Positions 1-64,000 of a stretch of 64,000 nt of DNA are shown here, one piece after another; the first letter of the stretch is position 1; each line of letters begins with the position of its first letter. Made by a program: the position numbers and the translations under genes. The notes beneath the pieces were generated by a model that did not search any database, was not told where the DNA came from, and saw nothing but the letters and a program-made list of their open reading frames with translations. Origin of the DNA: Nonomuraea longispora (GTDB lineage: Bacteria; Actinomycetota; Actinomycetes; Streptosporangiales; Streptosporangiaceae); the NCBI RefSeq assembly GCF_004348345.1, contig NZ_SMJZ01000003.1:1-64000 (forward strand). Direction: 5' to 3'.

Positions 1-15
1 GCCCCACCGAGGCGA

Positions 16-870
16 TCACTGACGCCACGACGGCTCACCGCCCAGCCACCGCGCCAGCCGGGCGTCGTACGGAGCGAAGTGCTCCCGCAGCGACCCCGCC
101 AGATCGGGTGACACCCGGCGCGGCAACGCCCGGCCGTTGTGCCGCTCGAACTCCGGATAGCCCAGCCGGGGCACCTCAAGAAAGTCCAGCACCCGGTCGT
201 AGACCGCCTTCGGCCGGGCGAAGAACAGGTGGCTGTCGAGCACCAGGATGCGCTCGCGCCCGAACAGCGGCTCCAGCCGGTCGAGCTGGTCGGCGTAGCG
301 GCCGCGGGCGAGGTAGGCCTGGTGGCGATGCGCGTGGTGGAGCGCGAAGGGATCGTCGCGCAGCAGCTCCTCCGCCCCCGCCAGGCGCTGCTCCTCCAGC
401 TCCACCGCGCGCTCGAAGTGCGACTCCGTCTCGAAACCCCTGGCCAGCTCGTGGGCGTGCGCGGAACAGGCCCGCTCGACCGGGTCGCGCACCAGCACGA
501 TCAGCTTCACGCCCGGCAGGTCGGCCGCGATGCGCTCCCCGGCCAGCGGATGGAACAGGTAGTAGGGGGACGACTCGAACGCCAGCGCCCGCGCGGCGTA
601 CCGGCGGCCGAGCAGCGCCGCGCCGGCCCGCAGCGGGAAGTGGCCCTGATACCAGGACATCCCCCGCTCGTAGCCGACGTCGAAATAGTGCACGCCCTTG
701 TGCAGCACCGGCTTGAGCAGCAGCGGATGGCGTTCCAGGGCGCGGTAGAGCGAGGTGGTGCCGCACCGCTGCGCCCCCACGATCAGGAACGACGGCACCA
801 TGCGAGCGCCCGACGTGAACCTGCCCGTGATCCTGGACAACGACAACACCGGCGCCTTCAGCGCCTTCAT
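16..870 (-). CDS. PAPS-dependent sulfotransferase
   Basis: A 284-residue protein expected to move a sulfuryl group from PAPS to a carbohydrate hydroxyl. Visible hallmarks are the 5'-phosphosulfate loop VGAQRCGTTSLYRAL (residues about 31-45) and the 3'-phosphate motif RDPVERACSAHAH (about 128-140), in the order normal for bacterial and heparan-type sulfotransferases. I chose ATG at 870 because it overlaps the stop of the upstream gene (ATGA), as at the other junctions of this operon; the reading frame continues further upstream but only as noncoding shadow. It is the last of four co-oriented glycan genes, and an APS kinase lies at 6668-7882. The acceptor is unknown; sulfation of the polysaccharide made by the same operon is inference. 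Confidence 0.88.
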   Translation of the reverse strand: MKALKAPVLSLSRITGRFTSGARMVPSFLIVGAQRCGTTSLYRALERHPLLLKPVLHKGVHYFDVGYERGMSWYQGHFPLRAGAALLGRRYAARALAFESSPYYLFHPLAGERIAADLPGVKLIVLVRDPVERACSAHAHELARGFETESHFERAVELEEQRLAGAEELLRDDPFALHHAHRHQAYLARGRYADQLDRLEPLFGRERILVLDSHLFFARPKAVYDRVLDFLEVPRLGYPEFERHNGRALPRRVSPDLAGSLREHFAPYDARLARWLGGEPSWRQ

Positions 871-1763
871 GTCAGCAGCTCCTCGTGGTCGACCACCGGG
901 CAGAGCCAGGTCTCGGGAGGACCGAGCGGAGCGTGGCCGTCGTCGGCGTGCCTGCCGGCCAGCGCGATCAGGTACCGCAGGGCGGTTTGCCTGGCCTCCG
1001 ACGCCGACACGCCCAGGGGCGCGAGCACGCGTACGGACTGGGCCAGGCAGGCGCGCGCCGCTACCTGAGGGCTCATCCTGCGCAGGGCCCGCTGGAAGAA
1101 GTGGTGCAGGGCGTCGAGCCCGTAGGGCACGCCGATCTCGTACCGTTCCCAGTCCCACACAAGCAGGCGGCCGTCTGGGGAGGGGCACATGTTCCAGGGC
1201 GCGAGGTCGCCGTGCCAGGCCGGCGACGGCCCGCCGGTCGCCGCGATCTCCTTGATCGCGGCCAGCCGCAGCGGCTCGCGCACCCGGCCACGCCGGACCG
1301 GCAGCGGCGCGAGCGCCAGCACCGCGAGCCCTTTCCAGCAGCCGTGGTGCAACACCCTGGGCGCGACCACCGTGTCCAGCGGCCACCCGGCCAGCCTGCG
1401 CAGAGCGGCCGCCTCGGCGGCGACCAGCTCACGGGCGCGCGGGCTGTCGCCGATCTTCACGAACGCGAGCCGCCGCCCCTCCGAACGCGCCTCCAGCACG
1501 GGCTTGCGGTTCGCCCGTCGCGCCGGGCGTACGTGCAGGACCGTCTCGACCGGCCGAGCGAAGACCTCGCTGAGGTACGCGGCGATCGAGCCCTCGACCG
1601 GCACCACGACCGGCGCCCCCACGTGCCACCAGCGGCGCGGCGCGAGCCGGCGCGGCAGGGCCGTGTGCGGCAGCACGGTGTACGGGCGGGGCGAGCCCGG
1701 CCCCGGATACAGCAGCCGCACGGTCTCCGCGAGATATCCGAGGCGGACCGCGGCGTCGGTCAT
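867..1763 (-). CDS. Aminoglycoside phosphotransferase/kinase-fold protein
   Basis: 298 residues. A Brenner-type catalytic loop HGDLAPWN (about 184-191) and a metal-binding WDWE (about 203-206) identify an APH/choline-kinase fold, and FVKIGD (about 101-106) supplies a likely ATP-binding lysine. The start is ATG at 1763 because GGAGGA lies 7-10 nt upstream and the ATG overlaps the preceding stop (ATGA); the GTG at 1775 lies inside that ribosome binding site. The substrate cannot be read from sequence. Its place between a Wzy-like membrane protein and a sulfotransferase suggests a sugar or glycan-linked acceptor rather than an antibiotic. Downstream it shares ATGA with the sulfotransferase, so translation is probably coupled. 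Confidence 0.75.
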   Translation of the reverse strand: MTDAAVRLGYLAETVRLLYPGPGSPRPYTVLPHTALPRRLAPRRWWHVGAPVVVPVEGSIAAYLSEVFARPVETVLHVRPARRANRKPVLEARSEGRRLAFVKIGDSPRARELVAAEAAALRRLAGWPLDTVVAPRVLHHGCWKGLAVLALAPLPVRRGRVREPLRLAAIKEIAATGGPSPAWHGDLAPWNMCPSPDGRLLVWDWERYEIGVPYGLDALHHFFQRALRRMSPQVAARACLAQSVRVLAPLGVSASEARQTALRYLIALAGRHADDGHAPLGPPETWLCPVVDHEELLT

Positions 1764-3025
1764 GCATTCCTCCACAGGATGGCGAACGAGATGAGGTACA
1801 GGCTGAGCGGCGTGACCAGGCCGTCGTAGACGAACATGTAGAGCAGCACGAGCCCCATCACGAGCACCCCGGCCAGCCCGACGGGGCTGCGGTCACGCCA
1901 GTGACGCCGGATGGCCCCCGCGAAGAACGCCACGTAGAGCGCCGCCCCGGTGAAGCCCTGCGTCATGATGAGCAGCCAGAGCTGCCCGTCGCCGCCCAGC
2001 GGCGGATGCCCGCAGCCCGTGCACCACTGGGTCTTGCCCGTGGTGATCGTGCGGTGGTTGCCCGTCGCGTTGCGCGTGTTGCCGTAGCCGATGACCGGGG
2101 AGTGCGTGGCGGCGGCGAGCGTCGCGCTCACGGTGAAGGCCCTGATGTCGTTGGAGTGCGGCTTGTCCAGCCGCTGCGCGAACAGAGGGGCGAGCGGGCT
2201 GAGCGCGAACGCCAGCGCCGCCACGGCCACGCCCCCGCAGAGCGCGACCCGCGTACGCCCTCCCACCCGGACGATCAGGTAGAGCACGGCCAGGCCGAGC
2301 CCGATCCACAGGCCGCGGTTGAGCGAGTACACGATGGGGACGGCGGCCAGGGCGATCAGCACGACGGCGAGCACCCTACGCAGCCGGCCGCCGTAGACCC
2401 ACCAGCCGACCACGAACCAGACCAGCAGCACCGACACGTTGCTGCCCCACGCATTGGCCCACTCGTACGGCGCCTCCGGCCTCGGCATGGCGTAGCCGAG
2501 CACCTTCTGCGTCTGGCCGGCGGTGGGATGGATGAGGTTCTGGACGAACGGGTTCTCGCCGATCCAGCCGGGCAGCAGCAGCTCGACCGGTGAGGTGAAG
2601 GAGAACGACGGGAACAGCACGCCGAGCAGCCCGCCCGCGACCGTGGTGACGAAGAGCGCGCCCATCATCCGCACCAGGCGCAGCTGCGGCAGCTCGCGCT
2701 CGGTCAGGTTGCCGAGGTAGAGCACCACGACGAGGATCGCCACGTAGAGCGTGAGCCGCATGCCGTAGCCGATGATCCGGCCCGGCCCGAGCTCGCCGTA
2801 GGTGCCGGGCGGCATCTCCGCCAGCATCAGCCCGCTCACCAGATAGCCGGCCAGCAGCAGCAGCCACCACCCGAACCCGCGCGGTACCCTGATCGGCCTG
2901 CGCCGCCAGAGGATCACCGCCATGGGCGCCGCCACGACGATCACCGACAGGCCACCGAACCCGAGCGCCCACCAGATCGGATAGCCGACCAGCAGTGCGG
3001 CGATGGGCCACGCGGGGCCTTTCAC
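1760..3025 (-). CDS. Wzy/WaaL-like O-antigen polymerase or ligase membrane protein
   Basis: 421 residues, almost entirely hydrophobic, with roughly ten membrane-spanning segments and one larger extracytoplasmic loop in the C-terminal half. The segment SLNRGLWIGLGLAVLY resembles the Wzy_C core (PF04932), where a conserved Arg precedes a helix. Such proteins polymerise lipid-linked glycan repeats or ligate glycan to an anchor at the outer face of the membrane. GTG at 3025 is chosen because it overlaps the stop of the Wzz-like gene (GTGA); the frame is open further upstream but that sequence is a shadow of the Wzz-like gene. Polymerase versus ligase cannot be separated here; the Wzz-like neighbour favours a polymerase. 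Confidence 0.7.
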   Translation of the reverse strand: MKGPAWPIAALLVGYPIWWALGFGGLSVIVVAAPMAVILWRRRPIRVPRGFGWWLLLLAGYLVSGLMLAEMPPGTYGELGPGRIIGYGMRLTLYVAILVVVLYLGNLTERELPQLRLVRMMGALFVTTVAGGLLGVLFPSFSFTSPVELLLPGWIGENPFVQNLIHPTAGQTQKVLGYAMPRPEAPYEWANAWGSNVSVLLVWFVVGWWVYGGRLRRVLAVVLIALAAVPIVYSLNRGLWIGLGLAVLYLIVRVGGRTRVALCGGVAVAALAFALSPLAPLFAQRLDKPHSNDIRAFTVSATLAAATHSPVIGYGNTRNATGNHRTITTGKTQWCTGCGHPPLGGDGQLWLLIMTQGFTGAALYVAFFAGAIRRHWRDRSPVGLAGVLVMGLVLLYMFVYDGLVTPLSLYLISFAILWRNA

Positions 3026-4377
3026 GCCGGGTTGCCCCGCCGCCTGGGCCGGTGCAGCGCCTCCATGCGCGTGCCCTCCGCGGGCACGCTCACTTCCAGC
3101 TCGCCGGTCGCGACGAGCTTGCCGAGCGAGGCGTGCGGGCGTGCCTCGATGAAGGGGACGAACGCCGGCACCGCGTCGGTGGCCGCCACCGCGCCGATGA
3201 CGGGCACGTCGTGCCGGGCCAGGCGGCGTAGCGCGGCCGTGACCTCGGTGGAGGTGACCAGGCCGAGCCCGACGAGCAGCAGGGCCGCGTCGGCCCTGGA
3301 CAGGTCGCGCACGTCGGAGCCGTCGAGCACCGTCAGCGGGGCGCCGACCGTGAGCGGCTCGGCGGGTGACGAGAGGTAGAGGTGCGCGGGCAGCGCCTTG
3401 ACCAGCAACCGGGTGCCGGGGCATGCGGCGACCACGGCGCTGGCGAGATCGTGGGGCAGGTCGTGCTCGTGCGGATCCGACAGGTCGGCGAGGACGGGCA
3501 GGCCGGTGAGCCGCTCGATGTCGGCGGCCGTGCGCAGCCGGGTGTCGAGCCGGTCGCGGGCCTGGGCGGCGGCGACGCCGGCGAGCAGCCCGGCCATGAT
3601 CCCGGTGCCGAGGTGGAGCGGCAGGGCGGGACGGCTCGGCTCGGTCGGCGGCTCGGCCTTGCTGATGATCGCGCCGGGGGTCACCGCGACGGTGCGCAGT
3701 TCGTCGTACTTCAGCGCGAGGTTGGCGGCCTGCCGGTTGAGCACGGTCTGGCGCTGGGCGGCGATGGCGTGCTCGGCGCTGCCCCTGGGCAGCGTGTGCA
3801 GTCGTTTGATCGTCGCCTCGATCGCGGAGCTGACGTGCCTGTACTTGCCGAGGACCGTCCGCTGCTGCTCGGCCATCGCGGTCAGCGCGTTGTGGCGTCG
3901 GTGGGCGAGGTAGGCCTCGGCGTAGGCGTGCGACCGGGCGGCTGCGGCGGCCGGCTCGGCGGCGGTCACCGCGATCTGCAACACGGAGGAGTTGGGCGGC
4001 ACCGAGACCTCAAGCTCATCGAGCTCCGCGAGCTCCGCGGGCTCAGCGGGCTCAGCGGGGCCGGCGGCCCGCAGCGCCATGGCGGCCCGCTCGGCGACCA
4101 CGGCCGACTGGGCGACCTGGGCCTCGGTGTCGAGGTTGAGCGCCTCGCGCTGGCGGTTGGTCACCTGGTTGCCCGGCTCCTGCGTGCCGACGGGCATGAC
4201 GAGCACCTGCGTGGTCGCGGTGTAGGCGGCCGGTGTGAGCCACAGCAGCCCGAGCCCGGTGGCCCCGCCGGTCAGGACGCATCCGGTGAGGATCGCCCAC
4301 CGCCGGCGCAGAGGCCCGAGATGCTCGTCCAGGCGGGCGCCGGAGCGGGGGACCTGGGGGTCCGGCGGCAGGCTCAT
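3022..4377 (-). CDS. Wzz-like polysaccharide chain-length/co-polymerase protein
   Basis: 451 residues. One membrane helix lies near residues 28-47 and a second near 254-272, preceded by the Pro-rich stretch AEPPTEPSRP typical of Wzz/BY-kinase membrane modules. The extracytoplasmic part between them is helical and contains an Ala/Glu/Pro/Leu microrepeat (about 107-123). The C-terminal cytoplasmic part resembles a nucleotide-binding fold but I see no Walker A lysine, so it is not an active tyrosine autokinase. AGGAGA about 7 nt before ATG 4377 supports the start. First gene of the four-gene operon; it probably controls length or export of the polymer made by the next gene. Confidence 0.72.
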   Translation of the reverse strand: MSLPPDPQVPRSGARLDEHLGPLRRRWAILTGCVLTGGATGLGLLWLTPAAYTATTQVLVMPVGTQEPGNQVTNRQREALNLDTEAQVAQSAVVAERAAMALRAAGPAEPAEPAELAELDELEVSVPPNSSVLQIAVTAAEPAAAAARSHAYAEAYLAHRRHNALTAMAEQQRTVLGKYRHVSSAIEATIKRLHTLPRGSAEHAIAAQRQTVLNRQAANLALKYDELRTVAVTPGAIISKAEPPTEPSRPALPLHLGTGIMAGLLAGVAAAQARDRLDTRLRTAADIERLTGLPVLADLSDPHEHDLPHDLASAVVAACPGTRLLVKALPAHLYLSSPAEPLTVGAPLTVLDGSDVRDLSRADAALLLVGLGLVTSTEVTAALRRLARHDVPVIGAVAATDAVPAFVPFIEARPHASLGKLVATGELEVSVPAEGTRMEALHRPRRRGNPA

Positions 4378-4669
4378 GAGGGCTCTCCTGGGTCATGTGC
4401 ACGTCGTCATGGATCAGCGACTCTGCGTCACCGGCCTGGATGTGCGCCCACTATAGGGCCGCCCGCCTTCACCTCGGCTGAATACACAAGATTTTCTCCG
4501 GTACGGCCACAAAGAAGCCCCTCCATAAATCGAAATATGCAGAAAATTCGGGCGGACTGGCGGCCCTGGTGACGTGGGGAGACTTCCACACTGGCTGAAG
4601 TTCGCGGAATGACATGGCAAGGTTCAGGTTTGACAGGCAGGGTCGTTCGACAAGGGGGGTTGGAAGGCT
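4378..4669. promoter_or_regulatory. Divergent intergenic region between glycan operon and GH26-like gene
   Basis: 292 bp without a gene. It is markedly AT-richer than its surroundings around 4480-4545, as expected for divergent promoters. On the minus strand TATAGT (4450-4455) is a good -10 box for the Wzz-like operon, but I cannot see a convincing -35. On the plus strand a purine-rich run ending in GGAAGG sits just before the TTG start at 4670. Confidence 0.4.
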
Positions 4670-5764
4670 TTGCGGCAACGGGGAATTTCTCAGAACACGA
4701 CACACGTGGCATTCGCCGGCCTGATCCTGGCCGTGGCCGCGACGCTGGCCGCCTGCTCCACCGTGGCCGACACCACCGCCGGGGCGCCGGTCGTGGTCGA
4801 GGAGCCGGCACGTGACGTCGCGGGCCCGCCCGCGTGCACGGCCACCAGCAAGCTCATCCCGTCGTGCGGCGCTTGGTGGGGCATCGCGCCGGAGATCTTC
4901 ACCGGCGCCCCGGTGGAGGAGGCGTTGCGCGGCGCCGAGTCGCGCATGCACGCCGGCGCCGACGTGCTGCACGTCTATCACCGGGGCAGCGAGTTGTTCC
5001 CGACCGACGCCGAGGTCAGGCTGGCCCGCGACCCGGCCAGGCCGAGGCTGCTCCTGATCAACTGGAAGCCGTCGTTCGACCACAAGTGGGCCGAGATCGC
5101 CGACGGCGCGCTCGACGCGAGGATCGACCGCCTGGCCGGCTACCTCCGGCGCACCTTCCCCGAACGCTTCTTCCTCACCCTGCACCACGAGCCGGAGAAC
5201 GACGTGGACTCCTCGTCGGGCTCGGGCATGCAGGCCACCGACTACGCGGCGATGTTCCGGCACATCGTGCTCAGGCTGCGCGAGCAGGGCGTGAAGAACG
5301 CCGTCACGGTGATGACGTACATGGGGGCGCCCAACTGGGCGGCCAAACCCTGGTTCGAGGACCTCTACCCGGGCGACGACGTGGTCGACTGGGTGGCCAT
5401 GGACCCCTACGCCGACCACCGGGTCGACGACTTCGAAAGCCTCGTGAACAAGACCCGCAAGGAATATCCCGACTGGCCCGGCTTCTACCGGTGGATGCAG
5501 GCCCGCTTCCCCGGCAAGCCGGTCATGGTCGCCGAGTGGGGAGCCTTCTCGCGGCCGCTCGACCGCTCGTTCAAGCGGGCCTTCTTCGAGTCCGTACGCC
5601 GCCAGATCAAGCGTTATCCCCAGATCAAGGCGCTGATCTACTTCGATTCGCCGCAGGCGCCGCGCGGCGACACCAGCTTCGACTCCGACGAGGCGGCCGG
5701 CCGCGCGTTCACCGCGCTCGCCCGCGACCCCTACTTCCGCGCGACCCCCGTGCCGCGGCCCTAG
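4670..5764 (+). CDS. GH26-like glycoside hydrolase lipoprotein
   Basis: 364 residues. The N-terminus is a lipoprotein signal with lipobox LAAC (Cys29), so the enzyme is anchored outside the membrane. Two glutamates in typical clan GH-A positions are visible: Glu174 in LHHEPEND (acid/base) and Glu289 in VAEWGAF (nucleophile), with Trp/Tyr-rich strands between. Spacing and motif style fit family 26 (beta-mannanase and related), although the substrate could be another beta-glycan. The start is TTG with GGAAGG five bases upstream; an in-frame GTG at 4706 is the alternative. Divergent from the glycan operon, so it may trim the polymer made there. Its stop shares the palindrome CTAG with the stop of the convergent permease gene. 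Confidence 0.72.
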   Translation: MRQRGISQNTTHVAFAGLILAVAATLAACSTVADTTAGAPVVVEEPARDVAGPPACTATSKLIPSCGAWWGIAPEIFTGAPVEEALRGAESRMHAGADVLHVYHRGSELFPTDAEVRLARDPARPRLLLINWKPSFDHKWAEIADGALDARIDRLAGYLRRTFPERFFLTLHHEPENDVDSSSGSGMQATDYAAMFRHIVLRLREQGVKNAVTVMTYMGAPNWAAKPWFEDLYPGDDVVDWVAMDPYADHRVDDFESLVNKTRKEYPDWPGFYRWMQARFPGKPVMVAEWGAFSRPLDRSFKRAFFESVRRQIKRYPQIKALIYFDSPQAPRGDTSFDSDEAAGRAFTALARDPYFRATPVPRP

Positions 5765-6636
5765 CGGGTGCCGACCGTCTCCCGAGGCCGGGGTGTCTCG
5801 GCCCTGTCGCGCAGACGCCACCCCACGACGGTGACCACGGTGGCGGCGGCCAGGGCGCAGACCGTGACCGTGTTGTCCACGTCGAGCAGCTTGAGTGCGG
5901 AGGCGAGCAGGACGATCGCCAGCATCGCCCTGATGAGGCCGCCCGGTGCGCGCGAGGAGATCCTGGCGCCGAGATAGACGCCCGGGATCGAGCCGATGAG
6001 CAGCGACAGCGTGAGGTCCGCCTGGAAGTCGCCGAACAGCAGATGCCCGAGCGCCGCGGAGACGACCAGCGGCACGGCCTGCACGAGATCCGTGCCGACG
6101 AGCTGGTTGGCCTTGAGCGCCGGATAGAGGGCGAGCAGGGCCACGATGATCAGCGATCCCGACCCGACGGACGAGACGCCGACGACCAGCCCGCCTACCG
6201 TACCGACCAGTAGGGTCGGAATTGGGCGCACGACGATCTCATGCGCGCTCGACGTGCCGCCCCTCCCGCCGAGCCAGGTCTTGACCGCCATGCCGGCCAC
6301 GGCCAGCAGCAGGGCCACACCGAGGGCGTACTTGACCGCGTCGGTGACCGCGAACGCCCTGGCCAGGAACACCCCGCAGAACGCGGCCGGCACCGAACCC
6401 GCGCACAACCAGGCCACCAGGCGCAGGTTGACCGTGCCGGTGCGCAGGTGCACCACGCCGCCGACCGGCTTCATCACGGCCGAGGCGACCAGGTCGCTCG
6501 AGACGGCGGCCAGCGGCGGGACGTTGAAGAACAACATCATCATGGGCGTCATGAGGGCTCCGCCGCCCATGCCGGTCAGGCCCACCACGATCGCCACCAG
6601 GAACGACCCGCCGATCAGCGCCGGATCCGCGCTCAT
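5761..6636 (-). CDS. TauE/SafE-family anion permease
   Basis: 291 residues with about eight hydrophobic helices in two halves. The N-terminal VGLTGMGGGALMTP and the second-half VGVSSVGSGS are the repeated Gly-rich signatures of the TauE/SafE (DUF81) family, which transports sulfite, sulfoacetate and related anions. It lies just after the APS kinase on the same strand (31-nt gap), so sulfate import or sulfite export linked to PAPS metabolism is a reasonable inference; direction and substrate cannot be read. Its C-terminal stop overlaps the convergent GH26-like gene by four bases. Confidence 0.8.
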   Translation of the reverse strand: MSADPALIGGSFLVAIVVGLTGMGGGALMTPMMMLFFNVPPLAAVSSDLVASAVMKPVGGVVHLRTGTVNLRLVAWLCAGSVPAAFCGVFLARAFAVTDAVKYALGVALLLAVAGMAVKTWLGGRGGTSSAHEIVVRPIPTLLVGTVGGLVVGVSSVGSGSLIIVALLALYPALKANQLVGTDLVQAVPLVVSAALGHLLFGDFQADLTLSLLIGSIPGVYLGARISSRAPGGLIRAMLAIVLLASALKLLDVDNTVTVCALAAATVVTVVGWRLRDRAETPRPRETVGTR

Positions 6637-6667
6637 CGGTCACTCACCACTGCCCTCCACGGCTCCG

Positions 6668-7882
6668 TCACCGGACCCACCCTCCTGATCTCAGCGTCTC
6701 CAGGACCCGGGAGACGGCCGCCTCGATCGTGATGTGCGTGGTGTCGATGGTCAGATCGGCGTCGTCCGGCTCCTCGTAGGGGTCGGAGACGCCGGTGAAC
6801 TCGGGTATGAGGCCGGCGCGGGCCTTGGCGTACAGGCCCTTGCGGTCGCGCCGCTCGCACTCCTCCAGCGGCGTGGCGACGTGCACGAGCAGGAAGTCCG
6901 CGCCGACGGACTCGACCGTCTCGCGCACCTCCGCGCGGGTGGCCGCGTAGGGGGCGATGGGCGCGCAGATCGCCAGGCCGCCGTGCCTGGCGGCCTCGGC
7001 GGCGACGAAGCCGATGCGGCGGATGTTCAGGTCGCGGTCGGCCTTGGAGAAGGTCAGGCCCTTGGACAGCAGGTGGCGCACCACGTCGCCGTCGAGGTAG
7101 GTCACCGTGCGGGTGCCGAGCTCCAGCAGCGCGTCGCGCACGCCGCGGGCGATGGTGGACTTGCCGGAGCCGGACAGCCCGGTGAAGAAGACCACGAGGC
7201 CGCGCCGGTGCGGCGGGCCCGGGATGTGCACGGGGTCGGGCCCCGGCAGGTGCTCGGTCGCGCCGTAGGAGGTGGCGACGTGCTCGCGCAGCTCCACATC
7301 GATCTCCGGCTCGTCGCGCGGCGCCAGGGGGACGGAGACGACGAGCGTGTCCCCGGGCAGTTGGTCACGTGCGCGCAGCGCGGCGCGTACGACGGCGGGG
7401 CCGGCCTCGCCGTAGGCCAGGGGGAGCAGCAGGATCACCGCGTCGAGCTCTTTCGCGGTGGCGACGATCTCGGAGAGGTCGTCGAGTGGCCCACGCATCG
7501 TGACGGCGAGCGCGGGCCGGCCGCCGAGCTCGGCCCGCACGTCGGCCGGCGTGCGCCGCAGGCGCGCGAACGGCCCGTGCTCGGGCGTGCCGAGGCCGCG
7601 GACGGGACCGGAGGTCAGCCCGTCGGGCTCGTGGGCGGTCACCGTGAGCGCGGCCAGCGGCAACCCTTCGGGGTCGAGCAGCGTGACCTCGTCGCCCGGA
7701 GTGACGTCGGCGGGCAGATGGAGGGTGACGGGAGCCGGCCACGGAGTGCCGTCGGCGAGCGTGCCGCGCTCGCGCACGGTGCGCAGGTCGTCGTGCCCGA
7801 GGAACCCGGTCAGCGGCTCGAACGCGCCGCAGACCAGCAGCTCGAGATCGGCCAGCTCGCGCGGGTCGGGGGTCCACTCCAC
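6668..7882 (-). CDS. Adenylylsulfate (APS) kinase fused to degenerate ATP-sulfurylase domain
   Basis: 404 residues in two parts. Residues about 225-404 are a complete APS kinase: P-loop GLSGSGKS (235-242), LDGDVVRH, DRDLNIRRIGFVA, then CERRDRKGLYAKARAG and DPYEEP. They make PAPS from APS and ATP. Residues 1-220 look like the PUA-like plus catalytic fold of ATP sulfurylase, but the nucleotide-binding QxRN...HxxH is replaced by VTMRGPLDDLSE and I find no HPLVG-type motif, so this half is probably inactive. GTG at 7882 is used, with GAGGGA just before it. The product would feed the sulfotransferase at 16-870; active sulfurylase must come from elsewhere in the genome. Confidence 0.85.
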   Translation of the reverse strand: MEWTPDPRELADLELLVCGAFEPLTGFLGHDDLRTVRERGTLADGTPWPAPVTLHLPADVTPGDEVTLLDPEGLPLAALTVTAHEPDGLTSGPVRGLGTPEHGPFARLRRTPADVRAELGGRPALAVTMRGPLDDLSEIVATAKELDAVILLLPLAYGEAGPAVVRAALRARDQLPGDTLVVSVPLAPRDEPEIDVELREHVATSYGATEHLPGPDPVHIPGPPHRRGLVVFFTGLSGSGKSTIARGVRDALLELGTRTVTYLDGDVVRHLLSKGLTFSKADRDLNIRRIGFVAAEAARHGGLAICAPIAPYAATRAEVRETVESVGADFLLVHVATPLEECERRDRKGLYAKARAGLIPEFTGVSDPYEEPDDADLTIDTTHITIEAAVSRVLETLRSGGWVR

Positions 7883-7952
7883 GTATCCCTCATCCCAACT
7901 AATCCGATTGAATTGGTAGGAAAGAATCCTAGCGGGTGGAAACAGTGTGGCA
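7883..7952 (-). promoter_or_regulatory. Putative promoter and operator of the APS kinase/permease genes
   Basis: On the minus strand TAGGAT (7926-7931) is a good -10 box. Ten bases downstream, over the expected start of transcription, lies an imperfect inverted repeat CTAATCCGATTGAATTGG (7899-7916; six of nine positions symmetric). This placement is typical of repressor operators on sulfur-assimilation genes. The regulator is not identified. Confidence 0.4.
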
Positions 7953-8672
7953 CTAGATGAGCCGGGCGAAGTGGTGCTGGGGCTTCCTGATCACCATGGT
8001 GATCTCGTCGTGGGAGGCGGGATAGCGGTCGTTGGTCAGCTTGGAGATCGCCGCGATGGCGGCGGCGCCGATGCGGCGCGAGCGTGCGGGACCGCTGGTG
8101 TTGCGCAGCTCGTCGGTGATCATGAGGCCGCGGCTGAGACAGAACGCGTGCAGGCCGTCGCTCGACGACAGCGGCTCGTAGACGGCAGGCAGCGGGCCCG
8201 GCCAGCCCGGCGGCACGAGCGAGCGCCACAGCAGGCCGCGCAGCCACGACGGCGTCACCCGGTCGAGCAGGCCGTAGGCGGACCCGCGGTCGCGCATACG
8301 CAGCAGCACCAGGCCGCCCGGGCGCAGCGACTGCAGCAGGCGGTCGAAGACCAGCTCGGCGTGCCTGACCCGCTCCAGCAGGAACGACACCTGCACCACG
8401 TCGTAGGACCTGGGCGGCATGGGCACGCAGCGCAGGTCGCCGAGCGACCACGACGCGAGGTCTGCCCGCTCCTCGAGAATCCGCCGGATGACGGGGTGAT
8501 CCTCGTCGGCTCCCGTGGCTCTGGTCTCGACGTGCTCGAGGACGAGCGGCCCGTCCTGCGCGCAGCCGGCGACCAGCACGTCGAGCCGCCTGTGCGGCTG
8601 CATCGCGCAGTGCTCGCGGACCCGCTGACCGAAGAGGTCGCCCCGCTGGGCGACAGATCGCACCTCAGACAT
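7953..8672 (-). CDS. Class I SAM-dependent methyltransferase-like protein
   Basis: 239 residues. The order of elements fits a Rossmann-fold methyltransferase: LDVLVAGCAQDG (motif I position, with a Gly-poor variant), an acidic stretch, then PRSYDVVQVSFLLERV and LRPGGLVLLRMRD, which match motifs IV-VI. The canonical GxGxG is reduced, so cofactor use is less certain. ATG at 8672 is preceded by GTGGGTGAC; an in-frame TTG at 8690 is the alternative. It lies upstream of the APS kinase but is separated from it by that gene's own promoter. Substrate unknown; methylation of a glycan or lipid carrier would fit the neighbourhood but is speculation. Confidence 0.55.
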   Translation of the reverse strand: MSEVRSVAQRGDLFGQRVREHCAMQPHRRLDVLVAGCAQDGPLVLEHVETRATGADEDHPVIRRILEERADLASWSLGDLRCVPMPPRSYDVVQVSFLLERVRHAELVFDRLLQSLRPGGLVLLRMRDRGSAYGLLDRVTPSWLRGLLWRSLVPPGWPGPLPAVYEPLSSSDGLHAFCLSRGLMITDELRNTSGPARSRRIGAAAIAAISKLTNDRYPASHDEITMVIRKPQHHFARLI

Positions 8673-8734
8673 GTCACCCACAGTAATCAATCAATCGTGA
8701 TGAGTAATGCATTTCCCTGCTAGCGTCCTGGCCT

Positions 8735-9112
8735 GTGAGCGATGAGGTGCCCGAGTCGCGGATCTACGTGGGCAACGCGGGCGTCGACGGCGCGGGTGAC
8801 GCCGGCTGGCTCCTCGGCCATTTCAAGCCCCCCGGAGATCCGCGCCACAGCGAGGACGTCGAGATCAAGTGGGGTGTGCACCCGCCGGGCGACCGCCGGG
8901 CGGCGTGGGCCGTCGGCGAGACGCGTACCGCCCTGCTCGTCCTGATCAGCGGGCGTTTCGTGGTCGAGTTCCGCGGCCGCGACGTGCTGCTGGCCGAGCA
9001 GGGCGACTACGTGGTCTGGGGCAAGGGCGTCGACCATTCGTGGCGCGCGGAGGCGGCCTCCACCGTGCTCACCGTGCGCTGGCCCTCGGTGCCCGGCTAC
9101 AAGCTCGGGTGA
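8735..9112 (+). CDS. Cupin-fold protein
   Basis: 125 residues forming one small beta-barrel. The stretch LVLISGRFVVEFRGRDVLLAEQGDYVVWGKGVDHSW carries the cupin pattern of a Gly-rich turn followed by a terminal His; the first cupin motif lacks the usual HxH, so metal binding is doubtful. The start GTG lies eight bases after TAGCGT (8721-8726) with no Shine-Dalgarno sequence, so the mRNA is probably leaderless. It is divergent from the methyltransferase-like gene and followed by mfd. Small single cupins of this kind often sense or bind small molecules, but no ligand can be inferred. Confidence 0.6.
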   Translation: MSDEVPESRIYVGNAGVDGAGDAGWLLGHFKPPGDPRHSEDVEIKWGVHPPGDRRAAWAVGETRTALLVLISGRFVVEFRGRDVLLAEQGDYVVWGKGVDHSWRAEAASTVLTVRWPSVPGYKLG

Positions 9113-9206
9113 GCCGGAGCGGCGAGTACCCTGGGTAAGGAACCCCCGCGACCTGTCCCGGCCGGGGGTAGTCGTGTTGCCGCAAGTGGGGCTGTGGGCG
9201 TATCTG

Positions 9207-12704
<3,498 letters not shown>

Positions 12705-12734
12705 CGGCGGTTTACGGTCGGAAAGGGACGTACG

Positions 12735-13391
12735 TTGAAGTCGATACGAGTGGCTGCGGCCTCCGCGGCGGCGGGCATCGCGCTGACCGCCTGCTCCTCG
12801 CCCATGCAGGCCGGCGCCGCCGCCGTGGTGGGGAACGAGCGCATTTCCGCGAGCGAGCTGAACGAGGAGACGAAGGCCTACGTCGCCGCCATGCGCAACG
12901 TCAAGCTGCCTCCGGAGCTGGAGGCCGCGCTCTCGGGCAGGAGCCTCGAGGAGGCGGTGGAGCAGGAGCAGGGCACACCGGCCAGCCAGCGTGTGCTGCG
13001 ACGCATGGCCGACGTGCTGATGATCAAGCAGGTCCTGGAGCGGCACAACGTGCAGGTGAGCCAGACCGAGATCGACAACGTGCTCAAGGACCCGGGCCAA
13101 TATCCGTCCGCCGAGCTCAACCTGTTGCTCGGTCCCGCCGCCAGCGCACCCCAGGAAGCGCAGGACTACGGCATGGCGTTCGCCGGCCTGGAGAAGCTGC
13201 GCCAGCGGTTCGGCAGCGGCCAGGACGGCGCCGACCGGCTCACCAAGGAGCTGAGCTCGGTGAAGGTCGTCTACAGCCCCCGCTACGGCGCGCTCAACCC
13301 GCAGCGCTCGCAGCAGAACCCGGCGATGTTCGTCGACAACGGCAGGTTCGGCAAGGCCTCCGAGCCGCAGCAGCCGCAGCAGCAGGGTTAG
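12735..13391 (+). CDS. SurA N-terminal-domain lipoprotein
   Basis: 218 residues. The signal sequence ends in the lipobox LTAC, so the protein is a surface lipoprotein. The remainder is helical and resembles the SurA/PpiC N-terminal chaperone domain (VGNERISASELNEE ... RMADVLMIKQVLERHNVQVSQTEIDNVL); no parvulin isomerase domain is present. The C-terminus ends in a Gln/Pro-rich tail. The start is TTG at 12735 with AAAGGGA upstream. It lies between mfd and mazG; the equivalent position in mycobacteria also holds a lipoprotein gene. Likely a chaperone for exported proteins, but no client is known. Confidence 0.72.
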   Translation: MKSIRVAAASAAAGIALTACSSPMQAGAAAVVGNERISASELNEETKAYVAAMRNVKLPPELEAALSGRSLEEAVEQEQGTPASQRVLRRMADVLMIKQVLERHNVQVSQTEIDNVLKDPGQYPSAELNLLLGPAASAPQEAQDYGMAFAGLEKLRQRFGSGQDGADRLTKELSSVKVVYSPRYGALNPQRSQQNPAMFVDNGRFGKASEPQQPQQQG

Positions 13392-13394
13392 CCC

Positions 13395-14324
13395 GTGCCG
13401 CTGATCGTCGTCACCACCTCGCCCAGGGTCGCTCCTGGCCTGCTGAGCCACCAGGCCTGGCAGGCGTTGCGCTCAGGGCCGGTGCTGACCGGTGACGCGG
13501 CGCACCCCCAGCTCCCCTACCTGGCCGAGGCCGGCGTCGAGGTGGAGGTCGTCGAGCCCGACGCGCGTGAGCTGGCGCGAAGGGCGGTCGCCGGGACGGT
13601 CGTGTGGCTGGCCGAGGACGACGAGGCCTTCATGCGGGCGGTGGGCAACGCCGCGATCGGGCTCGACGAGCCGCCGCTGATCGAGGTGATGCCGGGGTCC
13701 TACGACCTGCCGGGGGCGCGGGTGCTCGACCTGGTCGCGGTGATGGACCGGCTGCGCAGCGAGTGCCCGTGGGATCGCAGGCAGACGCACGAGTCGCTGG
13801 TGCCGTACCTCCTCGAGGAGGCGTACGAAGTGCTGGAGACGATCGAGCAGGGCGACTATCCCGCGCTCCGCGAGGAGCTCGGCGACCTGCTGCTGCAGGT
13901 GGTCTTCCACGCGCGGGTGGCCGAGGGCTTCGACATGGACGACGTCGCCGAGGGCATCGTCGGCAAGCTCGTACGCCGCCACCCCCACGTGTTCGGCTCG
14001 GTGCGGGCGGAGAGCGCCGACGAGGTCAACGACAACTGGGAGACGATCAAGGCGGCGGAGCGGGCGGCCAAGGGCAGGGAGTCGGCGCTCGACGGCGTGC
14101 CCATGGGGCAGCCGGCGCTCTCGCTCGCCGCCCAGCTCGTGCGCAGGGCCGAACGCGCGGGGGCGCCGGAGGCGCTGTCGGCCGCCGTCGGCCAGGGAGT
14201 GGCCAGGGAGCTGTTCGACCTGGTGCGCAGGGCCTCGGAGGCCGGGCTCGACGCCGAGGCCGAGCTGCGGGCCGCCGCCCGCACCTATCGAGACAGGGTA
14301 CGCACGTGGGAGTCGTCGCGCTGA
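13395..14324 (+). CDS. mazG: MazG nucleoside triphosphate pyrophosphohydrolase
   Basis: 309 residues. The MazG signature runs from CPWDRRQTHESLVPYLLEEA through EELGDLLLQVVFHA (about residues 124-176), giving the EExxE...ExxD magnesium site that hydrolyses dNTPs and NTPs to monophosphates. The first 100 residues resemble a shortened tetrapyrrole-methylase-like domain, which is usual for actinobacterial MazG. The second MazG repeat is weak. The GTG start at 13395 lies three bases after the lipoprotein stop, indicating co-transcription. House-cleaning of damaged nucleotides next to mfd is consistent. Confidence 0.9.
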   Translation: MPLIVVTTSPRVAPGLLSHQAWQALRSGPVLTGDAAHPQLPYLAEAGVEVEVVEPDARELARRAVAGTVVWLAEDDEAFMRAVGNAAIGLDEPPLIEVMPGSYDLPGARVLDLVAVMDRLRSECPWDRRQTHESLVPYLLEEAYEVLETIEQGDYPALREELGDLLLQVVFHARVAEGFDMDDVAEGIVGKLVRRHPHVFGSVRAESADEVNDNWETIKAAERAAKGRESALDGVPMGQPALSLAAQLVRRAERAGAPEALSAAVGQGVARELFDLVRRASEAGLDAEAELRAAARTYRDRVRTWESSR

Positions 14325-15659
<1,335 letters not shown>

Positions 15660-15811
15660 TTTCGAGCGAGGAGGCGCCGACGCCCTAGCCGATGCGACGG
15701 CGGGAGCGCGGGCGCGGTGACCGGCGGCTCCTTACGGTGGCTTCTGCCGGCGGCTCCTCACGGCGACGGGGCCGTCTCCGGAGACGAGGCAACGAGCAGG
15801 GAGTGCGGCAC

Positions 15812-16228
15812 ATGGCGAAGAGACCACAGTTGACCGGACGGGCCGCCATCCTGGCCGTCGTGGTGTGCGCGATCGCGATGAGCCTGGCCTACCCTGTCCG
15901 CGAATACATCAGTCTGCGCCGCAGCATCGCGGAGGCGCTCGAGGAGAAGGCCATGGTGGAGGCGGAGCGGCAGGCCCTGCTGGCCCGCGACCGGCAGAGC
16001 GACGATCCCAACTGGATCAAGAAGACCGCCAAGGAGCGGCTGCACTACTGCGGCCCGGGCGAGAAGTGCTATGTCGTGATGGCCCCCGGCCGGGGCAAGG
16101 AGCAGGCGGAAGTGAAGCGGCCCGCGACGGTGCCGCCGTGGTACCAAACGCTCTGGGAGTCCGTCGAGGCCGCGGACAAGGACACCGGACGCCGGGCGGT
16201 CACCGGGAAGGAACGTGGTGGACGCTGA
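15812..16228 (+). CDS. FtsB/DivIC septum formation initiator family protein
   Basis: 138 residues with an N-terminal cytoplasmic tip, a single membrane helix (about 12-30) and an extracytoplasmic coiled coil (REYISLRRSIAEALEEKAMVEAERQ), the standard layout of the FtsB/DivIC divisome linker. The motif DPNWIKKTAKERLHYCGPGE after the coil matches the family's globular end. ATG 15812 is preceded by AGGGAG. The order eno - this gene - DUF501 - ppx is strongly conserved in actinobacteria. Its stop overlaps the next start by 14 bases. Confidence 0.85.
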   Translation: MAKRPQLTGRAAILAVVVCAIAMSLAYPVREYISLRRSIAEALEEKAMVEAERQALLARDRQSDDPNWIKKTAKERLHYCGPGEKCYVVMAPGRGKEQAEVKRPATVPPWYQTLWESVEAADKDTGRRAVTGKERGGR

Positions 16229-16706
16229 AGACGCCGAGGTCGTGCGGCGGCAGCTGGGCCGGCCTCCCAGAGGGCTGCGCGGGGTGGCGCACCGCTGCCC
16301 GTGCGGCAACCCTGACGTCGTGGAGACCGCGCCGCGCCTGCCCGACGGCTCGCCGTTCCCGACCCTCTACTACCTGACCTGCCCGAAGGCGGCCTCGGCC
16401 ATCGGGACGCTGGAGGGCTCCGGCCTGATGCGTGAGATGCAGGCGAGGCTGGCCACCGAGCCGGAGCTGGCGCGGGCCTACGAGGCCGCCCACGACGACT
16501 ACGTCGCCAGGCGCGACCAGGCAGCGCGGGAGCAGGGGCTTGAGCCGCTGCCGCGCGACATGCAGAGCACGGGCGGCATGCCGCGGCGGGTCAAGTGCCT
16601 GCACGCGCTCGTCGCCCACGAGCTGGCGGCGCCCGGCGTCAACCCGATCGGCAGGGAGACGCTCGACGCCCTCCCCGAATGGTGGAGTGACGGACCATGC
16701 GTGTAG
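16215..16706 (+). CDS. DUF501 family protein
   Basis: 163 residues. It matches the DUF501 pattern: VRRQLGRPPRGLRGVAHRCPCGNPDVVET at the start, FPTLYYLTCPKAASAIGTLE in the middle and RRVKCLHALVAHELA near the end, with several conserved Cys and His residues that might bind a metal. The biochemical role is unknown. GTG 16215 has GGGAAGGAAC directly upstream. It overlaps both neighbours (14 nt upstream, 10 nt downstream), so it is translated as part of the eno-ppx operon. Confidence 0.85.
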   Translation: MVDAEDAEVVRRQLGRPPRGLRGVAHRCPCGNPDVVETAPRLPDGSPFPTLYYLTCPKAASAIGTLEGSGLMREMQARLATEPELARAYEAAHDDYVARRDQAAREQGLEPLPRDMQSTGGMPRRVKCLHALVAHELAAPGVNPIGRETLDALPEWWSDGPCV

Positions 16707-17641
16707 CCGCGATCGACTGCGGCACCAACTCCGTACGTTTGCTCATCGCCGACGTCGGCGATGACGTGCTGGACGACGTCGAGCGGCGGATGGAGATCGT
16801 CCGCCTGGGGCAGGGGGTCGACCGCACCGGCAGGCTGGCCCCCGACGCGCTCGACCGTACGTTCAAGGCGATGCGCGCCTACCGCGAGCTGATCGACAGG
16901 CACGGCGCGACCGCGACCCGGGTGGTGGCCACGAGCGCCACCCGGGACGCGGCCAACCGGCAGGAGTTCGTGACCGGCGTGCGCGAGATCTTCGGGGTGG
17001 AGCCGGAGGTCGTGACGGGCGACGAGGAGGCGGAGCTGTCGTTCACGGGCGCGACCAAGGGCCTGGTCAGGTTGTCGCCCGAGACCGAGGTGCCGCAGGG
17101 GCCGCTGCCCCCCTATCTGGTGGTCGACATCGGCGGCGGTTCCACGGAGTTCGTGGTCGGCTCGGAGCACGCCGAGGCGGCGCTGTCGGTGGACATCGGC
17201 TGCGTACGCCTCACCGAGCGGCATCTGCGTGACGGCGACCCGCCGGCGGCGCCCGCTCTGGAGGCCGTGGTCGCCGACATCGAGGCGGCGCTCGACCGCG
17301 TCGAGTCGGCGGTGCCGGTGCGGCGGGCGCACACGCTCGTGGGCCTGGCGGGCTCGGTGACGACGGTGGCGGGGATGGCGCTCGATCTGCCCGCCTACGA
17401 CCCGGTCCGCATCCACCATTCGCGCCTGTCCGCCGAACAGGTGCACGACGTGACGCGGCGGCTGCTCGCGATGACGCACGGTGAGCGCGCCGCGGTTCCG
17501 GTCATGCATCCGGGACGGGTGGATGTAATTGGTGCGGGGGCGCTCATTCTCGACCGGATCGTACGCCGATTCGCATTTCCGCAGGTCGTTGTTAGCGAAC
17601 ATGACATCCTTGACGGTATTGCTTGGTCCATAGCTCGATAG
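16697..17641 (+). CDS. ppx: Ppx/GppA exopolyphosphatase family protein
   Basis: 314 residues of the ASKHA fold: AAIDCGTNSVRLLIADV (phosphate-1 loop), ATSATRDAANR, VVDIGGGSTEF (phosphate-2) and GLAGSVTTVAG (adenosine-type loop). It is the short form without the C-terminal HD domain, as in other actinobacteria, and should hydrolyse polyphosphate or pppGpp. GTGGAG lies upstream of ATG 16697. Last gene of the eno block. The final 120 bases are noticeably AT-richer than the rest of the gene. Confidence 0.9.
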   Translation: MRVAAIDCGTNSVRLLIADVGDDVLDDVERRMEIVRLGQGVDRTGRLAPDALDRTFKAMRAYRELIDRHGATATRVVATSATRDAANRQEFVTGVREIFGVEPEVVTGDEEAELSFTGATKGLVRLSPETEVPQGPLPPYLVVDIGGGSTEFVVGSEHAEAALSVDIGCVRLTERHLRDGDPPAAPALEAVVADIEAALDRVESAVPVRRAHTLVGLAGSVTTVAGMALDLPAYDPVRIHHSRLSAEQVHDVTRRLLAMTHGERAAVPVMHPGRVDVIGAGALILDRIVRRFAFPQVVVSEHDILDGIAWSIAR

Positions 17642-17810
17642 CTGAAGAAATCCGGACATTTCCGGTCTATGCATCATGTTGAGGGCGCGATCAGTATTGT
17701 GCTTGAGTAAAGGTGCATACGGGGGCTTTGCCATATCGCTGTGCACGGAAGGTGCCGGCGTGGCGACCGTTCCCGAGCGCCTCTTCCCTCAAGGAATGGA
17801 GCACACTCAC

Positions 17811-19004
17811 ATGATGTCTGTTGGGTTGGCACGTAGAGCGGCGGCGATCGGTGCGTCGACCGCGGTGCTGGCCGCCTTGGCCGCGGGTCTGGCCTCCAGC
17901 CCCGCCCAGGCGGCGACCATGGCCACGGCCGCCTCCGCCAAGGCGAAGGCGAGCTCGAAGGTCACGGTCGCGCGGCCGAAGGCCTCCACTCGTAGTTACG
18001 AAGGTTCCTGCCCGGTCAAGGTGAATTTCTCGGCCAAGGTCAAGGTGCCTGTCAAGGGCAAGACGCAGCTGGCCTACCGCTGGCTGCACGGTGACGGCTC
18101 CAAGAGCAAGGTCAAGACGATCAAGCTCAAGGGCAAGGGCACCAAGACGGTCACCGTCAAGCAGTCCATCACCTTCAAGGACGACATCAAGAAGGGCTGG
18201 GAGGCCGTCCAGGTCCTCGGCCCGAAGAAGGTCACCTCCAAGAAGGGCTACTTCTCGGTCTCCTGCGAGGCGGAGAAGAAGCTGAAGGAAGTGCGTACGC
18301 ACCTCGACCGGAACGTGTCGGCGCGTGCCTGGGTCCACCCCAGCAGGTACGTCGGCTCCTGCAACCCCGGTGACAGGATCGGCGTCGCCGGCGTCATCAA
18401 GACCGACCGCCCGTCGTGGGTGCGCTACCGCTGGGTCCTCAACGGTGACGTGGTCGACTACGGCAAGGTCAAGGTCCGCGACGCGCGCAAGGTCGGCTTC
18501 AGCTTCGCGCCGCGTCACAGCCAGCGTGGCTGGGCGCAGCTGCAGGTGCTCCGTCCGGACACCGCGTACTCCAACCGCGCGTACTACAAGGTCTGGTGCA
18601 AGGACGACAAGCCTTCCTTCCCCGCGCCTGACTCCCGCGCCAAGGTGAGCGCGTCCAGCTCGGCGTCGACCACGAACGCGTGCTCGCTGAGCGCCTCCGG
18701 CACCATCCGCTCGACCGGCGCCGCCCGGGTGAAGTGGAGCTGGACGCTCAACGGTGCGACCGTGTCCAGTGGTGTGGCCGAGTTCGGCCGTCACGGCGGT
18801 TCCGAGCGCGTCTCCCTCTCGAAGGACAAGCTGACGGGCCGGCACGCCCACGGCGGCAATGTGACGCTGTCGGTCACGGGCCCGAACAACAGCGACTCCT
18901 CCACGAGTGGCTACGCGCCCTGCAGTGCTCCGGCTCCGTTGCCCAAGGCCACTCCGACCGACTCGCCGTCGCCGGTGCCTTCGCCCCGGCTTGGTGACAA
19001 GTAG
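17811..19004 (+). CDS. Secreted protein with three Ig-like repeats
   Basis: 397 residues. A Sec signal peptide (RRAAAIGASTAVLAALAAGL, AQA cleavage site) is followed by a Lys/Ala-rich linker and three tandem domains of about 80-95 residues. Each domain begins with a Cys near CPVK, CNPG or CSLS, contains a W/Y-rich strand (YRWLHGDG, YRWVLNGD, WSWTLNGA) and ends with a Cys (FSVSC, YKVWC, YAPC), so one disulphide per domain is likely. The tail is Pro/Ser-rich. The first two domains are very lysine-rich. No catalytic motif is seen; a cell-wall-associated or adhesive role is inference. ATG 17811 has GGAG nine bases upstream; longer in-frame starts lack a signal peptide context. Confidence 0.65.
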   Translation: MMSVGLARRAAAIGASTAVLAALAAGLASSPAQAATMATAASAKAKASSKVTVARPKASTRSYEGSCPVKVNFSAKVKVPVKGKTQLAYRWLHGDGSKSKVKTIKLKGKGTKTVTVKQSITFKDDIKKGWEAVQVLGPKKVTSKKGYFSVSCEAEKKLKEVRTHLDRNVSARAWVHPSRYVGSCNPGDRIGVAGVIKTDRPSWVRYRWVLNGDVVDYGKVKVRDARKVGFSFAPRHSQRGWAQLQVLRPDTAYSNRAYYKVWCKDDKPSFPAPDSRAKVSASSSASTTNACSLSASGTIRSTGAARVKWSWTLNGATVSSGVAEFGRHGGSERVSLSKDKLTGRHAHGGNVTLSVTGPNNSDSSTSGYAPCSAPAPLPKATPTDSPSPVPSPRLGDK

Positions 19005-19027
19005 TCCGAGTGATCGGCTGAACCAAG

Positions 19028-19059
19028 AACCGGGTGGCGCCTCCTGGCGCCACCCGGTT
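19028..19059 (+). terminator. Intrinsic terminator after the Ig-like protein gene
   Basis: A perfect 14-bp stem AACCGGGTGGCGCC / GGCGCCACCCGGTT with loop TCCT, followed by TTCTTGTT. It lies 24 bases after the stop codon and isolates the PadR unit downstream. Confidence 0.85.
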
Positions 19060-19080
19060 TCTTGTTGCCACTATAACGCT

Positions 19081-19098
19081 ATGCACAGTAGTGTTCAT
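19081..19098. promoter_or_regulatory. PadR-type operator overlapping a leaderless start
   Basis: ATGCACAGTAGTGTTCAT is an inverted repeat of the form ATGnACA-N4-TGTnCAT, close to the ATGT-N8-ACAT operators of PadR proteins. It contains the probable -10 box TAGTGT (19089-19094) and ends two bases before the GTG of the PadR gene, so binding would block its own transcription. Confidence 0.7.
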
Positions 19099-19100
19099 GC

Positions 19101-19427
19101 GTGGATAGCAGCCAGCTGCTCAAAGGCGTGCTCGACCTGGCCGTGCTGGCCGTGCTCAAGGAGCGCGACGGCTACGGCTACGACATCGTGCGCAGGCTCA
19201 GGGAGGCCGGCCTCCACGAGGTGGGCGACGCCTCGGTCTACGGGACACTGCGCCGCCTGTTCAAGGCAGGTGCGCTGACCTCATACGTGATGGCCTCCGA
19301 CGAGGGCCCGCACCGCAAGTACTACGGGCTCAACGAGGTCGGCATGAGGATGTACGCCGCCTCGGCGAAGACCTGGTCCTCCTTCTCGGAGACCATGGCA
19401 TCCCTGCTCAAGGAGGGCCGAGAATGA
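19101..19427 (+). CDS. PadR-family transcriptional regulator
   Basis: 108 residues, a typical short PadR winged-helix protein: LLKGVLDLAVLAVLKERDGYGYDIV (helix 1 and 2), GDASVYGTLRRLFKAGAL (recognition helix) and the wing GPHRKYYGLNEVG, followed by a dimerisation helix. No Shine-Dalgarno sequence is present and TAGTGT lies six bases upstream, so the message should be leaderless. A palindromic operator covers the promoter (19081-19098), indicating autoregulation. It overlaps the next gene by ATGA, a pairing (PadR plus HAAS-domain membrane protein) common in actinobacteria and firmicutes. Confidence 0.88.
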   Translation: MDSSQLLKGVLDLAVLAVLKERDGYGYDIVRRLREAGLHEVGDASVYGTLRRLFKAGALTSYVMASDEGPHRKYYGLNEVGMRMYAASAKTWSSFSETMASLLKEGRE

Positions 19428-19882
19428 CTCCAGAAGAATACGCGCAGGCCGTACGCGATGCCCTGGCCGATCATCCGGAGCGGGAGGAACTGCTCGACGA
19501 TCTCGACGACCACCTGGCCGAGATCGCGGCGGAGTCCGGCCTGCCGCTGGAGGAGCGGCTGGGGCCGCCCGGCGCCTACGCCGAGGAGCTGGCCGCCGCC
19601 TATGGAGAGCGCCCTGAGCGCCGGCGAAGGGTCCGTCCCGGGCCGCGGGAGCGGGCGCGGAGCGCGCACGCCCTCCTCATGCGTTACACGCCCTACAGGG
19701 GCCTTGCGGGCTTCCTGCCGGAGCTGCGGCCGGGGTGGTGGGTGCTGCGCGGTTACGTGCTGGCCATGATCCTGGTGTCGATGGCCGGCGACGGCAGGAT
19801 CGCCCCCGCGACCGCCGCCGACTGGGCCGTGGCCGTCGCCCGGCTGCGCCGACCCGTCGGCAGGCCCGTCGGCCACCGATGA
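19424..19882 (+). CDS. HAAS-domain membrane protein, probably frameshifted
   Basis: 152 residues as read. Residues 1-60 are a HAAS-type domain (MTPEEYAQAVRDALADHPER ... LEERLGPPGAYAEELAAAYG), the usual partner of PadR regulators. One membrane helix follows (WWVLRGYVLAMILVSMAG) and then an arginine-rich end before the stop at 19880-19882. In the +1 frame, translation continues naturally from 19851 to a TGA at 19974-19976 as a Thr/Pro/Ser-rich tail (DPSAGPSATDEVTPETTPAA and more) with high third-position GC. The intact protein therefore probably had this exported tail, and an indel or a frameshift near 19800-19850 separates the two parts. Confidence 0.65.
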   Translation: MTPEEYAQAVRDALADHPEREELLDDLDDHLAEIAAESGLPLEERLGPPGAYAEELAAAYGERPERRRRVRPGPRERARSAHALLMRYTPYRGLAGFLPELRPGWWVLRGYVLAMILVSMAGDGRIAPATAADWAVAVARLRRPVGRPVGHR

Positions 19883-19994
19883 GGTCACGCCCGAGACCAC
19901 GCCGGCGGCCACGTCCGGGGCCACGCCTGAGACCACGACGCCCGCGCCGACGCCGAGTCCTGAGAAGACGCGCTGATCGGGCACCATCGGTGTC

Positions 19995-20789
19995 ATGAGC
20001 TTCGTACCTCCCGGCACCGGATGGCCAGGCGACCCGGCGACCCCTGACACCCCCGTCGCGCTCGACCCCGCGGACGTGCGCCGCCTGGCCGCCTCCAGCG
20101 ACACCCTCGCGGAGCTCACGGCCAGGCAGTCGGTCTGCCGGGCCTGTCCCCGCCTGGTGGAGTGGCGGGAGGAGGTGGCCAGGGTGCGGCGGCGCGCGTT
20201 CGCGGACGAGACGTACTGGGGCCGTCCCGTCCCCGGCTGGGGCGACGAGCACCCGCGGATCCTGATCACAGGGCTCGCGCCGGCCGCGCACGGCGGCAAC
20301 AGGACCGGCCGCATCTTCACCGGCGACCGCAGCGGCGACTGGCTGTTCGCCTCGCTGTACCGCACCGGCCTGGCCGCGCAGGAGACGAGCACGCACGCGG
20401 GAGACGGGCAGCGGCTCATCGGCGCGCGGGTGGTGGCGCCGGTGCGCTGCGCTCCTCCGGCGAACAAGCCGACGCCGGAGGAGAAGAGCACCTGCTTCCC
20501 GTGGATGGCGCGGGAGCTGAGGCTGGTCGCGACGGACGTGCGGGTGGTGGTGGCGCTCGGCGGCTACGCCTGGCAGGCGGTGTGGCCGGCGCTCAAGGAC
20601 GCGGGCTACGCGCTGCCGCGCAGCAGGCCCCCGTTCGGGCACGGGGCCGAGGTCGAGATCGCGTACGACGGCCTGCCCGTCACGCTGCTCGGCTGCTACC
20701 ACCCGAGCCAGCAGAACACGTTCACCGGCCGGGTCACCGCCCAGATGCTGGACGATCTGTTCTCCCGTGCCAGGTCATTGGCTGTGTGA
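19995..20789 (+). CDS. Family 5 uracil-DNA glycosylase (UdgB type)
   Basis: 264 residues. CRACPRL (cysteines of an Fe-S site), the active-site loop [19 protein letters not shown] and the C-terminal [13 protein letters not shown] are the signature motifs of family 5 UDGs, which remove uracil and hypoxanthine from DNA. The catalytic-loop Ala replacing the Asp/Asn of other UDGs is characteristic of family 5. ATG at 19995 has no clear Shine-Dalgarno sequence. It stands alone between the HAAS gene and the Rex-controlled ndh. Confidence 0.88.
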
Positions 20790-20839
20790 CGCGTCGCACC
20801 ATGCCAGGAATGGATTCATCGGACACCCTTGCCGTAGGC

Positions 20840-20857
20840 TTGTGAATGCTTTCACAA
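20840..20857. promoter_or_regulatory. Rex operator (ROP site) of ndh
   Basis: TTGTGAATGCTTTCACAA matches the Rex consensus TTGTGAA-N4-TTCACAA at every fixed position. A -10 box TAGGCT (20835-20840) abuts it, so NADH-sensing Rex would repress the ndh promoter when NAD+ is high. ndh is an established Rex target in other Gram-positives. Confidence 0.9.
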
Positions 20858-20882
20858 GCAATCCCCAAGGGATGTGGGCAGG

Positions 20883-22199
20883 ATGAACCAGCACATTCTC
20901 ATCGTCGGCGGAGGATACGTCGGCCTCTACACAGCGCTCAGGCTGCAGCGCAAACTCCACCGTGAGCTGCGCAGCGGCGAGGTGCGCGTCACGATCATCG
21001 ATCCCCAGTCCTACATGACCTACCAGCCGTTCCTCCCCGAGGCGGCGGCCGGCAACCTCTCCCCCCGGCACATGGTCGCGCCGCTGCGGCGCGTGCTGCC
21101 GAAGGTGCACATCCTCAACGGCACGGTGACCAGGGTCGACCACGCCGAGCGCACCGTGACCTTCCAGCCCGCCGAGGGGGAGCCGCGGCAGGTGGCCTAC
21201 GACGTGATCGTCATGGCCGCCGGGTCGATCTCGCGTACGCTGCCCATCCCCGGGCTGACCGACATCGGCATCGGTTTCAAGACGGTGGGCGAGGCCATCG
21301 CCCTGCGCAACCGCGTGCTGCACCTGCTCGACGTGGCCGAGTCGGCCGACGACCCCGAGGTGCGGCGCAGGGCGCTCACGTTCGTCGTCGTCGGCGCCGG
21401 CTTCGCGGGCGTGGAGGTGCTCGCCGAGCTGGAGGACATGGCCAAGCACTCGACGCGCTACTACCGCAACATCGGGCCGTCCGACCTGCGCTGGGTGCTG
21501 GTCGAGGCCACCGGCAGGGTGCTGCCCGAGGTCGGTCCCGAGATGGGCAGGTGGACCCTGGAGCAGCTGCGCGAGCGCGGCATCGACGTCCGGCTGGAGA
21601 CCCGCCTGGAGTCGTGCGAGGGCGGCCACGTGGTGCTCTCCGACGGCTCGGAGTTCGACGCGGAGACCCTCGTGTGGACGGCGGGCGTCAAGCCCAGCAC
21701 GGTGGTCAACGACAGCGACCTGCCGCTCGACGAGCGTGGCCGGATCAAGGCCACGGCCGTGCTGACCGTGGCGGGCACGCAGGGCGCGTTCGCGGCCGGC
21801 GACGCGGCCGGGGTGCCCGACGTGACCGACCCCGGCCAATACTGCGCGCCCAACGCCCAGCACGCCGTGCGCCAGGCGAAGGTGCTGGCGGACAACGTCG
21901 TACGGCACCTTCGCGGGCAGGAACTAGTGCAATACCGCCACAAGTATGTCGGATCGGTTGCGGGGTTGGGTCTGCACCAAGGCGTCGCGAACGTCTATGG
22001 CGTCAAGCTTCGCGGATTCCCTGCATGGTTCATGCACCGCACTTACCATCTGTCGCGGGTGCCGACGCTGAACCGCAAGGTCCGGGTCGTCGTCGACTGG
22101 ACCCTGGCCCTGTTCTTCAAGCGGGAGACGATCTCGCTGGGTGAGATGGAGCACCCGCGGGACGGCTTCAGGGCCGCGGTGGCGACGACTCGCCGTTAG
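20883..22199 (+). CDS. ndh: Type II NADH dehydrogenase
   Basis: 438 residues. Two Rossmann dinucleotide motifs are intact: ILIVGGGYVGLYTA for FAD and FVVVGAGFAGVEVLAEL for NADH, plus GAFAAGDAAGVP. The C-terminal amphipathic region (GFPAWFMHRTYHLSRVPTLNRK) anchors NDH-2 enzymes to the membrane. It oxidises NADH and reduces menaquinone without proton pumping. ATG 20883 is preceded by AAGGGA with ten-base spacing; GTG 20874 is too close to that site. The promoter carries a perfect Rex box, so expression should follow the NADH/NAD+ ratio. Confidence 0.93.
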   Translation: MNQHILIVGGGYVGLYTALRLQRKLHRELRSGEVRVTIIDPQSYMTYQPFLPEAAAGNLSPRHMVAPLRRVLPKVHILNGTVTRVDHAERTVTFQPAEGEPRQVAYDVIVMAAGSISRTLPIPGLTDIGIGFKTVGEAIALRNRVLHLLDVAESADDPEVRRRALTFVVVGAGFAGVEVLAELEDMAKHSTRYYRNIGPSDLRWVLVEATGRVLPEVGPEMGRWTLEQLRERGIDVRLETRLESCEGGHVVLSDGSEFDAETLVWTAGVKPSTVVNDSDLPLDERGRIKATAVLTVAGTQGAFAAGDAAGVPDVTDPGQYCAPNAQHAVRQAKVLADNVVRHLRGQELVQYRHKYVGSVAGLGLHQGVANVYGVKLRGFPAWFMHRTYHLSRVPTLNRKVRVVVDWTLALFFKRETISLGEMEHPRDGFRAAVATTRR

Positions 22200-22213
22200 C
22201 CCGGGAACGGCAG

Positions 22214-22238
22214 CGCCCCGGTGAGTCTCGCCGGGGCG
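22214..22238 (+). terminator. Hairpin after ndh
   Basis: CGCCCCGG / CCGGGGCG, an 8-bp perfect stem with a nine-base loop, 14 bases after the ndh stop. No T-tract, so termination would be partial or Rho-assisted. Confidence 0.55.
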
Positions 22239-22280
22239 TGGGCGGCGCCCCTGGTCGCATGAGCGGAAGGGGAACCACGG

Positions 22281-22793
22281 GTGGGGCTCTCAGCGGTGAC
22301 CGTGCTCGGCGTGGACCGACCCGGCGTGATCGCCGCAGTCACCGGTTCGCTCGCCGACTGCGGGGCGAACATCCAGGACTCGACCATGACGCTGCTCGGC
22401 GGCCACGTGGCGATGATGTTGCTCGTGTCGGGCGAGGTGGACGCGGCCGAGCTCACCAAGCGCCTGTGCGCACCCGACCTCGTGGTGACGGCCTCGGCGA
22501 TCGAGGCGCGCCGCCACTTCTGCGACGACGGCGGCGGTCTCGGCTACGTGCTGACCGTCCACGGCCCCGACAGGCCCGGCATCATCTCCGCCATCAGCGC
22601 CGTGCTCGCGGCCGACGGTGGCAACATCACCGGCATGAGCACCAGGCTCACCGGCCGGCTGTACGTGTTGATCGCCGACGTCGAGCTGCCGAAGGAGGTG
22701 GACGTGGCGGCGCTCATGCGCAGGCTCGCCGCCGTCGGCGCCGGCCTGGACTCCGAGATCACCTTCCGCCCCGTCGAACCGGACCTGTTGTGA
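22281..22793 (+). CDS. Double ACT-domain protein (GcvR-like)
   Basis: 170 residues made of two ACT domains: VTVLGVDRPGVIAAVTGSLADCGANIQDSTM (1-35) and LTVHGPDRPGIISAISAVLAADGGNITGMST (about 89-119). Each has the DRPG ligand-binding turn. This architecture matches GcvR and related amino-acid-sensing regulators, which act by protein-protein contact rather than DNA binding. AAGGGGA precedes GTG 22281. Its stop overlaps the start of the deformylase-like gene (GTGTGA region), so the two are co-translated. The sensed amino acid cannot be inferred. Confidence 0.82.
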   Translation: MGLSAVTVLGVDRPGVIAAVTGSLADCGANIQDSTMTLLGGHVAMMLLVSGEVDAAELTKRLCAPDLVVTASAIEARRHFCDDGGGLGYVLTVHGPDRPGIISAISAVLAADGGNITGMSTRLTGRLYVLIADVELPKEVDVAALMRRLAAVGAGLDSEITFRPVEPDLL

Positions 22794-23317
22794 CCCGGCC
22801 GGCGGACGGAAGGCCCCGCGCGGTGATCGACGCCCCGCACCCGCTGCTGTCCACCTCCGCCGACCCGGTGGACCCGACCGCCCCCGATGTCGTGGCCGCC
22901 GCCGCCGATCTGCTCGCCACCCTGCGCCACGAGCCCTCCACGACCGGCCTGGCAGCCCCCCAGATCGGCCTGAGCTGGCGCCTGATCGCCTTTGACGCCG
23001 GGCGCCACCCCAGGAGCCGGTCGCGGACCGGAGAGCTCGTGGTGGCCAATCCACGGCTCGCGACGGCCGCCCGCTGGGACCACCTGCGCGAGGGGTGCGT
23101 GTCCGTCCCCGGGCTCACCGCCGACGTACGTCGTGCGACGCGCATCACCGTACATGGGCATTTGCCAGGCACGGGCGAGCCGGTCACCATCGAGGCGGAT
23201 GCCGTGGAAGCTCGTTGCATTCAGCACCAACTGGACCATCTGGACGGTCTACTCTTCTTGGACAGAGTGGTGGGAGCACTATCACTTCACCGCAGTCATC
23301 ACAGTTGTGACGGCTGA
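22790..23317 (+). CDS. Peptide deformylase-like protein with altered catalytic motif
   Basis: 175 residues. Deformylase motifs are present in order: GLAAPQIG (motif I), EGCVSVPG with the metal-ligand Cys (motif II) and QHQLDHLDG (motif III). In active enzymes motif III is HExxH; here the codon is CAA, giving Gln where the catalytic Glu normally lies. The three metal ligands remain, so the protein may bind metal yet be catalytically weak or changed. GTG 22790 overlaps the ACT-gene stop; the long in-frame extension upstream is a shadow of that gene. Followed 49 bases later by a tRNA gene. A second, normal deformylase is expected elsewhere in the genome. Confidence 0.75.
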   Translation: MTRPADGRPRAVIDAPHPLLSTSADPVDPTAPDVVAAAADLLATLRHEPSTTGLAAPQIGLSWRLIAFDAGRHPRSRSRTGELVVANPRLATAARWDHLREGCVSVPGLTADVRRATRITVHGHLPGTGEPVTIEADAVEARCIQHQLDHLDGLLFLDRVVGALSLHRSHHSCDG

Positions 23318-23366
23318 TGCGAAGTTGTGCTCCTCGGAAGCATGGTCCGTTTCGTATGATTGCGGC

Positions 23367-23439
23367 GCCCCCGTAGCCCAATGGCAGAGGCAAACCCCTT
23401 AAAAGGGTTGACGTGCGGGTTCGAATCCCGCCGGGGGCA
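23367..23439 (+). tRNA. Class I tRNA with anticodon UAA (unusual; Leu codon UUA)
   Basis: 73 nt folding as a canonical cloverleaf: acceptor stem GCCCCCG/CGGGGGC, D-arm with GG in the loop, anticodon stem AACCC/GGGTT with loop CTTAAAA (anticodon TAA at 23400-23402), a five-base variable loop GACGT, T-arm GCGGG/CCCGC with TTCGAAT, discriminator A. CCA is not encoded. The anticodon decodes UUA, but bacterial tRNA-Leu normally has a long class II variable arm, which is absent here. TATGAT (23355-23360) seven bases upstream is a good -10 box. Identity and charging are therefore uncertain. Confidence 0.85.
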
Positions 23440-23992
23440 CCTGCCATCTTCGCCGCCTTTAGGGCTCTGACCTGGAGGTTCGCCGCGATCACGGGACGGA
23501 CCTCTTCTGTCGTTTCCCCCTCGATATCGATTTGTTACGGAGTTGTCGCGTCCCCGGCGCTTCGTCGCTGGTGGAGGCCTCGTCCGGAGGCCGCGGATCT
23601 CGTTCGCGCACCGGTACGGCCGATTGCTCTCCATGGGAATCTTCTTGAGAGCGCGGTCATATTGACAAACCGTCCGGCTTCTGCTTTCTGTGCTCGCCGG
23701 AGTTTCTTAGTGTGAATGGTTGACTACGGAATACAACCGGTCGGCCCTTTTCTCTAGGAAAAGGCACCGCACGCCATCATCACGCACCGGAAGGGCTCCG
23801 TCACGGACCCCGCGCACGGGCTCCGGGCGACCGGGCCCGGATGACCTTGCGAGGTCGTCGCTGACCTTGGGAACTCGAAGCCGGACACGTTCGTTGTCAA
23901 CGCTGCCGAAGTCCCGAACCAACATCGATCTGACGCGTCAGTTGACCAAGGTGCCGCCAGGCCCCGTAGGCTCGGCGTCACAGGAGGCAGCG
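23440..23992. other. Intergenic region without a supported gene
   Basis: 553 bp between the tRNA and the YccA-like gene. Open frames cross it on both strands, but none has a recognisable family, a ribosome binding site or natural composition. TTGACA at 23663-23668 lacks a convincing -10. A perfect palindrome CTGACGCGTCAG (23930-23941) is followed directly by TTGACC and, 19 bases on, TAGGCT, which may be the promoter and operator of the YccA-like gene. An unrecognised small RNA is possible. Confidence 0.5.
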
Positions 23993-24784
23993 ATGGAGAG
24001 CAAGAACCCCGTATTCAGCAGGTCGCGGCAGCAGGCCGCGGGCTGGGGCGGGCCCACCCCGTCCCCCGACCAGTTGCAGAACATGTACGACGCGCCGTCG
24101 TACGCACCGCCGGCCAGGCCCGCTCACCGGACCATGACCCTCGATGACGTCGTGGTGCGCGGGTTCCTCACGCTCGGGGTGCTCGTCCTGGCCGCCGCCG
24201 CGGCCTGGGTCCTCAACGTGCCGCCCATGGTCGCCATCGGCGCGGCCATCATCGCACTGATCATCGGTCTGATCGCGTCGTTCACGATGAGCACCAACCC
24301 GGCGCTCATCCTGGGCTACGCGGTGTTCGAGGGCATCTTCCTCGGCAAGATCAGCGCCGTGTTCGAGGGCGCCATCAGCGGCATCGTGCTCCAAGCGGTG
24401 CTGGGCACGGCATTCGCGTTCGGCGCGGTGCTGACCGTCTACTCGTTGCGCATCATCCGCGTCACGCCCAAGCTGGTGAAGTTCGGCATCGCCGCCGCCA
24501 TCGCGGCCATCGGCCTGCTGCTCGTCAACCTGGTCGTCGGCCTGTTCAACGACGGCGGGCTCGGCCTGCGCACCGACAGCCCGATCGGCTGGGCCTTCAG
24601 CATCGTCATGATCCTGATCGGCTGCTTCTTCCTGCTCCTCGACTTCGACGCGATCGAGCAGGGCGTCAAGCAGGGCGCCCCGGAGAAGTTCGCCTGGCAG
24701 TGCGTGTTCGGGCTGACGCTCAGCCTCGTGTGGATCTACCTCGAGGTGCTGCGCTTCGTCAGCTACTTCAGCAGTAGCGACTGA
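23993..24784 (+). CDS. Bax inhibitor-1/YccA family membrane protein
   Basis: 263 residues. A 45-residue cytoplasmic N-terminus rich in Pro and Gln is followed by seven hydrophobic helices, ending with LLLDFDAIEQGVKQGAPEKFAWQC and a last helix; the acidic residues in this end segment correspond to the pH/Ca2+-sensing site of BI-1 homologues. Likely a cation-leak or stress protein of the inner membrane. ATG 23993 is preceded by AGGAGG, and the in-frame extension upstream is rejected. A terminator follows at 24806. Confidence 0.82.
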   Translation: MESKNPVFSRSRQQAAGWGGPTPSPDQLQNMYDAPSYAPPARPAHRTMTLDDVVVRGFLTLGVLVLAAAAAWVLNVPPMVAIGAAIIALIIGLIASFTMSTNPALILGYAVFEGIFLGKISAVFEGAISGIVLQAVLGTAFAFGAVLTVYSLRIIRVTPKLVKFGIAAAIAAIGLLLVNLVVGLFNDGGLGLRTDSPIGWAFSIVMILIGCFFLLLDFDAIEQGVKQGAPEKFAWQCVFGLTLSLVWIYLEVLRFVSYFSSSD

Positions 24785-24805
24785 TCGTTCACCCCGCGTC
24801 ATCCG

Positions 24806-24834
24806 GAGGGCTCCGCCAGTCAGGCGGGGCCCTC
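24806..24834 (+). terminator. Intrinsic terminator after the YccA-like gene
   Basis: GAGGGCTCCGCC / GGCGGGGCCCTC, a 12-bp stem with one wobble position and loop AGTCA, followed by TCTGTGTG. It lies 22 bases after the stop codon. Confidence 0.8.
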
Positions 24835-24950
24835 TCTGTGTGCGACCGAAAATCTACCCGCCGTCACAAAATGATGCCTGACTCAGGGCTTGCCATTCGC
24901 ACGCTGGTGTTGCAGTGTCAACGAAAGGACCCTTATCCGCGGAGGTGCCC

Positions 24951-25184
24951 ATGTCCTTGAACCACTCACCGGAGACGCAGACGAAGCTCATCGCAAGGGT
25001 CCCGGCCATAACGGGACGCGAACTCCCAGAGTGGTTCCAAGCCATCGACAACGGCCCGAGCTTCCTCAGATGCGCCGAGCGGGCCAATTGGCTCGCCGAC
25101 GAGCACGGGCTCACCCACGGCTACGCCGCCGCGATCGTTCACGAGCACGAGCGGCACCGCCGTAACCGCATGGGCTTTGTCTAA
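24951..25184 (+). CDS. DUF4287-domain small protein
   Basis: 77 residues. The sequence ITGRELPEWFQAIDNG ... WLADEHGLTHGYAAAIVHEHERHRR matches the DUF4287 pattern, a short helical domain also found fused to DUF5655 proteins. Function unknown. ATG 24951 has GGAGGT four bases upstream; an in-frame GTG at 24915 lacks such a site. It stands alone between two hairpins (24806-24834 and 25198-25224), so it is probably monocistronic. Confidence 0.75.
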   Translation: MSLNHSPETQTKLIARVPAITGRELPEWFQAIDNGPSFLRCAERANWLADEHGLTHGYAAAIVHEHERHRRNRMGFV

Positions 25185-25197
25185 GCCCTACCATCCT

Positions 25198-25224
25198 CGC
25201 GCCCGTGTGCCGCACACGGGCGCG
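25198..25224. terminator. Perfect hairpin between DUF4287 and PPOX genes
   Basis: CGCGCCCGTGTG / CACACGGGCGCG, a perfect 12-bp stem with a three-base loop, 13 bases after the DUF4287 stop. There is no T-tract and the next start codon lies 13 bases further, so it may serve both as a terminator and as part of the next promoter region. Confidence 0.6.
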
Positions 25225-25237
25225 ACATCATGAGGGG

Positions 25238-25645
25238 ATGGACGTCGACAAGGCACTCGCCTTCCTCCGCACCCACCATCACGCCATCCTCCTCACCAGG
25301 CACCCCGACGGGCGACCGCAGATGTCGCCGGTCGTCGCCGGCGTCCAGGACGCCAACATCGTCATCAGCACCAGGGAGACGGCGGTCAAGACGCGCAACG
25401 CCCGCCGCGATCCCGCCGTCTCCCTGTGCGCCTTCACCGACCGCTTCTACGGTGACTGGATCCAGGTGGACGGCACGGCCGAGATCATCTCGCTGCCCGA
25501 GGCCATGGACCATCTGGTCGCCTACTACCGCGACATCTCGGGCGAGCACCCTGACTGGGACGACTACCGCGCCGCCATGACGCGTGAGCGCCGCGTCGTC
25601 CTGCGCATCACCCCGACCCGCGCCGGCCCCGACCGCCACGGCTAG
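25238..25645 (+). CDS. PPOX-class (F420/FMN-dependent) oxidoreductase
   Basis: 135 residues of the split beta-barrel fold. HHHAILLTRHPDGRPQMSPVVAGV, VISTRETAVKTRNARRDPAVSLC and the C-terminal RERRVVLRITPTRAG are characteristic of small actinobacterial PPOX proteins, many of which use F420. A basic pocket (RETAVKTRN) fits cofactor phosphate. ATG 25238 immediately follows GAGGGG, too close for a Shine-Dalgarno site, so a leaderless or very short leader is likely. Substrate unknown. Confidence 0.75.
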   Translation: MDVDKALAFLRTHHHAILLTRHPDGRPQMSPVVAGVQDANIVISTRETAVKTRNARRDPAVSLCAFTDRFYGDWIQVDGTAEIISLPEAMDHLVAYYRDISGEHPDWDDYRAAMTRERRVVLRITPTRAGPDRHG

Positions 25646-25683
25646 TCCGCGGGCCGGCGGTTCACCACGGCGACCGGGCGACG

Positions 25684-25708
25684 GGGGGCTCGCGCCACGC
25701 GGGCCCCC
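25684..25708. terminator. Bidirectional terminator between convergent genes
   Basis: GGGGGCTCGCG / CGCGGGCCCCC around the loop CCA, an 11-bp stem with one G-U pair, followed by TT. It lies between the convergent PPOX and thiolase genes. Confidence 0.65.
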
Positions 25709-25769
25709 TTCATCCGGTCAGCGGTCGTTCCCTTGGAGGGGGCCGGCCACGCGCGGCGATCGGACGAGA

Positions 25770-26987
25770 TCAGGACAGGCGCTCCAGCACCATCGCCATG
25801 CCCTGCCCGCCGCCCACGCACATGGTCTCGAGACCGATGCTCTTGTCGTGGTGCTGGAGGCTGTTGACCAGCGTGGACGTGATCCGGGCGCCCGTCATCC
25901 CGAACGGATGCCCGACGGCGATCGCCCCGCCGTTGACGTTGAGCCGGTCGAGGTCGATCCCGAGGTCGCGGTACGACGGGATCACCTGGGCGGCGAACGC
26001 CTCGTTGATCTCCACCAGATCGATGTCATCGATCGCCATCCCGGCCCTGGTCAGCGCCTGCTTCGAGGCCTCCACCGGCCCGAGCCCCATGATCTCCGGC
26101 GACAGCCCGGTGACCCCTGTGGACACGATCCTGGCCAGCGGCGTGATGCCGAGCTCCGCCGCCTTGACGTCGCTCATCACGACGACCGCGGCGGCCCCGT
26201 CGTTCAGCGGGCAGCAGTTGCCCGCCGTGACGGTGCCGTCGGGGCGGAACACCGGCGCCAGGGTCGAGACCTTCTCGTAGGTGGTGCCGGCGCGCGGGCC
26301 GTCGTCCTTGCTCACCACAGTGCCGTCCGGCAGGGTCACGGGCGTGATGTCCTTCTGCCAGAACCCGTCGGCCAGCGCCTTCTCCGCGAGGTTCTGGGAG
26401 CGTACGCCGAACTCGTCCTGCTCCTGGCGAGTGACGCCCTTGAGCTGGGCGAGGTTCTCGGCCGTCTGCCCCATCGCGATGTAGATGTCGGGCACGTCGC
26501 CGTCCTCGCGCGGGTCGTGCCACTGGCGTCCGCCCTCGGTGAACGCCTGCGTGCGGGCCAGGGCGTCGGCGAAGACCGGATTCTGGGTGTCGGGCAGCGA
26601 GTCGGAGTTGCCCTTGGTGAAGCGCGAGACGGTCTCCACGCCGGCGGAGACGAACACGTCGCCCTCGCCCGCCTTGATCGCGTGAAAGGCCATCCTGGTG
26701 GTCTGCAGGGAAGAGGAGCAGTAGCGCGTCACGGTGGTGCCGGGCACGTCGTCGAGCCCGAGCAGCACCGCCACCACGCGGGCCATGTTGAAGCCCTGCT
26801 CGCCGCCGGGCAGGCCGCACCCGAGCATGATGTCGTCGATGGACGCGGGATCGAGCTGGGGCACCTTGGCCAGCGCCGCCTGGATCATCTGCACGGTCAG
26901 GTCGTCGGGCCGGATCTCCTTGAGCGACCCCTTGAAGGCTCGTCCGATGGGTGAACGCGCGGTTGCGACGATGACTGCCTCGGGCAT
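25770..26987 (-). CDS. Acetyl-CoA C-acyltransferase (thiolase)
   Basis: 405 residues, full-length thiolase. The acylated cysteine lies in TRYCSSSLQTTRMA, the active-site His in NVNGGAIAVGHPFGMTGAR and the second Cys in MCVGGGQGM. It cleaves or forms beta-ketoacyl-CoA. ATG 26987 is preceded by AAGGAGG; the 23-residue upstream extension runs into the promoter. Position next to an SGNH hydrolase and cbs parallels the mycobacterial fadA3 locus. Upstream is a 23-bp palindromic operator. Confidence 0.92.
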   Translation of the reverse strand: MPEAVIVATARSPIGRAFKGSLKEIRPDDLTVQMIQAALAKVPQLDPASIDDIMLGCGLPGGEQGFNMARVVAVLLGLDDVPGTTVTRYCSSSLQTTRMAFHAIKAGEGDVFVSAGVETVSRFTKGNSDSLPDTQNPVFADALARTQAFTEGGRQWHDPREDGDVPDIYIAMGQTAENLAQLKGVTRQEQDEFGVRSQNLAEKALADGFWQKDITPVTLPDGTVVSKDDGPRAGTTYEKVSTLAPVFRPDGTVTAGNCCPLNDGAAAVVVMSDVKAAELGITPLARIVSTGVTGLSPEIMGLGPVEASKQALTRAGMAIDDIDLVEINEAFAAQVIPSYRDLGIDLDRLNVNGGAIAVGHPFGMTGARITSTLVNSLQHHDKSIGLETMCVGGGQGMAMVLERLS

Positions 26988-27012
26988 GGCCCCTCCTTTG
27001 TCGGCGCTAATA

Positions 27013-27035
27013 GTAGAACTATATTCCAGTTCTAC
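27013..27035. promoter_or_regulatory. Palindromic operator upstream of thiolase gene
   Basis: GTAGAACT - N7 - AGTTCTAC, perfect 8-bp arms, 26-48 bases upstream of the thiolase start. Such a site over the promoter suggests a TetR-type repressor of fatty-acid degradation, but the regulator is not in this window. Confidence 0.6.
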
Positions 27036-27057
27036 GCGCAAGCCCCGACCGGCCACG

Positions 27058-28407
27058 CTATCCGTACATTCCCGGCGCCGTGGCGGTGTGGTCGTTCACG
27101 GCGTGGATCGCCCCCTTCTCGTCACGCCACAACCGCCAGCCGTCCTGGCTGCCGGTGAACCAGGCCGGCGGCGCGGAAGCGGGCGAGACGCGCTTGCCGG
27201 TGCCGAGGTCGTATTCGCAGACCGCGGCCGTCGAGTAGAAGCCCGGCGCCTGCCCGCGCAGCGTCAGCGGCTTGGGGTCGGTGACGCAGAACGACCACCC
27301 ACGCTGCTCCTCCACGGGCACCTGCTTGCCGGTGACGAGGTCGAAGGCCGAACCCTTGGCGTTGTGCTGGAGGAAGCCCAGTTTGTCCATCCGGTCGGGG
27401 AAGGCCAGCCACCAGCCGGAGCCGGGCACGTCGGAGGCCGTGACCTGGCCGACCACCCGCCCGGTCTCCGAGTCGAGCCGGGCGAAGCCGCCGTAGGCGC
27501 CCTGCCGGTCGACCGGGCGGACGACCGGCGCGTAGCCGGGGTTGCCGCTGGGATAGACGCGTACGACCGAGGGCCGCATCCAGTTGATCGTCCCGTCGGC
27601 GATCTCGAGGGAGAACAGCCCGAACGTCGAGATCTTCTTGGTCCGCGGGTTGGTGTAGGGGGCGACGTAGCCGACGAGTTTGCCGCCCGTCGAGCCGAAC
27701 GCCCACCCGCCCGACATGTCGATGCCGGGGCCGAGCGCCTGCTCGATCGGCTGCTGCCACTGGAGCTTGCCGGTCTTCAGCTCGTACGACTCGATCATGG
27801 GGTTGGCGGAGAGCCGCAGCAGCAGGACCCGCCGCGCGTCGGACCACTCCACCTCGGCGATGCCGGGCAGCTTCCACAGTTGTTTGCCCGTGGCCGGGTC
27901 GAGCACCACCATGCGGGCCTTGGCCAGGGCGGTGTGCTCGGACAGGCAGACGTAGGGGCCGCAGCGTTGCGGCCCGAACGTCGAGTGCACCGGCCTGGTC
28001 CACTTGCGCACCCCGGAGTAGGCGTCGCGGGCGACGAGGGTGGCGTTCCAGGCGCCCTTCTTGGCGGGGTCGAGCGCGACGACCACGCTCTGGCCCTCGG
28101 AGGTCTCCACGGCCGCGGGGGTGGAGACGCCCATGCCGGGCAGCCGGCCGGCCATCGTGGCCGGGTAGGCCCACAGGCGCTTGCCGTCGCGCAGGCCGAT
28201 GGCGACGGTCTCGAGTGTGCCGCCGGGCTTCAGGGACGTGGTGGCGACCACCCCGCCGGCCACCGCCATCCGGCTGACGGCGTTGACGTCGGCGTTGTGC
28301 CAGGTCGGGAAGCTCGTCGTGGCCGCGTCGCTGCCGGAGCAGGCGGTCGCGGCGAGGATTCCCGCGAGGGCGATAGACGATTTCCACAGGGGCCGGAGCA
28401 CAGGCAA
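27058..28407 (-). CDS. PQQ-like beta-propeller lipoprotein
   Basis: 449 residues. A lipoprotein signal (LAGILAATAC) anchors it outside the membrane. The body contains repeated blades with the PQQ_2 pattern, for example GLRDGKRLWAYPA, DAYSGVRKWTRPV, DPATGKQLWKLPG, ELKTGKLQWQQP and EIADGTINWMRP, giving about seven blades. No catalytic site is visible; such propellers often act as scaffolds or binding proteins. The start could be TTG 28407 (GGAG four bases upstream) or GTG 28401 (ten bases). It lies in the thiolase to SGNH segment, both on the same strand. Confidence 0.7.
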   Translation of the reverse strand: MPVLRPLWKSSIALAGILAATACSGSDAATTSFPTWHNADVNAVSRMAVAGGVVATTSLKPGGTLETVAIGLRDGKRLWAYPATMAGRLPGMGVSTPAAVETSEGQSVVVALDPAKKGAWNATLVARDAYSGVRKWTRPVHSTFGPQRCGPYVCLSEHTALAKARMVVLDPATGKQLWKLPGIAEVEWSDARRVLLLRLSANPMIESYELKTGKLQWQQPIEQALGPGIDMSGGWAFGSTGGKLVGYVAPYTNPRTKKISTFGLFSLEIADGTINWMRPSVVRVYPSGNPGYAPVVRPVDRQGAYGGFARLDSETGRVVGQVTASDVPGSGWWLAFPDRMDKLGFLQHNAKGSAFDLVTGKQVPVEEQRGWSFCVTDPKPLTLRGQAPGFYSTAAVCEYDLGTGKRVSPASAPPAWFTGSQDGWRLWRDEKGAIHAVNDHTATAPGMYG

Positions 28408-28461
28408 TTCACTCCAAAGAGGGACGAGGAGTGACGGCTCGGGCTCGGAGGGTGACCGCGG

Positions 28462-29445
28462 TCAGGCGTCGTTGAGCGGCTCGCCGAGCCGACGGCGGAA
28501 CAACGTCACCCACTTGCCGTGCAGGCCCGTCGCCCGCCCGTCGACCCGGGTCGCGGTGACCTCGGCGCCGGGCTCCTCCGCGGCCGTAGCCGCCGCAAGG
28601 TAAATCGGTTGCAGTGCTTCGCCACGTGCGGGTGTGGGCTCAGGCCACAACCCCAACGCAGCGCACACCGACGGTAGCACCGCGTAAGCGGCCTGTGCGT
28701 AACCTCGGTCAGATGGATGGAATCGATCCGGTCCGAACATTTCTGTCGGATTTGTCGCGAACTCCGGCCCCAGGACGTCCGCGAACGCCACCGTGCGGCC
28801 GCCCGCGTCCACCACCGCCACCGTCTGCGCCGCCGCGAGCTGGCGGCTCCAGCGCCGCGTCACCCAGCGCAGCGGCTGCGCGATCGGCCGCACCGTGCCG
28901 AGGTCGGGGCACGTGCCCACGACCACCTCCGCCCCCGCGTCCCGCAGGCGCCGCACGGCCTTGGTCAGATGGCGTACGGCCGTCGCGGGCGGTGTCTGCG
29001 TGATGATGTCGTTCGCCCCGACGAAGATCACCGCCACGTCGGGTCCCATGGGCAGGACGGCGTCGACCTGCTCTCCCAGCTCGGCCGACGGGGTGCCCGA
29101 CTTGCCGACCACGAGGAGGCGCACCGGCCGCTCCGCCACCGCTGCCAGGCCGTTGGCCAGCAGGACGCCGGGGGTGTGGCCGGGCTCGCTCACACCGAGC
29201 CCCACGGACGTGGAGTCGCCCAGCATGGCCAGCCTGAGCGGCACGCCGGAGTAGTCGCCGTACGTGCCGTCGCAGACCGGTCCGTCCAGGCCGTGCGGCT
29301 GCCCGATGACCCTGCGCGCGAGCATTCCTTCGGCGATCAGCAGTCCGTACGCCGTGGCGCCCAGGGCGGTCAGCCCGCCGCCCCCGAGCGCCGCCGCCGT
29401 CGCGATCCTCCGCGCCGCCCGCGCCACGCCAGCTGCCCACACCAC
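28462..29445 (-). CDS. SGNH/GDSL hydrolase with N-terminal membrane segment
   Basis: 327 residues. Block I MLGDSTSVGLG (Ser nucleophile), block III FVGANDIITQT (Asn) and block V DRFHPSDRGYAQ (Asp and His) of the SGNH fold are intact, so it should be an active esterase or lipase. A hydrophobic N-terminal stretch (ATAAALGGGGLTALGATAYGLLIAEG) makes it secreted or membrane-anchored. GTG 29445 is chosen because GAGGAGGT lies seven bases before it; the in-frame ATG at 29487 has no such site. In mycobacteria a related hydrolase sits between thiolase and cbs in the same way. Confidence 0.82.
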   Translation of the reverse strand: MVWAAGVARAARRIATAAALGGGGLTALGATAYGLLIAEGMLARRVIGQPHGLDGPVCDGTYGDYSGVPLRLAMLGDSTSVGLGVSEPGHTPGVLLANGLAAVAERPVRLLVVGKSGTPSAELGEQVDAVLPMGPDVAVIFVGANDIITQTPPATAVRHLTKAVRRLRDAGAEVVVGTCPDLGTVRPIAQPLRWVTRRWSRQLAAAQTVAVVDAGGRTVAFADVLGPEFATNPTEMFGPDRFHPSDRGYAQAAYAVLPSVCAALGLWPEPTPARGEALQPIYLAAATAAEEPGAEVTATRVDGRATGLHGKWVTLFRRRLGEPLNDA

Positions 29446-29573
29446 GTACGTGACCTCCTCGGTCGAACTCGGCGGTAGCGTTTGCATGAAAACTAACCGA
29501 GGCCCCGCCACCCCCTGGGGACCTCGGCCACAGGCAAGCTGATCAAGCTTCGGCAAAGAAGGTGAACACCTCG

Positions 29574-30944
<1,371 letters not shown>

Positions 30945-30956
30945 GCCCCGCTCCTC

Positions 30957-30979
30957 AGGCCGCCGCCCGGCGGCGGCCT
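30957..30979. terminator. Bidirectional hairpin terminator after cbs
   Basis: AGGCCGCCGC / GCGGCGGCCT, a perfect 10-bp stem with loop CCG, between the convergent cbs and imine-reductase-like genes. Confidence 0.7.
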
Positions 30980-30990
30980 GGGACGGGCGG

Positions 30991-31848
30991 TCAGGGCTTC
31001 CTGATCGACTCGATCACGGTGCTGATGCCCTCGTCGCCGCGCCCTTCGGCGACGGCCCGGTCGAACAACGCGTGCACCGCCTTCGGCACCGTGATCTCCA
31101 GCCCGGCCTCCTCCAGGGTCTCCACGACGTGGCCCATGCCGATCGCCTGCATGTGCATGGTGTTGTCCGTTCCCGGATGCACCCCGGCCGCGATCTCGGC
31201 CGCGATGATCTTGGCGAAGCCCATCGGGCCGTCGCCGCCCAGCTGCGTGAACGTCTCCTGCGCGAACGGCAGGAACTCCTCCGGCGAGACCCCCGCCGCG
31301 CGCATCAGGGCCAGGGCGTGCATGAAGGTCGTCAGGCCCGTGAAGAAGATCAGCAGCTGGGCCTGGTAGTACGTCATCGCCAGGCCCTGATCGGCGCCCA
31401 CGTACGTGACCTCGCTCAGCGCCGCCAGCGTGGCCGCGTGCCGGTCGAGAACGTCCTTGGGGCCGCTGTAGAACGTGTACGCCCCCTGCCGGCCGATCAC
31501 GGGCGGCGGCACCATGATGCCGCCCGTGATCAGGACGCCGCCGCGCCCCTCCACCCAGCGCGCCGCCGCGCGCAGCTCCTCCGGCGTGCCGGAACTGAGG
31601 TTGACCACCACCTTGCCGTCGAGCCGGGCGTCCCCGAGGCTGTCGTACATCGCCTGGTAGTGGGTCTGGCTGACCACCAGCAACCCGCCGTCGGCCGCCG
31701 TCGCCGCCCGCCTGGCGCCCTTGGCGACCAGTGGCCCGGCCTTGCTCGCCGTACGGTTCCACACGGCCACCCCGTGGCCCGCGGCGAGGAACGTCTCCGC
31801 CATCTTCGAGCCCATCGGGCCCAGTCCCACGACTGTCACATCACTCAT
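30991..31848 (-). CDS. Imine reductase-family NAD(P)H oxidoreductase
   Basis: 285 residues. The N-terminal Rossmann domain begins VTVVGLGPMGSKMAETFLAAGHGVAVWNRT. The later stretch YTFYSGPKDVLDRHAATL and LAMTYYQAQLLIFFTGLTTFMHALALMRAAGV follows the imine-reductase pattern rather than plain 3-hydroxyisobutyrate dehydrogenases. At the position where these enzymes have Asp or Tyr this protein appears to have Tyr, giving a Y-type active site (alignment inferred by eye). ATG 31848 has a G-rich AGGGTGG site upstream. Such enzymes occur in secondary metabolism; it is divergent from the AfsR-like gene (63-bp gap). Confidence 0.75.
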   Translation of the reverse strand: MSDVTVVGLGPMGSKMAETFLAAGHGVAVWNRTASKAGPLVAKGARRAATAADGGLLVVSQTHYQAMYDSLGDARLDGKVVVNLSSGTPEELRAAARWVEGRGGVLITGGIMVPPPVIGRQGAYTFYSGPKDVLDRHAATLAALSEVTYVGADQGLAMTYYQAQLLIFFTGLTTFMHALALMRAAGVSPEEFLPFAQETFTQLGGDGPMGFAKIIAAEIAAGVHPGTDNTMHMQAIGMGHVVETLEEAGLEITVPKAVHALFDRAVAEGRGDEGISTVIESIRKP

Positions 31849-31911
31849 GCCCGCCACCCTGCGGCACGGCGCTTCGGAATTCCTTCGGGCACGCTACGGG
31901 TTGGTCCTTAC

Positions 31912-34900
31912 GTGGTGCGTTTCGCGGTGCTCGGCCCTCTGGAGGTCCGGGCGGAGGACGGGTCGCCCGTACGGGTGGCCGAGTTCAAGGTGCGCGCGCT
32001 CCTCGCCGACCTGATCGCCCACGGCGGCGGGCCGCTCACGCCCGACCGGCTCATCGACGACCTCTGGGGTGCGCGGCCTCCCCGCAACCCGGCGGGCACC
32101 CTGCAGGCCCGCGTCTCCCAGCTGCGCCGCTCGCTCGGCGATCCCTCCCACGTCACGCTCGGGCCCGGCGGTTACGCGCTGGCCGGTCACGACTGCGACG
32201 CCGCCCGGTTCCGCGCGCTGCTCGCCCGACGCTCCACCCGCCCGCACGCGCGTGCGGCGGAGCTCGACGAGGCCCTGGCACTGTGGCGCGGGCCCGCTTA
32301 CGCCGACTTCGCCGACGCGGGCTTCGCCAGGGCCGAGGCGGCGAGCCTGGAGGAGGCACGACTGGCCGCGCTGGAGGAACAGGCGGAGCTGCACCTCGCC
32401 CTCGGCCGGCCCGTGGACCTCGCCACCCTGGTCGCCCGTCACCCGCTGCGCGAGCGGCTGGTGGCCGCGCACATGAAGGCCCTCTACCGGGGCGGGCGGC
32501 AGGGCGAGGCGCTGGCGGCGTACGGGGAGCTGCGTGAGCGGCTGGCGGACGAGCTGGGCCTGGACCCGTCGCCGGACGTCGCCGCGCTGCACCAGGCGAT
32601 CCTGCGCCACGACCCGGACCTCGCCGCTCCCACCCCTCACCCGGCCGCTCAGACCGCTCGCCCGGCTGCTGGCGCGGCCTCCCATGCGGGCGGGCGTCCG
32701 TCCGCCGAGCCGCCCCCGGACGCGGCGGCCTCGAACGGGGGCCTGCCCGCGCCGCTCACGGAGCTGGTCGGGCGGGAGGAGGAGCTGGCGGAGGTACGCG
32801 GCCTGCTCGCCGAGCACCGCCTGGTGACGCTCACGGGCACGGGCGGCGTCGGCAAGACGAGGCTCGCCCTGTCCGCCGCCCACGCATTGTCCGCCGCCCA
32901 CGCCCTGTCCGCCACCGCCCCCGACGGAGTGCGGTGGGTGGAGCTGGCGGGGGCGGTGGACGTCGCCGAGGCGGTTGCCGCCGTGCTCGGCCTCCGCGAC
33001 GACGACGCCGTGCCGCCGGCGCGCCGGCTGGCCGGCGCGCTGGCGGGCAAACGCGCGCTGCTGGTGCTCGACAACTGCGAGCACCTGGTGGAACGGGCGG
33101 CCGAGCTGACGTCGGCCCTGCTGCGGTCCGCCCCCGGGTTGCGCGTGCTGGCCACCAGCCAGGAGCCGCTGGGAGTGAGCGGCGAACGTGTCCACGTTGT
33201 GCCGCCGCTGCCCCTCGCCGAGGCGGCGCGGCTGTTCACCTCCAGGGCGGGCGTGGACCCGGGCGAGGCCGTCGACACGATCTGCCGGCGGCTCGACGGC
33301 ATCCCGCTGGCCCTGGAGCTGGCCGCCACCCGCGTACGCGCCTTCGGGGTGCGGGAGCTCGCGGACCGCCTGGACGACCGGTTCAGGCTGCTCAACGTCG
33401 GCGTGCGGGGCGCGCCCGCCCGGCAGCGCACGCTCAGGGCGATGATCGACTGGAGCTGGGAGCTGCTGACCTGCCAGGAGCGGGTGGTGCTGCGCCGGCT
33501 CGCCGTGCACACCGACGGGTGCACGCTGGAAGCCGCCGAGCAGGTGTGCGCCGAGCCCGGGGTCGACGTGCTCGACACGCTGGCCAGGCTGGTGGACCGG
33601 TCGCTGGTGGTGAGGGCGCCCGGTCCTCGCTACCGGCTGCTGGAGTCCGTGGCGGCCTACTGCGTGGAGCGGCTGCGGGAGGCGGGCGAGCACGAGCTGA
33701 TCAGGGAGCGCCACGCCCGGCACTACACCGCCATGGCCGAGCGCGCCGACCTGCGAGGCCCCGGGCAGCGGGAGTGGCTGGCCAGGCTCGACGCCGACCA
33801 CGCCAATCTGCGGCTGGCCACCGAGGGGCCGTACGCGCTGCGCCTGGTGAACGCCCTGGCCTGGTACTGGGTCCTGCGCGACCGCCTGCGCGAGGCCCGG
33901 CGCTGCCTGGCCGCCGCGATCGCGGGTGGGGGAGCGGCCGGCGAGGTGGCGCGGGCGTCGGTCTGGCTGGCGGGCATCGAACGGCTGATCGGGGTGCCGG
34001 CCTCGCCCGTACGGTATGCCGGGCTCGACCGGGCGGGCACGGCGCTGGCCGACTGGTTCCTCAGCCATGTCCACTGGGCCTACGGCGACCGGGAGGCGCA
34101 CGAGGCGGCGGCGGACCGGGCGCTGGCGGCGTACGAGGAGCTGGGCGATCGGTGGGGTGCGGCGGCGGCGCTGTGCCTGCGCGCCAAGCTCGCCGTCGGC
34201 CGCGGCGACCTGGCGGCGATGGAACGCGACGCTGAGCGTGGGCTGACGCTGTTCGGGGAGCTGGGCGACGCGTGGGGGCAGATGGAGGCCATGGACGCGC
34301 TCGACCGGGCGGCCGAGATCCGCGGCGACTACGCGAGGGCCGCCGGCCTGCGCGAGCGGGCGCTGCGGCTGGCGGAGGAGCTGGGGTTCGAGGTGTCGTT
34401 CAAGCTGGCGGGGCTCGGGCGGATGGCGCTGCTGGCGGGCGACCACGAGCGGGCCGACGACTACCACGAGCGCGCCAGGCGGCTGGCGGTCGAGCAGTCG
34501 TACAAACCCGCAGAGGAGAATGCCGTGCTCGGCCTGGCCATGAGCGCCAGGCGGCGGGGCCGCTACGAGCAGGCGGAGTCCTACCTGGAGCCCGTGCTCG
34601 GCTGGCTGAGGCACGTGCGGGGGACCCCCGGAATCGCGTTCGTCATGGCCGAGCTGGGGTTCGCCGCGGAGCAGCGCGGCGACGCGGAGCTCGCGCTGAC
34701 CAGGCAGTGCGAAGGGTACGAAGCGGCGCGGGCGACCGGTGATCCACGCGCGATCGCCCTCTCCCTCGAAGGGCTGGCCGGCGCCCTGTCGATCCGTCCC
34801 GGCGGGCAACCCGGCGGGAACGACCACGCGGCCGCCAGGCTGATCGGGGCGGCGAGCGCCCTCAGGGAGGCCGTGGGGACGCCGCTGCCGTCCGGCGAGC

Positions 34901-35118
34901 GGTGGGACGTCGACCGGGTCACCCGGCGCCTGCGAGCCGCACTGGGCGACGAGGCGTACGGGCGGGCCCTGCGGTCAGGGCAGCGGGAACTCGGCGACCA
35001 CTTCCCACGCGCCCTCGGAGGACGGTCCGGCGTAGAGCCTGCCGCCCAGCGCCTCGACCCGCTCGGCCATCCCGACCAGCCCGAACCCGCCGCCGAGGCG
35101 GGCGACCCGCGGGTCTGA
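31912..35118 (+). CDS. AfsR/SARP-type regulator with NB-ARC ATPase and TPR domains
   Basis: 1068 residues. Residues 1-95 form a winged-helix OmpR-like DNA-binding domain (FAVLGPLEVRAEDGSPVRVAEFKVRALLADL) followed by a bacterial transcriptional activation domain to about 240. A linker leads to an NTPase: P-loop TGTGGVGKTRLAL, LLVLDNCEHL and GIPLALELAATR. The C-terminal third is TPR-like helical repeats. This is the layout of AfsR, a pathway activator. Directly after the P-loop, three 18-bp tandem units (32866-32919) add about 12 residues. The start GTG 31912 or 31915 has no Shine-Dalgarno site. The last 144 bases overlap the convergent kinase gene, giving an atypical tail. Confidence 0.88.
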   Translation: MVRFAVLGPLEVRAEDGSPVRVAEFKVRALLADLIAHGGGPLTPDRLIDDLWGARPPRNPAGTLQARVSQLRRSLGDPSHVTLGPGGYALAGHDCDAARFRALLARRSTRPHARAAELDEALALWRGPAYADFADAGFARAEAASLEEARLAALEEQAELHLALGRPVDLATLVARHPLRERLVAAHMKALYRGGRQGEALAAYGELRERLADELGLDPSPDVAALHQAILRHDPDLAAPTPHPAAQTARPAAGAASHAGGRPSAEPPPDAAASNGGLPAPLTELVGREEELAEVRGLLAEHRLVTLTGTGGVGKTRLALSAAHALSAAHALSATAPDGVRWVELAGAVDVAEAVAAVLGLRDDDAVPPARRLAGALAGKRALLVLDNCEHLVERAAELTSALLRSAPGLRVLATSQEPLGVSGERVHVVPPLPLAEAARLFTSRAGVDPGEAVDTICRRLDGIPLALELAATRVRAFGVRELADRLDDRFRLLNVGVRGAPARQRTLRAMIDWSWELLTCQERVVLRRLAVHTDGCTLEAAEQVCAEPGVDVLDTLARLVDRSLVVRAPGPRYRLLESVAAYCVERLREAGEHELIRERHARHYTAMAERADLRGPGQREWLARLDADHANLRLATEGPYALRLVNALAWYWVLRDRLREARRCLAAAIAGGGAAGEVARASVWLAGIERLIGVPASPVRYAGLDRAGTALADWFLSHVHWAYGDREAHEAAADRALAAYEELGDRWGAAAALCLRAKLAVGRGDLAAMERDAERGLTLFGELGDAWGQMEAMDALDRAAEIRGDYARAAGLRERALRLAEELGFEVSFKLAGLGRMALLAGDHERADDYHERARRLAVEQSYKPAEENAVLGLAMSARRRGRYEQAESYLEPVLGWLRHVRGTPGIAFVMAELGFAAEQRGDAELALTRQCEGYEAARATGDPRAIALSLEGLAGALSIRPGGQPGGNDHAAARLIGAASALREAVGTPLPSGERWDVDRVTRRLRAALGDEAYGRALRSGQRELGDHFPRALGGRSGVEPAAQRLDPLGHPDQPEPAAEAGDPRV
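32866..32919 (+). repeat. Three 18-bp tandem units inside the AfsR-like gene
   Basis: Consecutive copies of GCCCTGTCCGCCGCCCAC (second copy GCATTG..., third ending ACCGCC) encode ALSAAH, ALSAAH and ALSATA in the helix following Walker A. In-frame slippage is the likely origin. Confidence 0.85.
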
Positions 35119-36117
35119 GGCGGCCCCGAAATTCCGCACCCGCAGCGTCACCACCTGCCCGTGACGCCGTAAGCCGGCCTCCACCCAGGCGGCGTGGGAG
35201 GCGTGTTTGCGCACGTTCGTGAGCGACTCCTGCAGCACTCGGTGCAGGGTGGTCATCACCTCGGGAGGCAGCGTGCGATCGTCGATCCCCTGGCCGATCT
35301 CGAACGCCACCTTCGGCCCGTCGGAGGAGAACTTCTCGGTCAGCATCCGCAGGTCGGCCAGCGTGACGCCCGGCCTGCGGGACGGGTCGTCCTCCGTGCG
35401 CAACACCGTCACCATGCGGCGCATCGAGGTCAGGGCGTCGGAACCGGCCGTGGCGATCGCGTCCAGCGCGGGCGCCACCGCGTCGGGGCTGGTCTGGGCG
35501 ACCGTTCTCGCGGCCTGGGCCTGGACCACGATGCCGGTGATGTAATGGGCGACCAGGTCGTGCAGCTCCCTGGCCAGTTCCAGGCGTTCCGCCCTGCGCA
35601 CCGAGTGGACCGCCTCCCTGCGGCGCTCAAGCTGGAATCGGAGGTAGCCGCCGATGCCGGCCGTCATCGACCAGCCCGCGAACAGCAGGAACGAGAAGAT
35701 CAGCCCTGAGCTGTTGTAGTCGCGCCCGATGGACTCCGACATCAGGACGACCAGCGACACGCACGCCAGACCCGCCGCCCGTCGTACCGGCTCCACGTGC
35801 CGCAGCACGCCGATGAGCAGGATGAGCATCGACCCGGTCTCCGCCATGCCGGGCACGCCCGCGAGCCCGGTGCCGCCGATCGTCAGGGAGGCGCCGAACG
35901 ACGTGGCCAGCACGGCGCCGAAGCCCCGCAGGCGGTGGCGGCGCCGCAACACCACGGCCGCGACGCCGGCCGCGCCGCAGACGGGGACCAGCCACTGGAA
36001 CCCGCCGATGGAATGGGCGATCACCAGGTCGATCAGCCACATCATGCCGAGCCAGCCGAGCATCGCCCACTCGCTCAGCCGGCGGACCCAGTACACGACG
36101 CGTTTGGAATCCCCCAC
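34975..36117 (-). CDS. NarL/DesK-type sensor histidine kinase
   Basis: 380 residues. About six hydrophobic helices (residues 10-170) form the sensor. A HisKA_3 dimerisation helix RLELARELHDLVAHYITGIV holds the phosphorylated His, and LQESLTNVRKHASHAAWVEA plus GGGFGLVGMAERV are the N and G boxes of the ATPase. GTG 36117 is chosen as the first start after the intergenic region; the G-rich leader CTGGGAC gives moderate support. No response regulator gene is adjacent, so the kinase is orphan here. Its 3' end overlaps the convergent AfsR-like gene by 144 bases. Confidence 0.85.
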   Translation of the reverse strand: MGDSKRVVYWVRRLSEWAMLGWLGMMWLIDLVIAHSIGGFQWLVPVCGAAGVAAVVLRRRHRLRGFGAVLATSFGASLTIGGTGLAGVPGMAETGSMLILLIGVLRHVEPVRRAAGLACVSLVVLMSESIGRDYNSSGLIFSFLLFAGWSMTAGIGGYLRFQLERRREAVHSVRRAERLELARELHDLVAHYITGIVVQAQAARTVAQTSPDAVAPALDAIATAGSDALTSMRRMVTVLRTEDDPSRRPGVTLADLRMLTEKFSSDGPKVAFEIGQGIDDRTLPPEVMTTLHRVLQESLTNVRKHASHAAWVEAGLRRHGQVVTLRVRNFGAASDPRVARLGGGFGLVGMAERVEALGGRLYAGPSSEGAWEVVAEFPLP

Positions 36118-36252
36118 GTCCCAGAGCCTAAGCCGCCAGTCGGAGGGCCGTATCAGCCATTCGGCCGAGCGGCCGCCCAAGAGACCAGACCTTGGGTCGA
36201 GGCGCGAGCCGGGCCCGTCGCCGATGCTGGAGACGTCGGAAGGGGACAGGAA

Positions 36253-36447
36253 ATGGTGGCCATCGGGTTCACACTGCTGGGTATCGGGCTGGCCGTCGGG
36301 GCGCTCCTCGCACTGGCCGACCCCGTGCTGCTCTCCCGCATCAACGGGGAGCACGCGGAGGGAAGCAGCGGCCGGTTCATCAAAGCGGACGTCGTACGGC
36401 TCCCGACCCGGAGGGGTGAGGACCGTCAGGAGCCCAGGGCCGCCTGA
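36253..36447 (+). CDS. Small membrane protein, unknown function
   Basis: 64 residues. MVAIGFTLLGIGLAVGALLALADPVLL is one membrane helix, followed by a polar, arginine-rich cytoplasmic tail (ADVVRLPTRRGEDRQEPRAA). A clear site AAGGGGACAGGAA precedes ATG 36253. It is divergent from the histidine kinase, so it could be a small partner of that sensor, but nothing in the sequence proves it. The 13-bp tandem repeat and a strong hairpin follow it. Confidence 0.6.
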   Translation: MVAIGFTLLGIGLAVGALLALADPVLLSRINGEHAEGSSGRFIKADVVRLPTRRGEDRQEPRAA

Positions 36448-36460
36448 CCATCCGTGGCCC

Positions 36461-36506
36461 GCGCGGGCATGGTGCGCGGGCATGGTGCGCGGGCATGGTG
36501 CGCGGG
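36461..36506 (+). repeat. 13-bp tandem repeat, 3.5 copies
   Basis: Three perfect copies of GCGCGGGCATGGT (36461, 36474, 36487) plus a partial fourth. Intergenic, just after the small membrane protein gene. The copy number is likely variable between strains. Confidence 0.9.
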
Positions 36507-36544
36507 CCCCGGCGGGCGTCCCTTGGGGAGGGCGTCGCGCCATC

Positions 36545-36578
36545 GGCCCGCGATCCGGAGGGGAACGGATCGCGGGCC
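36545..36578. terminator. Strong hairpin upstream of metB
   Basis: GGCCCGCGATCCG / CGGATCGCGGGCC, a perfect 13-bp stem with loop GAGGGGAA. It probably ends transcription of the small membrane protein gene. It stops 10 bases before the metB -10 box TAACGT, so it also overlaps the metB -35 region. Confidence 0.65.
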
Positions 36579-36600
36579 GATTTCCGTTAACGTGGCCTGT

Positions 36601-37740
36601 ATGAGCAACGGTTTTGAGACCCTGGCCATCCACGCAGGTCAGGAGCCCGACCCGCTGACCGGCGCGGTCGTGCCGCCGATCTACGCCACGTCCACTTACA
36701 AGCAGGACGGCGTGGGCGGCCTGCGTTCCGGATATGAGTACAGCCGTTCCGCCAACCCCACGAGGACCGCGCTCGAAGAGGCGCTGGCGGCGGTGGAGGG
36801 CGGGGCTCGCGGGCTCGCGTTCGCCTCGGGTCTTGCCGCCGAGGACACCCTCCTGCGCACGGTGTGCAAGCCGCAGGACCACGTGATCATCCCTAACGAC
36901 GCCTATGGGGGCACCTACCGCCTGTTCGCCAAGGTGAACGAACGCTGGGACCTCCACTACGACCCGGTCCCGCTGCACGACCTCGACGCCGTGGCCGCCG
37001 CGATGACGCAGAAGACGAAGATCGTGTGGGTCGAGACGCCCACCAACCCGCTGCTCGGCATCGCCGACATCGCGGCGCTGGCGCAACTGGCCCACGACAA
37101 CGGGTCGCTGCTGGTGGTCGACAACACGTTCGCCTCGCCCTACCTGCAGCAGCCGCTGTCGCTCGGCGCCGACGTCGTCGTGCACTCGACCACGAAATAC
37201 GTCGGCGGGCACTCCGACGTGGTCGGCGGAGCGCTGATCGCCGCCGACGGAGGGCTCGGCGAGGAGCTCGCCTACCACCAGAATGCGATCGGCGCCGTGG
37301 CCGGGCCGTTCGACGCCTGGCTGACGCTGCGCGGGCTCAAGACCCTCGGCGTGCGCATGGACCGCCACTGCGACAACGCCGAACGCATCGTCCACCTGCT
37401 GCTCGCCCACCCGCGCGTCACCAGCGTGCTCTATCCGGGCCTTTCCGAGCACGCCGGGCACGAGGTCGCGGTCAAGCAGATGAAGAGGTTCGGGGGCATG
37501 GTGTCGTTCCGCGTCGCCGGCGGCGAGGCGGAGGCCGTGGCGGTGTGCGACAGGGCCAAGCTGTTCACGCTGGGGGAGTCGCTCGGCGGCGTCGAGTCGC
37601 TCATCGAGCACCCCGGCCGGATGACCCACGCCTCCGCGGCCGGGTCTCCACTCGAGGTGCCCGCCGACCTGGTGCGGCTGTCGGTCGGCATCGAGACCGT
37701 CGACGACCTGCTGGCCGACCTCACCCAGGCGCTCGGCTAA
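36601..37740 (+). CDS. metB: Cystathionine gamma-synthase
   Basis: 379 residues of the Cys/Met-metabolism PLP family. FETLAIHAGQEPDPLTGAV at the N-terminus, YSRSANPTRTALEEALAAVEGG, the PLP aspartate region LVVDNTFASPYLQQ and the Schiff-base lysine in VVVHSTTKYVGGHSDVVGG are all present. It joins O-succinyl- or O-acetylhomoserine to cysteine; gamma-synthase versus gamma-lyase activity cannot be settled from sequence. ATG 36601 follows TAACGT by seven bases with no Shine-Dalgarno site, so a leaderless mRNA is likely. Its stop overlaps the convergent membrane protein stop by four bases. Confidence 0.88.
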   Translation: MSNGFETLAIHAGQEPDPLTGAVVPPIYATSTYKQDGVGGLRSGYEYSRSANPTRTALEEALAAVEGGARGLAFASGLAAEDTLLRTVCKPQDHVIIPNDAYGGTYRLFAKVNERWDLHYDPVPLHDLDAVAAAMTQKTKIVWVETPTNPLLGIADIAALAQLAHDNGSLLVVDNTFASPYLQQPLSLGADVVVHSTTKYVGGHSDVVGGALIAADGGLGEELAYHQNAIGAVAGPFDAWLTLRGLKTLGVRMDRHCDNAERIVHLLLAHPRVTSVLYPGLSEHAGHEVAVKQMKRFGGMVSFRVAGGEAEAVAVCDRAKLFTLGESLGGVESLIEHPGRMTHASAAGSPLEVPADLVRLSVGIETVDDLLADLTQALG

Positions 37741-38168
37741 CCAGGCACCACCATCAGGAACAGGATGACCAGCCAGATCACCGACAGGAGCCCGCTGATC
37801 GCGGCGATCCGGCCGTTCTGCACCTTCGCGTCGTCGTACGTGTCCTCGTTGGAGAGGGCGCGGACGGCGGCGCGCAGGTCGCGGTCGATGATGACGAGCA
37901 GCACGGCGGCCACGATGAACAACGTCATCGACGCCGTCATGTACCACCGGCCGAGCACCCCGCCACCGAGGACGATGCCGAGGATCAGCCCGAACGCGAA
38001 GACGCCCAGGCTGCCGAGGCTGTAGACCCTCGTCATACGCTGGATGTTCTGCAGCACGGGCACGTTCTTGGTGCGGATGACGCGCGGGGCGGCCATCGTC
38101 GCGGCGGTGAGCGGGCCGATCGTGAAGATCGAGAATCCGACGTGCAGCCAGAGAAGCAGGGACGACAT
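37737..38168 (-). CDS. Four-helix membrane protein, unknown function
   Basis: 143 residues with four hydrophobic helices (LLLWLHVGFSIFTIGPLTAAT, VYSLGSLGVFAFGLILGIVLG, WYMTASMTLFIVAAVLLVIID and IAAISGLLSVIWLVILFLMVV) and a helix with a conserved-looking His near the N-terminus. It resembles DUF2269-type integral membrane proteins, but I am not sure of the family. ATG 38168 follows TAGTCT (38176-38181 on the minus strand) by seven bases, a leaderless arrangement. The promoter overlaps the 3' end of the 41-residue gene upstream. Confidence 0.65.
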   Translation of the reverse strand: MSSLLLWLHVGFSIFTIGPLTAATMAAPRVIRTKNVPVLQNIQRMTRVYSLGSLGVFAFGLILGIVLGGGVLGRWYMTASMTLFIVAAVLLVIIDRDLRAAVRALSNEDTYDDAKVQNGRIAAISGLLSVIWLVILFLMVVPG

Positions 38169-38178
38169 GCCGGAGAGA

Positions 38179-38304
38179 CTAGTCCCCGGCGATCTCGGCC
38201 GGGGAGTCGACACTCTCTTTGCCGTCTTCCGCGCAGCGCATGATCAGCTCGGTCATCACCACGGCGACGACCATGAGCACGATGAGGAGAACCATGGCAA
38301 TCAT
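38179..38304 (-). CDS. 41-residue single-helix membrane protein
   Basis: A very small gene: MIAMVLLIVLMVVAVVMTEL is one membrane helix, followed by an acidic tail (EDGKESVDSPAEIAGD) with one Cys. GGAGGAGG lies five to ten bases before ATG 38304, one of the best Shine-Dalgarno sites in the window, which is the main reason to accept it. It has no recognisable family. It is upstream of and co-oriented with the four-helix membrane protein (ten-base gap), so the two may work together. Confidence 0.65.
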   Translation of the reverse strand: MIAMVLLIVLMVVAVVMTELIMRCAEDGKESVDSPAEIAGD

Positions 38305-38443
38305 GCGGCCTCCTCCTTCCCCGTCTGTGCCGTAAATACCGTCCGTAATGACTAGACGAGCTCGCAACGGAACAAGTTCGGTGCGGGTATGGTTGGTCAC
38401 CGTTCGCTTTCTCTTACCGCAAGGGCACAAGGGGGTGCCGTCC

Positions 38444-38866
38444 GTGGCCATCAGGCATGTCGAGCCGTATAGCGACGAGTGGCTGCAGCAGCCGATCAGC
38501 TACGTGCAGCGGGTCATCGACGTGCTGGGGTCAGAGGTGGCCGGCTGGTGGGAGGGCCCGTGCGACCCGCGTGACGCCACGCTGAAGCTCGCCGACGGGA
38601 GCGCGCTGGTCTGGGACGAGGAGAGCGGCTGGCGCCTCGGCACGTTGGTCTCCGGCGGGCCGGGCCTGCGCAGCGAGCTGGCCGGGGTGCGCTATCTGGG
38701 CCACGGGCTGCTGCCGAGGCCCGAGCGGGTGCCGTCGGCGCTGGGCGACGCCAGGGCAGGAGTGGGGGCCAGCTCGGCCTGGCGGCCGTGCTACCGCTCG
38801 CACCGCAACTGCCGCGACGGGTTCGACGTCGCCCTCGACTTCTACTGCCGCCTCGTCGACGCCTGA
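38444..38866 (+). CDS. DUF6292-like protein
   Basis: 140 residues. YVQRVIDVLGSEVAGWWEGPCDPRDATLKLADGSALVWDEESGWRLG follows the DUF6292 pattern known from actinomycetes (a short alpha/beta protein of unknown role). I use GTG 38444 because AGGGGG lies nine bases upstream; GTG 38435 is the alternative and would overlap that site. Divergent from the small membrane genes. No catalytic residues stand out. Confidence 0.6.
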   Translation: MAIRHVEPYSDEWLQQPISYVQRVIDVLGSEVAGWWEGPCDPRDATLKLADGSALVWDEESGWRLGTLVSGGPGLRSELAGVRYLGHGLLPRPERVPSALGDARAGVGASSAWRPCYRSHRNCRDGFDVALDFYCRLVDA

Positions 38867-38919
38867 CCTCCGTCTCCCTTCCCCCGGCGGGATGCCTCGC
38901 ATAAGGCGCCACAGGCCCC

Positions 38920-39390
38920 TCAGAGGGGCGCGGGCGGGGTGTGGAGGACCAGCAGGACGTGCTCGTCGTCGCCGTGCCTGACCGTGCCCTCACGCTCGAA
39001 ACCGTGTTTCTCCAGGAGCCGGACCGAGCCGATGTTGGCGTGGAAGGGGTCGGCGTGCAGCGGGCGGATGCGCTCCTGGCGCAGGAACAGCTCCATGGCC
39101 CGGCTGCCGATGCCGCGCCCCCAGAACTCCCGGCCGAACCAGTAGCCGATGAAGCGCCGCTCATCCTCCCACCAGGCCACGAGATTGCCCGCCAGGTCGC
39201 CGTCGACGGTGACCGCCTGCACGAACACGGAGGGGTCGCCGAGGATGCGCGTGGTCCAGTGACGCATGAACGCCTCCCGCTCCCTGGGCCGGAACCTGGA
39301 GCGCCGCGCGGCCTCGGGATCGTGCTCGTGGGCCAGGAACACCTCGAGGTCGGCCGTCTCCACGTCGCGCAGGCGCACTTCTTCGCTCAT
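38920..39390 (-). CDS. GNAT-family N-acetyltransferase (RimJ/RimL-like)
   Basis: 156 residues. The start VRLRDVETADLEVFLAHEHDPEAARRS, the acetyl-CoA loop WGRGIGSRAMELFLRQ (a Q/RxxGxG/A variant) and HANIGSVRLLEKHGFEREG are typical of RimJ/RimL-type acetyltransferases that modify protein N-termini or small amines. ATG 39390 has no Shine-Dalgarno site. It lies after the VWA gene on the same strand (31-base gap) but has its own possible -10 and no evident functional link. Confidence 0.82.
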   Translation of the reverse strand: MSEEVRLRDVETADLEVFLAHEHDPEAARRSRFRPREREAFMRHWTTRILGDPSVFVQAVTVDGDLAGNLVAWWEDERRFIGYWFGREFWGRGIGSRAMELFLRQERIRPLHADPFHANIGSVRLLEKHGFEREGTVRHGDDEHVLLVLHTPPAPL

Positions 39391-39421
39391 GGCCGCGAGT
39401 GTGGCAGGGCTCACCGACAGT

Positions 39422-41407
39422 TCAGCGGGCCCTGCGCAGCCGGAGGAAGTCGCTGACCACGTATTCGCCCAGCCGCTCGGCACTGGGGGAGAAGACGCGG
39501 CCGCCGTTCCTGCGGGCCACCTCGTCCACGAACTCCTTCAACCGGTCGTCGGCCGCCAGCATGAAGACGTTGAGCGTGGCCCGCCGCCGCGTCATCTTGT
39601 CGACCTCGGACAGCGTGAGCTCCACCGTCTCGCTCGACGGCGGCCACTCGAACGCCGACTTGCCGTTGCGCAGCAGGTGCGCGGTGGGCTCGCCGTCGGT
39701 GACCACCAGCACGACGGGCTCGAAGTCGGGATGGCGGTCGAGGTGGCGGCCGGCGATCAGGAGGGCGTGGTGCAGGTTGGTGCCCTGCACCATGTCCCAG
39801 TCGAGCCCCGCCAGCTCGTCGGGCTGCAGCACCCTGGCGTAGTTGGAGAAACCGATGATCTGTACGGCGTCCTGCGGGAACTTCGAGGCCACCAGCGCCT
39901 GGAGCGCCAGCGCCGTCTGCTTGGCGGCGGCCCAGGTGCCGCGCAGGGCCATCGAGTAGGACAGGTCGACGAGCAGGCACACGGCCGCCGCGCTGCGCCG
40001 CTCGGTCTCGGCCACCTCGAAGTCGTCCACCGACAACCGCACACCCGCCCGCCCGGTCTGTTGCCTCTCCTGGCCGGCACGGACGGCCACGCCGCCGCTG
40101 CGTACGCCGTTGACCAGGGTGCGGACCACGTCGATGGGCTGCTCGTCGCCGAAGCGCCACGGTCGCGACGAGCCGGTGAGCTCGCCGGCCGAGCCCGCGT
40201 CGTGCTGGTCGTGGTCGCCGCGACGGCCCGCGTCGAGTGAGGAGAAGACGCGGCGCAGCGCCGTCTCGCCGAGCCGCCGCACCGCCTTCGGGGTGAGCTC
40301 CAGCTTGCCGCGCCGGCGCAGGAGGTAGCCCTGCTCCTCCAGCTCGCGTTCGATGCGCTTGAGCGCCTCCAGGTCGTCGACCGCGGAGCGGCCCAGCGCA
40401 CGGCGTACGGCGGCCTCGTCGATGTCGTCGAGCCGCGCGCCCGGGTAGTCCTGGCGCAGGGCGGTCTCCAGCTGGGTGAGGTCGGCCAGCTCCTCCAGGG
40501 CGGTGACGGCGTCGCCCATGCCCAGAGGCTCCTCGCCGGTGAGGCGTTCGGGGGCGTTCCAGGCGAGGTCGGGGCGGCGGGCGTGGAGGGCCTCTCCGAG
40601 CCGGCGCATCTGCTCGGAGAGCCCGGCCCGGTCGAGGGTCTGGTTGATGAGACCGGCGAGCTCCTCGCGCTGGCGTGGCGTCATCGAGGCCAGCATGCGC
40701 TGCGTGGCGGCGGCGCGGCGGGCCAGGATGTCGACGAGTTCTTCGAGGTTGCGCGGCTTCTCGGGAAACAGATCACCATATTGGGCCATGAAGGCGTCGA
40801 AGTCGGCCTGGGTGTGCTCGCCGCGGGCGTCCCTGTCCAGCATGTCGTTCAGGTCCGACATCATCTGGCGGACACGTTCCATCGCCTCGGGGTCCGGGTT
40901 CGCGAGCGCGTCACGCATGCCCCTGAACTGGCTGTCGAGCACCTCCCGTCGCAGCAGGTCGCGCAGTTCCTCGAAGGTCCGGCGCGCGGCGGCCGAACGC
41001 CACTCGTACGTGCTCAGCTCCTGGATGGCGGCGGCGGTGTCCTCGGGCAGGGCGTCGAGCCCCGCCTCCCGCAGCCGCGCCTCGTCGGACGGGTCGGGGA
41101 ACAACTCGGCCCGCTCCTGTCCGACGGCCTTGTCCAGCAGCGCCCGAGCCTTCTCCAGCGTGCCGTCGAGCCGCCCCCGCTCGCGCAGGTCACGGCGGCG
41201 CCTTCGGACCTGCTTGAGCATGTCGTCGAGGCCGCGGCGGTCCTGCGTGCCGGGCAGACCGCGCTTGAGCAGGTCGCGCAGCGCGTGGACGGGCGTCGAG
41301 CCCGACAGGATCGCGTCGCCCATCTCGTCGAGCGCCGCCCGCACGTCGTAGGGCGGGGCCAGGGGATCGGGGCCGTCGTGGTACTCGCCATAGCGAAAGG
41401 CCATCAC
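39422..41407 (-). CDS. von Willebrand factor type A domain protein
   Basis: 661 residues. The last 200 residues are a VWA domain with MIDAS motif VCLLVDLSYSMALRG (DxSxS) and a later VVLVVTDGEPT. The N-terminal 430 residues are helical, charged and without recognised motifs (several predicted coiled coils, e.g. DALANPDPEAMERVRQMMSDLND). VWA proteins paired with MoxR ATPases act as chaperone or metal-insertion complexes; a MoxR gene lies upstream at 42250-43641. GTG 41407 follows TAGCGT by six bases, so the message is probably leaderless; ATG 41404 is the alternative. Confidence 0.85.
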   Translation of the reverse strand: MMAFRYGEYHDGPDPLAPPYDVRAALDEMGDAILSGSTPVHALRDLLKRGLPGTQDRRGLDDMLKQVRRRRRDLRERGRLDGTLEKARALLDKAVGQERAELFPDPSDEARLREAGLDALPEDTAAAIQELSTYEWRSAAARRTFEELRDLLRREVLDSQFRGMRDALANPDPEAMERVRQMMSDLNDMLDRDARGEHTQADFDAFMAQYGDLFPEKPRNLEELVDILARRAAATQRMLASMTPRQREELAGLINQTLDRAGLSEQMRRLGEALHARRPDLAWNAPERLTGEEPLGMGDAVTALEELADLTQLETALRQDYPGARLDDIDEAAVRRALGRSAVDDLEALKRIERELEEQGYLLRRRGKLELTPKAVRRLGETALRRVFSSLDAGRRGDHDQHDAGSAGELTGSSRPWRFGDEQPIDVVRTLVNGVRSGGVAVRAGQERQQTGRAGVRLSVDDFEVAETERRSAAAVCLLVDLSYSMALRGTWAAAKQTALALQALVASKFPQDAVQIIGFSNYARVLQPDELAGLDWDMVQGTNLHHALLIAGRHLDRHPDFEPVVLVVTDGEPTAHLLRNGKSAFEWPPSSETVELTLSEVDKMTRRRATLNVFMLAADDRLKEFVDEVARRNGGRVFSPSAERLGEYVVSDFLRLRRAR

Positions 41408-41434
41408 GAAACCACGCTAACCCCAGAAGCGCGG

Positions 41435-42187
41435 TCACGCGTCCCCGAAAACCTCCCATACCTGGTCGAGGGAGCCGGCCCCCGGTGTGTACTCGATCTC
41501 CCCGAGAACGGGGTGGCGGACCGTCTTGAGCGCCTTCGTCAGGTGGGACGGGGTGCACGGCTTCGTGCCGAGGCCGTCCTTGTCGGCGTTGACCGGCCGG
41601 CCCGCCAGCCACCCGCTCGTGCACCGGGCGGTGGTGCGGTAGAAGCCCGTGGCGTACGTGGGACGCAGCTTGATCTTCTTGTCGCCGGAGGCGAACTCGA
41701 CGGTTGTGTCGTCGATCCGCCTGATCGTGCCGCGCGCGGAGCGCTGGCCCGGCCGGTCGGCGACGACGAACTCGTTGACCCTGACGGCCCTGCCCCCATG
41801 GTGCTCGACGCGCACCGGAACGGGGCCACGGCCCAGCTCGGTGGCCAGGTCGCGGGGCGAGCACCGGGTGCGCCCGAGCCCCTTGCGGTCGAGGGCGACC
41901 CGGCCCTCGGTCTCCTTCAGGTCGCAGGCGACCGTGATCCGGCCGTAGGCGGCCCTGGAGTAGTCGAGCCTGAGCTCCTTGGCGCCCGCGGCCGCCTTGA
42001 GCCGGTAGCCCAGGAAACCCTTCCGCTTCACGAACGATGCGGACTTGGGCGCGATGCGCAGGCGGCCCTGGCCGTCGGACCAGGCGTAGCCGTAGACGGC
42101 GCCGACCCCGGTGGTGGCTTCCGCGGGCGCGGCGATGCCGCACAGAGCGAGTGCGGCGGCCGTGGTGGCACAGGCAAGAGGGCGCAT
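41435..42187 (-). CDS. Secreted protein of unknown function
   Basis: 250 residues. The signal peptide MRPLACATTAAALALCGIAAPAEA is clear. The mature part is built of two similar halves, each with a CxxxxxC pattern and the string RCSPRDLATEL or PCTPSHLTKAL, indicating an internal duplication of about 100 residues. No family recognised. It interrupts the MoxR/VWA pair. A 12-bp inverted repeat (42188-42243) would fold the Shine-Dalgarno sequence GGGGGAG into a stem directly before ATG 42187. Confidence 0.65.
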   Translation of the reverse strand: MRPLACATTAAALALCGIAAPAEATTGVGAVYGYAWSDGQGRLRIAPKSASFVKRKGFLGYRLKAAAGAKELRLDYSRAAYGRITVACDLKETEGRVALDRKGLGRTRCSPRDLATELGRGPVPVRVEHHGGRAVRVNEFVVADRPGQRSARGTIRRIDDTTVEFASGDKKIKLRPTYATGFYRTTARCTSGWLAGRPVNADKDGLGTKPCTPSHLTKALKTVRHPVLGEIEYTPGAGSLDQVWEVFGDA

Positions 42188-42243
42188 GGACGGTCTCCCC
42201 CGACGTCGTGAGCTGCTATCACCTAAGACGCGGGAGACCGTCC
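42188..42243 (-). promoter_or_regulatory. RBS-sequestering hairpin in the 5' leader
   Basis: On the minus strand GGACGGTCTCCC pairs perfectly with GGGAGACCGTCC across 32 bases. The 3' arm contains the Shine-Dalgarno sequence of the secreted protein and ends at the base before its ATG. It lies seven bases after the MoxR stop, so a terminator role is the alternative, but no T-tract follows. Confidence 0.6.
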
Positions 42244-42249
42244 GAATGT

Positions 42250-43641
42250 TCACGTGCGGTAGACGGTCACTCCGTCGACGTCCTCCTTGGACAGGCGGCG
42301 CATGAGGTAGAGGCCTTCGAGCGCGAACTCCAGGGCCGCCGCCGCATGGCCAGGCGACTCCTCGCCCGCGCCCATGCCCAGCCTCGACATGACCTTCGCC
42401 AGCCCGGTGACCGGGCCGATCCGGTGCAGCAGCTCTCCGGCGGGAACCAGCTCGCCCGACTCGACCTGGTTGCCCTCCGCGAACTTGTCGGTCACCGGCG
42501 ACAGATCCATGCCGCCCAGCCGGCTCCTGAACGTCTCCGCCGTCGCCCTGCGCAGCAGGTGGGCCAGGATCTCGGTCTCCCTGCCCTCCTCGCTGACCTC
42601 GAACTCGACCTTGCCCCGCAGGCTGTGCACCACGCAGGCCAGGTCGACCACACGCGCCACGGCCTGCTCCTCTCCCGCGAGTGCCGCCCTGCGCACCGCC
42701 GACGCCGCGGCGGTCTCGGCGGCCGCGATCGAGAACCGCGCGGACACGCCGGACCTGGCGTCGACCGAGGTCGACTCGCGGACCAGCCGGGTGAACCGGG
42801 CGATCACCTCGACCAGGTGCTCGGGGATGTCGGCCCCGATGTCGGGCATGGACTCCTGGCGGATCAGCGTCAGCTCGTCCTCGACCGTCAGCGGGTAGTG
42901 GGTGCGGATCTCGGCTCCGAACCGGTCCTTCAGCGGCGTGATGATCCGGCCCCTGTTGGTGTAGTCCTCAGGGTTGGCGCTGGCGATGAGCAGGATGTCG
43001 AGCGGAAGCCGCAGGTTGTAGCCGCGCACCTGGATGTCGCGCTCCTCCAGCACGTTGAGCAGCGACACCTGGATGCGCTCGGCCAGGTCGGGCAGCTCGT
43101 TGACGGAGAACACACCCCGGTTGGTGCGCGGGACCAGGCCGTAGTGGACCGTCTCCGGGTCGCCGAGCGTGCGCCCCTCGGCGATCTTGATCGGGTCGAC
43201 GTCGCCGATCAGGTCGCCCACCGACGTGTCGGGCGTGGCGAGCTTCTCGCCGTAGCGCTCGTCCCGGTGTTTCCACGCGACCGGCAGCTCGTCGCCCAGC
43301 TCGCGCGCCAGCGCCTGGCAGCGGGTGCAGGCCGGTGCGTACGGGTGGTCGTTGATCTCGCAGCCATCGACGACCGGCGTCCACTCGTCGAGCAGGCCGG
43401 TGACGGTGCGGATGAGCCGGGTCTTGCCCTGGCCGCGCTCGCCGAGCAGGACAAGATCGTGGCCGGCCAGCAGGGCCCGCTCGAGATGGGGGAGCACGGA
43501 GTCGCCGAAGCCCACGATGCCGGGGAAGCGGGGCTCACCCGCTCGCAGCTTGGCCAGCAGATTTTCCCGGACCTCGGCTTTGACGGTGCGATGAACGTGG
43601 CCGCTCTCTCGCAACGTGCGGAGAATACGTGGCTGATGCAC
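42250..43641 (-). CDS. MoxR-type AAA+ ATPase
   Basis: 463 residues. Walker A LLGERGQGKTRLI (about 65-77), Walker B/sensor region GVFSVNELPDL and sensor 1 LLIASANPEDYTN are intact. A Cys-containing insertion CEINDHPYAPACTRCQALA after Walker A looks like a small zinc site, as in magnesium-chelatase I-like members. It probably drives the VWA protein at 39422-41407. GTG 43641 follows TAGTCT by seven bases with no Shine-Dalgarno site, indicating a leaderless transcript. Confidence 0.88.
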   Translation of the reverse strand: MHQPRILRTLRESGHVHRTVKAEVRENLLAKLRAGEPRFPGIVGFGDSVLPHLERALLAGHDLVLLGERGQGKTRLIRTVTGLLDEWTPVVDGCEINDHPYAPACTRCQALARELGDELPVAWKHRDERYGEKLATPDTSVGDLIGDVDPIKIAEGRTLGDPETVHYGLVPRTNRGVFSVNELPDLAERIQVSLLNVLEERDIQVRGYNLRLPLDILLIASANPEDYTNRGRIITPLKDRFGAEIRTHYPLTVEDELTLIRQESMPDIGADIPEHLVEVIARFTRLVRESTSVDARSGVSARFSIAAAETAAASAVRRAALAGEEQAVARVVDLACVVHSLRGKVEFEVSEEGRETEILAHLLRRATAETFRSRLGGMDLSPVTDKFAEGNQVESGELVPAGELLHRIGPVTGLAKVMSRLGMGAGEESPGHAAAALEFALEGLYLMRRLSKEDVDGVTVYRT

Positions 43642-43803
43642 GGGATCGAGACTACGTCCCCTGCGAGGAATGCGGCAGAGTCTTTCGCATCTGGCGGAGA
43701 TTTCGGATCTTGACTATTGCGTGACGGTTCGTGCGCGTGCTTGTCCCTTTAGTGGGGAGAATCGGGCCTAGGGACTTGGACATGTCGAGGGGAGGCGAGA
43801 CGC

Positions 43804-44988
43804 GTGGCCTTGATGACAAGCCGCTTCGCCGACGGCCTCGCCGTGGGTTCCGACCTGGTCGAGGCCGCGGAGAGTGCCGTCGGCCGGGCGCTGTCGAGGC
43901 TCAGCGGCCAAGCCGACCTGGTCTGTTTCTTCATCTGCGGCGACGATCCTGACGACGTCGCACGCGCCGGCGAGGCCGCGATGAAGCTCGCACCCGAGGC
44001 ACACGTGATCGGATGCAGCGCCACGGGAGTGATCGGCGACGGGCAGGGGGTGGAGCTGACGCCGTCCGTGAGCGCCTGGGCCGCGACCCTGGACGGGGCC
44101 AGACTGACGACGTTCGCGCTGGAGACGCTGTCCGCCGAGGACAGGTTCGTGGTGGTCGGGCTGCCGGAGCGGAAAGGGGACGACCATGTGGCGATCCTGC
44201 TGGCCGATCCGTACACGTTCCCGACCGACGCCTTCGTCGAGCGCTCGGCCGACGTGCTGGGCGACCTGCCGCTGATCGGCGGGCTCGCCAACGGGCTGCA
44301 GGGCCGGGGATCCGTACGGTTGTTCGCCGACGGGGAGATCTACTCCGAGGGCGCGATCGGCGTGCTGATCAGCGGCCAGGTCAAGATCAGCACCGTGGTG
44401 AGCCAGGGCTGCCGCCCGATCGGCCCCAGCATGGTGGTCACGGCCGCCGAGGAGAACCTGCTGCTGGAACTCGCCGGCCAGCCCGCGCTGGCCCGGCTCG
44501 AGGACATCGTCAGCGACCTGGACGAGGACGACCGCGAACTCGTCGCCTCCGGGTTGCAGATCGGCGTCGCGATGGACGAGTACGCCGAACGCCACGAACG
44601 CGGCGACTTCCTCATCAGAGGGGTCATCGGCATCGACCCGGAACGCGAGGCCGTGGCCATCGGCGACATCGTGGAGATCGGCAGGACCGTACGCTTCCAG
44701 GTACGCGACGCGGCCACCGCCGACGAGGACCTGTACGACCTGCTCGACGCCCACCGCGAGGAGATCGGCAAGGTCGACGGGGCGCTGCTGTTCTCCTGCA
44801 ACGGGCGCGGCTCGGCCATGTTCGGCACCGCCGACCACGACCCGGTCGCGCTGCGCGACACGCTCGGACCCATCGGCGTGGCGGGCTTCTTCGCCGCCGG
44901 CGAGGTCGGCCCCGTCGGCGGCCACAACCACGTACACGGCTTCACCGCCTCCGTCCTGGTGTTCTCCCACACCGCGGGCGGGCCATGA
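43804..44988 (+). CDS. FIST-domain sensory protein
   Basis: 394 residues covering FIST N and FIST C domains: ACFFICGDDPDD-like start, HVIGCSATGVIGDGQGVE, GDLPLIGGLANG and VQGCRPIGP are the conserved strands, and the C-terminal half has DGALLFSCNGRGSAMFG and VAGFFAAGEVGPVGG. FIST domains bind small ligands, often amino acids, in signalling proteins; this one has no attached output domain. GGAGGCGAGACGC precedes GTG 43804 (ATG 43813 is possible). The ROK gene follows after 19 bases, so the two are probably co-expressed. Confidence 0.82.
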   Translation: MALMTSRFADGLAVGSDLVEAAESAVGRALSRLSGQADLVCFFICGDDPDDVARAGEAAMKLAPEAHVIGCSATGVIGDGQGVELTPSVSAWAATLDGARLTTFALETLSAEDRFVVVGLPERKGDDHVAILLADPYTFPTDAFVERSADVLGDLPLIGGLANGLQGRGSVRLFADGEIYSEGAIGVLISGQVKISTVVSQGCRPIGPSMVVTAAEENLLLELAGQPALARLEDIVSDLDEDDRELVASGLQIGVAMDEYAERHERGDFLIRGVIGIDPEREAVAIGDIVEIGRTVRFQVRDAATADEDLYDLLDAHREEIGKVDGALLFSCNGRGSAMFGTADHDPVALRDTLGPIGVAGFFAAGEVGPVGGHNHVHGFTASVLVFSHTAGGP

Positions 44989-45007
44989 CCCGTACGGCGG
45001 GTCGCCC

Positions 45008-46108
45008 GTGATCCTCGCTGTCGACGTGGGCGGCACGAAGATGGCCGCGGGCCTGGTCGCCCACGACGGGACGGTGGTCGAGGCCCGGCGTACCGCCACC
45101 CCGCAGCACGCGGACGCCGGCGTCCTGTGGGAGACCCTGACGGACCTCGTCGAGCCGCTGTCCGGGCGGGCCGAAGGAGTCGGGGTGGGATGCGGCGGGC
45201 CGATGCGCTGGCCGCAGGGCGAAGTTTCGCCGCTCAACATCCCCGCCTGGCGCGGCTTCCCGTTGCGCGCCCGGCTGGCCGCCCGCTTCCCCGATTTGCC
45301 GGTACGCCTCCACAACGACGCGATCTGCCTGGCCGTGGCGGAACACTGGAAAGGGGCCGGGAGGGGCGTCGCCGACATGCTCGGCATGGTCGTCTCGACC
45401 GGCGTGGGAGGCGGGCTGATCCTCAACGGGCGGCTGGTCAACGGCAGGACGGGCAACGCCGGACACATCGGGCACGTGGTGGTCGAGCCGGTGGGCGGGC
45501 CGCGCTGCGGTTGCGGCGGCCACGGTTGCCTGGAGGCCGTCGCCCGCGGCCCCGCCCTGACCGAGTGGGCCCTGTCCCAGGGCTGGACCCCGGGAGCCGC
45601 CACGACTCCCGGCCCACCCCAAGGAGCCCACGCCACAGCCGCGCCTGAGGACGGTCCCGGCCGCGCGCCCGCGCCGCACCCCGCTGCAGGCGTGCCGCGT
45701 GGTGGGGAGGTGCCGCGTCCTGGTGAAGGCCGTACGGAGGGCGCGGTGGCGTGGGACGTCCAGACGGCTTATCGGGAGGATCGGGCCGTTACCGGGAGGG
45801 CGCTGGCGGCCGACGCGCTGGCCGGGGACCCGGTGGCGCTGCGGGCGATGAGCCGGGCCGGACGTGCCATCGGCATCGCCATCGCCTCCGCTACCCACCT
45901 GTGCGACCTGGACCTGGTCACCATCGGTGGCGGGTTGTCCCAGGCCGGCGAGCTGCTGTTCGGCCCCTTGGAGGAGGCACTGCGCGAGCACGCCAGGGTG
46001 GAGTTCGCCCGCCGGGTCAAGGTCGTGCCCGCCGCCCTCGGCCAGGAGGCCGGGCTGGTGGGCGCCGCCGCGCTGATCCTCGCGACGGACAGCTACTGGA
46101 GCACGTGA
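45008..46108 (+). CDS. ROK-family sugar kinase with low-complexity insertion
   Basis: 366 residues. The ATP-binding DVGGTK (6-11), GVGVGCGGPM, NDAICLAVAEHW, VSTGVGGGLILNGRLVNGRTGNAGHIGH and the zinc motif CGCGGHGCLE (167-176) define a ROK kinase such as glucokinase. Residues about 195-248 are an unusual Ala/Pro/Gly-rich insertion just after the zinc motif, with codon use like the rest of the gene; ROK proteins are normally about 300-320 residues. GTG 45008 is the start. Pairing with a FIST gene is uncommon. Confidence 0.82.
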   Translation: MILAVDVGGTKMAAGLVAHDGTVVEARRTATPQHADAGVLWETLTDLVEPLSGRAEGVGVGCGGPMRWPQGEVSPLNIPAWRGFPLRARLAARFPDLPVRLHNDAICLAVAEHWKGAGRGVADMLGMVVSTGVGGGLILNGRLVNGRTGNAGHIGHVVVEPVGGPRCGCGGHGCLEAVARGPALTEWALSQGWTPGAATTPGPPQGAHATAAPEDGPGRAPAPHPAAGVPRGGEVPRPGEGRTEGAVAWDVQTAYREDRAVTGRALAADALAGDPVALRAMSRAGRAIGIAIASATHLCDLDLVTIGGGLSQAGELLFGPLEEALREHARVEFARRVKVVPAALGQEAGLVGAAALILATDSYWST

Positions 46109-46174
46109 AAGGCCCGCCGGCCCCTCTGCCCCGCTGGGCGGTTGCCTTCGTACTTGGACGTCCACGGGCCCGGA

Positions 46175-47566
46175 TCAGGCGGGGCGCCGGGGCTGGTAGA
46201 GCCAGGCGGCGAAGAGGGGCTTGAGGTCCTTGCCCGACATCCGCTCGGCCAGCTCGATGAACTGCTCCGTCGTGACGTGCCCGTAGCGGTTGTCGGCGGC
46301 CCACGACTTGAGCAGCTTGAAGAACGTGTCGTCGCCGACGGCCCGGCGCAGGGCGTGCAGCGTCATGCCGCCACGGGTGTAGACGGACTGGTTGAACAGG
46401 TCGTCGGGCTTGGCACGCCCCGGCGGGTATGTCCACATCGGGTCGTCGGCGGGGCGGCTGTGATGGCCCTTGAAGATCGCGTCGGCGGTCTTCGCGCCTT
46501 TGTGCTCGGACCACAGCCACTCGGCGTAGGTGGCGAAACCCTCGTTGAGCCAGAGGTCCTTCCAGCGGCGGATCGTCAGGCTGTTGCCGAACCACTGGTG
46601 CGCCAGCTCGTGCGCGATGATGCCCTCGTCGGGCTCGAAGCCGCCGTAGAGCGGCTTGGTCTGGTTCTCCAGAGCGTAGCCGGCGGCGTAGTCGTCGACC
46701 ACGCCGCCGGTCGAGCCGAACGGGTAGGGGCCGAAGACGGTCGCCCAGTAGTCGGTGATCTTGCCGGAGGTCCTGTAGAGCTTGTCGAGCGAGGAGGCGA
46801 ACCGGGGGTCGGCGGCGGCGAGGTTGGGCACGCCCCCGGCCGTGCTGCCCTTGCGCAGCTCGAACTTGCCCATCGTGGCGGTCGCGAGGTAGGTCGCCAT
46901 CGGATGGCGCTCGCTCCAGCGGTAGGTGGTCCGGCCGTCAGAGGTCGTGGGCTCGCCGGTGAGCTCGCCGTTGGCCAGCGCGGTAACCCCGGCGGGCACG
47001 GTGATCGTGAAGGCGAACGTGGCCTTGTCGGAGGGGTGGTCGTTGCTGGGGAACCAGGTCTTGGAGCCGTTGGGCTCGGAGGCGACGAACGCGCCGTCGG
47101 CGGTCGGGATGAAGCCGAACGTGCCGAGGTTGGTGGTGCTCGTGGCCGGTTGGGGCCGGCCGGAGTAGTGGACCCGGACGGTGAACGCGGCGCGCTCGTC
47201 GATCGGCTCGGCCGGCCGCACGGTCAGCTCGCCGCCCTGGTGGGTGAACGTGGCGGGGGAGCCGTTGACCGAGACCTGGCGCACGTGGAGCCCGACCAGG
47301 TCGAGGTTGAAGCTGGACAACCCCTGGGTGGCGCCGGCCTTGATGGTGGCCACGCCGTCCAGCCGCCTGGTCGCCGGGGTGTAGTCGACGGCGAGGTCGT
47401 AGTGGCTGACGTCGTAGCCGCCGTTGCCGTCGTGGGGGAAGTCGGTGTCGCCGATGCCGGCCGCGCCCGGCCGGTGCGCGGCCGCGGCCGGCGCGTCCGA
47501 GGGCGAGCAGGCCAGGAGGCTGGCGAACGCCGCCAGCAGCGCGATCGCGCGCCTGTTGTGTCGCAT
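46175..47566 (-). CDS. M1-family zinc metallopeptidase lipoprotein
   Basis: 463 residues, a short M1 peptidase without the C-terminal helical domain. HELAHQWFGNS and the downstream LWLNEGFA give the HExxH-18-E zinc site, and YALENQTKP stands in place of the usual GAMEN exopeptidase motif. The signal ends with a lipobox (SLLAC), so it acts outside the membrane. ATG 47566 follows GAAGGGGG at a long spacing. Probably an aminopeptidase for exported or environmental peptides; the adjacent RDD gene is co-oriented upstream. Confidence 0.88.
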   Translation of the reverse strand: MRHNRRAIALLAAFASLLACSPSDAPAAAAHRPGAAGIGDTDFPHDGNGGYDVSHYDLAVDYTPATRRLDGVATIKAGATQGLSSFNLDLVGLHVRQVSVNGSPATFTHQGGELTVRPAEPIDERAAFTVRVHYSGRPQPATSTTNLGTFGFIPTADGAFVASEPNGSKTWFPSNDHPSDKATFAFTITVPAGVTALANGELTGEPTTSDGRTTYRWSERHPMATYLATATMGKFELRKGSTAGGVPNLAAADPRFASSLDKLYRTSGKITDYWATVFGPYPFGSTGGVVDDYAAGYALENQTKPLYGGFEPDEGIIAHELAHQWFGNSLTIRRWKDLWLNEGFATYAEWLWSEHKGAKTADAIFKGHHSRPADDPMWTYPPGRAKPDDLFNQSVYTRGGMTLHALRRAVGDDTFFKLLKSWAADNRYGHVTTEQFIELAERMSGKDLKPLFAAWLYQPRRPA

Positions 47567-47612
47567 GGGCGAACGAGCCCCCTTCGCATTGTGACCAGAA
47601 TCCTACGGTGAG

Positions 47613-48050
47613 TCAGGCCATGACGACGACCGTCCTCGCGACCTTGTCGTGGACGGCCTGCTTCCGGGGGTCGAAGAGGATCCAAGCGAGGTCGATGAGG
47701 AGGCCGACGCAGCAGACCCAGGCGAGCGCGCTCATCACGGCCTGCCTGACAGCGGCCTGTCCCACGCCTATCCTGGCCCCGTTCTCCTGGACGACCCGGA
47801 TGCCGAACGCCTTCTTGCCCAGGGTCTGACCATTCCAGAAGGCGTGCAGGAGCCAGAAGTAGAGAAACGCGACGAGTCCGGCCGCGAAGGTGTGCTCCAC
47901 CGGATAGCGGTCCCAGCCTGCGCCGTTCCAGGCATATTCCCAGCTCGTCCAGGTGAAGGGGGCGGTGACGACGTTGACGATGAGCCAGTCGAGCAGGCCG
48001 GCGAACAACCGCCGCCACCGTCCCGCCAGCCCCGGTGGTGGCGATCCCAT
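47613..48050 (-). CDS. RDD-family membrane protein
   Basis: 145 residues. RLFAGLLDWLIVNVVTAPFTW is the first RDD helix with the Arg and Asp of the family, followed by YFWLLHAFWNGQTLGKKAFGIRVV (the conserved GxTxGKxxxGIRVV) and a last helix WVCCVGLLIDLAWILFDPRKQAVHDKVA. Function unknown; some members are ion or small-molecule transporters. ATG 48050 is used; TTG 48083 is possible. The ATG lies in the loop of a 12-bp hairpin formed by its own first codons and the sequence after the hppD stop. Confidence 0.8.
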   Translation of the reverse strand: MGSPPPGLAGRWRRLFAGLLDWLIVNVVTAPFTWTSWEYAWNGAGWDRYPVEHTFAAGLVAFLYFWLLHAFWNGQTLGKKAFGIRVVQENGARIGVGQAAVRQAVMSALAWVCCVGLLIDLAWILFDPRKQAVHDKVARTVVVMA

Positions 48051-48074
48051 GCAGTGCTGATGGCCACCACCGGG
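48031..48074 (-). promoter_or_regulatory. Hairpin enclosing the RDD start codon
   Basis: CCCGGTGGTGGC pairs with GCCACCACCGGG across 20 bases; the RDD ATG sits in the loop, and the 3' arm is coding. It begins ten bases after the hppD stop, so it may also weaken read-through from hppD. Confidence 0.5.
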
Positions 48075-48084
48075 TCGGGACAAA

Positions 48085-49297
<1,213 letters not shown>

Positions 49298-49777
49298 ATG
49301 ACGATCGATGATCTGGACGCCCGGCTGATCGCCCTCCTGACGGCCGAGCCAAGGCTGGGCGTGCTCGAATGCTCGCGACGGCTCGGCGTGGCCCGTGGCA
49401 CGGTCCAGGCCCGGCTGGACCGGCTCGTCGCCCGCGGCGTGGTGACCGGGTTCGGGCCCGACGTCTCCCCGGCGGCGCTGGGATATGACGTGACGGCGTT
49501 CGTCACCATGGAGATCAGGCAGATCGCCGGGCACGACCCCGTGGCCGACCGGCTGGCCCGCATCCCGGAGGTTCTGGAGGTGCACACGATCACGGGCGAC
49601 AGCGATCTGCTCTGCCGCGTGGTCGCGCGGACCAATGCCGATCTGCAGCGCGTCATCGATCAAATCGTCGATGTGCACGGTGTGCTGAGAACTAATTCGA
49701 TCATCGCCCTTGACACCCCGGTTCCCTACCGAGTGTTGCCATTGGTCGCCGATGTTCCGCGGCATGGGGTGCGCTAG
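49298..49777 (+). CDS. Lrp/AsnC-family transcriptional regulator
   Basis: 159 residues. An N-terminal helix-turn-helix (DDLDARLIALLTAEPRLGVLECSRRLGVARGTVQARLDRLVARGVV) is followed by a RAM ligand-binding domain (VTAFVTMEIRQIAGHDPVADRLARIPEVLEVHTITGDSDLLCRVVA). The ligand is likely an aromatic amino acid, since it is divergent from hppD, but this is inference. Probably leaderless: TAAATC lies eight bases before ATG 49298. Longer in-frame starts would run through the hppD promoter. Confidence 0.88.
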   Translation: MTIDDLDARLIALLTAEPRLGVLECSRRLGVARGTVQARLDRLVARGVVTGFGPDVSPAALGYDVTAFVTMEIRQIAGHDPVADRLARIPEVLEVHTITGDSDLLCRVVARTNADLQRVIDQIVDVHGVLRTNSIIALDTPVPYRVLPLVADVPRHGVR

Positions 49778-49878
49778 CCGTACTATCGCTGAGGGACGAG
49801 GCATCGTCATCGATCGTTTAACCTTGGCATTCGCCCTGCTTACGGGGGTCGGGCGGCGCATGATCGAGGGGGTCGAGG

Positions 49879-52041
49879 GTGCGGAGCGGTGGTGGAAACA
49901 GGATGCGAAAACGGCGGATTCTCCGACTGGTAGCCATTTCTTTCGGCGCAGCGATCCTCGTATTTGTCGGGCTTTTCGCGATTGCGTGGGCGATGACGCC
50001 AATTCCCGACAGCGCCCAGAAACAGGCCACCGCACAGGGCTCGGTGATCTATTACCGCGACGGCAGGACCGTGCTCGCCCGTCAGGGTGTCGACCGCAAG
50101 AAGGTCGAGCTGGCGCAGGTGCCCAAACACGTGCGCGACGCGGTCATCGCCGCCGAGAACCGCTCGTTCTACGAAGACGCCGGCGTCTCGGCCAAGGGCA
50201 CCGCCAGGGCCGTCTGGTCGACCCTCACCGGGCAGCAGCTCCAGGGCGGCTCGACGATCACCCAGCAGCTCGTGCGCAACTACTACAGCGGGCTCAGCCA
50301 GGAACGTTCCTTCACCCGCAAGTTCAAGGAGATCCTCATCGCGATGAAGGTCGACCAGTCCAAGCCGAAGGACTGGGTGCTGGAGCAGTACCTCAACACG
50401 ATCTACTTCGGCAGGGGCGCCAACGGCGTCCAGTCGGCCGCCCAGGCCTACTTCGGCAAGGACGTCAGCGAGCTGAGCGTGGCCGAGGGCGCCTACCTCG
50501 CCTCCGTCATCCAGCAGCCCAGCCGCTTCGCCGACCCCAAGGGCTCCGACCTCGTCGCCGCCAGGGCCCGCTGGAAGTCGGTGATCGACGCCATGGGACA
50601 GACCGGCGCGCTCACCCCCCAGCAGGCCGCCGCCGAACGCTACCCCGACCTCCGCACCCCGAAGAAGCCGTTCGAGCTCAAGGGCCAGGCCCAGTACATG
50701 CTCGAACAGGTCACCGCCGAGCTCAACCGGCGCGGCTACAGCGACGAGGACATCAACTCCGGCGGGCTCAAGATCGTCTCTACGTTCGACAAGAAGCTCA
50801 TGCAGGCGGCCAAGCGGGCCGTCACCGACACGCTGCCCGACGCCACGCCGAAGAAGGTGCGCACCGGGCTGGCGGCCGTCGACCCCGGGACGGGCGAAGT
50901 CGTCGCCTTCTACGGCGGCAGGCCCTCCCAGTCGGCCTACTACGACAGCGCGTTCTCGGCCAAGGTCATGGCCGGCTCGACGTTCAAGCCCTACACCCTG
51001 GCCGCCGCCCTCGACAACGGCTTCGACCTGTCCACCCGGGTCGACGGCAACTCGCCCCTGCAGGTCGCGTCGGCGTCCAAGCCCATCCCCAACGACAGCG
51101 GGCGCTCGTACGGGCAGATCAACCTGATCAGCGCCACCCAGAACTCCGTCAACACGGCGTTCGTCGACCTCGGCCAGAAGGTGGGCCTGGACAAGGTCGC
51201 CAAGGTCGCCGAGGCGGCCGGCATCCCCGCCTCCCAGCTCGACCGGCACAAGAGCGCCGCGTCGTTCCCGCTCGGCGTGGCCTCCGTCAGCGCCGTCCAG
51301 AACGCCTCCGGGTTCGCCACGTTCGCCAACGAGGGCGTGCACATGGAGGCCCACGTGGTCAGGTCCGTCACCGACGCCGAGGGCCGCGTGGAGGCCGTCG
51401 AGCCGGCGTCCACGCGGGTGGTCGGCGAGCAGGCCGCCGCCGACACCACGTACGCGATGCAGCAGGTCGTGAAATACGGCACCGGCGCGGCGGCCAGGCT
51501 CTACGACCGTCCGGTGGCCGGCAAGACGGGCACCACGGACAAGTCGAAGTCGGTCTGGTTCAACGGCTTCACCCCGCAGCTCGCGGTGGCCGTCAACATG
51601 TTCCGCGACGACAACGCCACCGTCACCATCCCCGGCTACGGCACACAGTTCGGCGGCCAGCTGCCGGCGCAGATCTGGCGGGCGTTCATGACCGAGGCGA
51701 TGGAGGGCAAGCCGGTCGAGGAGTTCCCGGAGCCGTCCGACCTCGGCTACGACTACGAGTATTCCGCGCCCACCGAGGACGGTGTGCCCGAGCAGGAGGC
51801 GACGCCTCCGGTCAGCCCCGACGACGGGGGCACGCCCGAGCCGGAGATCACCGCGCCGCCGCTCACCGACGACCCGTCCGCCACGGGGGAGTCCGACGAC
51901 GAACGTCAGGAACGCCGGCAGGACGAGCCGTCCGACCTGCCGGCGCTGCTCCCCGAGCAGCCGTCGTCACGGCAGGACGACGCCCCCGCCGACCGGGGCG
52001 CCCGCGGCGACGACCGCACCGGCCGCGCACCCGCCGACTGA
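49879..52041 (+). CDS. Class A penicillin-binding protein
   Basis: 720 residues. One N-terminal membrane helix (LVAISFGAAILVFVGLFAIAWAM) is followed by a GT51 glycosyltransferase domain (AAENRSFYEDAGV, GGSTITQQLVRN, YLNTIYFGRGANGVQSAAQAYFG) and a transpeptidase with STFK, SVN and KTGTTD. It polymerises and cross-links peptidoglycan. The last 90 residues are an acidic Pro/Asp/Glu-rich tail. GTG 49879 has GAGGGGG six to seven bases upstream; ATG 49903 is a possible alternative. Its stop lies 13 bases from the convergent DUF255 gene stop. Confidence 0.92.
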   Translation: MRSGGGNRMRKRRILRLVAISFGAAILVFVGLFAIAWAMTPIPDSAQKQATAQGSVIYYRDGRTVLARQGVDRKKVELAQVPKHVRDAVIAAENRSFYEDAGVSAKGTARAVWSTLTGQQLQGGSTITQQLVRNYYSGLSQERSFTRKFKEILIAMKVDQSKPKDWVLEQYLNTIYFGRGANGVQSAAQAYFGKDVSELSVAEGAYLASVIQQPSRFADPKGSDLVAARARWKSVIDAMGQTGALTPQQAAAERYPDLRTPKKPFELKGQAQYMLEQVTAELNRRGYSDEDINSGGLKIVSTFDKKLMQAAKRAVTDTLPDATPKKVRTGLAAVDPGTGEVVAFYGGRPSQSAYYDSAFSAKVMAGSTFKPYTLAAALDNGFDLSTRVDGNSPLQVASASKPIPNDSGRSYGQINLISATQNSVNTAFVDLGQKVGLDKVAKVAEAAGIPASQLDRHKSAASFPLGVASVSAVQNASGFATFANEGVHMEAHVVRSVTDAEGRVEAVEPASTRVVGEQAAADTTYAMQQVVKYGTGAAARLYDRPVAGKTGTTDKSKSVWFNGFTPQLAVAVNMFRDDNATVTIPGYGTQFGGQLPAQIWRAFMTEAMEGKPVEEFPEPSDLGYDYEYSAPTEDGVPEQEATPPVSPDDGGTPEPEITAPPLTDDPSATGESDDERQERRQDEPSDLPALLPEQPSSRQDDAPADRGARGDDRTGRAPAD

Positions 52042-52054
52042 CCTCGCGACGGCG

Positions 52055-54043
52055 TCAGGCGGTGAGCTCGGCCTCCAGGGCGTCGACCGTGGTGACGGGC
52101 ATCCGGCAGGTGAAGCCCCGGCACACGTAGGCCGCGGGCGCCTCACCGACCGGCTCGCGCCCCTCCAGCAGCGCCGGGTACGCCCGCCGCGGCACGAGCG
52201 GGTCGCCGGTGCCGCGATCGCCGTCGCCGGACCCGAGCGCCACCACCACGCCGGGCACGTCGGCGAGCAGCGCCGCGCGGTGCAGCGCGGCCGTGCGCGG
52301 GTCGTCGGGCGGCCCGACGACGGCCACCTCGACGGGCCCGTCGAGCGCCGCGCGCGCCACGGCCAGCCCCCAGCCGGCGAACCGGGCGTGCTGGCCCGCC
52401 AGCACCGACACGGTGCCGAGCGCGGCGTGCGCGGCCTCCCGGTGGCGGGTGGAGCCGGTCAGCGCGCCGTAGGAGAGCAGCGCGCCGGCGGCGGCGTACT
52501 GGCCTGAGGGGGTGGCGTTGTCGGTCGGGTCCTGGGGGCGCTGGAACAGGCGCTCGGCGTCGTCGGCCGTGTCGTAGAAGCCGCCGGAGCCGTCGGCGAA
52601 GCCGTCGAGCACGGTGTCGAGCAGCGTGCCCGCGAGCCGCAGCCACCTGGCCTCGCCGGTGACGCCGTACAGCGTGATCAGTCCTTCCGCCAGGTCGGCG
52701 TAGTCCTCGAGCACCCCGTCGTTGGCGCCGGCGCGGCCGTCGCGGGATGTGCGCAGCAGCCTGCCGTCCGTCAGGTGGACGCCGGCGAGCAGCTCGGCCG
52801 CGTCGGTGGCGGCCGCGACCAGCTCGGGCCGCTCGAACACCACGCCCGTCTCCGCCAGCGCGGCGATGGCCAGGCCGTTCCACGAGGCCACGACCTTGTC
52901 GTCGCGGCCGGGGCGCACGCGCTGCTCCCTGGCGGCCAGCAGCCGTCCGCGCACGCTCGCGTAGCGGCCGGGGTCGTCGGGGTCGCGCGGCAGCTGCAGC
53001 ACGGATGTGCCGTGCTCGAACGTGCCGGTCACCTCGAACAGCCCGGCGGCCCACCGGCCGTCGTCGTCGCCGAGCACGGCGCCCAGCTCCTCGGGGGTCC
53101 AGACGTAGAACTTGCCCTCCACGCCCTCGCTGTCGGCGTCGAGCGCCGAGGCGAACCCGCCTTCGGGCGTGCGCATCTCGCGCAGCAGCCAGCCGGCGGT
53201 CTCCAGCGCGACCCGTCTGGCCAGTTCGCCGCCGCCCGCCTTCCACCAGTGGGTGTAGACGCGCAGCAGCAGGGCGTTGTCGTAGAGCATCTTCTCGAAG
53301 TGGGGGACGACCCATTCAGGGTCGACGCTGTAGCGGGCGAAGCCGCCGCCGAGCTGGTCGTACATGCCGCCGCGGGCCATGGCCTCCAGGGTCTTCCCGC
53401 TCATCTCGCGCTCGCCCGAGCGCAGCAGGAACTCCAGCACCATGGACGGCGGGAACTTGGGCGCCCCGCCGAACCCGCCGTTGGCGGCGTCGAAGCTCTC
53501 CCGCAGGTTGGCGATCGCGCGGTCGAGCGTGTCGGCGCCCGGCAGCGGCCCGCTGGGCAGCGTGGTCTGCGAGTTGAGCGCCTCGACCACCTTCGCGCCC
53601 TGCCGCAGCACGGTCTCCTTGTCGCCGGTCCACACCTTGTGCACCTCAGTGAGCAGGCGCTGGAACTGGTGGCGCGGGAAGTAGGTGCCGCAGTAGAACG
53701 GGTGCCCGTCCGGCGTCGCGAACACCGTCATCGGCCAGCCGCCCTGGTGCGTCATGGCCTGCGTGGCGCCCATGTAGACGGCGTCGACGTCGGGCCGCTC
53801 CTCGCGGTCCACCTTGATGTTGACGAAGTGCTCGTTCATCAGTTGCGCGGTGGCGGTGTCCTCGAAGCTTTCGTGGGCCATGACGTGACACCAGTGGCAC
53901 GCCGAATAGCCCACGCTGATGAGCAGCGGCACGTCGCGCCGCCTGGCCTCCGCGAACGCCTCCTCGCCCCACGGATGCCAGTCGACGGGGTTGTCCGCGT
54001 GCTGCAGCAGGTAGGGGCTCGTCGCGTCTTTCAAGCGGTTCAT
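52055..54043 (-). CDS. DUF255 thioredoxin-like/spermatogenesis-associated-20-type protein
   Basis: 662 residues. The N-terminal thioredoxin-like domain carries [16 protein letters not shown] with the CxxC-like CHWC; then an (alpha/alpha)6 barrel runs to the end, with conserved stretches such as [20 protein letters not shown] and [15 protein letters not shown]. The C-terminus has a CRGFTC pair. Family members (YyaL, SPATA20) have no settled activity. ATG 54043 is preceded by GGAGGTCGTG. In mycobacteria a homologue lies next to mca, as it nearly does here. Confidence 0.85.
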
Positions 54044-54150
54044 CACGACCTCCAACTCCCCACCCTAGACGCCGCGGAGAAAAAGGATCATGACAGGGCC
54101 CCTCGGCCGCCCCTGGCTGACTGGCGCGGCGGTGACGGCGTAGGTTACGG

Positions 54151-55305
54151 ATGGTGGACATGGACTTCGTCTGCACGCAAGCGGGCCGCCCGGTGACCGC
54201 GCTCACACGCAGAGACGTGGCGCGGGCGCTGCTCGCCGTGCCTTCCGGGGTGGCGCTGGTGGCGCTGCCCGACCTGCGGCGCGCGATGATGTCGGCGGGA
54301 AACCCCCTCTCCCGCCCGTTCTGGGAGTCGGCCAAGGAGACCCTGCGATCGATCGAGTCCGGCGTGGCGACCGTGGGCGACGTCCAACGCTGGATCGAGT
54401 CGACCGGCACCGAGCCGATCCTCATGACGCCCAGCTATTTCGTCTGGCCGGAGGAGAACGAGCGCGGGCCCGTGGCGACCGAGATGTTCGCCCGCCTGGT
54501 GGCGTTCCTGGAGGAGCGGGTCGCGGCGGGGGAGATCGACCCCGACGCGCTGGCCGCGGGCGACCCGGGGGCCCGCAGGGCCTATGAGGAGCTGCAGGAA
54601 CACTGGCTGAGCACGCCACTGCCCGACGGCCGGGTGCCCGGCTTCGCCGTCAGCGACGAGCAGGACGAGGAGCTGTTCTCGGCCTGGGACGAGGAGGAGG
54701 CCTTCGCGCTGTCGGAGCTGCGGCGCATCGTCGCGGGCCTGCCCAAGCAGCCCGACCTGCCCGCCGACGAGCTGGACACGGCCGCCGTACGCCTGCGCGC
54801 GCTGCTCGCCCTGCCGGGCTATCCCGCCAACGTGCTGCGGGCCTGTGCCGGGTTCGAGGACCGGCCGATGCCCGACGACGACCTGGACCTGTGGCTGACC
54901 GTGGCGGCGGGCGTCGTGAGCCCTGTCTCCGACCTGCTGGAGAACGGCGACCTGCTGGAGGAGTTCGCCGATCTCGACAGGGAGATCGGCATGGAGGACG
55001 CGACGCTGGCCCATCTGCACGCCATCCAGTGCGCCGACTGGCTGGCCGGGGTGGCGGCGCTGGCCAGGCTCGGGCCGGGGGTGCTGGCCTCGCCCGAGCG
55101 GATGGCGCGGCTCATCGCCGAGTCCGAGGACATCGACGTCGACGAGCAGGACGGCGACGACCTCGGCGCCACCGAGGGACTGTTCGCTCCCGTGGTGAGC
55201 CTGTGGGGCTATCTCGGCATCGTCGACAAGGACGACGTGCTCACCCCGCTGGGCTGGTGGGGGCTGCCGAAGGCGCTCGAACGCGCCTGGTCGCCCGCCG
55301 AGTGA
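54151..55305 (+). CDS. Conserved hypothetical protein
   Basis: 384 residues, soluble, acidic, with no recognised catalytic motif. The C-terminal LGATEGLFAPVVSLWGYLGIVDKDDVLTPLGWWGLPKAL is a winged-helix-like end seen in several actinobacterial hypotheticals. A -10-like TAGGTT ends four bases before ATG 54151 and seven before GTG 54154; by the pattern of other genes here GTG 54154 may be the true, leaderless start. Its stop lies three bases before the convergent acetyltransferase-like gene stop. Confidence 0.6.
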   Translation: MVDMDFVCTQAGRPVTALTRRDVARALLAVPSGVALVALPDLRRAMMSAGNPLSRPFWESAKETLRSIESGVATVGDVQRWIESTGTEPILMTPSYFVWPEENERGPVATEMFARLVAFLEERVAAGEIDPDALAAGDPGARRAYEELQEHWLSTPLPDGRVPGFAVSDEQDEELFSAWDEEEAFALSELRRIVAGLPKQPDLPADELDTAAVRLRALLALPGYPANVLRACAGFEDRPMPDDDLDLWLTVAAGVVSPVSDLLENGDLLEEFADLDREIGMEDATLAHLHAIQCADWLAGVAALARLGPGVLASPERMARLIAESEDIDVDEQDGDDLGATEGLFAPVVSLWGYLGIVDKDDVLTPLGWWGLPKALERAWSPAE

Positions 55306-55308
55306 GGC

Positions 55309-55593
55309 TCAGCGGGCGTCGGTGATGTCCTGGAACTCGGGGTGGCGCTCGATGTATCTCGCCACGTAGGAGCAGAGGGGCACGACACGCAGGCCGGTGT
55401 CGGCGCTCATCTGCAGCGCGTGACCGACCAGCTCGCCGGCCAGCCCCTGCCCCTCGAACTCCGGTGCCACCTCGGTGTGCGTGAACACGATCTTCGTGGG
55501 CAGCAGGCGGTAGTCGGCGAACCCGGCGACCTGCCCGTCCACGAGGATCTCGAAGCGGCTCTTCGCCGAGTTGTCGACCACGTCCGCCGGCAT
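55309..55593 (-). CDS. Small GNAT-like N-acetyltransferase (YjdJ/NATD1 type)
   Basis: 94 residues. SRFEILVDGQVAGFADYRLLPTKIVFTHTEVAPEFEGQGLAGELVGHAL contains the acetyl-CoA loop EGQGLAG, and PLCSYVARYIERHPEFQDI is the typical end of the small single-domain acetyltransferases related to human NATD1. Substrate unknown. ATG 55593 directly follows the stop of the 54-residue gene upstream (TAGATG), so translation is coupled. Part of the mca operon. Confidence 0.85.
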   Translation of the reverse strand: MPADVVDNSAKSRFEILVDGQVAGFADYRLLPTKIVFTHTEVAPEFEGQGLAGELVGHALQMSADTGLRVVPLCSYVARYIERHPEFQDITDAR

Positions 55594-55758
55594 CTATTCG
55601 GCCTTCTTGTCGGTCAGCTCGGCCTCGCGCGGCACTTCGATCTTCGTCATCTGCTTGTTCATCGACTTGACGAGGAAATAGAGCGCCAGCCCGATGGCGG
55701 CCACGACGACGAAGCCGAGCACACCCGGGCTCACATCACCCGCTGCTAGTACGGTCAC
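55594..55758 (-). CDS. 54-residue membrane protein downstream of mca
   Basis: LGFVVVAAIGLALYFLVKSM is one membrane helix; the rest (NKQMTKIEVPREAELTDKKAE) is a charged cytoplasmic tail. GTG 55758 lacks a Shine-Dalgarno site; CAGACT seven bases upstream may be a -10 box. Between mca and the acetyltransferase, all on one strand. Mycobacteria also have a small membrane protein next to mca, supporting it as a real gene. Function unknown. Confidence 0.65.
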   Translation of the reverse strand: MTVLAAGDVSPGVLGFVVVAAIGLALYFLVKSMNKQMTKIEVPREAELTDKKAE

Positions 55759-55793
55759 GCATCCCAGTCTGCCACCGGCGCCCCATGCTCGGG

Positions 55794-56678
55794 TCAGTGG
55801 CAGGCGGGGGAGACGTCGTCGGCGTGGATGCCCGCGAACAGGTCGTCCTCCGGAAGCCCGGTGTCGACCAGCGAGCGCGCCAGGTGGTAGTCCTCGGTCG
55901 GCCAGACCTCCTGCTGCAGCTCGCGCGGGCAGACGAACCAGAAGCCGTCGGGGTCGACCTGGGTGGCGTGCGCCAGCAGGGCCTCGTCGCGGACCTGGAA
56001 GTAGTCGCCGCACGGGACGCGCGTGGTCACCGGCCACTTGGCGGGGCGGTCCTCCCAGCGGGAGATCCAGTCGGCGTAGGGGGAGCCGAGGCCGCGTTCG
56101 TTCATCGCCTCGTGCAGCGCCTCGAAACGTTCCTTGGTGAACCCCATCTGGTAGTAGAGCTTCAGCGGCTGCCACGGGTCGCCGGTCCCGGGATAGCGGT
56201 CGGGATCGCCGGCCGCCTCGAACGCCTCGACGGAGACCCTGTTGGTCATGACGTGGTCGGGGTGGGGGTAGCCGCCGTCGTCGTCGTACGTGATGATCAC
56301 GTGCGGCCTGAAGTCGCGCACCGCCGCCACGAGCGGCGCGGCGGCGTCCTCAAGTTTCTGCACGGCGAAGCAGCCCTCGGGCAGCTCCTCCTCCTCGCTC
56401 TCCGGCAGGCCGGAGTCGACGAAGCCCATGAAACGCTGCTCCACGCCGAGGATCTCGCGCGCCCGCGCCATCTCGGCCCTGCGCACCTCCCCGATGTTGG
56501 CCACGATCTCGGGGCGGTCCATCTTGGGGTTGAGCACGGATCCGCGTTCACCCCCGGTCAGCGTGCAGACCAGCACGTCAGCGCCTTCGCGCACATAGCG
56601 CGCCATCGTGGCGGCGCCCTTGCTCGACTCGTCATCTGGGTGGGCGTGGACGGCCATCAACCTCAACGGTGCACTCAC
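55794..56678 (-). CDS. mca: Mycothiol S-conjugate amidase
   Basis: 294 residues. AVHAHPDDESSKGAATMARY is the zinc-binding HPDDE motif of the LmbE/PIG-L deacetylase family, HPDHVMTNRVSVEAFEAAG supplies the third ligand, and the length plus CPRELQQEVWPTEDYHLARS near the end fit Mca rather than MshB. It cleaves mycothiol-toxin conjugates to a mercapturate and GlcN-Ins. GTG 56678 has GAGGAGA nine bases upstream. Divergent from DUF4307 and greA, as in Mycobacterium. Confidence 0.92.
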   Translation of the reverse strand: MSAPLRLMAVHAHPDDESSKGAATMARYVREGADVLVCTLTGGERGSVLNPKMDRPEIVANIGEVRRAEMARAREILGVEQRFMGFVDSGLPESEEEELPEGCFAVQKLEDAAAPLVAAVRDFRPHVIITYDDDGGYPHPDHVMTNRVSVEAFEAAGDPDRYPGTGDPWQPLKLYYQMGFTKERFEALHEAMNERGLGSPYADWISRWEDRPAKWPVTTRVPCGDYFQVRDEALLAHATQVDPDGFWFVCPRELQQEVWPTEDYHLARSLVDTGLPEDDLFAGIHADDVSPACH

Positions 56679-56808
56679 GGGCGAGATCTCCTCAAGGACC
56701 GGTCAGTCGCCCAGAGAGGTTAGTTTCAGCTGGGCGGTCGCGAGGGCACTCCCCTCGCGGGCGACAATTGTCTCGGATAACGCCGAGGGAGTGCAGGGAG
56801 ATTCCGCC

Positions 56809-57228
56809 ATGGCCACCAGAGATGTCGAGAACGGGCCCGTTCTCGGCACACCCGACGACTTCCCCGATCGTCCACGGCGAAGGGGCAGACTCGTCGTGCA
56901 CCTCGTGATCGGCGTGCTGGTGGCCATCATCGCCGGTGGCTGGGGCTACGTGATGTGGTCGATGACGGCGGGCGGCTCGGACGCGCCGTCGCAGGTCGTG
57001 ACGTTCAACGTGGAGAGCCCGACCCGCGCGGAGATCACCTTTGAGGTGTACAAGCCAGACGATAGAGTGGCTGTCTGCCGCCTGCGGGCGCTGGATGTCA
57101 ATCACGGGGAAGTCGGCAGCAAGGAAGTAAGAATCCCGGCTGGTGAGGGTAGTAAGCAGCTCAAGGAGAGCCTCGGCACCAGTGGTCGGGCCACTTCCGT
57201 CCACATCCAGTACTGCAATCTCGTATAG
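56809..57228 (+). CDS. DUF4307 single-pass membrane protein
   Basis: 139 residues. A short cytoplasmic N-terminus, one helix (LVVHLVIGVLVAIIAGGWGYVMW) and an exported beta-rich domain (VVTFNVESPTRAEITFEVYKPDDRVAVCRLRALDVNHGEVGSKEVRIP) with two cysteines define DUF4307. Function unknown. AGGGAG lies eight bases before ATG 56809. A palindrome GACAATTGTC (56763-56772) sits in the promoter region shared with mca. Conserved order mca - DUF4307 - greA. Confidence 0.88.
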   Translation: MATRDVENGPVLGTPDDFPDRPRRRGRLVVHLVIGVLVAIIAGGWGYVMWSMTAGGSDAPSQVVTFNVESPTRAEITFEVYKPDDRVAVCRLRALDVNHGEVGSKEVRIPAGEGSKQLKESLGTSGRATSVHIQYCNLV

Positions 57229-57336
57229 TGAGACATTTGGGGAAGCGTTGGAGCGACTGACTTGTTAGCCTTTCGCAATTCAACCGTACGTAACCTCAAG
57301 TGACCTCAGGGCCCCCTAGGCAAGCAAGGAGAACCC

Positions 57337-57837
57337 GTGGCCGACTCTCGCGATGAGAACGTCACATGGCTGACGCAGGAGGCGTACGACCGCCTGAAGG
57401 CGGAGTACGAGTATCTCTCGGGCCCCGGGCGCGTCGACATCGCCAAGAAGATCGAGGCCGCCCGGGAAGAGGGTGACCTGCGCGAGAACGGCGGCTACCA
57501 CGCCGCCAAGGACGAGCAGGGCAAGATGGAGGCCCGCATCTTCCATCTCCGTCAGATCCTCGACAACGCCCAGGTCGGAGAGGCTCCCAAGGCCGAGGGC
57601 GTGGTGGGCCCCGGCATGACCGTCACCATCAGGTTCGTGGGTGACGACGACGAGGTGACCTTCCTGCTCGCCTCCCGCGAGGAGAGCGGAGCGCCGATCG
57701 ACGTCTACTCGCCGAAGTCCCCGCTCGGGGCGGCGATCAACGGCAAGAAGATCGGTGAGAAGGCGACCTACGCCCTGCCCAACGGGCGCCAGAACACCGT
57801 CGAGATCCTCGAGGCTGTGCCGTACATCGGCAACTGA
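57337..57837 (+). CDS. greA: Transcription elongation factor GreA
   Basis: 166 residues. The N-terminal coiled coil (LTQEAYDRLKAEYEYLSGPGRVDIAKKIEAAREEGDLRENGGYHAAKDEQGKME) carries the acidic DLREN tip that stimulates transcript cleavage by RNA polymerase, followed by the FKBP-like C-domain ending in SPLGAAINGKKIGEKATYALPNG. AAGGAG precedes GTG 57337. It probably ends at the terminator at 57854-57885, which lies inside the start of the next gene. Confidence 0.95.
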   Translation: MADSRDENVTWLTQEAYDRLKAEYEYLSGPGRVDIAKKIEAAREEGDLRENGGYHAAKDEQGKMEARIFHLRQILDNAQVGEAPKAEGVVGPGMTVTIRFVGDDDEVTFLLASREESGAPIDVYSPKSPLGAAINGKKIGEKATYALPNGRQNTVEILEAVPYIGN

Positions 57838-57842
57838 CTCCC

Positions 57843-59114
57843 ATGGACGACAACCGCCGGGCCCCCGTTGGCCCGGCGGCGTTTTCGCCTTCCACCGGAA
57901 TTCGGCAGGACCTGAGCTTTCTCGTCAGGTCGCGCAAGCGGCGTGACACGTACAAACTGGTGCCGTTCATCGTGGTGACGCTGGTCGCGGTGCTGACCGC
58001 CGACGTGCTGCTGCTCGTGCAGCCGCCGCAGAACGATCCCGGCGGCGTGCGGGCGGCCGAGCCGGAGCAGTCGCTCATGGCCCAGCAGCGGCCCCAGCGC
58101 AGCGAGCCGCAGCGGCAGCAGCCGACCGACACGGTCCGGCCGGTGACGCCGCTGAGCAAGCTGCACAAGCCCAACCTATTCGTGCTCTCTCGCAAGCCGT
58201 TCACGCAGAAGCAGTTAGAGAAGGTGGCGAAGGTACGCGGCGTGCGGGCGCTGGAGCTGGCCGACGCGGCCTCCATCACGCTCGACGGCAAGCGGGTGCA
58301 GACGCTCGCGGTCGACCCGTCCACTTTCCGTTCCTTCACCCCCAAGGTGACCGCCGCCTCCGACCCGCTGTGGCAGAACGTCGCGGCCGGTGACGTGGCG
58401 GTGTCGTTCGTGCTGGGCAACGACGGCGGGCTCTCCCTGCACCGGCGGGTGGCGGGTCCGGCGGGGCCGCTGCGCATCGGCGCCTACGCCACCACCGGCT
58501 TCGGCGCCGTCGACGCGGTCGTGTCCAAGGACGTCGGCCGTACGCTCGGGCTGCCGCGCGACAACGCGCTCATCGTCAGTGCCCCCAAGACCAACTCGGC
58601 CAAGCTGCGAGACAAGATCCTCGCCAGCCTGCCCAAGGGCGCGCAGGCGGTCATGGTGAACCCGGTCCTGCCGCCGCCGCAGAAGGTCAGGCAGAACTGG
58701 CCGGCCGGCTCGTTCATGACGGGTGAGCAGCTCACGGCGGCGCTGAAGGCGGCGGTGTCCAAGATCGGCAGGCCCTACGTGTGGGGTGCCGAAGGTCCTG
58801 ACACCTTCGACTGCTCCGGCCTGGTCCAGTGGGCCTTCGCCCAGGCGGGCGTGCGGATGCCCCGGGTGACCCACCAGCAGTGGGTGACAGGGCCGCAGGT
58901 GCCGTTGTCGCAGGCGCACCCCGGCGACCTGCTCTTCTGGCGCAACGACCCGACCAACCCCGCCTACATCTCCCACGTGGCGATCTATTGGGGCGACGGC
59001 AAGATGCTGCACGCGCCCCGCACGGGCGACGTGGTCAAGATCGTCCCGGTGAACAGGCGTAACCTCGCCGGGGTGGTCCGGGTCAGCCCCGTGGCCGCAT
59101 CCAAGGTCCGCTAG
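57843..59114 (+). CDS. NlpC/P60 (C40) cell-wall peptidase
   Basis: 423 residues. A basic N-terminus (VRSRKRRDTYKL) and one membrane helix (about 40-59) anchor it with the rest outside. After a Gln/Pro linker and a domain of unknown fold, residues about 305-415 are NlpC/P60: DTFDCSGLVQWAFAQAG (Cys), YISHVAIYWG (His) and MLHAPRTG. It should cleave peptidoglycan stem peptides. ATG 57843 lacks a Shine-Dalgarno site and the greA terminator covers codons 4-15; a later start (for example GTG 57960) would lose the basic tip before the helix. Codon 125 is TTA (58215). Confidence 0.82.
   Translation: MDDNRRAPVGPAAFSPSTGIRQDLSFLVRSRKRRDTYKLVPFIVVTLVAVLTADVLLLVQPPQNDPGGVRAAEPEQSLMAQQRPQRSEPQRQQPTDTVRPVTPLSKLHKPNLFVLSRKPFTQKQLEKVAKVRGVRALELADAASITLDGKRVQTLAVDPSTFRSFTPKVTAASDPLWQNVAAGDVAVSFVLGNDGGLSLHRRVAGPAGPLRIGAYATTGFGAVDAVVSKDVGRTLGLPRDNALIVSAPKTNSAKLRDKILASLPKGAQAVMVNPVLPPPQKVRQNWPAGSFMTGEQLTAALKAAVSKIGRPYVWGAEGPDTFDCSGLVQWAFAQAGVRMPRVTHQQWVTGPQVPLSQAHPGDLLFWRNDPTNPAYISHVAIYWGDGKMLHAPRTGDVVKIVPVNRRNLAGVVRVSPVAASKVR
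57854..57885 (+). terminator. Intrinsic terminator of greA inside the next open frame
   Basis: CCGCCGGGC / GCCCGGCGG with an eight-base loop, followed by CGTTTT: a standard GC stem plus T-run 17 bases after the greA stop. It overlaps codons 4-15 of the C40 peptidase frame starting at 57843. Confidence 0.75.
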
Positions 59115-59170
59115 GCCTTTCCTTCGCGCGCAGTGCTCCGTACCCATGGGTGCGATCTTCCGAACAACGG

Positions 59171-59186
59171 TGTAATGATGATTACA
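59171..59186. promoter_or_regulatory. Palindromic operator at the RHH-like gene start
   Basis: TGTAATGATGATTACA, perfect 6-bp arms around GATG. It contains the -10-like TAATGA and ends on the first base of the ATG, so binding would block the leaderless promoter. A related sequence TTAATGATGACTGG lies at about 59918-59931 before pckA. Confidence 0.65.
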
Positions 59187-59710
59187 TGGCTAGCGATGAT
59201 GATGTGACGGCACAGATCCACGGCTGGTTCGCGGGGCGGCTGCCCGGTGACTGGTTCACCGGCGCGCCCGAGATCGTCAGGGACCGCGAGGAGATCGCGG
59301 TGCTCGGCCGGCTGCCCGAGCCGCCGGCCGACGTTCCCGAGGCCGAGCGGTCCGCCTTGATCGACGGGCTGGCCCGCCGCTTCAGGGAGGAGACGCGCGA
59401 GCGCCGGATCGAGATCGCCAAGGAGGCCGAGCGCAAGTTCCGCCAGAAGGTCTCCTGGGGCGTTGTCTGCGGCGGCGATACTGTGATGTTCACCACACTC
59501 TCCGTGCCCGTGATGACCCGGCTGCGCCAGTCGGAGCGCCGCGTGCTCGACACGCTGGTGGCCGCGGGCGTGGCCAGGAGTCGCAGCGACGCGCTCGCCT
59601 GGTGCGTACGCCTGGTCGGCAAGAACGCCGACACGTGGCTCGGCGATCTGAGGGAGGCGCTCCAGCACGTCGACCGAGTTCGCTCCGAAGGGCCCGACGT
59701 AAATTCCTAG
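59186..59710 (+). CDS. Ribbon-helix-helix-like protein
   Basis: 174 residues. The first 80 are acidic and helical. The C-terminal part VMFTTLSVPVMTRLRQSERRVLDTLVAAGVARSRSDALAWCVRLVGKNADTWLGDL has the strand-helix-helix pattern of RHH DNA-binding domains (VxxRLxxxERxxLDxLVxxGVxxSRSDAL). No Shine-Dalgarno site lies before ATG 59186; the start is probably leaderless and sits in a palindrome, suggesting autoregulation. Not a typical antitoxin, since no toxin gene is adjacent. Confidence 0.6.
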   Translation: MASDDDVTAQIHGWFAGRLPGDWFTGAPEIVRDREEIAVLGRLPEPPADVPEAERSALIDGLARRFREETRERRIEIAKEAERKFRQKVSWGVVCGGDTVMFTTLSVPVMTRLRQSERRVLDTLVAAGVARSRSDALAWCVRLVGKNADTWLGDLREALQHVDRVRSEGPDVNS

Positions 59711-59737
59711 ACCACCCAGCGGAAACGGCCGGAGCAA

Positions 59738-59790
59738 TGGACTAAACCACTGCGGGAATTGGTTTAGACCAGCCGAATTGGACTGGACCA
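59738..59790. promoter_or_regulatory. Three DasR/GntR-type boxes upstream of pckA
   Basis: TGGACTAAACCA (59738-59749), TGGTTTAGACCA (59760-59771) and TGGACTGGACCA (59779-59790) match the DasR core TGGTCTAGACCA at 10, 11 and 10 of 12 positions. The first and second are also arms of an inverted repeat, and the first and third lie in a 25-bp direct repeat. Confidence 0.65.
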
Positions 59791-59958
59791 CTGCCGGGAA
59801 TTGCTTCTTTTGAATCCGTTCCCGTTGGGTAGGCTCCCCCAATCGCCAGGGGCGCTGCCTGCGACGACGGCCGCGCCGACAGGTCTATGCCAATTGGCTT
59901 TCCGACCGCTTCGTCGTTAATGATGACTGGGCCCTGAGAGAGTGGAGGAGTCGACGTC

Positions 59959-61752
59959 GTGTCCGTTTCCGTGGAAGTGCCCGCACCGACCAGCAATAGG
60001 GAATTGGCCGAGTGGGTAAAGGAGATCGCTGCTCTGACCCAGCCCGACCGGATCGAGTGGTGCGACGGGTCAGAGGAGGAGTGGACGCGCCTCACGAACC
60101 TTCTCGTCGAGCAGGGGACGTTCACGCGCCTGGCCGCCAGGCCCAACAGTTTCTACGCCAAGTCCGACCCGAGTGACGTGGCGAGAGTCGAGGACCGCAC
60201 GTTCATCTGCTCGGAGCGCGAGGAGGACGCCGGGCCCACCAACAACTGGATTGCGCCCGGCGAGATGCGCGAGACGTTCGGCGAGCTGTTCAAGGGCTGC
60301 ATGCGCGGCCGCACGATGTACGTGGTGCCCTTCTGCATGGGCCCGCTGGGCGGGGAGATCTCCCAGCTCGGTGTCGAGATCACCGACTCCGCGTACGTCG
60401 CCGTGTCCATGCGCGTCATGACCCGCATGGGCGACAGGGCGCTGCGGCTCATCGAGGAACGGGGCTCGTTCGTCAGGGCCGTGCACTCCGTGGGCGCGCC
60501 GCTGGAGCCCGGCCAGGAGGACGTGCCGTGGCCGTGCAGCTCCACCAAGTACATCAGCCACTTCCCCGAGACCCGCGAGATCTGGTCCTACGGCTCCGGC
60601 TACGGCGGCAACGCCCTGCTCGGCAAGAAGTGTTACGCGTTGCGCATCGCCAGCGCCATGGCCCGCGACGAGGGCTGGCTGGCCGAGCACATGCTCATTC
60701 TCAAACTGACGCCACCCTCGGGTGAGGCGCGCTACATCGCCGCCGCCTTCCCGAGCGCCTGCGGCAAGACCAACCTCGCCATGCTCCAGCCCACGATCCC
60801 CGGCTGGAAGGTCGAGACCATCGGCGACGACATCGCCTGGATGCGCTTCGGCGAGGACGGCCGCCTCTACGCCATCAACCCGGAGGCCGGCTTCTTCGGC
60901 GTCGCGCCCGGCACCGGCGAGGTGACCAACGCCAACGCGGTCAGGACTCTCTGGGGCAACAGCATCTTCACCAACGTCGCGCTCACCGACGACGGCGACG
61001 TGTGGTGGGAGGGGCTTACCGAGGAGCCCCCCGCTCACCTGACCGACTGGAAGGGCCGCTCGTGGACGCCTGCCAGCGACGAGCCCGCCGCCCACCCGAA
61101 CGCGCGCTTCACCACCCCCGCGTCCCAGTGCCCGATCATCGCGCCCGAGTGGCAGGACCCCAAGGGCGTGCCCATCTCGGCGATCTTGTTCGGTGGCCGC
61201 CGCGCCACCGCCGTTCCTCTGGTGACGGAGTCGCTGAGCTGGGAGCACGGCGTCTTTCTCGGAGCCAACGTCGCCTCCGAGAAGACCGCCGCCGCCGAGG
61301 GCAAGGTCGGCGAGCTGCGCCACGACCCGTTCGCCATGCTGCCGTTCTGCGGCTACAACATGGGAGACTACTTCGGCCACTGGCTGGACATCGGGCGCCG
61401 CGAGGGTGCCGTGCTGCCCCGGATCTACTACGTCAACTGGTTCCGCAAGAACGCCGGCGGCAGATTCATCTGGCCCGGCTTCGGCGAGAACAGCCGCGTG
61501 CTCAAGTGGATCGTCGACCGGCTCAACGGCGAGGCCAAGGCGGTGCCGACACCGATCGGCCTGCTGCCCGCCGACCTCGACACCGAGGGCCTCGACCTGT
61601 CCGAGGAGGACCTGCAGACGCTGCTGAGCGTCGACCGCGAGGTGTGGCGCGAGGAGGCCGCGCTGATCCCGGCCCACTTCGAGACGTTCGGCTCCCACCT
61701 GCCGAAGGAGCTGTGGGACGAGTACAACGCCCTGCTCGACCGCCTCAGCTGA
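59959..61752 (+). CDS. pckA: Phosphoenolpyruvate carboxykinase (GTP)
   Basis: 597 residues, normal for the GTP-dependent enzyme. [16 protein letters not shown] is the P-loop with the mobile-loop Cys, [12 protein letters not shown] the metal site, and [30 protein letters not shown] and [28 protein letters not shown] are family signatures. It converts oxaloacetate and GTP to PEP and starts gluconeogenesis. GGAGGAG nine to ten bases before GTG 59959 fixes the start. Three GntR/DasR-like boxes lie 170-220 bases upstream, suggesting control by amino-sugar or carbon status. Confidence 0.97.
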
Positions 61753-61763
61753 GCGCCGCCCCC

Positions 61764-61810
61764 TTGTGCGGTACGGCTGCGCCGTCTAACTTGGCGGCTT
61801 GCCGTACCGC
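61764..61810 (+). promoter_or_regulatory. Promoter inside an inverted repeat, upstream of the TIGR04222/MNIO cassette
   Basis: TTGTGC (61764-61769), 17-base spacer, TAACTT (61787-61792). Perfect 10-bp arms GCGGTACGGC (61768-61777) and GCCGTACCGC (61801-61810) flank the -10 box; the right arm covers the likely transcription start. Either an operator or, if transcribed from pckA, a terminator-like stem. Confidence 0.6.
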
Positions 61811-61824
61811 GGGGGAGGCAGCAC

Positions 61825-62766
61825 GTGGACTTCGTACTGATCATTGCCTCGATCGCCATCGTGGCCCTGGTCGGCGTGGTGGAGCAGCGCGCCGAACGCG
61901 AGCGCGTGAGGGTCAGCGGGGCCAAACCCGCCAGAGCCGGCCACCAGTTGGGCCCTTACGAGCTGGCCTACCTGTCGGGCGGGCCGCGCCGGGCGCTCAA
62001 CACGGCGCTGGCCGTGCTCGCCTCGGCCGGGGCCATCCGTGTCTCGCGGGGCTCGCGGGTCACCGCCGTGCACGGCGCCTCGCCCTCGCCGGTGCCGCTT
62101 GAGCAGGCGGTGCTCGACGCGACGGCGGCGCGGCCGGGCGGCTACCAGGCGAGCGAGCTGCGCCGCGAGCTGGAGTCGCATCCCGCGCTCGCCGAGCTCG
62201 CCGCCGAGCTGGAGCGCAAGGGGCTGATCGTGCCGCAGTCGGCGTTCGAGAAGGCCCGGCGGCTCTGTGACCGGCTGCGGTTCGTGGTGGCCGGCGCGGC
62301 GGGCTACCTGGTGCTGCTGATCGTGCTGGCCGTCATGGGCGTGGCCGGTGAGGAGACGGTGTACGTGGGGGCGGTGTTCTTCGCGTTGTTCGCCCTCGTC
62401 ACCAGCCTCATCGCGCTCTACCGGCAGCGGCGCAGGCTGCGCAACGTCGTCACCCGCGAGGGCCGCGAGGTGCTGCGGTCGGCCCACGCGTACCATCCGA
62501 GGGGCGTACGTGATCCGCGCTCGCTCTCCGCGGCCGTGGCGATCCCCGTCGCGCTGTACGGGCTGACGGAGTCGGGGGACCGGCTGCTCTGCGACGAGCT
62601 GTCCGTCGGCGTACCCGGGGGTGACTGCGCCGGCGCCTGCGGCAGCTTCAGCGGCTCCGGCACCACCTTCGGCAGCGATTCCTTCGGCGGCATGGACCCC
62701 GGTGGTGGGTCGTCGAGCTGCGGCGGCGGATCGGGCTGCGGCGGTGGTGGCGGAGGAGGAGGTTGA
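61825..62766 (+). CDS. TIGR04222-type membrane protein with Cys/Gly-rich tail
   Basis: 313 residues. An N-terminal helix (residues 2-20), a soluble part beginning with [32 protein letters not shown] (the TIGR04222 pattern), two further helices (about 150-200) and a C-terminal tail that is almost only Gly, Ser and Cys. Cysteines lie at 256, 268, 272, 299 and 305, giving CAGAC and CGGGSGC motifs before a terminal octaglycine. This tail resembles a RiPP-like core joined to a membrane protein. GTG 61825 is preceded by GGGGGAGG. The polyglycine codons also form the ribosome binding site of the MNIO gene, whose ATG lies one base after this stop. Confidence 0.8.
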
Positions 62767-62767
62767 C

Positions 62768-63583
62768 ATGGCCGGGCTGGGAGTGGGCATCGGCTGGCGG
62801 AGCGAGCTCGACCTGACCATCGAGCGGATGGACGGCGTCGACTTCCTCGAAGTGGTCGCCGAGAACATCAGGCCGGCCCAGCTGCCCGAGTCGTTACGGG
62901 TGCTGCGCGGACGCGGCCTGCCGGTGATCCCGCACGGGGTGTCGCTCGGGGTAGGCGACGCGCAGCCGCCATCGCCCGCCCGGCTCGCCCATCTGGCGGC
63001 CTGCGCGCAGGCTCTCGACGCGCCGCTGGTCAGCGAGCATCTGGCGTTCGTACGCGGGGGCGGCGTCGAGGCCGGGCACCTGCTGCCCGTGCCGCGCACC
63101 CGCGAGTCGCTGCGGGTGGTCACCGAGAACGTGCGGCGGGCCCAGGACGCCCTGCCCGTGCCGCTGGCCCTGGAGAACGTCGCCGCCATCTTCGGCTGGC
63201 CGGACGACGAGCTGACCGAGGCGGAGTTCCTCGCGGAGCTGGTCGCGGCGACCGGCGTCGGGCTGCTCATCGACGTCGCCAACCTCTACAACAACCAGGT
63301 CAACCTGGGCCTGTCGGCCGTGGCGGCGCTCGACGCGCTCCCGCTGGAGCACCTCGCGTACGTCCACGTGGCCGGCGGCTACGAGCGCGACGGGATCTGG
63401 CACGACACGCACACCCAGGTCGCGCCGCAGCCGGTGCTCGACCTGCTGACCGAGTTGTGCGCCCGTGCCACGCCGCCCGGCGTGCTGCTGGAGTGGGACG
63501 AGGACTACCCGAGTGACGACGTCCTCGTGACCGAGCTGTCCAGGATCAGGGCGGCCATGTCCTTGGCGGGGGAGCCGCGGTGA
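62768..63583 (+). CDS. DUF692/MNIO-family multinuclear iron oxygenase
   Basis: 271 residues, a TIM-barrel of the UPF0276/DUF692 family. Candidate iron ligands are all present: VAEN (Glu32), PHGVSL (His56), SEHLAF (His91), EAGHLLPVP (His104), ALENVAA (Glu136), [11 protein letters not shown] (Asp169, Asn172), VHVAGG (His200), HDTHTQV (Asp213, His215) and LEWDEDYP (Glu242, Asp244). Characterised members oxidise cysteines or other residues in ribosomal peptides, as in methanobactin and bufferin pathways. GGAGGAGG overlaps the preceding gene. Codon 43 is TTA (62894). The partner gene overlaps the stop by GTGA. Its likely substrate is the Cys tail of the previous protein. Confidence 0.88.
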
Positions 63584-64000
63584 GCGGCACGACCCTCCCT
63601 GGCGGCGAGGCAGCGGTGCCGGACGCGGAGGTGCGGCGGCGGCTGGCGGAGGCGCAGGGGAGGGTCGTGGCGGCGCTCGTCATGGGTGCGGAGCCGCCTG
63701 AGGGCTTCGACCCCGAGCGCATGCGGGTGCAGGCGGTGAGCCTGCTGGCCAAGCGGCGCGGCATCGTGGCGAGGCTCCGTCCCGACGCTGCCGCCGCCGC
63801 GGGCCCCGACCTGGCCTCCGAGTACGCCGCCTACGCCCGTTCCCGCACCACGCCGCCGCCCGGCTACCGCGCGGACGCCGACGACTTCGCCGACTGGTTG
63901 CGCGCCCGTGGCCGCATGCCCGCCCCGCGCGGGAAGGTCCGCTGGTGGTCGCGTCTCCTGTCCCGGGATCCGGGTCGGTCACGAGCGGACGGATGGCCGG
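63580..64000 (+). CDS. MNIO partner protein, cut by the window end
   Basis: At least 140 residues, open to the last base, with no stop seen. GTG 63580 overlaps the MNIO stop (GTGA). The sequence begins [20 protein letters not shown] and continues with helices ([40 protein letters not shown]) and [15 protein letters not shown] enzymes usually need a helical partner that binds the substrate leader; position and coupling suggest that role. I recall streptomycete DUF692 proteins (SCO6045 type) with a C-terminal extension that may correspond to this protein as a fusion, but could not check it. Confidence 0.7.

Follow-up and report, generated by a model that had tools for sequence, protein, structure and literature searches.

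Whether an MNIO enzyme can act on the end of a membrane protein is the question raised by a three-gene set at positions 61825-64005 in the soil actinomycete Nonomuraea longispora, in which a TIGR04222 membrane protein, an MNIO (DUF692) and a helical partner are encoded one after the other. The DNA analyzed here, which we call the window, comprises 64,000 nucleotides (positions 1-64,000 of the forward strand of contig NZ_SMJZ01000003.1, assembly GCF_004348345.1). We infer that the three genes form a tail modification system in which cysteines of the membrane protein would be oxidized to give a membrane-anchored tail that would bind a soft metal and probably faces the cytosol, and we hold this overall reading to be moderately probable. 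If true, MNIO enzymes would act not only on small secreted peptides but also on membrane proteins, and the family of tails that is common in this actinomycete order would acquire a chemical function.

The idea that the tail is a substrate is not new, because Antoine et al. 2025 (PMC12452194), in the part of that paper available to us, already list TIGR04222 proteins among the putative substrates of MNIOs, together with partners of PME-type 2. Their clusters resemble the window in that they contain the same three families and a membrane protein without a signal peptide that ends in Ser, Gly and Cys, whose C-terminal segment the MNIO might modify. The same part of the paper reports that more than a quarter of TIGR04222 proteins are without C-proximal cysteines and that MNIO is missing from one third of TIGR04222 genomes. 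Our locus is a well-formed member of this TIGR04222-MNIO-PME-type 2 kind already published as a proposal, and the residue context of the cysteines, the near-universal partner in the order and the cytosolic topology described below are refinements over what we could see of that work. No experimental test of any TIGR04222 protein was found in the literature searched, which left most subscription journals outside.

Organization and conservation of the locus

The unit is compact, consisting of three genes on the forward strand. The first (61825..62766, GTG start) encodes the candidate substrate, a protein of 313 residues that scores 125.3 bits with the NCBIfam model TIGR04222 against a cut-off of 43 and is the only TIGR04222 match found in the genome. 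One base separates its stop codon from the MNIO gene (62768..63583, 271 residues; PF05114 at 261.7 bits, Pfam gathering cut-off 25), and the Gly-coding end of the tail can also be read as a ribosome site of GGAGG type serving the MNIO gene. The MNIO stop in turn overlaps by four bases the GTG start at 63580 of the partner gene (141 residues), which covers 63580..64000 in the window and runs to 64005, its final five bases lying beyond the window edge. The tight coupling of three genes with an overlapping partner, described in an earlier reading made from the sequence only, is therefore confirmed. Upstream, the unit is flanked by a gene for a GTP-type PEP carboxykinase (pckG, 59959-61752), and downstream by genes for an undecaprenyl diphosphate synthase and a PhoH-family protein; none of the genes adjoining the unit was seen to indicate a metal. 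Between an NlpC/P60 gene and pckG lies a reading frame of 186 residues (59150-59710) for which a Pfam search gave no match.

In order to see how far this arrangement is kept, we collected 120 of the 129 loci drawn up from the best-scoring order-level matches listed, together with 30 loci from 34 selected genomes with weaker scores. Among the 192 distinct TIGR04222 genes sampled in this way, 132 have a same-strand MNIO no more than 2.5 kb downstream, in some cases behind a further TIGR04222 gene, and a partner homologue is present in the locus for 131 of these 132. The seen part of Antoine et al. (PMC12452194), in contrast, puts the share of TIGR04222 clusters with a PME-type 2 gene at 10% or more and describes many MNIO-containing ones as seemingly partnerless. 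Across 297 genomes of the order, 214 contain TIGR04222 and 149 an MNIO, with 139 containing both. A search for co-occurrence, which the sequence-only reading had proposed as a check, gave at the level of the phylum (396 genomes) an MNIO in 25 of 26 genomes with TIGR04222 above the cut-off compared to 5 of 370 others (Fisher p 1.4e-33, which is not an independent-sample value because the genomes are related). The association of the two families is not due to chance.

Approaching the unit from the other side, 80 named loci collected via their MNIO contain TIGR04222 in 75 cases and the partner in 78. Four of the five loci without TIGR04222 begin no more than 200 bases from the MNIO and in the fifth, L292 from Nonomuraea sp. 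NEAU-A123, TIGR04222 is missing from the 5 kb upstream. The two loci that lack a partner (L271, L273) stop soon after the MNIO. In 7 of these 80 loci a single reading frame encodes both MNIO and partner, as it does in the Streptomyces-type loci considered below. Fusions of this kind were also seen in Mycolicibacterium/Mycobacterium (L332, L336, L337), in two of these (L336, L337) downstream of a Cys-tailed TIGR04222 protein. In Nonomuraea, Planotetraspora and Rhizohabitans, tandem TIGR04222 genes with differing Cys tails stand ahead of a single MNIO (L263-L267, L322, L323, L325, L327, L328).

The MNIO and its partner

The closest GTDB relatives of the MNIO come from Nonomuraea (94% identity with N. 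deserti), and its top scores are with BufB and HvfB models, the BufB-type bufferin maturase model (NF050167) giving 187.8 bits against an equivalog threshold of 310. The enzyme aligns with TglH at an E value of 1.4e-24. In this alignment the residues H56, H91, E136, D169, H200, D213, H215 and E242, which we take to be the expected iron ligands, coincide with those of the solved TglH, and they are at least 97% conserved across 101 aligned MNIOs, ours included, in agreement with the earlier description of an MNIO with its ligands intact.

The partner resembles DUF2063 at the profile level (E 3e-5, with a DUF2063 alignment of 12 proteins, two of which were scanned with Pfam) and lacks an RRE. Pfam itself gave no match for the partner of the window, the best E value being 0.083 for 2 of 33 aligned partners, and no RRE-sized C-terminal domain is present in its AF2 model. 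A protein of the DUF2063 (PF09836) / PME-type 1 kind would have both a Pfam DUF2063 match and an RRE, and the partner has neither; it shows instead the features of PME-type 2, being encoded after the MNIO, having a DUF2063-like helical domain and matching nothing in Pfam. The best structural match of its model is a chain taken to be TglI, with a Z score of the size that unrelated folds commonly give, and Foldseek returned no significant match. The structure runs drew on 51 of the 70 relatives of the partner and on 66 of the 93 relatives of the TIGR04222 protein.

These properties relate the unit to several known pathways. Bufferins and captophorins (BufABC, FonABC) share with it a BufB/HvfB-scoring MNIO, cysteines followed by small residues and a DUF2063-related partner; they differ, according to the portions of the literature available, in that their precursors carry Sec signal peptides and their partners combine DUF2063 with an RRE, whereas the window has an integral membrane protein and a partner with the helical part only. 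The pearlin pathway (TglHI) is alike in that TglH aligns with our MNIO and the chain taken to be TglI fits the partner best, yet the target of TglH, in the accounts we could consult, is a Cys that has been appended to the C-terminus of a scaffold peptide, while the cysteines of the tail are internal and multiple. Methanobactin MbnBC shares the MNIO family and the iron-site residues; unlike MbnBC, the window enzyme scores weakly with TIGR04159 (39.5 bits, cut-off 325) and its partner matches no NCBIfam model. The DUF2063-like partner may assist the MNIO without the usual RRE domain.

The cysteine-rich tail

The C-terminal tail of the TIGR04222 protein (residues 251-313, 62575..62763 on the forward strand) is modelled by AF2 with low confidence, as a disordered segment, from about residue 272. 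The complete set of cysteines in the protein is 148, 256, 268, 272, 299 and 305; the four listed in the sequence-only reading (268, 272, 299, 305) are correct, and that list left out Cys256, which belongs to the tail region, and Cys148, which starts the second membrane helix.

Among the 132 MNIO-adjacent TIGR04222 proteins, from 22 genera, 129 carry at least two cysteines in their final 40 residues (8 of the 192 rows have no stop in the locus and were left out of tail counts). In the MNIO-adjacent proteins 529 tail cysteines were scored, and every one has Gly, Ala or Ser after it, with Gly in 485 cases (92%), compared to 79% and 55%, respectively, in shuffled tails; Gly follows only 9% of the 102 cysteines in the bodies of the same proteins. 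This context comes near to that of the characterized enzyme FonBC, for which the part of the report seen (PMC13097082) describes that after Cys only Ala can substitute for Gly and that Pro is not tolerated; Ser, which follows about 6% of the tail cysteines, lies outside the FonBC rule. Spacing is variable, the twelve commonest spacings spanning 2 to 13, so it is the Cys-Gly unit that is conserved and not the CxxxC/CxxxxxC pattern whose retention had been expected. The MNIO may oxidize several cysteines of the disordered tail, each standing before a small residue and most of them before Gly, and the likeliest products would be thiooxazole-type rings like those of bufferins and fontiphorin. For fontiphorin, each modified Cys is reported to bring a loss of about 4 Da, with UV absorption near 302 nm (PMC13097082).

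One could argue that the tail is a product of compositional drift, that is, a Gly-rich low-complexity end in which cysteine is incidental and whose link to the MNIO reflects shared descent only. In genomes where no MNIO was found, an absence that rests on possibly incomplete assemblies, at least two tail cysteines occur in 2 of 23 TIGR04222 proteins, and six of the eight Gly/Ser-rich tails in such genomes have no Cys, as drift would allow. Furthermore, MNIO presence switches only about twice on a tree built from 105 domains of TIGR04222 proteins, which comprised 60 or 61 of the 132 MNIO-adjacent rows and those remaining rows whose domain reached 150 residues or more, and the correlation between Cys tails and MNIO is therefore close to one event and offers little independent support. 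Drift accounts poorly for the retention of cysteines in nearly all MNIO-adjacent proteins of so many genera and for a bias at the residue after Cys that exceeds composition, and we regard it as quite improbable. For the tail as a candidate substrate of the MNIO, the conserved gene order, the small-residue context and the DUF2063-like partner all provide support, and the interpretation given in the sequence-only reading is, taken as a whole, partly supported.

Topology of the TIGR04222 protein

The N-terminal helix (61828..61917, forward strand) is a single helix over residues 2-31 in the AF2 model with a hydrophobic part at about residues 1-19 (KD 2.74), and on both grounds reads as a membrane anchor. 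It is followed by a soluble domain of helices and a strand pair (residues 44-131, 61954..62217, same strand) with blocks of pLDDT above 90 and positive flanks, predicted to be cytosolic, and by a membrane hairpin (62236..62442, same strand) of helices 2 and 3 (residues 138-171 and 177-206 in the AF2 model; KD 2.66 and 2.37). Over 135 alignment rows of relatives near an MNIO, Lys and Arg average about 4.7 after helix 1, about 3.7 before helix 2 and about 6.2 after helix 3, with 0.4 in the loop between helices 2 and 3 and none in the first three residues. By the positive-inside rule, positively charged flanks lie on the cytosolic side. This charge pattern, together with the weakness of a candidate fourth segment, would place the tail in the cytosol. 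The three-helix membrane protein of the sequence-only reading agrees with hydrophobicity, charge and the AF2 model alike, and three membrane helices with a cytosolic tail are moderately favoured by these predictions; the cytosol is also where an MNIO without an export signal would sit.

These predictions differ from those of Antoine et al. 2025 (PMC12452194), who, in the part of the paper seen, predict the tail to be periplasmic. If the tail were modified and lay outside the membrane, as for exported bufferins, a weak fourth segment after helix 3 would have to carry it across, and residues 233-247 are indeed moderately hydrophobic, with a KD of at least 1.6 in 29 of 128 relatives. The segment reaches only 1.12 in the window protein and a median of 1.36 in the 128 relatives compared to 2.2-2.4 for helices 1-3, the AF2 helix in this region is just 12 residues long (234-245), and the distribution of positive charge described above runs against an outside tail. 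We consider this placement rather unlikely.

With a cytosolic tail, which is the probable arrangement, the modified segment would remain attached to the membrane and might bind a soft metal on that side, a role suggested by analogy only. In its most specific form, the MNIO would place several metal-binding heterocycles on the cytosolic tail and so create a permanently membrane-anchored, cytosol-facing metallophore, a protein and not a secreted peptide, on the opposite side from bufferins; taken whole, this picture is somewhat less likely than not.

Over 61945-62631 (residues 41-269), the TIGR04222 model weakly resembles GOLPH3/GPP34 and its sequence weakly resembles DUF2207_C, and the protein is possibly a GPP34-like fold containing a membrane hairpin.

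Loci that do not fit

Ten loci of the phylum sample (L243-L248, L252-L255), all from one genus (g64), encode an MNIO-partner fusion followed by a TIGR04222 protein without a Gly/Cys tail, and five of the ten have a Cys-free gene between the two (that of L246, the one scanned, is DUF4142). The genus is presumably Streptomyces, since the locus L340 of S. violascens looks alike. Homologues next to DUF692 without tail cysteines, which the sequence-only reading had named as evidence against itself, are thus found in these ten loci, which counts in part against that reading. The MNIO of such loci must act on another target or on nothing. The same genus holds two MNIO genomes without TIGR04222 beside the fusion (G319, G478), TIGR04222-like genes elsewhere in four of these genomes whose products each have a single Cys among their final 60 residues (L343-L346), and five other loci with Cys-rich tails beside the fusion (G400, G581, G615, G619, G687), two of which also have a tail-less copy. 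Two Kitasatospora loci (L334, L338) each have one Cys-tailed and one nearly Cys-free copy. MNIO and partner are kept in L292, where TIGR04222 is absent, and in G289 (L352), where it was found in neither the genome nor the locus. The reverse is seen in G238 (L261), of the same genus as the window and one of the two cases above with at least two tail cysteines where no MNIO was found, in which a short Cys-tailed TIGR04222 protein is encoded beside an apparent pckG, recognized by eye, with both MNIO and partner absent. Therefore, either the tail is not the sole reason for keeping the enzymes, or some lineages have lost the substrate.

These loci bear on whether the tail instead works unmodified, as a Cys/Gly ligand for metal or as a redox tail, with MNIO and partner serving another substrate. 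Retention of the enzyme where a Cys tail or the whole TIGR04222 protein is missing would fit this explanation, as would the Cys tail of G238 and those of 21 of 29 TIGR04222 proteins that, in MNIO-bearing genomes, do not lie within 2.5 kb upstream of the MNIO. The gene order argues for the tail as the target, the unit in the window has no other Cys-rich gene, and the small residue after each cysteine suits MNIO chemistry; G238, moreover, may reflect recent loss of the enzyme genes, because its TIGR04222 gene still adjoins the apparent pckG. An unmodified tail is unlikely in our judgement, and modification of the tail by the MNIO is preferred.

A second type of MNIO cluster occurs in the same order (L034-L052), in which the gene for a Cys-rich protein precedes the MNIO and one for a protein of DUF2063 type follows it, in many cases with one more gene behind. 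Its Cys-rich protein mostly has 8-10 cysteines with an LHVCMGLNAC-like motif where seen, and by eye the cluster is similar to the adjamnio-I group described by Antoine et al.
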